Positions 1 through 64,000 of a stretch of 64,000 nucleotides of DNA are shown here, piece after piece. How positions within the stretch are numbered: position 1 is the first letter of the stretch; each line of letters starts with the position of its first letter. The notes under the pieces were generated by a model that did no database searches, had not been told where the DNA came from, and was given only the letters and a program-made list of their open reading frames with translations. Made by a program: the position numbers and the translations under genes. The stretch is from Neelides folsomi (taxonomy: Eukaryota; Arthropoda; Collembola; Neelipleona; Neelidae), in assembly GCA_034687125.1 (NCBI GenBank), contig JAQGBZ010000021.1, positions 62,001 through 126,000 of the forward strand, given 5' to 3'.

Positions 1-2
1 AA

Positions 3-1539
3 AAGCCACTGGAAAATGAAGTAGAAAATAAAACTCGAGAAGAATTTAATGCTTGGAAAGTTGAAGAAGAAGCCGCCTTTAAGAAAAAGGTTTCTTTAAT
101 ACTTAATACTTAATTTGATATTTAATTTCAAATAATTAGTTCTGAAATTCTAAAATGTATTAATTTATTAAAGCTTGAAGAAAAGGGTAAAGCTTATTTG
201 CAACTTCTTTCTGAAGAATACATTGAATGTGAAAGGGAAAGAGGAGGAATTTTGGCACTCAAAATCCAATCTTGCGAAGAAAAGGAAAAGAAAATGGGCG
301 AAGAGATCAAAAAATTAGCTGAAAAGGAAAAGGCTTACGAAGTTCTCAAACAAAATGTACGAACATGGTGGTATTTATTAATTTTTATTAAATTATTGAA
401 TTTCACAATTATCTAGAATAGTTATAATCATATCATTCTTTTTAGTTTGGTTCACTTTATTTTGATTATTATAGCTGATTCAAGAAAATCATAATTTGGA
501 AATGGAAAAAATGAAAATTCTCGAGAGCTGCAAGATGCGAATCATTCAATTGAGCGAAAAACGAAAAGATGATGTAATTTAAAAACATTTTCTCCTTTTA
601 CATTTAAGAATACAATTGAAACTTAATCTAATTAACAATTTATTAATTTTAGGGTGAATCTCATGAGCGTCGTGAGAAAGAATATCTTGATGAAGTGAGT
701 CGATTGAAGGAAAAAGTGAAAAAACTCGAGGAAAAGTTAAAAATGCGAGACAGTGAAATCGCAGAGCTTCATACCATGAGAGCAACATGGCCAGACGTCA
801 ATGTTACTTTAAGAGCGGAAAAGCTTGAGCTTATAGTAGGACAAAAATATTAACTGTTTTTTGCTTCTCAAGAATTTAAATACTTAATTTAATTTAATTT
901 ACAGAATAAAGAGCTTGTTGGGAAATTAAAGGATGAAAAAATGAAGAAGGAAGAATATAAGGATCAATTGAGAAAAATGAGCGAAGAACTCCTCAAAGCT
1001 CAGAGGGAAAGAGATAGTCAACTTCAGGCAGAAAATGAAAACTTGAAGTAAGGAATATTTACTCGATTAGTACAAAAGTTTAATTGCGCATTGCCAATTT
1101 ATATTTCTCGAATCGGAACTTACGGAACTACTTAGTTTATTTGAATACAAAGTTTATTAAATCAAAGTTATTGAATAATCAATATGGAATTTTCAGGTTA
1201 CAATTGGACGCGAATCGAGCAAGGGATCTTTTAGCTATTGAACATCGAAGAGTTGACAATTTTGGTGAGGAATTGAAACAATTTCAAGCTCGACTTGAAG
1301 GAACCCAAAAGAAATGCAAAAGAGACGTCAACTTCAACCAATCCTACGAAGAGGAGAAAACTGAACATAGGCGGTCTACAACTAAAGAAAGGAGAAAAAA
1401 TATTAAGGTCGAAGAAGAAATCGGAAGATTGACCTCTGTCCGTGAGGAATTGCTCAAAACTCAAGCTTACACTCCAAGCGACTTGGTGATTAAACAAATG
1501 GATATGAAGATCATCGCTCTTCTCGAAACTATTCAATGA
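3..1539 (+). CDS. Coiled-coil protein, C-terminal part (5' end outside the window); possibly centriolar
   Basis: This is the 3' part of a gene whose start lies before the window. Exons 3-89, 174-356, 475-573, 653-835, 905-1047 and 1197-1539 join in phase at GT-AG sites and end at a TGA. The visible ~350 residues are almost entirely Glu/Lys-rich heptad-like sequence, so a long coiled coil is expected. No enzyme motif is seen. The last stretch (EELLKT..Y...D.VIK.MD pattern) resembles, from memory, the C-terminal ends of centriolar coiled-coil proteins such as CEP120. This is weak evidence, because coiled coils look alike and the N-terminal domains are missing. It is convergent with the thiolase gene, 341 bp between stops. 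Confidence 0.7.
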
Positions 1540-1880
1540 TCTTTAAAGTACAAATCTCTCATTCCATAAACAAAAACTTTAATTTCTATAATTCTCATTT
1601 TATAACTTGATTTATATATTATATGATTTTACAATTAAATGATGTGAAGTGAATTTAAAATAAATATAATGCAATATTTAATAATAGCAAAATGTAATTT
1701 ATAAATATCATAAATATAAAGGATGTCAATTATCTTATTGATAATAAATATAATTAGGATAAAATACATTTCGTTTTAATTTCATTGATTTCATGTCGGA
1801 GAATTTAAATAAATTAAACTGTTTAAATAAATTCAGGGCAAGATTTTATTTAAATAAATACAGATCATTAGAAGTTAACT
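1540..1880. other. Convergent intergenic spacer
   Basis: This AT-rich spacer lies between the stop codons of the coiled-coil gene and the thiolase gene. It should hold both 3' UTRs. I see no coding signal or repeat in it. Confidence 0.6.
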
Positions 1881-3819
1881 TCACAGTTTTTGAACTAAAA
1901 TTGAAGATGCTCCTCCACCGCCATTACAAATTGATGCAACTCCAAATTCTCCTTGCTTCAATGTATGACAAAGATGAATCACAATCCTTGCACCTGACAT
2001 TCTAAAAACGAGAAATTATTACATTTAACTGTTTAATATTTCCTTTAAAATTACATATTGAATATTGATCATTAAATACCCAATGGGATGTCCAAGAGAG
2101 ACAGCTCCTCCGTGGATGTTCACTTTAGAAGGATCAAGTCCCATCATTTTAATATTGGCAAGTACAACTACTGAAAAGGCTTCATTGATTTCCCACATGG
2201 CAATATCTTCCTTTTTCATTCCATACTTCTCCAATAACTGGAATTTAAACAAAAAGATTAACTTCCCAATTATTTAGTTCGATCAAACCTAACCATTTTT
2301 GATCTAAGAATATTAAAATTGATCAAAATAAAATAAAACAGTTTAAAATATTAATAATAAGTAGCTGTTTACTGTTTTTACGATAGAAGTGTGTAATAAT
2401 TACGAACCTTGGGCATAGCAAAAGCTGGAGCAATAGGGAAATCAATCGGATCTGTTGCAGCATCATAATAGCCAATAATCTTTGCCAATGGTTTCCCAGA
2501 AAACTTTTTCATTCCCTCTTGAGATGCGAGGATCAAAGCTGCAGCTCCGTCGTTCAACGTTGAAGCATTCCCAGCTGTCACAGTCCCACCATCTCTCTGA
2601 TTAATTAAAAATATAATCAAAATTAAGTCAATTAAGATTAATTTAGATGTAATTTGACATTTATAAAATAGTGGGATTTGCGAATGCGATTAAAACCTGA
2701 AAAACAGTGGGAAGCGTTTCGAATTTCTTAAAGTCGACTCTTTTGTATTCTTCGTCTTCCGTAATGACTACATCTGGTTTTCCTCTTTTTCCAGGAATTG
2801 TAACAGGTACAAGTTGAGATTTGAATGCTCCAGCTGAATATGCTGCACTGCTCTTTTTGTATGAATCCATTCCAAAAGCATCTTGCTCTTTTCGAGAGAT
2901 CCCCATTTTCTTTGCCGTGTTTTCACCGCAATTCCCCATATGAAACTTGTTGTAAACATCAGTGAGGCCATCGAACACTATCCCGTCCTAAATAACAAAA
3001 ATTAATTAATTTACTCAAAAATTATTATTCTTTAATTAATTTAAATACTGAGGTAGGAAAGTTAAAGTAGGATATTTTTTCTTTGTTAAGTTTATTATTA
3101 CGTGTAGAGTGACACCACCATAAGTAGTTTCGCCTCTCTTCATGTAAAATGGAACATTTGACATTGATTCCATTCCACCAGCAATCATAATGTCTTGATC
3201 TCCACATTTGAGATTTTGACTAGCTAACATTACTGCTTTCATTCCAGAAGCACACACTTTGTTCACAGTAGTACAAGGAGTTTTATTTGATAAACCTGTA
3301 CCGTTGAAAAAAGTTAAGCGATCAAAAATCAGAGATATACTATTACATTTTTATCGAAAATATTTGAATATTTAAATATTTAGCTTTTTATTATATTAAC
3401 CGGCAAACAACGTTGCTTGTCTTGCTGGAGCTTGACCAACGCCTCCTTGGCAAACATTTCCCATATAAACTTCTTGAATCAAGGCTGGGTCAATTCCTGC
3501 TTTTGATACTGCTTCCTGTTTTATCATTATTATCGTGTTAAATTCATTTTCTGGTGAGTTTACTATTAAATTTAAGCTTATTTTCAATCAAGTTTACTTT
3601 AATGGCAATTGCTCCCAGTTGGGGTGCAGAAAGAGATGCCAAAGAACTTCTAAAAGAACCCATCGGTGTTCGGACTCCGCTCATAACGAAGACACCAGAA
3701 AGTCGGGGATTGCTGGTGCTCATACATCTTTTGCCAATTGATGAAACTGGCGAACAAACATTTTTCATTGTTCCCAACATTCTGCAATGCAAAGTATAGC
3801 AAAAGTCATTAGCTTTCAT
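1881..3819 (-). CDS. ACAT1: Acetyl-CoA acetyltransferase, mitochondrial (acetoacetyl-CoA thiolase)
   Basis: This type II thiolase interconverts two acetyl-CoA with acetoacetyl-CoA in ketone-body and isoleucine metabolism. The seven exons, in transcript order, are 3598-3819, 3401-3515, 3102-3295, 2697-2987, 2408-2596, 2080-2237 and 1881-2001. They give 429 residues, against 427 in the human enzyme as I recall it. The acyl-accepting Cys lies in [10 protein letters not shown], the catalytic His in GHPIGMSGAR, and the second Cys in CNGGGGASS near the C-terminus. All are intact. The first ~40 residues (Ser, Arg and Lys with few acidics) look like a mitochondrial presequence. The start at 3819 is the most upstream Met; a Met at 3780 is a plausible alternative. 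The sequence looks fully functional. Confidence 0.95.
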
Positions 3820-4294
3820 AAAGTTTCATACTGTAAATCAACATTACAAAGGTTGTAAAGTTGTTTTGTTGTTATATTTGTACAACTATTCAATCATCAT
3901 TATCAGCAGTTTATCATTTGTAACAATTACGCAAATATTTTGTGGTACCAATTATCTTTTCATTACATTTTTATACTCTTATAGTATATATTATTCGCCA
4001 CATCCAAATCATGTTCATACATTATTAACAGTATAATAAAATTATACATTTTTATATGTACAATTACTAATATTTGTAAACAATTAAACAGTTTAAACAA
4101 TAAATGATTCATCAAATGACACAATCCCACGTTGGGAAACATTGGGATTCAGAGGTCGGATTTCGTGCAAGAAATATTTTTATGGTTTGGTCAAATGCTT
4201 ATTAAATCATTTCGCTAAAAAGTTATACTCTACCATGCATTAAACTGGTGCATTACTAAAAGTCATCATCGTATCGTAAGTCACATGTAAAGTA
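3820..4294. other. Intergenic, upstream of the thiolase gene
   Basis: AT-rich DNA between the thiolase start and the TA target site of the transposon. It presumably contains the thiolase promoter and 5' UTR. I see no gene or clear repeat. Confidence 0.5.
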
Positions 4295-4676
4295 CACTCG
4301 ACCTCGGTTAATATCACCCCTCGGTTAAGATCACCTTTTTCTATGTTCCCGGCATAGGTATAGGAATGTAATGCTTTAAACCTCGGATAGTGTCACCTCG
4401 GTTAAGGTTAACTTCGATTAACATCACCAAATTTTTTATTCCCGTGGGACGTCAATTACTCATAAGATCAAATTTTTGTTTCTACTCCCTTAATATTTTG
4501 TTCGACTTTATAAATTAGAGGTGAAATGAAATGATAAACAGTTGTTGTTCATCCAAGATTGCATATTGGTGTGATTTTAAAGTTATAATACATGTAAAAT
4601 ACCTATCAAAATTGAAAAATCGCTATTTTAGGTAAAATTTCGTCTCGTTCCATGATTTTTATTGTCCTATTTTTTA

Positions 4677-5808
4677 TCATATAAACCCCGTCCAATAAGC
4701 TAAGAAAGTCTTGAAAAAATGTTACAACTCAAAATTGTTTCAATGGATTTTCATATAAATTATATGGTATAAATACACATAAGATAGTATTATGTATGAA
4801 AACTTTCAGACTGATTGCATTGCCAATTTAAGAACTATGGTTGAATATTCAAAATGAAAAAATACATGAGTTGGGACAATGAGTGGAGGAAAGTGGTGTG
4901 GAGCGATGAGAAGAAATTCAACTTGGATGGGCCGGACGGATACTCATACTACTGGCATGATCTACGTAGAGAAAGCAAAGTTTTCTCTAAAAATCAACAA
5001 GGTATAAGTTTTTAATAATATAAACGACTTTTAACTTGATTACCTAATTATGAAGTTTTAAATAATGTAATTATTATTTTTTGTTTCAGGCGGCGGTTCA
5101 TTAATGTTTTGGGGAGGATTCGGGTACAACGGAAAGACAGAGCTTGCATTCATTGACCACAGAATGGATTCTACAGACTACCAGGCTATTCTCCAAGATA
5201 ATCTTCTGAAAGTTGGACCAAAAATAGGCGGGAGAGGTTGGATATTCCAACAGGATAACGCCTCAATTCATGTATCCTCATCTACAAAGAAATGGTTTGA
5301 CAAGAAAAATGTTCGATTGTTGAATCATCCCCCAAAGAGCCCGGATCTTAATGGAGAATTTGTGGGGAATTATTACATGTGAAGTTTATGCCCACGGCAA
5401 ACAATATTCTTCCAAACAAGAATTGAAACGAGCCATTGAAGTTGCATGGCAAAATATCCCAATTGAGACTCTAAGGAATCTTACAGATTCGATGAAAGAA
5501 AGAGTTTTCGAAGTAATTCTCAATCAAGGAAAGTTTACAAAATATTTGTAATTGATTTCATATTTAAAATTTCTTAATTGATTAATAAAATTGAGTCAAA
5601 ACGTGATTTTCTTAGGTTTCTGGACACATGATTTACTAATTTCGATTCATAGTTACTGTAATTGAAAATGGATTTTTCTGAAATTTACCTTACATAACAC
5701 TATTTAATGTGCACATATACTATAAAAATTTTAGCGAAATCCATTGAACCATCTTTGAGTTGTAACATTTTTTCAAGATTTTCTTAGCTTATTGGACGGG
5801 GTTTATGA
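4677..5808 (+). mobile_element. Tc1/mariner element, defective, inserted into the outer transposon
   Basis: The inverted repeats are about 70 bp long, start TCATAAACCCCGTCC and are flanked by TA (4675-4676 and 5809-5810). The two repeats differ at only a few positions, which suggests a fairly recent insertion. The element is 1132 bp. Internally it keeps the C-terminal two thirds of a DD34E transposase but no helix-turn-helix region, since only about 180 bp separate the left end from the first catalytic block. That points to an internal deletion and a copy that cannot move itself. Confidence 0.88.
4854..5551 (+). pseudogene. Tc1/mariner transposase remnant (DDE catalytic domain only)
   Basis: The first exon (4854-5001) carries the first catalytic Asp in [16 protein letters not shown]. 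An intron (5002-5089) follows, then GGGSLMFWGGFGYNG and the second Asp in FQQDNASIH. The frame breaks near 5350, within the conserved SPDLNP-ENLWG block, consistent with a loss of about 4 bp. The following frame carries the third acidic residue in ENLWG and continues to 5551. Between the second Asp and the Glu, family spacing would be 34 residues (DD34E). The N-terminal DNA-binding domain is missing. The sequence is therefore a pseudogene on two counts. Confidence 0.88.
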
Positions 5809-5974
5809 TAAATGGATTAATTTTCTTTTAATTAAAATTGTATATTATTCTATTTTATCCGACAAGCCGACAATGCCTAAAATACAAAAATTTCACCTTT
5901 TATACTACAATACCTCGGTTAAGATCACCAAAATTGGTGTATCCCGTGAAGTTGATCTTATCCGAGGTCCAGTG

Positions 5975-7690
5975 TATTTATAAGATAAAGAATTATTAAG
6001 AAACTTATGGAGAAAATGTTGACGCATGGGTTCTTGTTAAATGATATTTATACTGGATGGCTCATAGCCTAAAGCCAATTCCATTCAAGGATTAAATAAT
6101 AGTATTTATAATAGTAAGGGTTAGATATCAAGTTAGATTAGAACTTGTAACATTTTTAGTTAACTGTTGATTCACACATGTCACTAACTTACTTGTAATG
6201 TAAAATTGTGATTTTCTTCCAAGCTGTCGGTTTCAAAGGTACTTTTGACTATTTGATCAAATTATTAATTTTAACAATGTTAATGTTGTATAATGACTTT
6301 TTTATATTATATTTTTTAATACTTTGAAATTCCTATTCCTCGCCTAAGAATTAAAAGCCTTTACTTTGACGTTTGTTTGCCCCTTTAATTTTTAGGTAGT
6401 ATTGTATTTCAATTATTATTGTATTTTAATAAGTTGTAAAATTACGACTTCTTGTAAAGCACAATTTAGGAGAATTGGTCTATGGTGAAACAAACTACGC
6501 GGCGAAACGGGTAAATGAATGGGCAGGATGTCAGGTGAAGTTAGAGATTGTTAGAATTTCCATTTCGGCAACGGCCCTTCTCAAATCCCATTGATAGTCG
6601 ACCTCCTTGGTCAATGTGGAACACATCGAACATAGGGGAAATTGTTGGTTTCGGCGATGCCAACTCGGGCATTCACACGTCCTCGATCCATCCAAGGGGT
6701 GGAAGGATGGTGAAAATGTTTTTGAAAGCTTCACCATACCCTTCTCTTCAGCCCAACAACATTTATTATAAACGAGGAGAAATGGGGATTAAAACTCCTC
6801 ATTTCATTAAAAAGAGTTGATCAACATTATTTTGTACATATAATTGGTCGTTGGGGAAGGACCCACGCTGGAGGATTCAATAAGGTAAGGAAATATCAAG
6901 GGTTTTAAAAGATAAACAAATGGGGAATTTCGGGGGAGTTGTGTGATTTTGCATATGGCGAACCATTACGCATCACTTTGTGTGGAGAGAGATCCTTCTA
7001 CGTGTTCCCATTAGGACCTTTTGACTCCAAATGAGATCTCCAGAAGATTGTCTTAAATTGGATTAATGAGCTATTGTATATAATCACATAGCGGTTTTTC
7101 TTAAACATTTAAAAAATTTAAACATTTAATTAAATTTAAATTAATTTCATAATTACAAGTCATGCTCAAGTGGCCAAGTAGGGAATATTACTGCGACTTT
7201 GGGAGGATGAGTAATTCGCCCTTGGACAGTATTATAAAAAATAGTATGGAACTTATACGTTCTTATGTTGAACCAAGTAGGACGCCTCGAAGGCCGTTGA
7301 GTTCTCAGAAGGAATCAAAGTATCCAAGATGATTATTCATTGGATAAAGTGCAATAATAATTTTAGTACAATCGATATTTTATCGAAATTATTCAAAATA
7401 TCGATTAGATAAATTATTATAAGTAATCTTTTACTCGCTTTTATCATATAAATTTTTTTGTTAATTTTCTTGAATACAGTATTATTTTGTCGGTGTTTTT
7501 CGTAAATGAAACCAGTATTTACCAGTATTATAGGCTTTACATAAATATTATAGGTATGGTACATTGTAATAATTTCTCAATAATATTGTTGATATAGTTT
7601 AGTTTGATATTTAGTTTTATAATTTTTATATAGAAAGTTTTGTTGTGATTCTTGTTGGGAAAATTATATAATTTATTTTTTTAATTACAG
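5975..7690. other. Intergenic region before the IAP gene
   Basis: About 1.7 kb between the transposon and the first visible IAP exon. A stretch at about 6480-7330 is richer in G and C than its surroundings and has a 90-codon ORF (6548-6820) with no recognisable domain. It may hold untranslated leader exons of the IAP gene, whose first coding exon is preceded by a splice acceptor at 7690. I see no gene I can support. Confidence 0.45.
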
Positions 7691-7730
7691 GAGGAGCTAA
7701 TTTAAGTTCAGATTTTGGAATTGAAGAACG
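7691..7730 (+). other. 5' UTR part of the first coding exon of the IAP gene
   Basis: A polypyrimidine-rich TTTTTTAATTACAG acceptor ends at 7690, and the ATG lies at 7731. Transcription therefore starts further upstream, with at least one non-coding exon that I cannot place. Confidence 0.55.
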
Positions 7731-10566
7731 ATGATTAAAAGTAGTTTAAGCTCATCTAACCGCGATTCAAGTTCGGTCCGGTTAAATTCTGATGAAAACC
7801 GCCGGAATAATTCGGGGACCGAAGTTCTCAATCGGATCCTCCCACCCCCTCAACTTCCCAACCGACACCCGATTAATTTCGAAGATATGAAATCGGAAAG
7901 GGCGAGGTTACAAACATTTAATCAACCGCCTATTTGGCCTCATTCATTTATCCTCCCCGAAGATTGTGCAGCAGCTGGATTTTTCTTTTTACATGATGGA
8001 GATAAGGTATTTAATAATTAAAATTAAAATACATTATAACATAAATAACAACAATAATAATAATTTTTAATAGCTCTTAATTAAATTACATAACAAACAC
8101 ATTAACGATTTAACATTATATTTAATTTATTAACGTGGGTCGATTTTATTTTAGGTCCAATGCGCATTTTGCAGAGGCGTGGCTGGTGAGTGGGTTGTTG
8201 GTGACGTCCCACTTTCAGAACATCATCGTCATTTCCCTCGTTGTCCTTTCATATGCAATTTACCTGTGGGAAATGCTCCGATACGAGGCGGAGTCGACGG
8301 AGATGTTAATTTAAGAAGAGGATTCGATGTTTGCGGAACGCGTTTTAATCCCACACAACGATTTACTACATCTGATCAAGGTGAGAATCCAGTCGGCACT
8401 ATCGATCGAAAATCAAAATCAATAGTATCAGAATGCTAATTAAACCAGCCTCTTTAGTAACAAGAGTAGAAGCAAACTTGGGCTAATCGTAGATTCCGGT
8501 CAACTCTAAAATAATATTCTTCAGTTGAAAAAGTTTTGTCTTCTGTGTTTGGATTTTGACCCATTTTGTAAATAAGTTTAAAATGGAAAGGATGAGTAAT
8601 AGCCTTAATCGGCCTAAACCACTTTCGCGATTTACACTGCCTCATTGTCCAATAAACCTGCGGTATCCTTTGAATGTTCCTCAACCTGCACCTCCCTCAC
8701 CACTGCCAACATTTTCTGAGATCTACGGAAGTAATCACTTGTTTCCAACTATGCTTAATATTTACTAACACTCTACTCTACTTAATTTATGTATGATGTT
8801 ATATAAATATCTAACAATTAAATACAAAACTATCTTGCATGATTTCACCGCATGTAATTCTCGCTTTGAACATTTAGAATATTTTATGAATTATCGCTAA
8901 TTATGTAGAATGTTTTTAATTAATTGGAAATTTTATTTTGTTAGTTATCTTGAGAGGAACACAACCTTTGGGTCAGTCAGTCGAAGAAGCGGCTTCAGAA
9001 TTAGCCATTACAAGATGTCGTGGTCCAATGCATCTCAACTTTGTAACGCTCTTCGCTCGCTTGAAGACGTTTGCTGGATGGGTTGGATGTTCCGCTCATG
9101 GGAAAGATCAAATGGCCGAAGCGGGGTTCTTTTACTTGGGAGTACGCGATCATGTCAAATGCTTCTATTGCGACGGAGGGCTCAGAAATTGGGAAATCAA
9201 CGATGACCCGTGGGTCGAACATGCTCGATGGTTCCCAAATTGCAGTTTTGTCAAATTGAACAAAGGAGAAACTTTCATTAAAGATGTCAAAGCGAATAAA
9301 CCACCACTTGTTGCAAAAGCAGTAAGGAATCAAATATTTTTATTAAAATTACAATTTCCTCAACTTATCACTAAGTAAAATAATTTTAATAATATAATTA
9401 TAATAATAAATTAATTAATTTAAATTGTATGACAGGCCCATAAAAGAAATCACCTTCCGGTATTAAGAGTCGTCTCTGAAGAGGAAATCAGAAATTTAAT
9501 TGATACTCCTATTGTAAAAGTATGTATAAAATGATAACATTGATTATCAATTTGAATTATCTTTTAGTTTATTCTTTTATTTATCTGTTTTTATTCATTT
9601 TATCTTGATGATAAATTATTGAAATAAATGGTCAGATATTCCCTTCATAAGACAATGAAACCTCAATGAAATGAATGAAACGTTTTTAAAAAATCTTGAT
9701 TGGAAATGACATAGAAATAATATTTATTTTATTAATTCTAGGCCGCTTTGGATATGGGAATGGAAGTGAATAAAGTGAAGGAAGCTTTAAGAAAGAAGCT
9801 CCAAGAAACAGGTTCCTCATTTCTCACCACTGAAGCATTACTTGAAGCCATGTTGGGTCGAGATTCAGAATACGATTCTGACTCTGATAGTTCAGAATCA
9901 GAAGGCGAAGATGATACTGGAATGGTTAGGATCCCAAGGATGTTTATCCCCCCACCTCCATCAATCGATTCAGGAGTGATTTCCGAGGATGCGTTTTCCT
10001 CTCCATCACACTCCTCACCTGATGAAGACTCCGGCGGGGATTCGAGCGGTGATTCGGACGAAGGGCTTCAAGAACTCCCAAGAAGAAATATGATTGAAAC
10101 CGACGAAGTTGGTGAGAGCAGGACGCTTAGAACTATTAGTGGCGACTCTGGCTTTGACCAGAATGAGCAACCAAGTGTAGATGATAAAATGAGTGATGAA
10201 GAAAAACCCTCGACTTCAAACATTGTGCAAAATCCCAATGGTAAATTCCATTAATTAAAAACAAACTATAACGGTTATATTAATCACAGCATAGTTAAAT
10301 ATTTTTGAATTTTGTATTACTTGAAAGATTATTCTTGTTACTGTAATTGTAATTATTTTTTTGTTTTAGTATCTGAAGACTTGGAAGCTGAAATCTTAAA
10401 ATTGAGAGAAGCTCGACAATGCAAGATTTGCATGGATAACGAAGTGAACGTCGTTTTCCTCCCATGTGGACATTTGGTCTCGTGCGTGTCTTGTGCGACG
10501 GCCCTTTCAACCTGCGCCTTGTGTCGACAACCCATTCGAGCCCTTGTTAGAACTTATCTAGCTTGA
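7731..10566 (+). CDS. Inhibitor of apoptosis protein, BIR-BIR-UBA-RING (DIAP2/XIAP/cIAP-like)
   Basis: A caspase-binding ubiquitin ligase. Exons 7731-8006, 8155-8380, 8945-9321, 9436-9519, 9742-10240 and 10370-10566 give 552 residues. BIR1 spans about 58-125, with zinc ligands Cys95, Cys98, His115 and Cys122. BIR2 spans about 205-272, with CFYC, EHARW and FPNC. A UBA-like helix block (LDMGMEVNKVKEAL...) follows at 322-360, then an acidic Ser/Asp-rich linker (about 362-470). A C-terminal RING starts at Cys505 (CKICMDNE, PCGH, CALCRQP). All zinc ligands look intact. The UBA argues for a DIAP2, XIAP or cIAP type rather than DIAP1. The linker has two DSGxxS motifs. The exact orthology is open. 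Confidence 0.93.
9967..10044 (+). other. Two DSGxxS phosphodegron-like motifs in the IAP linker
   Basis: Residues 397-402 read DSGVIS (9967-9984) and residues 417-422 read DSGGDS (10027-10044). DSGxxS is the known beta-TrCP recognition pattern when both serines are phosphorylated. Both lie in an acidic, probably unstructured linker between UBA and RING. That they work as degrons is inference. Confidence 0.5.
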
Positions 10567-12698
10567 AATTTAAAATAATAAATTCTATCCTCATTCTATC
10601 CTAAAAATAATATTATAAAAATCTCCAGTATGAAACTTCGATAAACTCGCGCTCATATACGCAACTTCCTAGTGACTTATATAATACATGAAATATGTAA
10701 ATTGTAATTGGAAGATGTGGAATAAGTGTAATTATTATAACTAAATATAAATATATCAAAAATGAATTAAATTATCTCTTTTCTCTAAATCTTTCATTCT
10801 TTCATTCTGATATAATCTAAGCTTACTGCTTATGTAAATATTTTTTTTACTTATTTGATTATTTATTGACATTTATAATTTGACCATTAATTTTATTTGG
10901 GCAAAATATTGAATTTTTATACCGTTTTATTTACGAGTATTGAATATGACAATTTTACTAATTTACTTTTTTTATTGTTTTTGTATGTTTGCAAACATCA
11001 ATATTATTTATAATGGGATTTTTTATTGGTGCAAGTAAACGGCAGACTTTTGCTAATTGCTTTGATCTGCCAAATATCTATTCTTATTAACTAACTTCTT
11101 TGATAAGAGCAAAGCTTTTATTTTTGCATAGCTACTTGTGATTTGAGTTTTAATGATTACATTTAGTTTTTATTTAGTTTAAATGATGCATTAATAAGAT
11201 AGTTATTCAGTATATTTTAGTATTCTTTTATTATTTCGATTCTTCTACCTTTTAAACACTTGGCTTGCCTGCAAGTTAGGAGAGAATGCAAATTAACAAC
11301 ATTAGGTATTTAATTGTATTTTTTGAAACGTACATCATTAACTTTTAAAATCAGCATTCGGACTATATTTAACTAAAATGACATATCTCTATTTATTTAT
11401 TACGTAGATTAATCATGGTATTTTGGAATGAATATAATATCACGAATACAACTTGCAAGTACTTAATAATAATTACGCTTACTTAATCTCTACGTCCATC
11501 TCACACACTCATCAATATAATGTACAATTTTTGTGCAAATTGAAGCAATTCACATTTGCAATATTTGAAATAATAAAAAACTTAAATATTTGACAATGAA
11601 ATGTCCCTTTTTACTCGGGCAAGAATAAACATTGTTCTTGACTGAATTGAATAAAATGTCAGTTTCTATTATTAATTTAAAAATATAAGCTGACTGGGAA
11701 ATCATTAAACATTATATTATTACATTGATAATTAAGCTTTAAATATATTTTAAAAAATGAATTTCATTAATGGAATGAAATTAAAAAAGAATTAACTCGC
11801 ATCACTAATTTCACCGTACATCACATCAACGTTAATTATTACGATTAGGTATTTTCTCTATGAAGAATAATATTTAAACTTCAAACTACGGCGTGACGTT
11901 ATTTGATTTCGTCAACGCTTTTAGATTATCTTTTCCCCAATAATTATTATTTTTACTCCTTTACTATAATAATTAACAAATCTTAATTTTTGTTAATTAT
12001 TAGACTCGGTGAAGGTACTCAAAAACACGTTGATACATTTAAAATTAACATTTTTATAGGTATATACTTTTTAATGTCCTTTTCGCTCTTTAATATCGTT
12101 TTCTAAATATTTGCTAAATATTATTTAGCAGCTTGAGGATTTTTTTTGCATTGTTGTCATTAAAGCAGTGCGAATACATAGAGACATAGATAATACATTT
12201 ACTTGTGACCTTTGTAGTTTTAATATTTTTTACACGATACACTGATCTCATTTAGCCTTTTTGAAATGGCAATTGAGTAAACAGTTGTAATTATAAGAAA
12301 AAGAGATAAAGGAATACAATGACTCATTTTAAATGAAACTAGGAATCAAAGATAAGAGGAATTCACTCATATTTTTGATTATCCCATTTTAAAATAAACT
12401 CGTGCATTTTGTAATTAATTATTATTTAACTTTAATTTAAACGTAATAAAAGTTTTATCATCTATTTAATTGCTTTTTGCTATTCTAGCTAACTAATATT
12501 ATAATCTGATATTTATATTGACATTAAAACTCGAACTTTACGTTTAATTCTGCGCTCTCTAAATGAAAACATTATTAGCTCTAAAGTGGTAGAATTTATG
12601 GCCCCGTTCGAGGTTTCTAAAATAAATTATAGTTTAATAAATTGCTAATCATAAGTTTATAATAGTTAGAATAAGATTTGTATGATTATTAAAATAAA
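10567..12698. other. Convergent intergenic spacer between the IAP and synaptojanin genes
   Basis: About 2.1 kb of very AT-rich DNA between two stop codons. It should include the IAP 3' UTR (an AATAAA-like signal lies at about 10576) and the synaptojanin 3' UTR. I find no ORF of substance, no inverted repeat and no RNA gene. Confidence 0.55.
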
Positions 12699-15600
12699 TT
12701 ATCTTCTTGGAGGGATCTGCGGTTGAGTGCGAGCAGGAATGGGAGGTGCGTGGGGAACCACACGAGCTGGAATAGGAGGAAGATCTTCCGAAGGAGAATC
12801 TTTCTTCCCAACTTGTCTTGGAGGAACTGGTGGTAAATTCCCGGGGAATGAAACTCTAAAATATTAATAAATCATTTGGGATTAAATTCATTCATTAATT
12901 ATTATTTTATTACATTAAAGAATTTAAGAAGAATTAATAATTTTATAATTAATTACTGAGTTGTTGTTGAAGGAGGTGTTTGAATTCTTGGAGGTGCTGG
13001 TGGTGGAGCGCCTTCAAAATTTATTGTTTCATTCCTTGGAGATTCCACAAGAGGTGACTGCTTAGGCGAAACTTTTGGTGTACTCTCCTATTAATGTTGT
13101 AATTTAGAATTACCAGTTACATTACTACTAAATTATCCTTCATAATACTTTAATTCAAATAAAGGCTTTAAATATAAAATTTTACATTCGAATAAATTTT
13201 TCTGTCTGGAACAGGTGAACGTGGAGGAGGAGGCCTCGAAGGCGGCGCTGGTCGTGCTGGAGATTTTCTCCCATCTACATTCCCCATGATGTTCAAATTC
13301 AGGCCATGATGATCTTCTATAAAAGAAAATAAAAAATTAATCTCAAATACTAAAACACATGGCTTTATAATTGCATACAAACTTATAGAAATATTCAAAA
13401 GTTATTTAGTCAAATACCTTTGTATCGAAAATCCATTTGACCAACATTATTATTTTCTCGTGGTGGCAGGAGAGGAATCGTATTGTTTGCACAAAGTGCC
13501 ATTTCCTTCTCAAGATGATTCTCCCATTCAGTCGTTTTCAATCGAATGTAAACAACATGATTGCCAATCTATTAAATAATAAATCGATTAATTAAGAATT
13601 ATTTCAATGCATTTTTTTAGTTTGCAGCTTGTTCAGGATTATTGTATATTTTGGAGGATAATCCTTTTTAAGAATAAACTCTTACTTGAATTGATCGAAG
13701 TTGAGAAGCAGCGAGGGCAGCGAGTCCATCACTAAAAGTGATGTAAATTTCATTTTGGAGGTGTCGAACAAGCACGGCATTTCCACACCCAGCTAATTCA
13801 TTCAAAATATCTCCATCGGCGCATTCAGTGTGAAAAAAGTCTGGATCTTCGGTGTGGAGGATTACTGTAGCATCAGGAGGTCCAAATTGTCTTACGACAT
13901 CTTCAAAGATTCGATCTCTTTTCTCTTGAAGAACTTCCAATACTTCTGTCTCGATTATAGCAACCACTGGCCGATGGTCGCTTTGCTTTAACTCTGCTCT
14001 CCCATAATGCAAACATTGGCCAGAGTTCCAATCAGGAGGAATTTCTATTAAACACGAATTGTCTCAAATAAAAATCTAACACTTACACGTATTTGTTATT
14101 TTATTAATTATTATTATTATAAATATAATTGTCTTTATGGTAAAAACTTAATTATCAGTCAATATAAAAAGTGGAATGACACATAAATAGTACATAATAG
14201 TATATTAGATCTTTGACAATTACCCAATTCCGAAAAAGGCATTCTTCTCTTCCAAAGAATCCTATCTGTATAAGCAGGAATCCGAAGCTTTTCGCTCGTA
14301 TCGTAGTCTTCAGAGAAGAGATCGTATTTATACGTGGGAGGGAAATTGATGGGCCCTTCCGTGTACCCTTGAAACACGTTCCCGCTCTTCTTTTCTACTG
14401 ACAATTGATCCTTCTGAAGAAGATAAGGCCAATCTTGTCTACTGACCATTTCCACAACTTCGGCTCGATCCATATCAATACGATAATTGAAATCTCCACA
14501 CCAAAAGATGTGATCGTGAGAATCCAAAGTTCGACCCTATGATTTTACCAATTTTTTTATAAAGGGAAAATTGCTAACTTAATAAAATATATGGTATAAG
14601 TGGGATTGAGTTTACCATCGGGAATAAAATTTTCCTTGTTATTTCTGCAAAATCTTCATCTCTCTCTTTGATTTGATGTTGCCCAGCCGCAAAATGAGAG
14701 CAAACGAAACAGAGAGACGAACTGTATAGAACGAACCGAATCACCGTCGCACCTTTGTTTCCTATAAGTAATCCAAATGACACATTTTTAATTGGTTCTT
14801 TAGATTTACTCGCTAAATAAATTAAATATTACCAGTTGCTCCACCCAATCCAGTTTTAACCGAATCGGTTGCTACATCCTTGATAAAAGGTAGAAGCGAA
14901 GGGCGAACGAAAACATAAAGACAAACTCCCACAAGTTGCAAGGAAGTTAAAAGAACATATTGATGATCTCGATTGAGAATCTTTTCCAATTCTTCTGCCC
15001 ATGCTTTCTTATTTTCAGAACTATTAATTAAATTAAACATTAAACGTTTTGATTAACCTTAAAAGATTTAACTTAATTTTGAAATATTTAAAATGTTACC
15101 TTGCAGCGACAATATTTCCAGCATTAAGATCAACAATTTCTTGAAATCCAACAGCGAAAATATCAGATTTTATTTCCAACTCTTCTTCATCGTGGATTGA
15201 AACTAAGGCTGAAATAGTTAAATAGGAAATTTAATGCATTGTCAAACCATAAACATTTAACCATATAAACTATTAAAACTTACATGAAGATTTTGTCATT
15301 TTCGAGCCATCCAGAAGCCAGTCGGACAATGAGAGATCTTTGTATACAACAGATCTAAAATGTTTTCCTCCATTTACATTGTAAGTTCCAACAGTGACAA
15401 CAATGGGTCTTGGGTTTGTGTATTCTTCCCATCTTTTCACCATTGCTCTCAGAACGATTGGAGGAGCTAGAAAATAATTAAAATCTTAAAATTCCTTTAA
15501 AAACTTTCATTTTTTATAGAGGGATTTAATTATTTAAATATTAATTGGATAGTTTAAACATGATTAGTTAGATTATTAAAGTACCATGAAGGTAATGAGG

Positions 15601-18600
15601 TGGAAGGAATGATCTTGAATAGCTTGTCAATTCCGTATTGAAAGTGTGTCCAAGAAGAAGAACGTCAATCGCCTCTTGTTTGCTCTGATCCAATAAATTA
15701 TTCTGAATCGTCCGAGCTGCTGATCGAGCGCCGTCCATTAACTTTAAATAAGATTAAAATTAAAATTAAATCAGATATATTAAATCAGATGCATAGTCAT
15801 TATTAATTTTTTACACGAATGAATTAATTAACTTATTTATTTTTTATACTTTTGATCCTCCTTGAATGGCTCCAGTGCCAGCGTAGATCTTTGATACTTC
15901 GTTTCCATTGTTGATCCACATTTCTCTAAACTTCTCTTCAAACTTTGAATAGTTGAGTTCCATCTTTTTTAATTGGCTCTCCAACACCTTTTAATAATTA
16001 TTTAAATTTATTATTTATACTTTTATTCAAAATTATTAGTAGTTTCAAATTGGTCCAGTTCCAATTAGTACAGGTACTTTTAAATCTTATACCTTAAGAC
16101 CAATGAATGTTTGAACGCAATTGGTCCTATCTAAACAGTCAAGGCAGTTTGTTCTCACGGTTCCGATCTGGAACCTGTAAAAACATTCATATAAAATATT
16201 TAAATATATAATTGGTGATTATTAATTACTTTAAATTAATTAAAGTGCCATACATTGTAGATTGAATGAGCTAACATTAGATAAATAATATTAAGAAAAT
16301 ACTTCTCAGTTGTTCCATGTTTGTAGAAATATCCAAATTCGTTCAAATGTGGCATCAATTGAACTTCCAATTTCTCCAATCCTCTGTGACCTCTTTCTTG
16401 ATGAAAATCGAATAGAATGTGAGGAATGTCGGAATGTTCAGGATGAGTTGAGTGTTGAGTCTAAAATTTCAAATATGAATAATTGAATTGATAGTTCGTT
16501 ATTTATGTATCTCATTAAGGTTAAAAGATTTAAATACTTGCACAAATTAATGAGAACTTTAATCTGTGGTATTCAAAATTAAATATTTTAAGATAATGTA
16601 GTTACATGAAATAGAGAAGAGAGCATGGCTTCTCCTTCTTTAGAACCCACAAGACTCGTTCCAAGAAGATTAACAATTGCTTGTTTTCCATATCGATCCT
16701 TAAGGATTTTAAAATGTTTTCCAAAAGCCGAACAGGCGGCTTCGATACCTCGAGAAAGTCTAACTTTATGAGATCCAACCTGAAACAAGTAATTTCCGCT
16801 TATAGTAAAAATTAACTACAGTTTCAATAATATTTGGTATATATATACATATAATTTATATGGATCAATACTTGAACTCCAGGTTGTTCCCAAAATAAAG
16901 GAACAGATCCGCGAGTTTGAAGAAATGAAGAGATTTCTGACTCCGAAGAAAGAATTTGTTCCGTTTCCACAAAATTTGCTACGTGACCATCATCATTTGT
17001 TCCTCTCACGTTAAACCTATTTAATATAAAATACAACATTATTAAAATTATAATGTGGCGCAAACATAAAACAAACTATGCATTTTATAATGAGCATAGA
17101 TGTGTTAAATAAATAAATATAAATAAAAACGGTTTGGAGTAATTACCGAGTTCCAGCCCTTTCGCATGAAAGTCGTGAGATAAGTGCCGCTTTTACGGTT
17201 TTGATTCCATCATAAACCGTTCGAATTTCGACTGAACCGCACGTCGTCTTTAACAGCCACTCGTTACAATCGATCCCGTATCTCATCAAATGAAGAAACA
17301 AGGTTCGATTCCTATTGAAAATTTAATCATTTTATTTGAACTAAAATCAACTATAAGAGATTTGGTATTTAATTGATTTAACCGGATATAATTTATACCA
17401 AAAGAAACGATTATCAGGTTCCTTTGCAAATGATCTCTTTTGTTCACAAATGGTTAAATCCAAATGATCGTTTATTCCAGACCATGCGAAATAGAATGTT
17501 CCAGAATTCATGACTTTCTTTATCTAAATTATCGAAATGATAAATTATATATTAATTGTTAAATATATTACTTAATGTTAGTTTCGATTTCAACGAAAGT
17601 ATTCTATGATCGATAGAGAAATTAACAATTTACTTCAAAGATCTTTTCATCCTCGTGCGCAAAACTTCGTAGATTAATGAAAGTCGTCTGCGTTATACGA
17701 AATATTTCCGATTCTGCAATTTTCCCAACCGAAACACATCCACTGACCATGACGAGAAACATAAGCTGGTCATCCTCTGAAAAAATATTGTACAAATCAA
17801 CTCATTTCAATATAACTATATTAAATCATTCCATTTTAATTTCATTGACCTCTTTAATAATTATTTTGATCGATTCAATTACGCAAAATACATTATGCAT
17901 GTACATAATTAAACCAATAACAATGTTAATATAAGAACCATTTATTTATTAAATGTTATGATTTGAATCGAAACTAATGTTAGTATAAATTGTAATTTAA
18001 CAACGTTAGATTTACATACCGTTCGAGTTAGGTCCTTGTTAGCATTTAAGTAAATTACGATTATACATTATTAGCTAATTAATTATGAAGAATGGATAAA
18101 TAAGAATCAAAAACTTGTGAAAATCATTAAAAATGAATTTAGGTAAATGGTTAAATATTTGTATACAATGAGTTAATTTACCAGTATGAAACTGAAGAAC
18201 TCCGAGACAGCCATAGTAAGATTCAACACTTGACTTGTAGTTTTTCTTTATTATGTCCACTTCACCTTTAGCTGAAAAGTTGTAAACAAAACCATTAGTA
18301 AAAATCATTAAAATTAACCAATAATTAGGTATATATTAGTGTATGTAAATCTAATTCTCATATCAAATTGTGTTTAAATAATATACAAGGTTGGCCATAA
18401 GTATCTTTCTTTTTATACGATTGTTTATTTAAAAAAGAAAGATACTTATGGCCCACCCTGTAGTGTCATATATTAAACTTACTGATTTGTGCGACTGCAT
18501 TTGATTCAAATAGCAAAGCATCATCTTTGTTCCGATGTTTAACAAGGATACTAAAGGTCTCTGATGGATTAATGGGAGATAAAACCCGAAAAGGTTTTCC

Positions 18601-18609
18601 TAGTGCCAT
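12699..18609 (-). CDS. Synj: Synaptojanin: SAC plus inositol polyphosphate 5-phosphatase
   Basis: Dephosphorylates PI(4,5)P2 and other phosphoinositides during clathrin uncoating at synapses. It has 21 exons: 18483-18609, 18182-18271, 17634-17776, 17399-17523, 17147-17311, 16872-17016, 16606-16779, 16303-16460, 16093-16174, 15850-15987, 15585-15741, 15284-15466, 15100-15208, 14833-15020, 14616-14761, 14224-14536, 13686-14044, 13418-13568, 13186-13316, 12957-13087 and 12699-12855. All phases match and give 1123 residues. The N-terminus (MALGKPFRV) matches family starts. The SAC catalytic motif [12 protein letters not shown] is intact around Cys386. The 5-phosphatase has [21 protein letters not shown] and SDHRPV. 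An RRM-like segment and a proline-rich tail ([16 protein letters not shown]) for SH3 partners follow. I see no NPF motif. Confidence 0.95.
18386..18460. mobile_element. 75-bp MITE in synaptojanin intron 1
   Basis: The left end CAAGGTTGGCCATAAGTAT and the right end ATACTTATGGCCCACCCTG are inverted copies meeting in a short loop. TA lies on each side (18384-18385 and 18461-18462). This is a hairpin MITE of the Tc1/mariner class. It lies within the first synaptojanin intron, away from the splice sites. Confidence 0.85.
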
Positions 18610-19712
18610 TCACACTGATTCACTTGAGATGAACTCAAGTCAGACGAAGATAATATTTGAAGTCAATTTGACAATTTAATAATGAATTAATTAATATTAA
18701 CCATTGAAAAGAATTATGAAGATTAAGATGTTTGGCTAGGCTTCAATACTTATTCATTAACTTTATCCTGATTCTATTTATTCGATGTGGTATATGGTCA
18801 GAGAGTTAATTAAGATAATGTTAACGAGTTGACGACCTTTAAGGAGGTGGTTCACCTTATAATTACTCTTTCATTTAAACATATTTTATATGTATGAATA
18901 TATTATATTTGAATACATTAGTAAGTAATGATGACTAATGTTAAAGAGGCTTATTTATTTAATTGGGATTAGAATTGAGAAGTTGAAATAAATAAAAACC
19001 AAACTCGATATTCAAATATTTGCAGTTGAATTATAAAATGGTGAGATTTGAAAGTTGAAGAAAGTATACGTCAAATAATTACTTTTAAAATAATTAGTGA
19101 AGTTTTAAATAAGGCAATTGGGAGCAGAGGGAGAGGAAATTGTAATTAAATGGTATTTAATTGAAAACTCGGGCAGACTGGGTCGGGTAGTCGAGAACGG
19201 CGGGATTTATCGGGAAAGTAGGAGGAGAAATCGGTGGAAAGGAAACCTACAAGAAATCTACTCAAATAACCCAATGCTAAAAGCCGCTCAGTTATCTTCA
19301 AGGGTTTAAACTTCCTCATTTAAAAGCGTTAATTGTGTTAAAGTAAATTATATAATTTAAATAACAATTTTGTAAATATATAATAGGTTCAACTAATCAT
19401 TAATTAACTAGAATATTGTTATCTTTAACAATTCGGCCATCATCATTTTATAAAATTACAATAAACTACTCCATACATAAGGTTATTTCCTTGTTCTAAA
19501 TACTCCTCAAAGTCAACCTATTTCACATTTATTTGATCTCATCTTGGGAAAGTTCCCACTAGATTAGGTATTAAATACAAATTAACCCTTTATTCCTAAA
19601 TTTATGAGTATTAAAAGTGATAATTTCCCAACTTAATAGTAACTCTAATTTTTCTCGCAATAAACCGCAGTAAGGCCAAGTGACTCGACTGAATTAATAT
19701 ATTTATAGCTGA
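18610..19712. other. Divergent promoter region, synaptojanin and BTB-PHR genes
   Basis: About 1.1 kb between two divergent start codons. A G-rich stretch at about 19110-19310, without AUG-initiated coding potential, could be a leader exon of the BTB gene. I recognise no other element. Confidence 0.5.
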
Positions 19713-21932
19713 ATGGATACGAAGCAATTAGAAAACCGCGAAGTTAATGTGGAAAACGACCACGGAAGCGATAAAGAGAATTTAACTCAATCTAAAGAAT
19801 CGCCAATAATTGAATTAAATTCAACGACTTCATCAAATTGCCCTATGCCAAATCCCGAGGAAGATGAAGCTGGGCGAGTTGAAGAAAAACTCACACAGCA
19901 ACTTCAAAGTTGTCAAATCGAGAACGAGAGCGAAGATTTGCCACAAAATCGTCTTCGGCGATCGAACATTTGCGAAGCTTGGCAGTCAACCAAGACCAAT
20001 ATCAAGGACCGAATTTCATTCCTATACAACAACGAAACAATGAGCGATATTGGATTCCTCATTGGACAATCTCGTCTTCGTGTTCCTGCTCATAAGTTTT
20101 TGCTCTCCATTGGATCTCCTGTCTTTGACGCGATGTTCAATGGACCTTTGGCCCTCAAAGAGAATGAGAAAACCGTGGAATTGCCCGATGTGGAACCAGA
20201 AGCTTTCCTTGCCTTACTTAAGGTACATTAAATCTTATTTCATTTTCTTTAATCTTGTGAACATTCAATTAATATATATATATAACTATTTAACTTTTTT
20301 AAAAAATAATGAGTGCTTAAATACATTTGTTTAATTTATGGGAGTTTCATTAATTTTTTGTTCTTTATAGTTTATGTACATGGACGAAGTGAGCGTTTCT
20401 GCTGAAAGTGTCATTACTGTTTTGTACACTGCCAAGAAATACGCTGTCCCGACACTTGAAAATCATTGCATTGCATTTCTTAAAGATAACTTGGTCCCGG
20501 AAAACGCTTTTCTTCTCCTATCCCAAGCAAGACTTTTCGACGAGCCACAACTCGCTGCTTTGTGTCTCGATTGCATTGACAAGTATGAGCGAACTGTACG
20601 ATATCTACAATTATTCAATTTTTTTCAATTCTCTTTCGAACATCAATATTAAGTCATTACCTATTAAAATGCTGAATTGTAAAAAATAGTTATACAGAAT
20701 AAATAACTTTTAATGCATATATCTTTTGTATGTAATTGAATATCAGCAAAATATTATAAAATAATTTATTTTAATTTAATTGAAGAAACACGGGGGTTGC
20801 AGTCAACGCTGAGGGTTTCACAGAAATCGACAAATCCACATTATCTGCTGTACTTGAGAGGGATACATTACGAATCAAAGAATTTGCTCTTTTTGAGGCT
20901 GTTGTCAAATGGGGGATTGCAGAATGCGGAAGAAAATGTTTAGAACCACTTCCTGAAAACCAAAGGATAACCCTTGGCGAAACTCTTCATTTAATTCGAT
21001 TTCCTCTCATGCCAGTAGAAGAATTTGCAATTGGGGTCGCTCAATTAGGAATTTTAACCGATGCAGAACTCGTTGCTCTTTTCCTTCACTTTAATATTGG
21101 ACCATCTAACATGTATTCATATTCCAATAATTATACTTTGCGTTTTCGGCTACACAGAATCTAATCAATATATTCATTCTTTGATAATAATATTTGTTTA
21201 ATAAAATGTTTCAATTGACTTTACAGCAACCATAAACCTCAAATTGAATTTCTCGATCGACCAAGGTGTTATATGACTGGAGAGGAATTAACGGCTTTTC
21301 GATTCCAGCAAGTTGAAACTCGATGGGGTTACAATGGATTAGCAGATCAAATTAGGTTTTATAAACATTTTATCAAATCTATTTATTAAAAACTCGATAA
21401 ATGAAAATGTGGGGTTTTTGCAAGGGTTTTTGTATTATAAAATGTTTCATCTGGGATATTTTATAGATTTCAAGTCGATCGGCGAATTTATATTGTGGGC
21501 TTTGGATTGTATGGCGGACTGTTTGGAACGAAAGAATACAAAGTTGAAATTCAAATTGGGCATTTGGGGACAGTTGTTGGGAGGCAAAGCGAATCTTTTA
21601 TTTCCGATGGCACAAAACAGACCTACAAAGTGATGTTTAGAGAACCAATTGAAATACTTCAAGATTTGATTTACACTGCTTCAGCACTTCTCAGAGTAAA
21701 AATTATTTGTTGAAATTCATATTATCATTAGCGGTGAATTAAATACTAAATGTAAGTTTATATGTATTTAAAGGGTCCCGACTCATATTATGGAGCTAAA
21801 GGTCAACGTAAAGTGGGAGTCGACTGCCCAGATGGTTCAACGGTCAACTTCACATTTTCTTACTCATCAGACAATAATAATGGAACATCAGTCGAAGATG
21901 GTCAAATCCCCGAAATCATCTTTCACACTTGA
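19713..21932 (+). CDS. BTB-BACK-PHR domain protein (BTBD1/2/3/6 family)
   Basis: Likely an adaptor for a Cullin-3 ubiquitin ligase. Exons 19713-20222, 20371-20582, 20786-21112, 21227-21355, 21467-21695 and 21774-21932 give 521 residues, the usual length of BTBD3/BTBD6. The first ~85 residues are acidic and low in complexity. The BTB domain begins near [11 protein letters not shown] (about residue 110). The BACK domain contains [18 protein letters not shown] and [13 protein letters not shown]-terminal PHR domain ([18 protein letters not shown] to [14 protein letters not shown]) ends at the stop. The donor at 20583 was chosen over the longer open frame because it alone restores the conserved IDKNT block. 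In Drosophila and vertebrates BTBD6-type proteins act in neurons. The exact paralogue is not decided. Confidence 0.92.
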
Positions 21933-22711
21933 TCATAATAATTCAGAGCTAACTAACTTTAAATATAAGACTCTTTACTCGTATTAATTATTATTATTTT
22001 GAGCTTTATTTATTTACATTATTACTTGTATGTGTGTATTACAAATGATATTATGCTTGATAAACATTATTAATAAATATAATCAATCATCATCACATTT
22101 GATATTATGTATATGAATCGTAAACAAATCCTGTGAAATGCAGTCAATGAATGAATTAATAAATTGGGTATTAAACCGCGCACGCATCACAATTTGATCA
22201 GTCAATTGTTTTTATTAATGCATTTGAAGGTGACGTTGAGGGAAGTCATGATCATGGCCATCCGCTCTTTCATTTCCGCACAATGAAACATAGCAACGGT
22301 ACATAAACAAATTAACGGGAACATATTCTTTCTTTACATTCTCTTATAAACACACACTTTTTGTACACACTCAATAACATTGCTCTCCGAAGAACACTAA
22401 AATATTTAAAGTGGAGTATAAAGAACTTTATGATAAGTTCAATAAAATAATTAAATTTTTTATCCATTTTTAAATTTTATGTAAAGGATATATTGTATAT
22501 TGTAGGATATTAGTATATTGGATATAAGTATATTGGAAATAATGGATTCCATCGAAAATTGTAAGTACATAAAACTATAAATTAAATACATATTTTATTT
22601 TTATTCGTGGTTAATATAAAAAGTTGTTTATTTTATTTAATAATATTCATTAAATTAGCTTTAATTGGGAAATATTAATTAGTAAAGAGAAACCTTAATT
22701 GTTTTTAGAGG
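21933..22711. other. Spacer between the BTB-PHR and 5-phosphatase genes, with a probable leader exon
   Basis: Both genes read rightward. A short segment ending at 22559 before a GTAAGT donor includes an ATG at 22541, but it runs straight into a stop when joined to the next exon. It is best read as a non-coding leader with a tiny upstream ORF. The rest is AT-rich with no recognisable feature. Confidence 0.4.
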
Positions 22712-24291
22712 ATGGAACCCACAAGTGGAGAAAGCGGAGATGGCTTTCTCACCAAAAAGGAAAGTTCACATTCATTAAGAACACCAACTTTGCCAAACCC
22801 TCCTAATTGTAATTACTTAATTATTATTTATTAAATAGATTTATAGTAGGTGGGTAATAACATTTATATTTCATTTAATAAAATCGTTGTTATTTTATTT
22901 AATCGATAATATAATCAATGAATTGATCAATTAAATCGGTATCAATTTTTATTATTTCAAAGGTTCTTGCCGAGATCATTCGAATTCCCATCACCATCAC
23001 GCACTGGAAGGAAATCCTTTACTCGGCCCTGAAGAGCTTGACTCGGCCCTTCCCAACCGAAAACTCATCGTTCAAGTAACGACATGGAACATGGGCTCAC
23101 TTCCCCTCCCTAAAGAGTTCCATCTTAGGAAATTGTTTTTCCACGATGAGCCCGCACTTCCCCCCATTGACCTCCACATTGTAGCCATTCAAGAATGTTG
23201 GCCGGAGACGGAAGCAGTTGAGTTGGAACTCCAACTCTGTCTCGGATCAACCTTCGTTCTCTTCACCTCCTCAACATTTGGGACGCTCCATGAATCCATA
23301 TTTATTAGAAGGGATTTGGTGTGGTTCACGGGAGAACCGAGCGAATCGACAATTTCAGTCAGATCTGGACGACTTTTTAAGACCAAGGGAGCTACTGTGA
23401 TTTCATTCTCCTTTTTTGGGACAAAATTCTCTTTTGTGACGGCTCATCTTTCTGCTGGAGCGGCAGGAGATCGGGAAAGGACGAGGATTGAAGAATTGAA
23501 AAAAATCATTGGGAGTGTACGGACGCCCAATGATGTTTTGTTCTTAGGGGGAGATCTCAATTTCCGAATTTCATATCTGAAGAGAGATTCAATCATTTCT
23601 AAACTCAAATCCACCGAGCTTCCAACCATTTTAGAAAAAGATGAACTTAATCAGATTTTTAGCAGAAAGGAAAATTTTCATAAATTTTTAGATGGATTTT
23701 ATGAAGCTGCAGCGATTACGTTCAAGTAATTAAAGATTATAATTAACTGAACAAGTTTCAATACTATTGTAATGATTTATTATTCGTATACTGTAAAAGT
23801 TTAAAGAATTTAATTTTGTGAATAGACCAACATACAAATATGATCTCGGAACGGATTCATTTGACACTTCGAATAAAAAGAGATCTCCAGCATATACGGA
23901 TCGAATCATGTACAAAAGCAAAAAAGATGGAATTGGACGGGATCCTGTTGTTTGCTTAGCATATGATTCAATTCAAAATATGAGAGTTTCTGATCATCGG
24001 CCTGTTTATGCAGTTTTTTCTGTTGATATCAAACCTGGATGTGACACGTAAACGCTTTCGATCCAATGGCTATTTTATTTAAATCTCGGCTTAGGGCTGA
24101 GGATGTAAATTAACTATATTTTATTTTGAATTAACTATAATATTATATTTAAAATTATTTATTTTGATAGGATGGCAATGTCTGGTGGAAAGTATAAAAG
24201 GGAATTGTATGTCAAAGCCGTTCAAAAACGAGCCAAATATTTGATGGAACGGAGGAAGAAACTCGCTTCTGCTGTTTGCCTGATTTCATAA
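22712..24291 (+). CDS. INPP5E: Inositol polyphosphate 5-phosphatase, INPP5E-like, with CaaX tail
   Basis: Removes the 5-phosphate of PI(3,4,5)P3 and PI(4,5)P2; in vertebrates INPP5E acts in the primary cilium. Exons 22712-22808, 22963-23725, 23826-24047 and 24171-24291 give 400 residues. Catalytic blocks seen are TTWNMGS, FLGGDLNFRIS, SPAYTDRIM and VSDHRPVYA. The linker EELDSALPNRKL before the catalytic domain resembles INPP5E. The last four residues are CLIS, a CaaX prenylation box after a basic helix, as in INPP5E. The N-terminus (about 65 residues) is much shorter than in the human protein, so a further upstream exon cannot be excluded. Arthropod cilia are limited mainly to sensory neurons and sperm, a likely site of action. 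Confidence 0.88.
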
Positions 24292-24742
24292 ATAAAATTT
24301 AAAATAATGAAACCTGCTTAATAATGCTAAATTCAATCAGTTTTGATGCCATTAAATGTAAAATTATAATATATTGTAAAACTTTCAAGTATTTAAATTT
24401 AATCCATATTTTAATTTTCATATATTATTTAGGATATATGTATATATATAAATAAATCATTTTGTTGAAAATTATACACAAAGTAATGTCATTAATTTCA
24501 AATTGAATTATTTAATACAAATGTAATTGTTTCACAAATATATCTGTAAAAACAATAATAAATATAAAAATCCATATTTTATTGATAAATAAAATTATAT
24601 ATTACGAACTAAATAAAATATTAATTATTATAAAATGATTTAGACTAAAGTGTGTTATAATTAATTATAATTAAATATCAATTTAATAACAAAAACAAAT
24701 GAAAGACTTTAGTTGACGTTTATTTCCATCTTGAATTTTGGT
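24292..24742. other. Convergent intergenic spacer
   Basis: About 450 bp of AT-rich 3' flanking sequence between two convergent genes. AATAAA-type signals overlap and follow the 5-phosphatase stop. Nothing else is seen. Confidence 0.55.
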
Positions 24743-25452
24743 TCAGTCGATACATCTTTCATCTTCTAGTTGATCCCAAAGTCTCACTTCTCCCAATCCA
24801 ACTTTGATTTCATCAATGACGATAAAATACGAGTCGAATTTGTCTCCGTCGATCATTATCTGAACAGTTAAATTAATAACAATTAAATAAATTAAACCAA
24901 GTTAAATCAAAGCTATAGAATATAATTTACTTTCTCCACCTCGCTACTTGGTCCAAAATAAAAGATTTTGGTACAAAATCCATCCGCTCCTTGGTTCAAT
25001 TGAGCAATGACTTGATCCTGAGTTGCCCAGTCAGTCGCCGCTACGGTCAACTTCGCTCCCTTGGACATCTCATTTAAATGGATGTAATATTTAATTAACA
25101 GAGATAAATCCCGTAATCGCCCACGTCGTTTCTTTTCGGGATTTCTAAAGTAAATTCTCCCTGGGGTTGAATGGTCCAAAACCCAAACTGATCTCCCTCT
25201 CAATTTGGGTCTCACTTTGAGTATCCTGTCAGGGGTCGAGTTCCAATGGATGAACCCTTCAATTTCAAACTCCTCCGGGGAAAGTTCAATGTCATGGATT
25301 GAGGGAGGTGGAGAACGGAAATGACCGCCATGAGCACGAATGTCTTCCCAACGTCGTTCTCGTTCGTTGTCGTCGATGGTCCGAGTGAGCCAAATGATCC
25401 AAACACACAAAACACATGTCACACCAAATACTATCACTAAAGGATTCCTCAT
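24743..25452 (-). CDS. Unrecognised type II single-pass membrane protein, 212 residues
   Basis: Two exons (24931-25452 and 24743-24859) join in phase. Residues about 5-23 (VIVFGVTCVLCVWIIWLT) form one hydrophobic helix after a basic start, so the protein is probably a signal anchor with a lumenal C-terminus. The rest is a compact region with alternating strands and helices, e.g. RGRSVWVLDHSTPGRIYF, KLTVAATDWATQDQVIAQL and KFDSYFIVIDEIKVGLG, which looks folded rather than disordered. There is one NxS glycosylation site (HWNSTP). I do not recognise a family and assign no function. Codon use resembles that of the neighbours, so I think it is a real gene. Confidence 0.75.
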
Positions 25453-26726
25453 TTCTCTTCATTACAATTTTCAACTTCTTGCTATTTAAACTTTGTATAA
25501 TTCATTAAAATATTTATAACACATTTTAATATAGCGTACAAATCTAATTTAATTGACTATAATTTACATGTTATGATGTTCATATAAAACGATAATTATT
25601 TTAAACCGACAATTATGCTTAAATTAAATAACAGAAGTAAACATTATTAAATACTCTTATAATAAAGTGTGGAAATTGGGCCATTGATTTCTGTAGCGTT
25701 GTGTGACGTTGAGGTTGAATGGAAGTGAGAACGAAACTGCGGCAAGAACGGAGAAAGCACATCCACACTTTACGCTATGCATATCTTTTAATCACCAATG
25801 AATCACTCGACTTCAACCCAAATTTACTATAACTAACAATTATTAGATTTTTACGATCCTTAAAGTACAACATTCTTCTATATCAATTTTTAGTTTAAGA
25901 CACTTTAATTTGTTATTAGAATATATGTATTTGTTAATAGAACTTTAATATAAAAAATTAGGTGTATTAAATTATTTAAATATTTAGAACTTAAATGTTA
26001 TTCAATATTACTTTTTTTCTGTAAGAATCTAAATAAGCTGACTCGATTTTTAAGAATTAAACAAATTGTATTGAGTCCTTGAGGATTTGCTGATTTCACA
26101 AACTGGTCAAATAATAATGTACTTTTTGCATGTGTTCAAACTTCACTGGATCACCCATTGAAAGAAATGTTCCATATAAGAAAATATTATTTTATATTAC
26201 AGACATAAGAAAGTCTTGTACAAATACTCGGAGTATGCTGGAATAAATATAAAGGTGAATTTGGTTTGACTTCCGCTTCTCTGCTCAAATCACGTCAAGT
26301 GTAATTGGTAGGTGAAATGCTTGGAGAGAAATGAAGTCGATACTTTTCAACCTAAGCACTCGAACATCATACAAGGCATATCAAAAGATAACCACGAAGT
26401 ATGATAAAATATAATTTATTGTAATTGTAAATGTAAATAATTTTATTCATTAACACATTCGCAGATTCACAGTATAGACGAGGGTATTTAAATTCCATAC
26501 GGTAAAGACTATTTGTACCATATCTTTATTACACGTATGGTACAGGTATTTGTACAAACAGATAACAACTAGTCTTTCATTTTACAATATACAATACTTA
26601 TACTCGTATTCACAAATAATCAGCAATAAATTGTTAGTTTAACCTCAAAATATCCCCAATATTAATACAATTTATAAGCATTTCTTATCTTTTTTATCGG
26701 AATCAATGGAAGAAACGACGTTATTT
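25453..26726. other. Upstream region of the 212-residue membrane protein gene
   Basis: About 1.3 kb. A GC-richer patch at about 25680-25770 may be the promoter or leader of the minus-strand gene. A short inverted repeat (GTACCATA...TATGGTAC) lies at about 26516-26543. No coding region is supported. Confidence 0.4.
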
Positions 26727-27339
26727 TTACATATGAGCTCCATGCGATTCCAAGTCTGTGATGAAATTCTCCAAAATTCTCGTTTTCTGAAGGATGGAAG
26801 GCCCAACGTTTTTCTTATGATGGTCCAACATCGCCGCGTCCGACTCCGACTGAGAATATTTCTTTAACATGGCAATGTCATTGAATGAAAGGTCAGCCAG
26901 ATCACCCATTCCCGTCTCGACTTCGTCGTCGTCTGAGGAACTGAATTGGAACGAGCGTTTGACAAAATCTGGGACTTTAAGAGGATCTCGATCGTACATG
27001 AAATGATGAACAGTGATGAGGACAATGACGAATAAAATACTGAAAATGAGATATAAAATACATAGATATTGAAATCATTGATAATTAACACTGGAATTAA
27101 CAATAAGTAAATACTTGTATTTATAGAGTACGAAGTACGAACCTTTTGTATTACAATTAAATAAATGTTATCATCATTGAATATTTTTTTTTATGGATAA
27201 TTTATTTAATGATTAATATGATTTACTATATCATTGCAAAGCAAATGAGACAACCAATTGCGAGCATTGTGGCTTGAACTATGACCAATTCGAAGGAATC
27301 TTGACCTCGAAAATCTCTTTTAATTAAAGTTATCGTCAT
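26727..27339 (-). CDS. Unrecognised small single-pass membrane protein, 141 residues
   Basis: Exon 1 (27227-27339) and exon 2 (26727-27039) join mid-codon with the frame kept. Residues about 17-50 form a long hydrophobic segment (LVIVQATMLAIGCLICFAMI then ILFVIVLITV), one long or two tightly spaced helices. The C-terminal ~90 residues are acidic and Ser-rich (SSSDDDEVETG), then helical and free of Cys. No signal peptide, enzyme motif or known family is apparent. The splice within the hydrophobic segment explains why single-frame translation shows only the soluble half. It is divergent from the MATH-BTB gene, 421 bp apart. Confidence 0.7.
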
Positions 27340-27760
27340 TATTGGTTTTCAAAAAATGGTAAATATTCAAAATGCTTATATTTATTTCATACTTATATTA
27401 AATATCTATATGATCAAAATAAATTAGCTGACATGTATCGAGTCATGAACGAGTTTATCATTGATTGCCCGCCCATCTTGAGTTCTTATTTGAACAATTC
27501 TCTCAAAATCAATCTTCAAAATTCAAAAGGTATTCCCAATGATCTTCAAATTCAAATGATTTTTAAAAATATTTTGCTATTCAATTTCCTTTCATTATTT
27601 TATTAATCAATATAAAAATGTTCTAAAGTCATAGTGACAATAGTGGAATTTAACAAGCAATGCAATTTGGAGCAGAAGGAAAATAAATCAAATCTCTCTA
27701 AATTCCAAATTCCAAATCAATTTTTTCCAAATCGAGGAGGAAAGTGAAACCCAGGTGAAG
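27340..27760. other. Divergent promoter region
   Basis: About 420 bp between the start codons of the 141-residue membrane protein (-) and the MATH-BTB gene (+). It is AT-rich, and I recognise no specific elements. Confidence 0.5.
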
Positions 27761-29538
27761 ATGTCGAAGAGAAAGCATGAAGAGCCGGTGAGTAATTTAT
27801 AAATTAATTTAAATGAGCATTTAAATAACGAACAGTATTTAGATCTTTTGTATTCTTTTCTCTTTATAAAGTTAATCTCCGTTGATGAGGAATATGTGTG
27901 GAAGATCGACGATTTCCAAAAGAAGATCGAGTTGCTTAATGATTCCCGTAAAGGTGGTGAGGACACTCTTCATTCCTTCCCCTTTCTTATGGGCATTGAC
28001 GTCAAGAAACCATCCGAGTGGTGAGTGTTTAATAAATTTAATTATAGTTTAACTAACTAATTTAAACATTAAATATTAATTTTAAATAAAAATATTAATG
28101 TAAATTTAATTATTTTATATGATTCCATGGGTTAAATTAAAAGTTATTGTAACAATGTTATGAATTAATTAGGGAATTGGAATTTGGATTAACGCGTGAT
28201 GGCGGATCAAATGAGAAACACGTCAGTTTGAGTCTCAAGCTCCTCAATAACTACTCAAAGAAGCCCGAATCAAGCGTTCTTCAGACAATTTACAATCTCG
28301 TTCGTGGAGACGCTCCAGTCATCAAAGTTGCACCAAAATTCACGATCATCTCATCAATTAAAAAACATTTGACCCGTGGTCCTCCTGCCATGTACTCTGA
28401 ATACTTCATCTCGGATAAAATAAAGGATAATGCTTCTTTTGGCTACATGAAGTTCATGCCATTGAAAGATCTTTGGAATTGGAAGAATGAATTTTGGTCA
28501 AATGACGTTCTCGAAATTCGGCTCAATTCCAAGATTTTCGGTGACGAAGTGGTGAAGAATTTCAAGAAGGTTCCAAGAGTGTTCAAGGAATTGGTTGTAG
28601 ATGTTCCCATCGATCTTTTGCATCTTTTGGAATCCGGGGTGGAATCGGACTTTACAATTAAACTCGGCGAGGACCAATTTCCCGTCCATAAGGCAATTCT
28701 CATCACTCGGGCTCCATTCTTTGCTGAGCTTTTTACGCCAGGGGTTGCGGCCGATTTTGGAAAAGCTGTTGGAAAGAGGAATGATAAAACATTTGAAGTG
28801 ACGGGTCGAGATCTGACTCCGGTGACGATGAAGCGAGTCCTCGAGTTCATTTACTCGGGTCAAGTTGTGTGCGAAGAAATGGACATGGCATTTTTCAAAG
28901 ACATGGTTCTTGGTGCTGAGGCATTTGGACTCGAAAAGCTCAAACATTCATTGATGAATTTCAAATTGAAACAAGATTCTCTTAAGCTCCACGACTTCCC
29001 GGATATCTTCAACTTCATCATTCAGCACGGGCCGAATGGAGAAATCAATGACAAACTCTTGGCTTACGCAGCTACGTAATTTAATTAAATACACTCACAA
29101 TCAGCCTAATGATAACTACGCAAATTCATAAGTTATTTAATTTAATTTAAAAATATTAATTTTAATTAGTAGGAATCATGATAAATTATACATGTAATTT
29201 TCTATGAAATCTTGAGTAAATCTTAATTAAATGTTTTTTATGATTTTAGAAACCGGAAATACTTGACATTGTTACCCGGCTTCAAAGATGGGTTAAATGG
29301 CGGAATGATTTCTCTCTTCAGTGGACCTGACAATGCTTTGTTTAATGAGGGAGTTAGTCAATTGGCGTTTCCAGAATTTCAATCGGGAGCTTCAAATCAA
29401 TTGGTGGCCCCAAACGCACAATTGGAAGGTCTGGCAGCCAATATTGAACCAGAAGAAATTCCTGTCGAAATCCATCAAGCAATTGAACCTGATGGCAATT
29501 CGGAAAAACAAGAAAATCATTTCAGTAACCTAACCTAA
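27761..29538 (+). CDS. MATH-BTB domain protein (SPOP-like layout, divergent)
   Basis: Exons 27761-27787, 27872-28020, 28173-29075 and 29250-29538 give 455 residues. The start (MSKRKHEEP) is followed by a divergent MATH/TRAF-like region (about 10-170; YVWKIDDFQKK is the typical first strand). A BTB domain follows at about 205-310 (ESDFTIKLGEDQFPVHKAIL, then VLEFIYSGQV), then a helical C-terminal region and a ~90-residue acidic Gln/Asn tail. SPOP-type proteins recruit substrates to Cullin-3 ligases; here the substrate is unknown. The MATH part is weakly conserved, and arthropod and nematode genomes often carry expanded, rapidly evolving MATH-BTB sets, so one-to-one orthology is unlikely. Confidence 0.85.
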
Positions 29539-30567
29539 CTACACAATTGTCATATAATTTATTGAAAATTCCGAGTTCTTAAAAATTATATTATACATTA
29601 AATAAAATAATGTTATGTGTATTTGATGTATGAAGTAATTATGAATCTAAAATCGAATAAATGTTTTAATAATACGAGAATTAATTTATTTAGTTTTATT
29701 GTCACATATTTGATCTTTAACAATAATTAATACATTTATTTCATGCTTAATCTTGATTAAACTTTTGATTAAACTACAGGTATATTATTAGAACAAAAAA
29801 CTTCATTAAGACAATTATTAATACCAAGAGTATTGACTGAATAGACATCAATTATTATGGTAATCGACCCTTTGACTACTATTGTATGATTGTATGGCAC
29901 TTGCTTAAAGTTAGTAGATACAAAAATACACACACTTACACTTACATAAGAAGTAAGAAGTAATATAGTCTGTATGGTTAGGATAAGTAAATGTCGTAGT
30001 AAATGTATCATATACATTGGATGTATCCTGAAGGAACCGGTGACTGGAACGATCCCATGTGTAATGAACCAAGAGAACATTGAGAAAAGATAAGGGAATG
30101 TTGGAGATGAGGGAGAACGTCTCCCCTTTTCCCTTCTCATCAACATGGGCGTCGATGGGTGAAGAAGTCAGTCAGAGACTTACGCGTGGAGAAGACGCAT
30201 CTCCAAATCACGCCTCATTTAATACCAAACAACACGAGGAACGGTCCCTAAACTCTCAAACAATCTCAACCAACATTAGCACTCAAACACTCCAAATAAC
30301 AAATACAAATAAATGCTTGATACTTATCCTTATATTTAGTTAATCAAAGGCCATATCAAACATTGATTATCAAACTGCTAAATTAAATAGTCATTATAAT
30401 TAAATATCAAGCTACAAATTGTATTGTAATTGACCCATCGTTGATTTTTAAGATTTCATTACGATTTTACAATCATTGATTTAACAATTAGTCACCTTTG
30501 AGTATTTGAATCGATTAAGTTGAAAAGTCGAAATTGAGGAAAGTGAATGAAATGAAGTGTATTTGAA
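29539..30567. other. Intergenic, upstream of peroxidasin
   Basis: About 1 kb. A GC-richer segment at about 30040-30240 has weak ORFs on both strands (30080-30343 and 29769-30146) with no domain resemblance. It may belong to the peroxidasin promoter or leader. Confidence 0.4.
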
Positions 30568-33500
30568 ATGTCTCCAGTTGTGCTGTGGATTGTTTTCTTT
30601 TCCTTCCTCTTTGGATTTTGTGAGCGAGGGGGTTGTGAAGTTGAAACTCCGTTGACAAGAGAATCACCCTCTTCGACAGCTCTTTGCCCCCTTCGATGTT
30701 TGTGTTTCCGGACGACGGTGCGGTGCATGTTTCTACACCTTGAGAAAATACCAAATATACCGAAGGATACAACCATACTGTAAGACTTTTTTTCATTCCA
30801 TTTTCAATTCCATTATCGCTTTAAGAATACTTAATAATAAAAGTAAGGCACAAAGAGACACCGGTCTCATTACAATTCATAGAAAGGAGCATGAGATAAT
30901 TTGTATATTACTTACCATTGTACTCATCTTCAGTATGAGATCCTTATAAGTACAGATCTGTAAAGTATACATCTTATACATAAATGGGACAGTGTGTATC
31001 TATTCTTGGGGTTCGTGACTATTACATAATATAAGGTATAAGGATAGATTGTATTTTCCACGTTGGTTTGTTGGATATAAAGGAGTTCGTTGGACTATGC
31101 ATTTTGAAAGATTTAAGAGCTTAAGACTTGAAAGGTCATTGGGGTCTCGGAGACTTTGAGTTTGGTTAGGGCGAGGTGAGAGAAGGCGGACTGGGAATCT
31201 TTAACAATCACCCTTTGATCTCCCTCATTCTCAAATCTCCCTTTTTCATTCCAATGAACGGAGAAATTGGTTGGATCAGTCGGATATGGAAATTTCCATC
31301 CCTCGACCACCTCACTATTTTTCATATCAAATCCATTGGGGCTCATTGGGAAAATCATAAGACCTCAACATTCATTTCCAATTCCAATCCTCGGCCCTTT
31401 TTTGAATCTCCCTTCAAATAAGGAGATATGAAAAATGGGAATGTCCGGAATAAACGGTGACTAAACGAGTTAAAAGACAAATGCGGTAGGAATTATGATT
31501 TTCATAATGAAGGTCATCCAGACAGATGTATTAATAATTGAACGTCATTTGAAAAAAAGGTTAAATTCATGAAACGCATTTTTTCACATCTGAAATTAAA
31601 TGTGATAAGGAGAAATGGACGAAGATTTAATGGACGGAGAATTTTTCAACTCCTACACACATGTGAAAAAAATCCGACCCTCGCTGTCAGAGAGAATATT
31701 ATATTTTAATTCAACAGGGTGAAAATTGAATTTGCATAGCTTGGGTTTTATTGACACAATATGCAAAGTCAATTCAATTCTCAAGTTCAAATCTCTTAAT
31801 CATTGAATAGAGAAAGATGCGCGTAATTGTTTTGACTAACATTCATTCCAATGATGGATCTTTTTTCCTTATAAGCAACCAAATAACGATAAATCACTTA
31901 CTTTGTCTGGTGACTGGAACATAAATACAATCCAAGTTGTGTCTATAAGGAAGTCGTTTAAAGACGAGTTTAGTGGAGTCATAAGTGCAAGCACACAATT
32001 TGATTTAACATCTCTATTAAACGAAATGTGTTCTAAAGTGGATTATGACATAATGAAGCCCAATGAGGAGGCGTCTCACATTTCATTTTACTCTCACGGG
32101 GATTTTGAATACTTTGGGAGGAGTAAAAAGGAAGAAAAGGAAGTTGGGAAATGTTAATGAATTCTCATTCTTCTCTCACGACCGGATTTCACGAGACTTC
32201 ACTTTTACCTCAACATAAACAATGACCCTAAAATGATCTTTCTCATTAAATATAGAATGTTATATATATTCTGTAATATGGTATACATTATGTAATATAT
32301 ATTCTGTATTAGATTATTTAGTTACGTATATTGACTCAATGCATAAAAGTTCCATCGCCCTTTTCCTTAATAACATACATTTTCCGTCAAAAGCAATTAA
32401 CATTTACGCTCTTTTGACTTCGATTCCTCTTTTGGATTTATGTTCTTTTATTTTATAAGGGGTCGCCTAATGCTGATGAGATGATTGTTAAATAAGTAAA
32501 GTAAGTACACTTGACAGCTTACACTTAAAATCCACAAGAAAAACTGACATTGTTCAAGTCCTCCTCTTTTTATCCACTTCAACATGCGAGTTTAATAATG
32601 AAACTTCAACTTGGCCAGGGATGTAAGTTGATATAAAAGGAACGACGGGGAGATGTTCCTTGTAACATGAAACGTGTATATTAAATATTCTCTTTTTGGA
32701 AGTCGCGCAAGTCGTCCAAAACCCTATCAAATAAACATAAGAAGTTTATTAAAAAAGGTGAAAAAAATTATAGAAAAACCCAGTTGATATTCCAGTTTAA
32801 AACGCAGTGGAATTCAGGTGGGTGAAAATCGAGTTCTTTATTTAAAATCATCCAATTCAATCTTTGGATTATTTTATTAAATAAATAAGAAAATTACAGA
32901 TTATTTACCAATACTTTACAAAGATAAGTATTTATAAGATGATAAGAAATTGATTTGAATTTTCTAATAAAAAAATTTAACTTGAAGATAATAAATGTAA
33001 GGGGAGAAATATCTTATTGGGTGATTTCCAAAGTTGATAAGAGAATTATCAAGTGAAGGGGAAATGAATAAAAATGTGTGTGTTGAATGAGTAAAGGGAC
33101 CTTTTAAGGAACCTGTTGGGCCCTTGGAGGAACATCTTCAATTCTAAAGATAGGAATAAAAGGGGCTCATCAACCCCAACACATTTCTCTCAGTCAAGAG
33201 AACAACGAAGTGGGAGAGTCACAAAAGACCTTTTCCACATTGACCACAAAACCCTTCCAAACTTCCGAGCCTTTTCTAAAGGATCTTAAAAAATTACATT
33301 TTTACAATTTTCTTTAGAGCAATTCCTTCTGCATGCATGCACATGACATGTAAATAAAAGTTATCTTATTATTGGTTGTGTATTCCTTCTTTAAGATTTT
33401 CTCAGCCTCATGATCGAATATGGAAGTAAACTACAATATTTAAATGAGCTAAACCACTCTTTATAAATACAAACTTGGGAAGATATATCTTTGACAAAAA

Positions 33501-36500
33501 TGTGAAAGAAATTGTATGGAATATATCGAATACCTACATAAGCATACATGTTATGGGTAGTTTACGTATAGAGATTGAAAATTGGTTAAGTTTCATATGC
33601 TTAAAATTGACAGAGATCCCTAAAGGCCTAACTTTACAAATTACCTAATAATTTCCCATAAAGACTCCTTTGATGCATAAATAGTATAGGCTTAAACGTT
33701 AGAAGAATTGAAAAAGACTCAAGGGATAAAGGTGGGATTAAAGGTATAGTTTATGCCTTGGGTAGTGTCCATATTGTAAATATATTAAATGTTTCCAAAA
33801 GTGAGTCGAAGGGTCAATAAATCATGACATGGATGTATTTACATCGTAATAATGAATTAGGAGTAACCCATAAGCCACCCTTAATAACAGACCTAGCGAC
33901 TCTCCACGTCCTTAAAAAAAGACCCTTGAGAGGAATTCTTAAATTAACTTAAAATCCTTCTTTCCACCTGCCAAAGTTTCATTTAAAGCTCCTTCGATAG
34001 GAGAAATATCGAAAGAGTTAAATGGGAAGTTCAAGTGGTTTGCCCATTTAAAGTTCTAATGCAGGATTTTGTCTCCGTTAGATCAACATGTAATTTATCC
34101 CTATGTGTTTTCTCCTCATTTACTTAGAAACCTTTGAGCAAACAAAGTTCAATAATGATTGAAAGCCCTTTACATGTACTGAAATACAAAACCATATTAA
34201 GTACGACATGATGTTTAACTACGATGTTTAATTTAAACTTGTTTTGCTTCAGAAGAATCACAAACTCCCAATTGAGTCAAAATGAGTTTAAGCCATAAAA
34301 GACTTTAAAACCAAATGGTAGCATTTCCACTTTATTACTTGTTAGGACATTTAGGACATTTTATTTTAATATACGTAAGAGGTTTGAAGAGATTAAAACT
34401 CATTAAGGAAGTTCATTAAGATAAAGATGAATCAAGCCGGTTCTTGTACATTTATAAAAAATATTCAGTTTTTCTCTCATGTGTTTAAGATATGAAGAAT
34501 TGAGTCAAGTTGAGAGGAAGTTGAACAAGGAAAGTGTTCATAAGATCTGAAAGGGTAAATAAACATTCAGTTGGTTTTTGTATCTCTCGCATCCGAAGAT
34601 AGCCTTTTGGGGTTAAAGAATCGTCATTTAAATACAAGAAATTGAGTGAAAGAATCCTTTTGAGTATTATATATTATTTATCTTGTAGAGATTTGCGGTT
34701 CAACCGGATCCGGAACATCCCGCCTGACAGCTTCATTCATTTAACAAATCTCAACACTCTGTGAGTTCTACACAAAAGTTTTTAACCTCGTTAATTAAAC
34801 AATTTGGAAATGTAATCTTTACAAATTAAATATAAATAAATCAAATTATTGTAGGTAATATTGTAAATACCAATGCAATACGCAATGCAAATTAAGCGGA
34901 AAGACTTAAATAAAATTTTCAATAAATAGGCTCTTGAATAACAACCACATCACTCGGCTAGAAAATGGAGCTTTCAACGGCCTTTCCGACCTCAAATATC
35001 TGTAAGGATTCATTTTAATGATCTCTTCTCACCCGTCAACTCTTCTTTCAGATACTTGTACAAAAACCGAATCCGGGAGATTGAGCCAAAAGTCTTTCGA
35101 GGTCTTCCGCAACTCGAACAATTGTAAACATCATTTATCATCCTCCTCCTTTCCACCATAGATTCATTTACCAATTCCTCGTTTTCTATAAAACACCACA
35201 ATATTACTTTTTTAATATAATTTCATATGCCAAATTAATAGATTAATATTGATATATTTATTATCTGCTAAAATAATAAACTATAAACCTTTAATTAATT
35301 TAGTGAAATATTAATGGAATATGACTTGTGTAATTTTGTATGACTTAATTCTATTGATGATTGATAAATGACCAATTAATTTCCCTGTTTATCAGATACA
35401 TCCATTACAACTTCCTTCAAGAGATTCAAGCCGAGACGTTTTCCAACTTGACCAAGCTGGAACGTCTTTTCTTGCACAACAACAAGATCCAGCGGATTCC
35501 CTATGGATCCTTCAACAATCTCCTGCAGATGAAGCGACTGTGAGCTCATTAAGCTCCTTTCATCTCCCTCGGTCCTTGTCTTGGTTTAACCCTGTGGAAT
35601 GTTCTTTTGTAGACGGCTGGACTCGAATGCTCTTGTATGTGACTGCGGGATGTTGGGGTTGGCCCAAATGCTGACGGATCATCCTGACACTCAAGCGGCC
35701 GCCACGTGTCAGCAGCCTGCGTCCATGCAAGGAAAACCCATCACAGCCCTCCAGGAGATGAACCTTCACTGCCGTATGAAATTAAGAAATTTCATTTAAA
35801 TAAAATATTAAAATTATAAATTGAATAGAACTTTTTTGGGTTTGTTTTGTTATATTGTATGTAAATACACATGTCGTAATTTCTTAAAAGTTTAGTTTAA
35901 TTAAATTTTTAGGGAAGCCAACCATCACCGAAGAACCAAGAGATGTTGAAGTGAATTTTGGGAACACTGTGTATTTCAGCTGTAAAGCAGAAGGAGATCC
36001 AACACCAAACATTGTTTGGCTTCATAATAGGTCGTTTAATATACTTAATTAACATTTTATTCATAATTAAATTCAGCTTTAAGTAACAGATACAATGTTG
36101 TTCTAATGCATTTATATTTGCAATGCTTTGTACAGGGCGAATCAAAAGTTGCTTTCTATTTTATATGGTTGTCTAATATTAATTTTAAGTAAAAAGAAAG
36201 GAATTTTTGACGCACCCTGTAACAAATTCTTAATTTTTCAGTATAAATTCAAAAGTTATAATTCAATGATGGGGATATTCAATAGTAATGAAATCAGCAC
36301 TAATGGTGAACCACGTTATTCCATCTTACACGATGGAACTCTGATGATCGCCAATGCTCAAGATGAAGATGCCGGAGCATATGAATGCATGGCCAAATCT
36401 CCGGTTGGAGAAGCCAAAAGTCGAAGTGCAAAAATGAACTACAAACGACAAACTCCTCCGAGTAAAATGCGTCCCCGTTTTCTTCAAGCTCCTGTTGACA

Positions 36501-39500
36501 CGGACGTTTCCGAGTCAGAATCCTTCAATTTATTATGTGAAGCGAGCGGAAATCCCAAGCCCCAATTGTTTTGGTCTTTCAATGACGCTCCGCTTCAGTT
36601 CAGTTCAAGACATCAGGTTCGAAATACCTTTTAACCTTTTTCCATCTCCCACTTACCTTAAATCCATTTAATCACTCAGTTTTCTTATCCTTGCCTTAAA
36701 TGACTTTCCATTTTACATAAAATTTAAGATTATCGGATTAACCAGAGACAACCATAATGGTTCAATAAGGGAAAATGGTAATGTTTGTTAGATAAGTGCG
36801 TCTGGAACGTTGTCGGTGAAGAACGCCATAAAGAAAGACGAAGGGGTTTACAGATGCACGGCAGTGAACAGTGTGGCCAAAATATCCGCCGTTGCTGAAG
36901 TCCGAGTTCAAAGTGAGTGTCTTTTTCCTCTTATCTTTATGAAGGTAAAAAATATTCATCTGCACCTCTTACCTGCTTTATGACCATCATAAAATGTGGA
37001 TTTGCTTTACAATCCCTACGAAGCTCCTTCATAGTGTAAATTCTGAATGCAAATGCAATAATGCATCAAAAAGGCTATATTGCTATATATAATGAAAATG
37101 AAAGGCTTCTTATAAGTAATTCAAAACATCGTAAATGATTAATGCAAGTTTTAATTCCATGTTAAAGCATTAATAAAATTCTAATGAATCATTTTAATTT
37201 CCTTATACTCAATTAAACATTTTTTGTAATAGTCGTTATTTTTAATAATATTTTATTTTATATATTCACTTTGATAATAATATTTAGATTTAAGACTTCC
37301 TGGTAGGTATCATTTTTCGCTTTTTGTAGAATTTGATTAAAAGTTTAAAGGTTCAGCAATCAAAATTTTATTTTAATTTTGTTTTAAAGGTGCTCCTCTT
37401 TGGGTCGTGACTCCATTGGACCAAACACTCCGATTCGGAGAAACCCTTGAGCTTAAATGTGAAGCGAGTGGTCGACCGAATCCAACACTCACGTGGAGTA
37501 AAGATAATTCACCCCTCTCGCCCTCACCTCGAATCTCCATAACTCACAAAGGTAAAAAAGTAAATTGAACATTCTTCATTTCTCATTATTTTCTTTCTTT
37601 TTTACGACCTTCTTTTTACTATTTCCACTACAAAACCCATACAAACTCATAAAATCTAATAAAAAGAAGGGTCTTATTCTTTATGTTAGAAGTGCTTAAA
37701 TAATATCTGGAAACTCAGGATATATACCAAGTGAAGAATGAGTGTCCGGACAAGTAAAATTAGTATCGTGGGTTAAATAGACAATTCCGGTTTTGGCAGG
37801 GCGTTTGTTGAAGATTTCCTCAGTGCGGGCTGATGAAGACGGAGGGGAGTATGGCTGCAAGGCGGAAAACACTGCAGGGTCCCTACAGATTTTTGCCAAC
37901 ATCAAAATTAGCCCTGGATCTCCGCCTTTGTTCACAAATGATCATTCATTCGAGTCATTCAAGTAATTATAATTAAAATATAACCAATTTGCATACTTTT
38001 TATTCAAACCAAAAAAAGATAGACTTAACTATTTATTTTATAGATATTTAATTTATAATTTAAAAATTATAAAATAATTTATTTAGTGTAATTCCCGGTC
38101 GTGAGCTTCAACTTCCATGTGCGGCCTCAGGTATTCCCCCACCCACGATCCTCTGGAAAAGAAACGGAATTACTTTAATTGAAAATTCTCGAATGAGCAT
38201 TTTGCCCAGGGGGACTTTACTCCTTAATCCTTATTTACCTGATCGGGACGGAGGGCTTTATGAATGTTCTGCTTACAATGACCATGGATTCATCACTGAC
38301 GAAGGAATCAAAGTTGAAGGGCGGACGGGGCGGAGATTGAGGAAGAAAAATGAAGATGTTGATGACTCACTCATCCTCCATGCTGTCACACAAGCGAGGA
38401 AAGATGTCCAAGTTGCAGAAAATGATACGCTCGAACTGCTTTTTGGAAAAGATGCAAAGAAAGGTCAATTTCAATAATAACACTTTTTTTAATATTCAAA
38501 CTCTACATATCGGATGATATTGTCTTTTAATAACTTTATGACGTCGATCATTTTAAACCTTTGACCTCCATCATTCAAGAATCATAATGTTTTTGTTTAC
38601 TGAATGGAATATTTATAAACTGCTTTAGAAAAAAGAAAGCAGTTAAAGGGGTTTTTATTGATACAAAGTTATTTATGAATATATTTTTATGATTTCAATA
38701 GACTTTTTCTAGGAAGTGGTTTTAATGTCTAACTGTTATTTTAGAATTCAAATCTCCCATTGATTTATTGCGACTCGCGAGATTTCCGAGGAAAGAAGGA
38801 CGAAACATCGCGAGGGCGGCTGAAATCTACGAAAGAGCTCTTAAAATTATTGGGAAACATGTTGAAGATGGAATGAACTTTACTGCATCTGGTATAAATA
38901 AATTGTTTAATATATCAGAAACTTATAACACATTAAAGTACAAACTATCACATTTTTAGTAAAATATTTAGATCCATATTTATAATTATGGTGCAATGAT
39001 TAAATGGGGTTATTAAATAGGAGATTTTTCATATAACGAGCTTCTAAGTCAGAATCAACTTGAAACTCTTGGACGGTTTTCCGGTTGTTTGCCTCACAAG
39101 AAACGCCGGTCGAATTGCAGTGAAGAAATGTGCTTTCATACCAAATACAGATCAATCGACGGCTCTTGCAATAATTTAGGAGAAACAACATGGGGAAATG
39201 CTTACACGGCATTTCAGCGTCTTTTGCCTTCAGCATACGAAAACGGATTTAATCTTCCAATTGGTAACAAAAATGAAACTTTGTTTATAAATACTACACT
39301 ATACCTTATACTATAATATATACGATAGTATGGGTATAGAGTCTTCCAAGTTAAGAATTGAAATTAAAAATGATCATTTAACAGGTTGGGATCCAAATAA
39401 ATTCTACAATGGTTTTACAAAACCAAGTGCACGTCTCATTTCGAATCGGATTATTAATACTGAATCTGTTAGTCCTGACACTGCCTATACACACATGTTA

Positions 39501-41728
39501 ATGCAATGGGGTCAATTTGTTGACCACGATCTCGACCATACTTTACCTTCTCTTTCTATTGAATCTTTTGGAGAACGCGTCAATTGCAAAAGGTACACTA
39601 ACAAAACAATTTCCAGTTAATTAACAATTTACGTTATGTTTAGATAAGATTAATTAAATTAAATCGATTTTACTTTTATTTTCCAGTACTTGCAAAAATG
39701 TTGCTCCATGTTTTCCTATCCCAGCCCCAGAAGGTGATTTTCGCATTAGGACGCGAAAATGTATTGAGTTTACGAGAAGTGCTGCAGTTTGTGGTTCAGG
39801 AATGACTTCCATTCTCTTCGACACAATCCAACAAAGAGAACAAATTAATCAACTCACTTCTTTTATTGACGCCTCTCAGGTATATTCAAATATTTTTTGA
39901 TTTTGGATCTATGTACATATATGATGAAATATTATTTAATTTAATTTAATAAATATAAGGTATATGGCTCCTCATCCGAAGAACTCTTAGAGCTGCGAAG
40001 CAAAAGTGATAAAGCTCTTCTTCGTCACGGGATTTATCAATTTGACAAACCACTGATGCCATTTGCCACTGACAACAATCCAATTGACTGTAGAAGAAAT
40101 ACACGTGAATCCGGAGTTGGATGTTTCTTAGGCGGAGATGTTCGTGCCAACGAGCAACTTGGTCTCCTGGCCATGCACACTATTTGGTTCCGACAACACA
40201 ACTTCATAGCTTTGAAAATCCGCGCCGTGAATCCACGCTGGGATGAGGAAACGGTATTCCAAGAAACGCGTAAAATAGTCGGAGCACAAATGCAGATTAT
40301 CACTTACAACCAATGGCTTCCAAACGTCATCGGAGCTAAAGGAATGGAAATCCTTGGGAAGTACGAAGGTTACAAACCTCATGTGAATCCAACGATCACA
40401 ACTGAATTTGCCACGGCGGCTTTGAGATTTGGTCATACTTTGATTAATCCGCTGCTTCGGAGATTGGATCCGGATTTTAAATCTATCAGAGAGGGAGATT
40501 TGCCATTGAGGAATTCTTTTTTCGCTCCTTGGCGTCTTTTGGAAGAAGGTGGAATTGATCCTTTGCTCCGGGGACTTTTTGCCTCTCCTGCCAAATTAAG
40601 GACACCGAGCGAACTTTTAAATTCCCATTTAACAAATGATCTTTTCACGGCTGCTCATGCTGTAGCTTTGGATCTCGCTGCAATGAATATCCAAAGAGGA
40701 CGAGATCATGGGATTCCTTCTTATAATGAATATAGAGTCTTTTGCAATCTCACAAGGGCGACTTCATTCGATGATTTAAAAGTTAGTTGCTAAAATTTAA
40801 TATAAAAAAATCTGACAATCTACTAAGGTATTAAGATAATTATAATATTAATGTTTATTAAATTAAATTAAATAAATTGAGGGAATGTAAATATAAAAAT
40901 AATAGGACGAGATTCATGATGCTGAACTTCGAGGAAAACTTCAAGATGTTTATAAGCATGTCGACAATATTGATTTGTGGGTTGGAGGAGTTGCGGAAGA
41001 TCCGCAATGGGATGATCAGCGTTTAGGTCCAACCTTTGCTTGTATTCTTATTGATCAATTTAGAAGACTACGAGATGGAGACAGGTAATTTAATTAAGAC
41101 AAGATGTAATGTACATAATGCACTATGTAATTACCTATAATTATTAGTATCTTTAAGATATTTAGATTTTATTATGGTATTAAACTAACATTAAGATATT
41201 TAGATTTTATTATGGTATTAAACTAACATTAAGATATTTAAATTTTAATAATTTTGATTTATTTCTAGATTCTGGTATGAAAATCCATCAGTTTTCAAAC
41301 CAGAGCAATTGGTTGCATTGAAAGAAACGTCTTTAGCAAAAGTTCTCTGCGACAACGGGGATTCATTGGAACATGTAAAGCTTGACGTGTTCGGCATGGA
41401 TTCTCCATTGGTTCGTTGCGATCTCGTTCCGGAAGTTCATTTTGGTCTTTGGGCCACTGAATGCTGTGGAACTTCCACCACGTGCCCTTCAAGTTCAACT
41501 CAAGATCTTGAGAATAATCAAATCAGAGTGAAGAGAAGCCTCGAAGATCCGCCGACGCTTGATATTCAAAAAATCGAAGAAAAATTGACCCTTGTCGCTT
41601 CAGCCGTTACGGCTTTAAAAAATAGAATCAAAGCATTGGAACAATCCTGTGACCATTCAAGTCACGATAATGAATCTCATTTCGCATTCAATTCTTCAGT
41701 CAGTTTTACTCCCAACGATCTTATATGA
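30568..41728 (+). CDS. Pxn: Peroxidasin (LRR, four Ig, haem peroxidase), lacking the VWC domain
   Basis: A secreted haem peroxidase that makes hypobromous acid for sulfilimine cross-links in collagen IV. The 19 exons are 30568-30779, 34689-34760, 34930-35001, 35052-35123, 35396-35539, 35613-35773, 35913-36030, 36286-36616, 36792-36912, 37390-37551, 37800-37962, 38087-38463, 38745-38891, 39021-39263, 39385-39592, 39687-39879, 39960-40781, 40906-41084 and 41269-41728: 1418 residues. Order: signal peptide, LRRNT, five or so LRRs, LRRCT (to ~245), four Ig domains (~248-640), then peroxidase. The calcium/distal motif [13 protein letters not shown], the GHT proximal-His block (~1091) and NIQRGRDHG are intact. 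A convertase site RVKR precedes a short coiled coil, where the protein ends. Vertebrate and fly relatives continue into a VWC domain. Confidence 0.95.
30780..34688 (+). other. Peroxidasin intron 1, 3.9 kb
   Basis: The longest intron in the window by far. It separates the signal peptide/LRRNT exon from the first 72-nt LRR exon. It contains only weak ORFs, for example 31903-32157, with no domain. First introns of this size often hold enhancers, but I see no specific motif. No transposon ends were recognised in it. Confidence 0.6.
36133..36219. mobile_element. 87-bp MITE in peroxidasin intron 7
   Basis: The left end CAGGGCGAATCAAAAGTTGC and the right end GGAATTTTTGACGCACCCTG are inverted, imperfect copies, flanked by TA at 36131-36132 and 36220-36221. 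This is a mariner-type MITE whose arms have diverged more than those of the 18386 copy. It lies inside the intron 36031-36285 and does not touch the splice sites. Confidence 0.8.
41155..41245. repeat. 38-bp tandem repeat in the last peroxidasin intron
   Basis: A unit beginning AAGATATTTAGATTTTATTA recurs at 41155, 41193 and 41231, a period of 38 bp with about 2.3 copies. The first two copies look identical, so the duplication is recent. It lies in the intron 41085-41268. Confidence 0.85.
41525..41536 (+). other. Proprotein convertase site RVKR in peroxidasin
   Basis: The codons read Arg-Val-Lys-Arg followed by Ser-Leu-Glu. Human peroxidasin is known to be cleaved after RGRR at the equivalent place, also followed by SLE. 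The match in position and following residues suggests conserved processing. Confidence 0.7.
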
Positions 41729-42179
41729 AAATGATTTAAATTGGTATTATAAAGGGAAATTCATTATTTTGTTAAAACAAACCTTTGTAATAATATTGTA
41801 TAATGATTATTAAGTTATATTAGCTTTAAAAATAGCATGTTCATATTAACAATAATTATAAGACTAATGTAATGTGTTTTTGTGTTCAAAAATTTATGCT
41901 ATTAAGTATATTTATGAATTGTACTTAATTCGGTAAGATTAGTCAACTTTAATTGGGTAATACTGTTCTGCATTTATGTAGATTTTTGTGCATTGTGCCA
42001 TACATATTTTATGCGTTCAAATATGTAATTGTGTAAGTATACCATAAATATTTGCACTAATCGAACTTTAATGGTTAAATAACATTATTGATTTTAATTT
42101 TTACTAACATTAACTTTTATACTTTCACATTAAAAATGTAATTCAAATTTTAATATATCTAAAAAATATAAAAAAATTC
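41729..42179. other. 3' flank of peroxidasin
   Basis: AT-rich 3' UTR and flanking DNA. No further coding sequence is seen, and in particular no VWC exon with its CxxC-rich pattern before the repeat element at 42180. Confidence 0.55.
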
Positions 42180-43233
42180 GGGTCCATTGTGTCTCATCGT
42201 AACAATTCTTATCTTAAGCCATTCTCATGGTAAACTTCTCATCGTACACAATCCATCGTAAAAGTCTTCTCATCGTACAAATTACTCATCGTTGTATCTT
42301 TTCTTATTATTCTCTTAATATCGTATACCTTATTTACCTTAAAGATTTACTTATCGTTGTCCATTTTAATCGTTACTGATCTTATCTTAACATCATAACT
42401 CATCATATTATATCGTAAACTAAAATTTTCATCGTAATAATTAAAAAATAGCTTACCAGTTTAATAGTTTAAAAAATGATGATTTAAAGAATCCCAATAA
42501 CAACCAAGTTTAAGACATAAAATGAGCAGTTCAAAAAACCTGATTATCTAAGGGGGATGAAGGGATAGGTAGTAAGGTATATACAGAATAAGATAATGTG
42601 ATAGAATGATCTTGGAGTCACATTATAAGGAAAATGGTAAACATTTCTCGAAAAATAGCCCATGCGCCAAAAAAAATTTGCAACGCATATTAAATAAAAT
42701 TTACAAAAACACTAATGGTTAATAACATGAGCCAGTCTTCAAGAAATTACTACCTAAACCATTATTGTGTATCCCCATTAATATAATTAAAATGATTTAA
42801 AAATAAAAATGATAAAAATGAATAAAATAAAAATAATAAAAAAAGGTATGTCAAAACAAATTGTTTAACAATAAGAAATAATATATACTTAGTACATAAA
42901 GAATGAATAAATAGTTTTTTTCCATTTAAATGAAGGAAAGCCAAAACAAATTATTTAACAATGTTAACTTACATATAAAAGATAATATATACATAGTACA
43001 AACATTAATACATAATTTAAATGGAAATAATGTTAATATAAGAAAAAATGGGAATACGATAAGAATGACCATACGTTGAAAAAGGTATTAGATAAGATAA
43101 GAATAAGATGAATAAACTTTTTGATAAGAAGGAATACGATGAGAAATTTTTACGATGAGATAATAATACGAAGAGAACATGTTACGATGAGAACACTTAA
43201 ATATGAGAAGGGTTACGATGAGCTACGAGGCTC
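42180..43233. mobile_element. Fold-back-like non-autonomous DNA element with reiterated TCATCGTA motif
   Basis: The left ~260 bp repeat a core TCTCATCGTA (about 42190, 42237, 42266 and 42285, with decayed copies to 42440). The right ~180 bp repeat its complement TACGATGAGA (about 43132, 43149, 43181 and 43214). The outer ends are inverted but imperfect. The AT-rich middle holds a ~55-bp direct repeat (about 42850-42905 and 42950-43012). No ORF of note is present. Long arms built from short iterated units are typical of fold-back elements or subterminal arrays. I cannot name the family, and target duplications are not clear. Confidence 0.6.
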
Positions 43234-43682
43234 CAAGAATATATCGTGAAAGTTGAATAATGTATTACAGATACTTATACTTTTATTTACATGTTTAAAT
43301 AGCATAGACTGGATCACACTATTATTGTTAGGCTAATAAACTATAGCATAGGATTAACCAATCATTATCACAACGTTAATAAAATGCATTAAAAATTATC
43401 ATTCAAATATGTTCATTATTCAAACTGAAGGTTAAACTCGGTTCTATACATTACATTTTCCTAAAAAACATTGATCGATTATTTAGATAAGAAGTTTAAT
43501 CAATTAATCTTAGGAAAATAAAATAGTTTTGGTATTACCGTATTACTAAATAATTCCAAGATTAAAACTTCATCTTTATCATAAATGCCAAATGTCATTC
43601 AATACATATTTAGATATATACTATAATCATTTGTATTTTTTAATACACAAATTCATGAATTTTCATTTAAAATTAAAGAAAA
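43234..43682. other. Upstream of the PLCX gene
   Basis: About 450 bp of AT-rich DNA, presumably the promoter and leader of the PLCX-domain gene. No feature is recognised. Confidence 0.5.
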
Positions 43683-45584
43683 ATGGGTTTATTAAAATTA
43701 CTTCCATTTTTATCTATTTTAACTATACCTGTTTTTGCATGCTCAGAAATGGAGTTTCAAGTTCTTGAATTAGAAACAATCGAAAACGTTCCAACACCAG
43801 GTAAATTATTATAATTGGATTTATTAATTGTCACATTAAATCAATAGTATTTACAGCTATTGTTGTTGGTTCTCCGTTTTATTCAATTTTATTTTTGTCA
43901 CATTGTCATTACATAGGGATCTACCAAGATCCGAATATTTTCATCACAATCAGTTCGGTGGCTGGGATTGGGCCTAATAACACTTGGCTGGATAGAATGA
44001 TTGAATTAAATTGGAACAATTATGTTTCTTGGGCCGATGGTGATTGGGTTGGTTTATTCAACATTGACCCTTCATCTCTTCCATCTGACCATTCGTCATT
44101 TGCTCTCGTCACTGTTCCTGTAAATGGGAGCAGGGGATATGCCAAGACAAATGTAAAATATGAGCGGTTCGACTACACTGAAGAAACACCAGAATGTCTT
44201 GGATTTTATATAGGATATTTCCATTCGGATGAGCTCGTTGGTTCAAAATGTTTTTCTTTGTTTCCAAAATGGATGCATGATACAAAAGTAAAACTAATGA
44301 AAAACTCCAAATAAAAAGTAAAGCCAAATTGGTGAAAAAATTTAAATTAAAATTTCATGTATTTATATAGGAAATAATAGGGGATGTTCCATTGACCAAA
44401 TTGATGATTCCTGGAAGTCATGATGCAGGGGCTTGGCGTCTTTATCAAGGAGCTTTATCTGAAAATATCTTAATCAGATATTCCGTCAAGTAAATTAATT
44501 AGATATAAACTTTTAATTTATTAAAAATAGTTTAAAAGTTGATTGAAGATTATTGAATCGTATTTTGTGCAGTCAGGAAGAATCCATTTTTCGTCAATTA
44601 ATGCATGGAATTCGATATTTGGACGTGAGAGTTGCGTGTTATCCAGGGACGGCTGAAATCTGGTGGGTCAATCACGGATCCACCATTTTTAGACCATTAA
44701 TTACACTCTTTGACGATATTAAAGAGTTTGTCAGAATTTCAAATGAAATTGTCTTTATGGACTTTCACGGATTTCCAGTTGGATTTGACACTTTGGACAC
44801 CCACGAAGAACTTTTAATTTTTGTCTTGGAACACATGGGGTAAAAACTATTACTTAAGTACTACAATATATAATTAGTATAAAAAATCAAAATATTAAAA
44901 AATCTAATAAATTCTGATAAAGACTACAAAAATTCTTATAAAATGTTTTTTTATAAAGGGATCTTCTATTGCTCAAATCAGACTCCTCAGATCCGACACC
45001 AAACGAAGTTTGGGAAGCTAAACGGCCTGTGATACTCACTTACGCAGAAGGGAGAATTTCTAGCAAATATGATTTCCTATGGCCCTATTTAACTCATGTG
45101 TGATATAAACTTAAGATTTAAGCTTTTTTAAGAATCCGAATCTTTTGAACAAATGGAATATTTAACTTTTATGATTTCTAGGCATGGGGGAATAAAAACC
45201 AAGTAGATGAACTCGAAGAATATTTCAATATAACAATTCCAGCAATGGGCTGCAATGGAAGATGGTGGTCAGCCATGGTGGAATTAACAGGAAACAATAC
45301 GGATCCAATTCTTAGACCTTTGGTCGGACTCAGAGGATTTGCCCAAATGGTCAACATTCCACTCACTTATTGGTAAATTCTTTCGCACGCACAATTTACC
45401 TATACAATATTTGAGATAAAAGGAATAATATTTATTAAAATAAATTTATTTAATCAGGTACGAGAGGAGTGATTGGTATTCGTACAGCAATATTATTTCA
45501 ACCGACTACGTTTTGGGAAACAACATTGTGGAAATGTCGATAAAAGCCAATGTGAAAAGAGCAGTTTGCAATCAAAGTTATTGA
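43683..45584 (+). CDS. Secreted PI-PLC X-domain protein (PLCXD-like)
   Basis: Exons 43683-43800, 43917-44287, 44371-44489, 44573-44839, 44959-45097, 45182-45372 and 45458-45584 give 443 residues. The first ~20 residues are a signal peptide ending at VFACS. Exon 2 encodes a ~120-residue beta-rich domain (SWADGDWVGLFN, GFYIGYFHSDELVGSKCF) that resembles SKICH/C2-type beta sandwiches. The PI-PLC X barrel follows: IPGSHDAGAW with the first catalytic His, YLDVRVA, VNHGS with the second, and IVFMDFHGF. The Y domain, EF hands and C2 of eukaryotic PLC isoforms are absent, as is normal for PLCXD proteins. Substrate is not established; the signal peptide implies an extracellular or lumenal role. Confidence 0.88.
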
Positions 45585-45761
45585 GTTTATTTTATGTAGC
45601 TTTTACTGATTGGAATTGAATAAATTGTTCATTTTATTAAAGCTGCTTAAGACAAAATTGTAATATAATTAAATTCTGAATCATCGTTATGTTATGATTT
45701 AAATGTGAGATTCGCACCTATGTATACTATTTTGGTAGTATAGTATTCTGTATTATATGAA

Positions 45762-47003
45762 TTAAAATTTCAAAGGTGCCTCAAGATTGCTCATTTTTAA
45801 ATGACTGGTATCGTTAATTGATAAAAATTGGATTTTTCTTCTCGAGTTTCCGTCACATGGAAATATCCTCATTTTTGTGATTGCGGTGTTTGGTGGGTGT
45901 CCAGAATCTTCATTGTAATCCATGAGCTCAAAAAGTTGTCCATCCTTTGATTTCAAGTATTTTAAATAGTAATATATGCAGAGGCAGTGAGTCCCAACGA
46001 GAATATTTTGACTTGTCTTTTCAGCATCACAAAGTTCAAATATTTCCTAAATTACAAATATCATTGACTTACAATCTACTATGCATTTAACTTATAACTT
46101 ACAATTAGTATTCTTATTTTATTTACTTTCATGAAATGTACTACACGGTTAAGGGCCTCTTCCTCTGTTTCACCTCCCTTTAATCCATATAAAATATGGC
46201 GAGAAATATCTAAAATATTAATTTTTGTCATTTATTTTTTTAAAATAATTATTACAATTAATAAATTATTATATTTTTACTTAATTTCGCCTCTTCTTCC
46301 AAAATTTCTTTATAGTATTTTCCTTCCCATAGTCCACCATACTAAAAATCATTTAAAAAATTTAACCTCGTATTTTTATTGCAATTTGACATCACATTGT
46401 TGATTTTTATTTAAACATGGTAAACTATAAATTATTTTATTTTTCATATATAAATTCTCTAAACTCTTTCTCTTAATCGTTTGTCAACAACAATTTCAGG
46501 TTGAGGATGAATTGATTTGGACATAGCAGTAATTGTTGTATCATGAGCCCGACTTAAATCACTGGAAAATGCTCGAGAGAACTTTTCATTCTTCAACGAC
46601 GCTCCTAATGCTTTGACCTAAAATAATTAACAAAAAAATTACGTATATGGGTGAAATTTTAGATGGTCTTAAAATTAGCTTTATTTTTTGATAATAACCT
46701 GTTTTAATCCATTTTCATTCAATTTCCAATCAAAGGAAGAACTTATTATACCATTCAAATTGGCATCAGTTTCTCCACTAAAAATTTAATTTACGAATTA
46801 AAGCATTCTAAATTCCATATTTAATAGATAATTACATGTATGCATTTACTAATATTTTAATTAGTCACATTCTTATGGAATAATAAAGTATATAATTTCA
46901 TTATTATTGTACTTTTATAATAAAAGCAATTAATTAAATTATTGATAATATTGTTAACTTACTGCCTTACAAGCATAATGGTAAATTCTTTAACTTGAGT
47001 CAT
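45762..47003 (-). CDS. TIGAR: Histidine phosphatase, TIGAR-like (fructose-2,6-bisphosphatase family)
   Basis: Exons 46963-47003, 46699-46777, 46465-46617, 46281-46341, 46127-46209 and 45762-46046 give 233 residues. The phosphohistidine motif is split by intron 1 and reads LVRHGETDAN once joined. FSSDLSRAHDT, RLRERYGGLWEGK and GGETEEEA follow in the order and spacing of TIGAR. The second His is present in LVGTHCLC, where relatives usually read SHG. TIGAR lowers fructose-2,6-bisphosphate and shifts flux from glycolysis to the pentose phosphate pathway. Assignment to the phosphoglycerate-mutase superfamily is firm; TIGAR itself rather than another small member is likely. It is convergent with the PLCX gene, 177 bp between stops. 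Confidence 0.83.
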
Positions 47004-47977
47004 TTTCTTAATTCCAACGAGGAGATCTGAAAGTTGAAGGGAAAGGGCCTTTTAATATTTTTGAAATAATTGCAAATTCTAATTGACTATATATTTATTA
47101 GCAATTGGCATCTAACTCTCAGAAAAGGATTGAAAGTTTTTTTCTCTTAATCATTCTTATATACCCCATTTTGGTCATGTCCGAAACAACTTGGCGTCAT
47201 TTGTAGAATAACGCTAGATATTATTATAGACTAGGACTAGGTATATATTAAATAAGTATTATATAAGCATAGTAGATAATTTTATGATCTAAAGACACAT
47301 TATTCTTGGAACGTCAATAATTAAATCTAAGTACAATGAAAACTACTTAAGCCAGAATAATTTAGTTAGTCTTTAACGACGTTAACCTTTTAAGTTTGAA
47401 TAATTTGATTAAAGATATTAATTTATATATCAATGTATTGATATAAAAAAACTAATACTATATTTATTTAATATGAAATGGATTTTAATGTATTTTTACA
47501 ATTTACATAGGTAAACAGGTTTTAATTTAAAATATATATAAAAGTTATGATGTGATAAGACATGGCATAAAGTAATGGATAAGATAATAGTCATTTCAAT
47601 TTAATTATTCTTCATGTCTTGATGCTAAATACCTGTTTTTAAGTAAAAAAAATTCGAATGTAACTATATATTTAATGATAATTACATATTTGCTTAAATG
47701 TATAAGATACAATTTGTATTATACACCAAAAATTAAGCTTTATTAAATATTTTTCTTAATTTCAATATTTTTGTGCGTATGAGATGATTTTTATTTTAAT
47801 GCAACTATGGTAACATAAAGAAATAACACGAGGTTTTGAACAAAATGTCTTTCTTTTCCTTGCCGCTTTTCATAACTTTTCTCAGATCGAGAATCTTGAA
47901 ATCTTCATTTTCACATTTATTTTAAAGCATTTTTCCTTTCATCTTTCTTGGCTCGCGATTGATTTGGGTGGTTGAAG
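47004..47977. other. Divergent promoter region, TIGAR-like and M16-like genes
   Basis: About 970 bp of AT-rich DNA between two divergent start codons. I see no ORF, inverted repeat or RNA gene. Confidence 0.5.
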
Positions 47978-50900
47978 ATGGAAAACTTCAATCTCGAGTA
48001 CGAGTTCACCTCTAATTCGACAATACGCGTGAAGAAATTCCGTGCAAAGTCGAATCCTATGACCGTTTACTTTGCTGACATGGACTCCCAGGTCATCAAT
48101 GGATACTTCTGCTTTGGTAACTTTCATCATATTCTTCAAATCCATATCTTTACCTTTACCCTACCTCTACAATTAATTATTATTAAATAAGTTATTAAAA
48201 TATTTTATAAAATTAATTAAATTAAATTGACAATTTTAATTTACACAGCATTAAATCAATATATTTTTAGGAAACGACAAGCCTGAAGCGATGGGGATTG
48301 AAACACTTCTTTGGCATTTGGACAGTTCTGGTGGACTTCTTCCTCGGGCAATGCGAGGTGACATGCTTCGTCCTGCTTGGCAATTCCATGGAGCTGAGAA
48401 TCCCTTGGCCGACCGCGACCAATCTTCTTATGTTTGCTGTGCTTTGGGTGAAAATGCCTTTATGGGAACGTTCTCTTGTTGTGTCTACTTGTTGCAGAAC
48501 ATTGAAGTAAATTAATGCTTGAATAGTTATAATACAAAATATTTAATTAATTTTATCAATTCAAATTAAAGTATAATGATGTGATTGTATTAAATTATTA
48601 TTTATTGAATTAAAGGCTGTTTTTGATGTTCATGGCCTTCAATCTCCATCGGCAATGAAATTTCATTACAATCAAGCTGGTTGTGAATTCCCGGATGATC
48701 TTCTTGCTGATGAAAACAACAACACTGATGGCTCGGCCAATGAAGGCAAATGTTACAAATTATTTCATTAAGTTATACTTTTTATGTTGTACTTTATTAA
48801 AGGCAATTTAACTAGTTATTAAAATTATTAAAATGTGTAATTTCAATTAAATATTTGATATAAAAATTGTAGAATCTGGAACTGATATTTCTGTCAGTAA
48901 GAAAGGTCGTGAAATTTATTGTTTGAGTGAAGCCGGTGAAGGAGCAATGGCTTGGGAAGCGACGCTTCAATCAATATTTCCCTCTGTCAAAGCATTTGCT
49001 AACCGACTTGCCATTGAAACTAAAAATCGGTTGAATCTAAAGGTGTTTTCTTATTCTTAACCAAATATCATTAGTTTAGAATAAACAATTTTAGTAATTT
49101 TACATACATAATAAGCACTAAAATGTTATGAAGTCATGATTAAAGTAAATAATTATTAATTGATAATGGATTTTTTTAATAATTGATTTAGATGAGAGAC
49201 TCTTATGATCGATTGTATCGACCAGAGAATCTTACAGTTGTCATCACCGGCTCGCTCAAGTCCCAGGAAAATATTTTGGAAATCCTTCATGAGTACAACG
49301 AAGAATATTTTCAAACTGTAAATACGCCGATTGAGACTTACTATTTATATCAATATAATGCACAAATATGATTTATATATATTAAAGTTATCTGTGATAT
49401 TAGTTTTTCTACAATATTTCAAGAAGGCATTTTCATATTTCATAGTTGATTAACAATTAGTTAAATTAATTAATTTAAAAAATCCAATTTAGCATCCTCA
49501 TGCTCCTGAATACATTCGTCCATGGTCGACTCCGTTCCCTGAGAAAATTCCTGGTGTTGATGCGTCAGTTTGCTTTGTTCCTAGGAATCCAAATCGCACT
49601 TCCACTGCCACCGTTTGTTTTGGATGGAGAGGAGTTTGCTCCTATGATTTAGAAACGTAACAACCTTTCAAATATTCAAATAATGTTTAAAGCTGAAAAA
49701 ACAATTTTTTTAAAACTATTATAATAAATGTGAAGTATTATAAATCTAAGATACTGGATGTTCTTTCTAGTTCAATGGCATTGAAAGTTCTCACAGCTCA
49801 CATTGCAGTTGGTCCTCTTTGGGACGCATTTGTGACCAAAGGACTTTCCCATCGAATTTCATGGTGTCAGCTCGAATATGCCGAAACTTGTGATTTGATC
49901 ACAGTCCATGGAGTCACTTCCGAAGAAAATCTAGAATTTGTCATTGAGGAAACAAAGAAGATCATTGGAAGTTTGTCGGAGGGCGCTCTTAACGATGGGG
50001 AAGTTCGAGCAATGGCTGATCGCGTTGGATGGCATTATGTCAGGGAATTGGAATCGGATCCTTATTTGATCATCGCCTCTGCTTTTTCAAAGGGTGAGAG
50101 ATACGGAAACGGCGACGAGGTTCAAATTAAAGCTCGAATCCAACCACGTTCAATTTACGACGGACTCCTCAAGAAGCCAATTGCATTCTGGAGAGATTTA
50201 GTCAAAAAGTTCTTTGTTGACAATGATCTATTCATTACTAGGGTTGTTCCAAAGGTGAGGTTTAAAATCATTAAATAATAAATATGTTAGGTTTCATAAT
50301 TCTGTAATTAAAAGCAATTTTTGATTAAGGCTTATGGTCTTGAACTTCCCAAAGAACCCGAAGTGACCGAAGGAGCGCCGATCATTCCAAGCCATGAAGT
50401 TGCAGGTGAAATGAATTTTGCTGCCGGTTCACGTCGAGCATCTTCTAAACCGCGAAGGAAGACAAACAATCCAACAGGAGAAGAAGGAGGTCTTGCAGCG
50501 ACTCTTGCAGAGGAAGAAGCTTCCTCTTTGGCTGCCAGTGCTTCACCCAAAGAGCAAAAACAATTGAAAGAAGGACACATTGAAGAAAGACTCAAATCAA
50601 AACCATTTCCATTCAAAGACTCCGTTAGTTTATTTTTATTTTATATTTAAAATTAATTTTAATATGTAATAAATGTAGATTTCTTTATCATAAATGTAGC
50701 AAAAACGTTAAAATTATATTGGTTCCCTTTTTATTAAACATTTCAATTAAAATTGATTTAGCTTGAAGAAGTTGCTGATTTTGAAAAAAGACTCTCGATG
50801 ACTTCACAATTTTTGGAACAAGTGAGTCAAACAGAAGTGAGGAGTTTTCAATTCACAAGCTATCGTTCGGATTCCCAAGAACAACATCCGATTTTTCCAG

Positions 50901-53900
50901 TCAATGAAATGCCTTTTTTCACATTCCTCGAAGACATCAAAACTTCATTTGTTTATGTAAATTATTCTTTTATGTTTCTTTCATTTTTACAAAAATTGAA
51001 AGAGATACAGAAATCGAGTAAACCCATTTAAACGTTGAATAAATTGACTATAAAATACAATTTGTTTAATATTACATTTGGATTTTAGATGACGATGGTT
51101 TTTGACACAACATTTATGAGTGAAGAACGACGTAAGTTGATTGCTCCAATTACTGCTGCTCTCGGAGCCATTCTTTGTCCCCGTCCACCTGGACTTGACA
51201 CGGATGCTGAAATTGTGAATCCCAATGAGTTCAATCCACCCAGACACATTGCCGACTCACAAGTGTCTCTTGGCATGAACGGAGAACTCATGCAGAGTCT
51301 CTTCATCACTCTCATCATCCAACCTGAATATTACGAATGGGCTGTTGGGATGTTGAAGTTCTTATTGTACGAGTATGAGTTCACCACTTCCTTCCTCCGT
51401 TTCATTTATGCAGAAGCGGCACGTGGACTCGCTTCCAATTACAGAATGCAAACTGCTGAGAATCCAAATTATGACTCTTTTGAAGCATCCGAAATTAACC
51501 TTCACGCTCTTATCAAACTCATTTATAAAGAAAGTAAGAAATCTTAAGAATAAATTCGACAATAAGACAATTTTTGTATTAACATTAATTGGTCAATTTA
51601 TTAATAATCAATATAAAATTTATTTTCTTAAATTAAAAAGGATCATTGAAAACTTTAAACATTAGTTATTTTAGTATATGGGACCGTTTGGGAAAAAACG
51701 GGGTCCTAGTATTTATTAATTTAAGTTTCTAGAGAATTCGAAATTTTAATTTATTTGATCTTCAGTAAAAATAAACGATACATCACGTATTTCAACAAAT
51801 TGTGGCATTTAACTAAATTGACTAATATAACGTTAAAACATGACATCTTTGTTTATCAACCGTTATGTTTGGAGTATAATTTCAAAGAGACCTTTAAGCA
51901 TTTTATCATTTTCACTATTCTTTTTCAATTTACTCTTTGAAGTTAAATGAATTAAATATCTTCTGAATAAAATTTTCTCAAAATGACAGCTCAACAAATC
52001 GGATTGGGTAGAACATTGAAATTAACCAGCGTTTCAAAAAAGTTCAATTCGACTTTACAAAAAATTTGATGAATTTCTCTATGTAACTATAATTTTAATT
52101 GAAGTTCAAATAAATTAATATTCATAATTCTCTAGAAACTTAAATTAATAAATATTAGGACCCCGTTTTTTTTCGTTTTTTCATCATTATTTTATAAAAT
52201 TTCATGGATTAAAGATTATTTATTGTAAAGTATTTAATTTAAAATGTTTAATAGAAATTATCAAAGTTTGACGTTTCCACTTTCCCCAGCCCCTATCTCA
52301 CATTTCACGCCAAATTTTTACAACGAATAGTTCTTGAGCTTGGGCAGCAAGCAAAACCTCCTTCCATGCTTTTTCCCGGTCGCTGTCGAGAACCTTATTT
52401 GATAATCGACCAAACAGTATTTCTTTATTCGAAAGGATAACTTCCAAAATTGCCATTTTCTTTGTCTTCGGGATCATCTAAATATTATAGATGACATTTA
52501 ATTATTAATATTAACTAATATCATTAGTTGATTATTAAACTATAATGAATTTAATCATTAATCACCTTGATTTGGTGTGATAAATCCAATCTCAGTTGAT
52601 TGTGGCGAAAGGAAGAGGAATTCCGAGTAAAAGAAAAGAACTCCGAAAAAGTTTCATGCGCTACTCGGAAATTCACTTGGAGAAAATTCAAATTTCTCCA
52701 AGCGCAACTAAAATATTGATAGGACGCTCCTACTTGGAAATCCGAGAATTTTATTTTCCGATTCCCAAATCCCAAGTTACCGAAACCAAGTTGATAGTAT
52801 TCATTCCAGGTCTCCAGGTCCAGGTCCCATATATTAAATTATATTTAAAAATATTAATTGGATTTTGTTCAATAGATTCAAACGCAAGACTTTTTGTTGG
52901 ACGTCGTCGGCTTGACCTTATTACTGAATATGGATCAAATATTGAGAAATCTCCTGATGAATATACAAAATTGACAAATGACACTTGGAGAGAAGTCGTT
53001 GACTCTCAGCGTGTGAGCATTCAAATTGCTTCTGATGTTTCTGAACTCGCCACTCGTTTCCCAGATCTTAAGGCTCCATGGAACGAGAAATTCCCAACTG
53101 TCCAGAAATCACTCGTTTACTCGTAATTTATTTTTAATGATCTTATCATAACCATAATTTTCAAATTAAAGTTAATGTTAAACCATAAATATTGACTGAA
53201 TTTCATTGAATGGTTAACGATTTTAATTGGACTATGTATTTATAGGGATATTAAACCCACGACTGAACGGATGTTGATGAGGACGTCAGGAACAGACGGA
53301 ATGGCCGTGTCAGTCAATCACTTCCGCCCGCCTTGTCTTTCTATTGCAATTCCCATTAACGTCGGAAGTGATGATTTCCCCAAGCTTTGCATTACTTCTC
53401 AGCTTATTTCAATGGCCCAGAAATGGGTTTGGAACTGTTTGGATGAGGAAGACGTTCCACAGCCAGCTCTCAGAATGCCTTGCTCTTTTGCCAACATTGT
53501 GACTCTCAATTTGGAATCTTACGATCTCATTGGAGCTTTTGAAGCCATGAAGCTCATTATTAAAGTAAATTAAAAATCCAATTAACTTAAAATATTTTAT
53601 TTAAATTTTATTTGATGTAGCTTTGATAATTGTAGTTTTTGTTTTAATGTTAAATTTTAATTATTTAGGCTGATTGGCCTTGGCTTAATTCACTTCTCAT
53701 CGCTACGAAGCTGATGGTTGTGAATGATCCAGCATCGATGGAAACCGGAGCTCAAGGAACGGTCGCAAGTGCATTGCTCGCTCATCTTGGTGATATGGAC
53801 ATGGACACACGACGGTTAGTTAATTGAGAATTACATTTCTTTAAAACGGACAGAGCCTTAAACTATTAATATTAAAGTTTTTACAATAAATATTTTGATA

Positions 53901-54181
53901 TAATTCATATTAATTGATTGGAATTTATAATAATTAAATTATTGTTTCTTTTAATTTTTTCAAATGGTAGTGATTTACTTCTCAAGAGTTTGAATGTGAC
54001 ATTGGAAGAAGTGCAGGAAACGATTGGAAAACATTTGATCAAGATCTTCGACCCCTCAAAGACTTGGTACACTCTGATGACCTTTGGAGAAGAGAAAGAC
54101 AAATACGTGGCCAAGTTGTCAGAGTTGTACGGGTTCAAGTTTACTGATTCGAATCTCCACGAGATCTGCACAACGCTGTGA
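47978..54181 (+). CDS. M16C metalloprotease-like protein without the zinc-binding motif (probable pseudoenzyme)
   Basis: Fourteen exons: 47978-48116, 48271-48506, 48616-48745, 48873-49042, 49192-49317, 49493-49656, 49771-50254, 50330-50623, 50762-50956, 51089-51533, 52876-53122, 53246-53564, 53669-53814 and 53971-54181, giving 1101 residues. The layout follows the C05D11.1/YOL098C-type M16C peptidases (~1000 residues), e.g. ADRDQSSYVCCALGENAF and YDRLYRPENLTVVITGSL. Where the family has HxxEH (HTLEHLVFMGS), this protein reads IETLLWHLDSSGG, so the inverted zinc motif is lost. Exon 8 is a low-complexity Ala/Glu/Lys insert. Exon 3 needs a GC donor at 48746. Function is unknown; a scaffold or regulatory role is inference. 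Confidence 0.78.
51681..52188. mobile_element. Non-autonomous TIR element in an intron of the M16-like gene
   Basis: A ~70-bp inverted repeat spans 51693-51764 and 52100-52172. It contains AAAACGGGGTCCTA and TTTAAGTTTCTAGAGAATT on the left and their complements on the right, with a few mismatches. The interior (~330 bp) is AT-rich and non-coding. Outer boundaries and the target duplication are uncertain, so I do not assign a superfamily. The element sits inside the intron 51534-52875. Confidence 0.75.
52298..52477 (-). pseudogene. Myb/SANT-like DNA-binding domain fragment
   Basis: A 59-codon minus-strand frame reads AILEVILSNKEILFGRLSN then AWKEVLLAAQAQ and WREM. This is the helix pattern of Myb/SANT-like domains seen in arthropod regulators and in Harbinger-type transposons (leu-x-ile...ilfgkfs...aWxxi...kWrd). 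It ends soon after the third-helix Trp. A splice acceptor-like TTTAG precedes its Met. It is probably a transposon-derived remnant, given the TIR element about 110 bp away, but a host exon is not excluded. Confidence 0.45.
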
Positions 54182-54706
54182 AACATCTTCATCAATTTTT
54201 ATTCTCCTACGGCCTTCATTTTATTAATTCCCAAGTTACAACATTTTAAATTCCCTGTGATCAATTTCTATTCTCGAATAGTCCGAGATAGTCACAATCA
54301 ATAATTAACGTTAATTGGCAATTAAGTAATTCAATCATCATGGTTAGTTTAAATATATTTTATAAGCCAATATCCATTATACCTTTCTAATACCCATTTC
54401 TATGCTCATTCATATTTTAATAGCTACTTAATTATCTACTTTGTAATCTATGTGTAAGGCCAATAAGTGATTAAATAATAAAGTTTCTAAAAATGGTGAA
54501 CATTATATTTTTAAAGCCTTTAATTTTTAAGCATTTACAAAAAGTTTTTTCCACACGTTTCATCATCACCCATTTTAAAATTCAGGGACTTAATTTTACA
54601 ATTAATTAGATTTCAACGGATTTCAATTTTTCAATATATCTCATTAGATTTCAATAGATTTGTTTAAATGCCAATCGTGTAATTTTAGGAAAAGTTTTCA
54701 GAATTT
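54182..54706. other. Convergent intergenic spacer with a poly(A) signal
   Basis: The 3' flank of the M16-like gene includes AATAAA at 54477-54482. The remainder is the 3' region of the minus-strand CxxCLSD gene. Nothing else is seen. Confidence 0.6.
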
Positions 54707-57623
54707 CTAAGTTTTATGTAGAATTGTTGTTCCATAGCCAGGATTGATTCTATTGGATTGAAGAACTTGGTTGCACCAATCTTGTTGGAACAGATTTTGA
54801 TTCTGTTCCTGGTCCTGGTTCACTTTAATCACTGTGTAATTCGGCACCAATTCCCCATTAACCATTTTCTTCCCATATTCAACCACCATGGTTCCCCGAG
54901 ATCCCTCAGACTTCTCACGATAGCAATCCAACTCGGATTTCTCTTCCCCTGGTGCTGAATTGTAAGAAGAAAGTTTGGCCCAATCGTCAGCTTGTTTTTG
55001 ACACAAAGCATCAACTTGCAATCCTCCCACGATCCTTCCTTTATTGCAAAAAGATGAATTTGCACATTCGTCCGTTGCAGTGTAGCCGCAGCGTTTGCTT
55101 GTGTCTGGTCCGCGTCTCGAGTACATGTTAACATTCTTGGAATTGTCCTTGCATGAAGAATTCCTCACAGCGTTTTCAATGGTCATTGGATCAAACATGC
55201 TTTTTCGACAAGCTGCAAAACTTGCGTCTTCTAAAGCCTGGCAAACTCCTTGTTGGGCGTCCTACTCAATTTAAAATTATTTAATTAAAAAATTAAATAA
55301 ATATTAAAATAAAAAATCTTTATTATGATAGACCACGTAAATATAATAACCATTATCGACTCGTACCGATCTAATAAAATTAATTGTAAATTAGATATTA
55401 CAAAATAATAATTAATTATTTCACCTGGAACTTTTCCTTGCAGAGATCATTTGGAGTTCCACAATCCGTATTGAGTCGATTTGGATCCCGAATATTGTTA
55501 TTATCATAACTGTCATCATAAGGGCGTTCTTGCCAGCAATTGTCATTGTTCATTTCTGCACTCGACCGATTGTTCACTCGTCCAACTCCACACGTCCGAC
55601 TTGGAACTGGCGGCTGTCGTTGGCAATAATTTCCACAAGGATCGGCATATTGACCACAAGTTTCCTGGAAATCTCTTCTTATTGGGAACGGGCAAGTGTT
55701 TGATTGTAAAATGTTCTTTTCCCAATCATTGAAATCCTTTGAGCAAACTCGTCTTGGCAAATTTTTGGAGCAAGATTTCTGTGCTCTTGGTTGAGTTTCC
55801 TCTTCATTGCAACGCATTCCTCCAGAGCAATCGTTGTTCATCGCGCAATTCATGTTGTTATTCTGAGATGAATAATTGTCGTTGCAATTTCCATTGTTGC
55901 TCCGAGAAGAATAATTGTCATCGCAGTTATCATTATTCTGAGAATTCTTGTTGCAATTTCCATTATTATTGCTCTGAGATGAATAATTATTGTAGTAATT
56001 CCCATCATTGTTCTGATTGTTGTTGTCGCAATTTTGGAAAGTTTGACGCTTTTGATCATTTGAAAGACAAATTCGGCATTGTTCGGCGTTTTCTCCATAC
56101 ATTGGATTACAGCAATTGGCTCCTCCACTTTGGCTATTTCCTTGTTGTTGCCGATTGTTTTGGTTATCTGAGAGGCAAGCGAGACATTCCTTGTAATTGT
56201 CCTTTTGGTCATTGCAAGAATATTGGCCATTGTTGTTGCAGCTATTGTAATTATCAGTATTGCAATTGTTGTTGTTGTTTTCATTGCATCTTCCACTTTG
56301 ACCTTGCTGAGATTTATTAAAATTTGAATATTGTTGCAATTTATTATTTGCATTTTTATCCGAAAGACACAAGCGACATTCCTCAGCGTTTGTTCCATAC
56401 ATTTGGTGAGTGCAGCGATCCCCAGGTTTTCTTGGCCCTCCTGGTCTTTCACATCCAGGTTCGCAAATGTCATTATCTTGGAATTGACATCCAGAATCAA
56501 AATGATCAACCAAATTTTGGCGACATTGTTCTTGCATTTTCTTTTCCCTTCGTTTGCTGCTCGAGTTGCTGATTTGAGACGGAGATCGGCGAGAGAGTTG
56601 TCCACAGTTGTTATTTCGATTGCAATCTTGCCCATTTCTTTGTTGATTTGGAGGATCATCCGAAAGGCAAGTTTTGCACTGAGCGTAAGTTTCTGCTTGT
56701 TGACGAGCCATTTCGGACATTCCTGGATAAACGTTGCAAATATCTGCGCACATGTTTGTCTGGCAGTTTTGTTTTGACATGCTTTTGGCCAAATTTTGTC
56801 TTGATCGGCCGCTGTTGCACGGGCTGGGTCTTTGACTGTTGAAAGATCTTTGAGAATTTTGACCACAACGGTCGGATTGTTGAGAATGGAGGGAACGATT
56901 TGATTGAGAACCTCCACACTTTAGAAGACCCGATTGTGATTGGCCACTGTATTCCATTTGTCCACAGGGATTGCATGAGATCATTTGTCCAGGTACGCAT
57001 TCTTGCATGTAGGACATTTCACCAGGCTTAATTTGGTCAATTACCGGAAACTTCATTTTTCCTATAAAATTGAATTTTATATTTATTTAAAATGTCGTTG
57101 TATTTATTATTTATTTGTTAAATTATTTAATAAAAATCGTTAAGTATTAGATTTCCAAAAATGCTTCATTGTTTTACCAGGATTTCCAACAATGATAACT
57201 GAAGATGGTCTGTATTTATGAGGATTTCTAATTCTGTCAGTGCAATCACAGCCAAGAGATTCTTCCCAAATTGACCCTGGAAAATCCCCCCATGGAGAAG
57301 AACACTTGGAAGCAGGACAATTGTTCAAGAGATGTCCGCAATTATTTGCTATGTATTCAATCGGCCTTCGACAACAATTGGGAACATTGGGAGCTGCAAA
57401 ATAACCGGGATATCCATCATATACAACTCGCCAATTCTTCAACTTGCTTGGTTTAAAAGAATCGTTGTACTAAAAATACAAACATTAACCAAACTATTAA
57501 CCAAGCTTTTAAGCAACTTTTAAACATAATACGACATGATTTAAGAAATATATAAGCACTATTAAATGAAAATTTATCTAATTGAAAAAGACTTACTTGA
57601 CTTGCATTATAATAGCTCGACAT
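54707..57623 (-). CDS. Unrecognised Cys/Asn/Gln-rich protein with four CxxCLSD repeats, 836 residues
   Basis: Exons 57597-57623, 57178-57469, 55425-57061 and 54707-55261 join in phase. The short N-terminal part has a Cys-rich block (NCCRRPIEYIANNCGHL). The large exon is dominated by Cys, Asn, Gln, Ser and Arg. It holds four copies of a motif [YN]xxCxxCLS[DN], with Cys at residues 235/238, 335/338, 399/402 and 435/438; the second and fourth are preceded by MYGxNAE. An Asn-rich tract lies at about 450-530. The C-terminal exon is more ordered, with regularly spaced Cys. There is no signal peptide or membrane helix, so it is probably intracellular. Cys-rich, low-complexity structural proteins are common in sperm and cuticle, but I recognise no family and claim no function. 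Divergent from ALG11. Confidence 0.8.
56040..56696 (-). repeat. Region holding the four CxxCLSD repeat units
   Basis: Within the large exon the units occupy about 56637-56696, 56337-56396, 56145-56204 and 56040-56099. Spacing between the Cys pairs is 100, 64 and 36 residues, filled with Asn/Gln-rich linkers. The units are conserved while the linkers are not. Confidence 0.8.
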
Positions 57624-58060
57624 TTTTACATTTAACGACAATTAACTTCCAGATTATTTATTTAACTGAATTAATTTAGAATTTTATGGAAAATTGCTCA
57701 TTCACAACTTTGAAATAATATAAAATCAATGTGTAACCATTGGTACAATAAAATATAAAAATTTAAAGCATTTTAAATCAGACGCCCACCAAAAACAAAG
57801 AAACGTTTACAAGGAATAATTGAGAATTTTATTTCGCCATGAGCCTAAGCTCTGTTCCACAAACCCCAAATTTCAAATCTTTTCCCCCTTTTACATCAAC
57901 AGTCAATGAGTCAGAATCTGTGGAATCTCGATCATCTTTTCACGTCCAGCTCAACGTGTCCACATCTGCCTTATTTAGATTCGTGTTGTAAATTAAATAT
58001 TATATATAATTTTATATTTAAGTTGCATCGACAAATTCAGATAGTTGAAGTTAATTAACT
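57624..58060. other. Divergent promoter region
   Basis: About 440 bp between the CxxCLSD-repeat gene and ALG11, with no recognisable element. A GC-richer patch at about 57830-57990 may hold leader sequence. Confidence 0.5.
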
Positions 58061-60111
58061 ATGTTATTCATCCTACTAGTTTTACTTTTGTTCGCAATAA
58101 TTTCAATAGCGATATCATTAGTTTTCATATTCGTTGCTTCACTGTTTATGCGACAGGTTCGTTTAGTTAAATTAGATTTATTTCATTTATGATAATAAGC
58201 ATTTATTATAGCAGTTGAATCGCCATCAAATTCAATAATTAAAATTATTTTACAGGTGCTGAGGAAAAAGAGGAAGATTGAAAAGAGTTCAGATGATCGG
58301 CTCATTGTTGGTCTTTTTCATCCCTATTGTAATGCCGGTGGTGGTGGAGAACGTGTCCTCTGGTCAGCTGTCAAATATTTACAAATTCGGTAATAAGTTT
58401 TACTTTGCTGAAAGTTTCAAATTCTAACTAAAAATCAACTAAATAAACTTTAAAATAGTTTCTATTAAAAGTGTTTAAAATATTTAAATCAACGGTGTAA
58501 TATTTTGTTTTAGATATCCTGTGACCAAGTTTGTAATTTATACTGGAGATACGAATGCTTCTCCAGAAGAGATTTTATCCAATGCGAAGAAAAGGTTCAA
58601 TATTGAACTTTCGTCACCTGTCGAATTTGTTTACCTCCATAGAAGAAGATGGGTCGAAGGGGACAAATATCCCTATTTTACACTTTTAGCTCAAGCTGTT
58701 GGATCAATTTATCTTGGGCTAGAAGCCATTTTCAAAATTGTACCAGGTAATTTTAATAATCCCAGAAAGCAAATACAATTTATCATTATTTCGGATAATA
58801 AACCATTCAAACTTAAAGTAAATAACTTAAGTTTAGTTTTTAATGCATAATAGTTAACTATGCATATAGTGATATGATTATAACTTACATATTCTAATAT
58901 TTAGTATAACGTTGAGTTTATTCGAAACTGTAGTATTTTAATAAATATTTAATAATTAATTAATTTCTAGATATTTATATCGACACTATGGGCTATGGCT
59001 TTACACTTCCTTTATTCAAATGGGTCGGAGAATGCAAAGTTGGATGTTACGTCCATTACCCGACAATTTCCACTGACATGCTTCAAAGAGTGGCCAATCG
59101 AACCAGCAGCTACAATAATCGATCATCTGTGGCCCGAAGTCCCTTCCTTACATATTTGAAACTCAATTATTACAAGTTGTTTGCCAAGTTCTACAAGTTT
59201 GCCGGGAAGGCTGCTGACATTGTCATGGTCAATTCTTCTTGGACTGAGGAACACATGAAGGAATTATGGGAAATTCCTTCAAGGACATTTAAAGTTTACC
59301 CGCCCTGTGATGTAGAAGATTTAAAGAAAATTGAAATTAAGGAAATGGATGAAAACGCAGCTGAAATAAATCCGATTAGGATTATTTCATTAGCTCAGTT
59401 CCGTCCAGAAAAAGATCATCCCTTGCAGATTCGCACAATGTTCGCTCTGCGACAACTCCTCCCTGAAAAAGAATGGGACCGAACGAAATTGGTTTTAATT
59501 GGGAGTTGTCGAAACAAAGAGGATGAGGAGAGAGTGAAAGACATGAAGGACTTGGCCAAGCATTTGAGTGTGGAGGACAACGTGGAGTTTAAAATTAATA
59601 TTTCTTATGATGAACTCAAACAAGAATTTGCCAATGGACTTATTGGCATTCACACAATGTGGAATGAACATTTCGGAATTGGTGAGATACAATTTATTTA
59701 ATTATTACAATTGTACAAAAAAAGTAACAACAAATGATGAAGTCATCCAATTAAGCCTAATAGTTAAAATTTCTAGTTAACACTAATTAAATTATATATT
59801 TTTAAAATATTCGGTTATTAACTTTCTTTGGTATTCCAGGAATTGTTGAATGCATGGCTGCTGGTTTAATGATGGTTGCAAACCGCTCAGGTGGACCTTT
59901 AATGGACATTGTAATGGAATTCAATGGATCAAGAAATGGATTTTTAGCTACTGATGAACATGACTATGCTAACACTATTCAGAATATTATGTTAACCACG
60001 GAAAAATACCGGCAATTAATTCGGAATAATGCACGTTCTTCTGTAGATCGATTTTCTGAAAGGACTTTCTGTGTCAATCTCCTTGAAGCTACAGAATCTC
60101 TTTTTAACTAA
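58061..60111 (+). CDS. ALG11: GDP-Man:Man3GlcNAc2-PP-Dol alpha-1,2-mannosyltransferase
   Basis: Adds the fourth and fifth mannoses to the lipid-linked oligosaccharide on the cytosolic face of the ER. Exons 58061-58156, 58256-58389, 58514-58746, 58971-59681 and 59840-60111 give 481 residues (human protein 492). The first ~32 residues form the membrane anchor. [16 protein letters not shown] is the family glycine-rich block. [25 protein letters not shown] and [15 protein letters not shown] follow. The GT4 EX7E region reads [14 protein letters not shown] and is intact. The gene looks functional and single-copy. It is convergent with DUOXA. Confidence 0.96.
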
Positions 60112-60618
60112 TTTTATTTTATCCTTCTCAAACTAGTCAATGCAGAATTCAATTTTTTTGTTATTAAATTCTAATTAAACTTTTTAACTTAAATCATCGT
60201 TAAATTCTAAAACGAGTTAATAATGTTATCCTTATCAATAATGTACCTATTCATCGACACCTATAAAACCTGCCTTTTAAATATAAAATTCTAAAAATTT
60301 ATAGCATATAAATTGTATTTGAAGATTGTGATTATTATAATGAATTTAATTCTATTAAATTAATTTACTGCACAAAATGTCTAATTTATAACAAAAAATC
60401 TAATTAAAATTCATTGCATCTTATTTATTCGCACATAAAATATATTTTATACAATTTAATTTATTTTTCAAAATTTAATAAAGAGTTAACAAAATGAATT
60501 TACAACATAAAAACATTCACAATTGATGCATAAGTGACATCCATAATTTAAAGATCAAGTTATATTTGAATTGTAAAGCTCGGACATAAGGTTTAACACA
60601 ACATGTGTTTAATCCCAA
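60112..60618. other. Convergent intergenic spacer
   Basis: About 500 bp of AT-rich DNA holding the 3' UTRs of ALG11 and DUOXA, with AATAAA-like signals near 60478. Nothing else is seen. Confidence 0.55.
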
Positions 60619-62133
60619 TTAGGATTTTGGTTCGTTAACTTCTTCAGTGTTTTTTCCTAAGATTCCCCAACGCAAGTTATGTTCATGTGGAGCAAGAGGA
60701 TTTTCTTCTTTTAATGCAAGAGCAACTTCATCCGGTTGTTTATTGAGTCGATGGGCTAGGGCGATAGTTCGTTTATGCTCATAGTCAACGTCGAAAATTG
60801 TTAAGAACGCATCAGGGAACAAAATGTCGTAAACTGCAAAAAATGATCCATACATAAACTCCCAAGTTCCTAAACCCAAGCTCATCCAAAAACAAAGCCC
60901 GTATCTGAAATTAAACATTTTAAAATATAAAATAATTATTATACAGTCAACTTTACATTACAAACTTCAAAGTATGTAGTATTAAGTTAATTAAAAAATA
61001 ATTAAAATTGTTTTTATTTGGAATTGAACGAATATTTTGTCTAACCTCAATTCCAAAAATTTTCCTTCGATTGTAATGCACGGAAAGAAAAGCTCCATAT
61101 TTGCCCAATAAAAGTAAAGAAGCGTGGCCAAGAGCATCAGCGTCCCAACCACAATAAACCCATAGCTTGAATATCTCGGAATGAAAGCGATGAACAAAGT
61201 AGAAATGATCCAAACGACCAATGCGGCCGTGACCAACAAATAGACATGATATCCGGCTTCAACAATTTGATGAGACGATTCGAATCCAAGTTCAGCCGAT
61301 GCTAAAAAATTGATCGCTGACAAAATCGGTGTTGGAAGTCCGCGCCTTAATGCTTCATCTTCTACTCCAATTAAATTATTTGGATGGTAAAGATGGAGCA
61401 CTTCATTGTAATAGAAAGATCCATTGGATAAGAGTGAATTGGGATCCGCGTAAAGACGATCGTCTGGGAAAAGGTCGAGGTCCATTTTAAGAATAATTCT
61501 TGGATCCACGCTCCGAAGCGTTATGTTCGCCACGGAAAGCCCAATGTGAAGTCCAAGATGAAGATCGTAAACCTTTTAAAACAAAATCACCATTATTAAT
61601 TATAAATTATAAGTAAATAGAAATGTTATTTTTTAAAGATAATAACTTTCAATTAAATTAACAATTATAGGATAATTTACCTTATTGAAAGCCACTTGGG
61701 ACATTGGAGATTGGAACGTCACTCCGCCACGGAGCCATTCAGGTGAAGCCAAACATAGTGAAATGATCGCTCCGCTCATAATGCAATTCACGGCCTAATA
61801 ATAATTATTTATTTTTTTAAATTAATACGTAATTCATTATTATTCTATAACAGATTCCAATTTTTGATTGATTTGTTATATATTCATGTATATTGTATAA
61901 TATGGGTAAATATTTTTAATTATGGGGATTTTTATATAATAATAAAGAGTAAGTTTCACCGTAATTGCAGAATGAATTTTTTTCCGAATTATTGGAAGCA
62001 CAACGAAGAAAACAAAAAGACAAACGAGGGCGACCGAAATGATTCCCATAACTGACCGGGTAAGATAGAGCACCGGAGTCATCGTATTTTTCTCTCCATA
62101 ATAAGTTGGCCCTCCTGGCCCGAATCGGTGCAT
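60619..62133 (-). CDS. DUOXA: Dual oxidase maturation factor (DUOXA/NIP family)
   Basis: An ER membrane partner needed for folding and surface delivery of the H2O2-producing dual oxidase. Exons 61960-62133, 61681-61794, 61046-61572 and 60619-60904 give 366 residues. The N-terminal tyrosine/glycine-rich stretch GPGGPTYYGEKN is followed by helix 1 (about 27-50) and helix 2 (exon 2). The conserved HIGLSVANITLRS and an extracellular loop with NxS/T sites (NIT, NGS) follow. Then come RRGLPTPILSA and three more helices ending in WMSLGLGTWEF. The ~75-residue cytosolic tail is charged. Five helices overall, as in the family. In arthropods DUOX supplies peroxide for gut defence and cuticle cross-linking. 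Confidence 0.93.
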
Positions 62134-62702
62134 GATGATTTTTTATACTATAAGCTTTTAAGGAGAAATTAAATTTCAACACAACTTCACAATCTTGAGA
62201 TTTGAACCAAGTGCATAAAAGAACATTTACTTATCAATGCAAATGAGTTATCTTATTGATGATTTGTCTCTATCTTATATCTGATAATAAAGCTGAATAA
62301 ACTCTACTGTACATTGTACTACAGGTACTCAATTACTATACCTTATATAAAAATGTATAAGAGGTATTTATAAAAGATATGTAACATATGAAGTATCTAA
62401 TACGAAGTCCTATTCTAGATCTGATTTATATGCTTGAACTCTGTCAGGGTTAAACTCATATTTGTAGTTGTTTTCGTAATGCAGTAACTCCTTTTTCATC
62501 TTCATAGGAATTATTTATAAAAGAAGGTTAAAACACATTCATAATATGACTTTATTTTTAATTGCTTTGAAATTGATATGCTTCCCTTATAGACTTATAG
62601 CAATGGCAATTCCATACATAAACTTTAAGTGAAATACATGAGTTGCCTTGCATAAGAGCAATTTGATAAAAGAACCATTATGAACAAATAAAATCATTTT
62701 AA
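62134..62702. other. Divergent promoter region
   Basis: About 570 bp between DUOXA and the four-helix membrane protein gene. It is AT-rich, with no recognised element. Confidence 0.5.
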
Positions 62703-64000
62703 ATGGGTAAGCCAAAGAGTCGCTGGAAGAAATATTTGGAATCGGGATATTTGAAGAAGGAAACAAAATGGAAACGTCCCGAGTTCAAAACCCACGCAGA
62801 GAAGCGGAAAGACGAAAAAATGGCCAAAGAGGTCAAAACTCGAGAACAAGTTCGGGCCAAAACCACGCGAGCTCTCGTCGTTACCGTCGTCATTTTCAAC
62901 ATTATAACAGTGTTTTGGTATTTTTTCAAACTTGTCCTTTACCGAGCGATGGTCCAAGTCTTGGCCGAGAAAAGAGTTTTTACATGCTACGAAAGAAGAT
63001 ACGAAACTCCGGTTCTTCATGAAATCATTGAAGTTTGCCATGCAATCATTTCGTTCGGGATTTTGTGGGTGGACAAACCAGAAACGGCCCAATATCTTTT
63101 ATTGTGGGTTTACTCAAAAATCATCGTCACTTCGCTTCATCTCTTTACAGAGTTCACGGAGGATTTATTTGAAGAGGATTTGTTCGTTTTTAAAAATATT
63201 TTTTATCCTGTGATGGTCATCACGATCACTGATTGTGTTCCTATTGGAATTGTCACAACTAGATATTTGCAACTCACAGAGTTCCAAAGGATACGGCTTA
63301 AAAAATGGTTCGGGCCAATGAACAACACGGGACTCAATAATGAAATTCTCTCCATGAACATGTCAGAATTGATATTGAGGAAAAAAGCCGAGAGACAACA
63401 AATTATGACAACTACAATGCAAGTAAGTTTTATTTAATCATAATAAGTAAAATACGTTCAATATCTCATTATCTTTAAAATCATGAAAAAATACTGGCAA
63501 TGAGTACTTATAATGAAATATCCAATTTTATAGTAATATTTTACAGAACATTCTATGTTCATTATTCTTTTTATTTATGATGTTTAATAATTAAAATTGA
63601 GTTTTACTTATTTCAAGGTTTTATCAAAATTCGACGAAGAGAATTCTTTGCGGACGGATAAAAAAGCTAAACCGACCATGGCATTCATACAAAGAGAAAC
63701 TCCCAAAGCCGTGAGTCAGCTTAAGCTCTTTGACAAATACCCCGAATTCACATTCACGAAGCCTCTTCCAGAAAGACCTAAAGATTTCGAGAAAAATCCG
63801 CGGCACGCCCTCATAGAGAGAATCCGGAAGTTGTACCACGAACACGTGAAGGAGCGTAATATGCAGCACTTTGCCTACACAAGGCAACAATGGGAGATTG
63901 AACTCGAAGAGAAAATCAGAATCAAGCGACTCGAAGAACCCCCAGACGAATCCGACAAGAGTCAAACGGACGTCACTTACGGAGTCGAGGACGAAAAGAA
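62703..64000 (+). CDS. Unrecognised four-helix membrane protein, N-terminal part (runs off the window)
   Basis: Exon 1 (62703-63422) and exon 2 (63618 to the window end) join in phase, so the gene is incomplete at its 3' end. The N-terminal ~52 residues are strongly basic (KSRWKKYLESG...KTHAEKRKDEK). Four hydrophobic helices follow at about 56-80, 104-123, 129-148 and 163-185. A long charged cytosolic tail follows, with coiled-coil-like Glu/Lys/Arg content and an acidic end. Both termini are probably cytosolic. I do not recognise the family, and no channel, transporter or enzyme signature is visible. Codon use matches the neighbours. Confidence 0.75.

What the first reader, a model, noticed from the sequence alone, without database searches (positions are those of the whole stretch)
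54707..57623. A CxxCLSD-repeat, Asn/Cys-rich protein with no family I recognise
The 836-residue model has four well-conserved units [YN]xxCxxCLS[DN] separated by freely varying Asn/Gln/Cys linkers. The motif is kept while linkers drift, which suggests selection on paired cysteines (metal binding or disulfide/thiol cross-linking). There is no signal peptide, so it is not an obvious secreted matrix protein. A sperm or other terminally differentiated structural role is one guess. This is the best candidate in the window for something undescribed.
Basis: partly seen in the sequence, partly recalled or inferred. Interest (0 to 1): 0.75.

Follow-up and report, generated by a model that had tools for sequence, protein, structure and literature searches.

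The report
Flattop axoneme protein with cysteine-rich tail
The puzzling cysteine- and asparagine-rich protein begins with the docking domain of Flattop, a known protein of the microtubule doublets of cilia and sperm tails, and seems to carry a new, very long cysteine-rich tail that may stiffen or cross-link the sperm flagellum.

Summary
The gene model holds: four GT-AG exons on the minus strand join in frame to 836 residues with four C-x-x-C-L-S-[DN] units (0 of 20,000 shuffles had two). But the family is known. Residues 1-79 (exons 1-2) are a Flattop/CFAP126 domain: Pfam PF22611 at 38.8 bits (cut-off 27), PDB Flattop chains at E 8.6e-7 to 7.7e-5, and 43 bits against 9.2 for the best of 2,500 shuffles. 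Flattop chains in the PDB have 137-196 residues; this model adds 757 residues of Asn/Cys-rich sequence without a convincing match in the libraries tried. Splice scores favour one fused protein over two adjacent genes, and the Cys enrichment reaches into the Flattop head, where five solved heads have none. Published Flattop sits on the doublet ribbon inside the B-tubule. Best reading: a flagellar doublet protein, in an arthropod most likely of sperm, whose tail cross-links through thiols or zinc. Flattop membership is near certain, the fusion likely, the tail's chemistry inferred, species and tissue untested. New variant of a known kind.

The parts
57597..57623 (-). exon 1: MSSYYNASQ, first nine residues of the Flattop domain
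   Evidence: ATG context AAAAATG; donor CAA|GTAAGT at the 97th percentile of 76 inferred introns of this window; adding it raises the whole-protein score against a Flattop HMM from 24.3 to 35.6 bits
57178..57469 (-). exon 2: rest of the Flattop/CFAP126 domain (residue 79 ends at 57260) and a linker; 7 cysteines
   Evidence: Pfam PF22611 E 1.8e-9, 38.8 bits, residues 1-75; PDB Flattop chains; the exon-2 ORF alone scores 30.1 bits; position of residue 79
57062..57177 (-). intron 2 (116 nt), which decides between one fused gene and two genes
   Evidence: GC 15.5%; donor at the 84th and acceptor at the 67th percentile of 76 inferred introns, whose median length is 122
55425..57061 (-). exon 3: Cys/Asn/Gln-rich tail with the four CxxCLS[DN] units
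   Evidence: 545 codons without a stop, against 9 and 43 stops in the two shifted frames; 47 Cys in 546 residues; no Pfam family above cut-off; PDB best E 0.88
56658..56678 (-). unit 1, CKTCLSD, residues 235-241
56358..56378 (-). unit 2, CRLCLSD, residues 335-341
56166..56186 (-). unit 3, CLACLSD, residues 399-405
56058..56078 (-). unit 4, CRICLSN, residues 435-441
54707..55261 (-). exon 4: C-terminal 184 residues, less Asn-rich, 9 cysteines, and the stop
   Evidence: ORF; Cys and Asn counts; no Pfam match above cut-off, PDB best E 3.9; single-sequence AlphaFold2 model unusable, mean pLDDT 39.1; intron 3 acceptor only at the 29th percentile

Best explanation
The gene codes for a Flattop (CFAP126/FAP126) protein with a lineage-specific extension of 757 residues. 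The head (residues 1-79) docks, as in other Flattops, on the A11-A13 ribbon of the doublet microtubule inside the B-tubule next to the inner junction. The tail, an Asn/Gln-rich spacer with Cys-rich nodes, extends from that anchor and cross-links neighbouring tails or other axonemal proteins through disulfides or zinc, stabilising a long-lived flagellum, in an arthropod most likely that of sperm. Shown here: head homology, the four units, Cys enrichment of head and tail. Supported but not proven: the splice that joins head and tail. Inferred: docking position (from published Flattop structures), sperm expression, the cross-linking.
For: PF22611 CFAP126 at 38.8 bits over residues 1-75, cut-off 27. 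PDB phmmer with residues 1-107: five distinct Flattop sequences at E 8.6e-7 to 7.7e-5, collinear from Met1, and one chance hit at E 2.3. A profile of this head with five PDB heads also finds the chain named FAP126 / Protein Flattop homolog (6u42, 6ve7; Chlamydomonas, recalled) at E 4.3e-9. Control: an HMM of the five PDB heads gives 43.0 bits to residues 1-110; best of 2,000 head shuffles 7.2, best of 500 full-length shuffles 9.2, best other ORF of the 1,901 six-frame ORFs of at least 20 codons 5.3. 22 invariant columns among the six heads. Fusion: intron 2 donor and acceptor at the 84th and 67th percentile of 76 inferred introns; the fused model beats two genes by 16.8, 14.8 and 13.0 nats under three parameter sets of my choosing. 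Cys: 5 in residues 1-79 (P 0.007 against 48 Cys in 3,173 codons of 18 other ORF stretches of the window) where the five PDB heads have none in their first 69-70 residues. Docking: CFAP126 in mouse sperm is placed on the A11-A13 ribbon, extending into the B-tubule lumen (PMC10663601, passages); FAP126 lies on A13 and in the A12/A13 wedge (PMC6994238, passages).
Against: No transcript or protein data. Exon 3 has its own ATG (57056-57054) in an AAAA context, so two adjacent genes remain possible. The codon-usage signal is weak (per-codon log-odds for exons 1-4: -0.30, 0.09, 0.05, 0.19), and for exon 3 the true frame scores like shifted frame 1 (0.054 each), though that frame holds 9 stops. Intron 3's acceptor is middling to weak (29th percentile, 9.1% of AG sites as good). 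CxxC pairs are not over-represented. No relative of the tail was found, so its conservation is untested. Sperm expression and species are not shown.
Confidence: 0.6

Rival explanations
1. Two tightly spaced genes: a short Flattop of 118 residues (exons 1-2, reading on to the stop at 57142) and, 83 nt further, a separate Asn/Cys-rich gene that starts at the ATG of exon 3.
For: An in-frame stop after 12 read-through codons gives a Flattop not far below known chain lengths (137-196 aa); exon 3 has an ATG preceded by AAAA; intron 2 holds AATAAA strings (sequence).
Against: Good donor and acceptor of matching phase; 83 nt would have to hold a poly-A site and a promoter; the 12 read-through codons do not look coding (-1.4 nats) and the model comparison favours fusion by 13.0-16.8 nats, with priors that I set; the Flattop head shares the Cys and Asn enrichment of the tail.
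Confidence: 0.12
2. The tail is a set of zinc knuckles: the CxxCLS[DN] units bind metal, two units per zinc, and give the tail folded nodes with a binding or recruiting role rather than cross-links.
For: Extended motif kept four times while flanks differ; CRxCLS recalls the first CxxC of zinc-finger-associated domains (recalled, no call).
Against: No zinc-binding Pfam family was listed at E up to 10, though HMMER's filters drop most matches above about 0.1; each unit has only one CxxC; spacing between units varies (100, 64, 36 residues).
Confidence: 0.25
3. The tail is a loosely constrained, low-complexity extension with no specific chemistry; only the Flattop head matters.
For: Asn/Gln-rich and poor in hydrophobic residues through most of exon 3; CxxC not enriched; published Flattops also vary beyond about residue 76 (PMC4221739, passages).
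Against: 545 stop-free codons in exon 3; the 7-residue word recurs four times despite synonymous change in all six pairs; strong Cys enrichment (56 of 730, P 1.8e-22 against other window ORFs).
Confidence: 0.2

Closest known systems
Flattop / CFAP126 (Pfam PF22611), animal members with solved structures
   Same: N-terminal 70-79 residues, collinear from the first Met, with MxxxxxAxQY, LxN, IANxxGHL, PxSK and PWGxF kept in all six heads aligned
   Different: head about nine residues longer in net (79 against 70), five cysteines where the five PDB heads have none, and 757 further residues of Cys/Asn-rich sequence instead of the short C-terminal half, which in mouse carries a proline-rich repeat (PMC4221739, passages)
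FAP126 of Chlamydomonas (6u42, 6ve7; species recalled)
   Same: found by the joint head profile at E 4.3e-9; inner-junction-associated inner protein (PMC6994238, passages)
   Different: 137 residues, no such tail
Cys-rich sperm tail proteins such as mammalian ODF1 (recalled)
   Same: cysteine-rich flagellar structural protein, possible disulfide cross-linking
   Different: no sequence comparison was made; ODF1 has CGP repeats (recalled), whereas here the motif is CxxCLS[DN] behind a microtubule-inner-protein head

Membership tests
Flattop / CFAP126 (PF22611) | Pfam model matched above its curated cut-off | tested here: met
   38.8 bits against 27, E 1.8e-9, model positions 1-67 of 184
Flattop / CFAP126 (PF22611) | conserved first ~76 residues, starting at the initiator Met | tested here: met
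   alignment with five PDB heads, 22 invariant columns; shuffle and ORF controls; published statement that conservation is highest in the first 76 residues (PMC4221739, passage)
Flattop / CFAP126 (PF22611) | location on the doublet ribbon in the B-tubule | not testable with these tools
   published for other species only
vertebrate-type Flattop (sub-group; not a defining feature of the whole family) | C-terminal half with proline-rich repeat | tested here: not met
   Pfam match stops at model position 67 of 184; residues 80-836 have 4.5% Pro and only two PP pairs. Chlamydomonas FAP126 also lacks the proline-rich regions (PMC6994238, passage), so this does not exclude the family
zinc-binding CxxC families (for example ZAD zinc fingers) | match to a known zinc-finger family | tested here: not met
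   none listed in Pfam scans of the whole protein, exon 3 and exon 4 at E up to 10

The most novel reading that the evidence does not exclude
A microtubule inner protein turned into a covalent staple: in this lineage Flattop anchors, at every repeat of the doublet, a long oxidisable cysteine-rich tail that polymerises with its neighbours inside or across the B-tubule, giving the sperm axoneme a disulfide- or zinc-hardened internal scaffold.
Probability: 0.2. Interest if true: 0.65.

Novelty: new variant of a known kind. Interest (0 to 1): 0.42.

Why it matters
The doublet inner-protein papers listed (25 of 69 shown) concern mainly algae, ciliates, other protists and mammals. A Flattop with a 757-residue Cys-rich extension would be a direct case of a conserved small inner protein extended by new sequence, probably in arthropod sperm, and offers a testable idea of how a flagellum could be hardened from within. 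It also turns an orphan-looking gene into one with a named anchor and a clear cell-biological address.

Tried and rejected
Orphan family: rejected by the Flattop match. Relatives elsewhere: head, Flattop profile and exon 3 against viral contigs and head and exon 4 against genome contigs gave pattern matches but none confirmed; these collections are viral, bacterial and archaeal, so this says little about animals. Host genome: not held, so neither paralogues nor the species could be examined; a springtail origin crossed my mind and I read passages on springtail sperm (PMC7140630), but nothing here tests it. Weak PDB matches of residues 104-205 to streptopain (E 0.019-0.057 with the full protein, 0.88 with exon 3 alone) and Pfam CBM_48 and transthyretin (below cut-off) were taken as chance in a biased sequence. 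Exon 4 recalled a C8-like cysteine pattern to me (recalled), but no such family was listed by Pfam. Structure of exon 4 alone: mean pLDDT 39.1, so no fold search was made. The self-trained gene finder mixed strands, so only 76 of its 129 introns, those in 11 blocks chosen by me, were used for splice scores. Self-comparison by blastp gave only the trivial diagonal; it missed even the similarity of units 2 and 4, so it is not sensitive enough to exclude further repeats. Papers: PMC8595878 and PMC10973386 hold none of the Flattop names that I looked for; searches on insect doublets and Cys-rich sperm proteins were seen as listings only and gave nothing used.

Full report
What was claimed.

The observation. 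The exons 57623-57597, 57469-57178, 57061-55425 and 55261-54707 on the minus strand join to 2511 nt in one frame, with GT-AG introns of 127, 116 and 163 nt. The product has 120 Asn (14.4%), 63 Cys (7.5%) and four C..CLS[DN] units at Cys 235, 335, 399 and 435. In 20,000 shuffles of the 730-residue tail, 62 had one unit and none had two or more. Plain CxxC is not enriched (5 seen, mean 4.2, P 0.41), so what stands out is the seven-residue word. Each of the six pairs of units has 2-3 synonymous differences in seven codons, so they are not recent copies. Units 2 and 4 share a longer repeat, MYGxNAExCRxCLS (7 of the 12 residues upstream of the core identical); units 1 and 3 have Tyr at -3. The consensus [YN]xxC is therefore right for two of four. 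Tandem Repeats Finder reports nothing inside the exons.

What it is. Pfam names the N-terminus: PF22611 CFAP126 (Flattop), E 1.8e-9, 38.8 bits, cut-off 27, residues 1-75. An earlier scan of ten window ORFs had missed it, because exon 2 was not among the ORFs given. With the whole protein, phmmer lists five Flattop sequences of the PDB at E 6.5e-5 to 0.0024; with residues 1-107 the same five come at E 8.6e-7 to 7.7e-5, followed by one chance hit at E 2.3. A profile of the six heads finds FAP126 (6u42, 6ve7) at E 4.3e-9; the next hits of that search are at E 0.078 and worse. An HMM made only of the five PDB heads gives 43.0 bits to residues 1-110, 35.6 to the whole protein, 24.3 without exon 1 and 30.1 to the raw exon-2 ORF; the best of 2,000 shuffled heads reaches 7.2, of 500 shuffled proteins 9.2, and the best other ORF among 1,901 six-frame ORFs of the window 5.3. 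The head is therefore Flattop, the exon 1-2 splice is backed by homology, and no second Flattop-like ORF was seen in the window.

Head and tail in one protein? Exon 2 could read on for 12 codons to a stop at 57142, and exon 3 has its own ATG 83 nt beyond. I tested this with splice models from 76 introns of other genes, inferred by a small gene finder and restricted to blocks I chose (the finder's 129 introns included some on the wrong strand). Donor and acceptor percentiles among these introns are 97 and 62 for intron 1, 84 and 67 for intron 2, 79 and 29 for intron 3. For intron 2 only 1.4% of GT and 1.1% of AG sites in the window score as well. A simple likelihood comparison favours fusion by 16.8, 14.8 and 13.0 nats for three parameter sets of my choosing. 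Against: codon usage hardly supports exons 1-3 (-0.30, 0.09, 0.05 nats per codon; exon 4 0.19), and shifted frame 1 of exon 3 scores like the true frame (0.054 each). The argument for exon 3 being coding is its 545 stop-free codons, against 9 and 43 stops in the shifted frames. The head shares the tail's bias: five Cys in residues 1-79 (P 0.007) and nine Asn (P 0.007) against 48 Cys and 138 Asn in 3,173 codons of 18 other ORF stretches, while the five PDB heads have no Cys in their first 69-70 residues. I put the fusion at about 0.88.

How it probably works. [quoted passage not shown] In Chlamydomonas FAP126 lies on A13 and in the A12/A13 wedge and appears to interact with FAP106/ENKUR (PMC6994238, passages). 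PMC10460401 (passages) lists it as a B-tubule protein found only in some organisms. [quoted passage not shown] The same split, conserved head and free remainder, is seen here, but the remainder is about four times as long as the whole mouse protein. With the head as anchor, the tail would run from the ribbon as a flexible spacer with cysteine nodes. Disulfide or zinc cross-linking in a long-lived sperm tail is my preferred reading, from composition alone; it is not shown. Most arthropods build motile axonemes only in sperm (recalled), which gives the likely tissue if the organism is an arthropod, which I could not test.

What is known. Searches of the paper library for Flattop with Drosophila, sperm and axoneme, CFAP126 with insect, FAP126 with Drosophila and Flattop with arthropod listed 4, 2, 2 and 5 papers. 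I opened two of the five, both on aphids; they use the word for a gel apparatus. The others were seen in the listing only. So I found no description of an arthropod Flattop there, which covers open-licence PMC papers only and not the text of the papers left unopened. The tail has no match above cut-off in Pfam (exons 3 and 4; whole protein), none in NCBIfam (a prokaryote-oriented library), none better than E 0.88 (exon 3) and 3.9 (exon 4) in the PDB when searched alone, and no confirmed relative for exon 4 in genome contigs or exon 3 in viral contigs. None of these is rich in arthropod proteins, so tail-bearing relatives may well exist in unsearched genomes.

Verdict. A Flattop family member with an unusual Cys-rich extension: new variant of a known kind. 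My odds: membership about 0.95, fusion about 0.88, tail cross-linking about 0.4.

Noticed in passing
58061 to about 60111 (+): ALG11 mannosyltransferase gene (Pfam ALG11_N E 2.4e-42 on the ORF at 58964-59701) lies head-to-head with the Flattop gene; the ATG that I take as its start by eye is 438 nt from the Flattop start.
   Followed up: partly
about 35018-41728 (+): Peroxidasin-like gene: Ig domains and animal haem peroxidase (E 2.1e-95).
   Followed up: no
60994-61575 (-): Dual oxidase maturation factor (DuoxA, E 1.8e-18).
   Followed up: no
13671-14063 (-), 22935-23726 (+), 43805-44314 (+): Two inositol-phosphatase-type genes in the window: a DUF1866 domain (E 4e-20) on one, Exo_endo_phos2 (E 1.8e-18) on the other. 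A SKICH match below cut-off (18.2 bits, cut-off 23.4) lies apart from both.
   Followed up: no
28153-29079 (+): MATH-BTB protein in one long ORF (BTB E 9.7e-13, MATH_2 below cut-off).
   Followed up: no
54707-55261 (-): The C-terminal 184 residues (exon 4) are much less Asn-rich than exon 3 (8.7% against 17.0%) and may form a separate folded domain; no match was found and the single-sequence model is unusable.
   Followed up: partly
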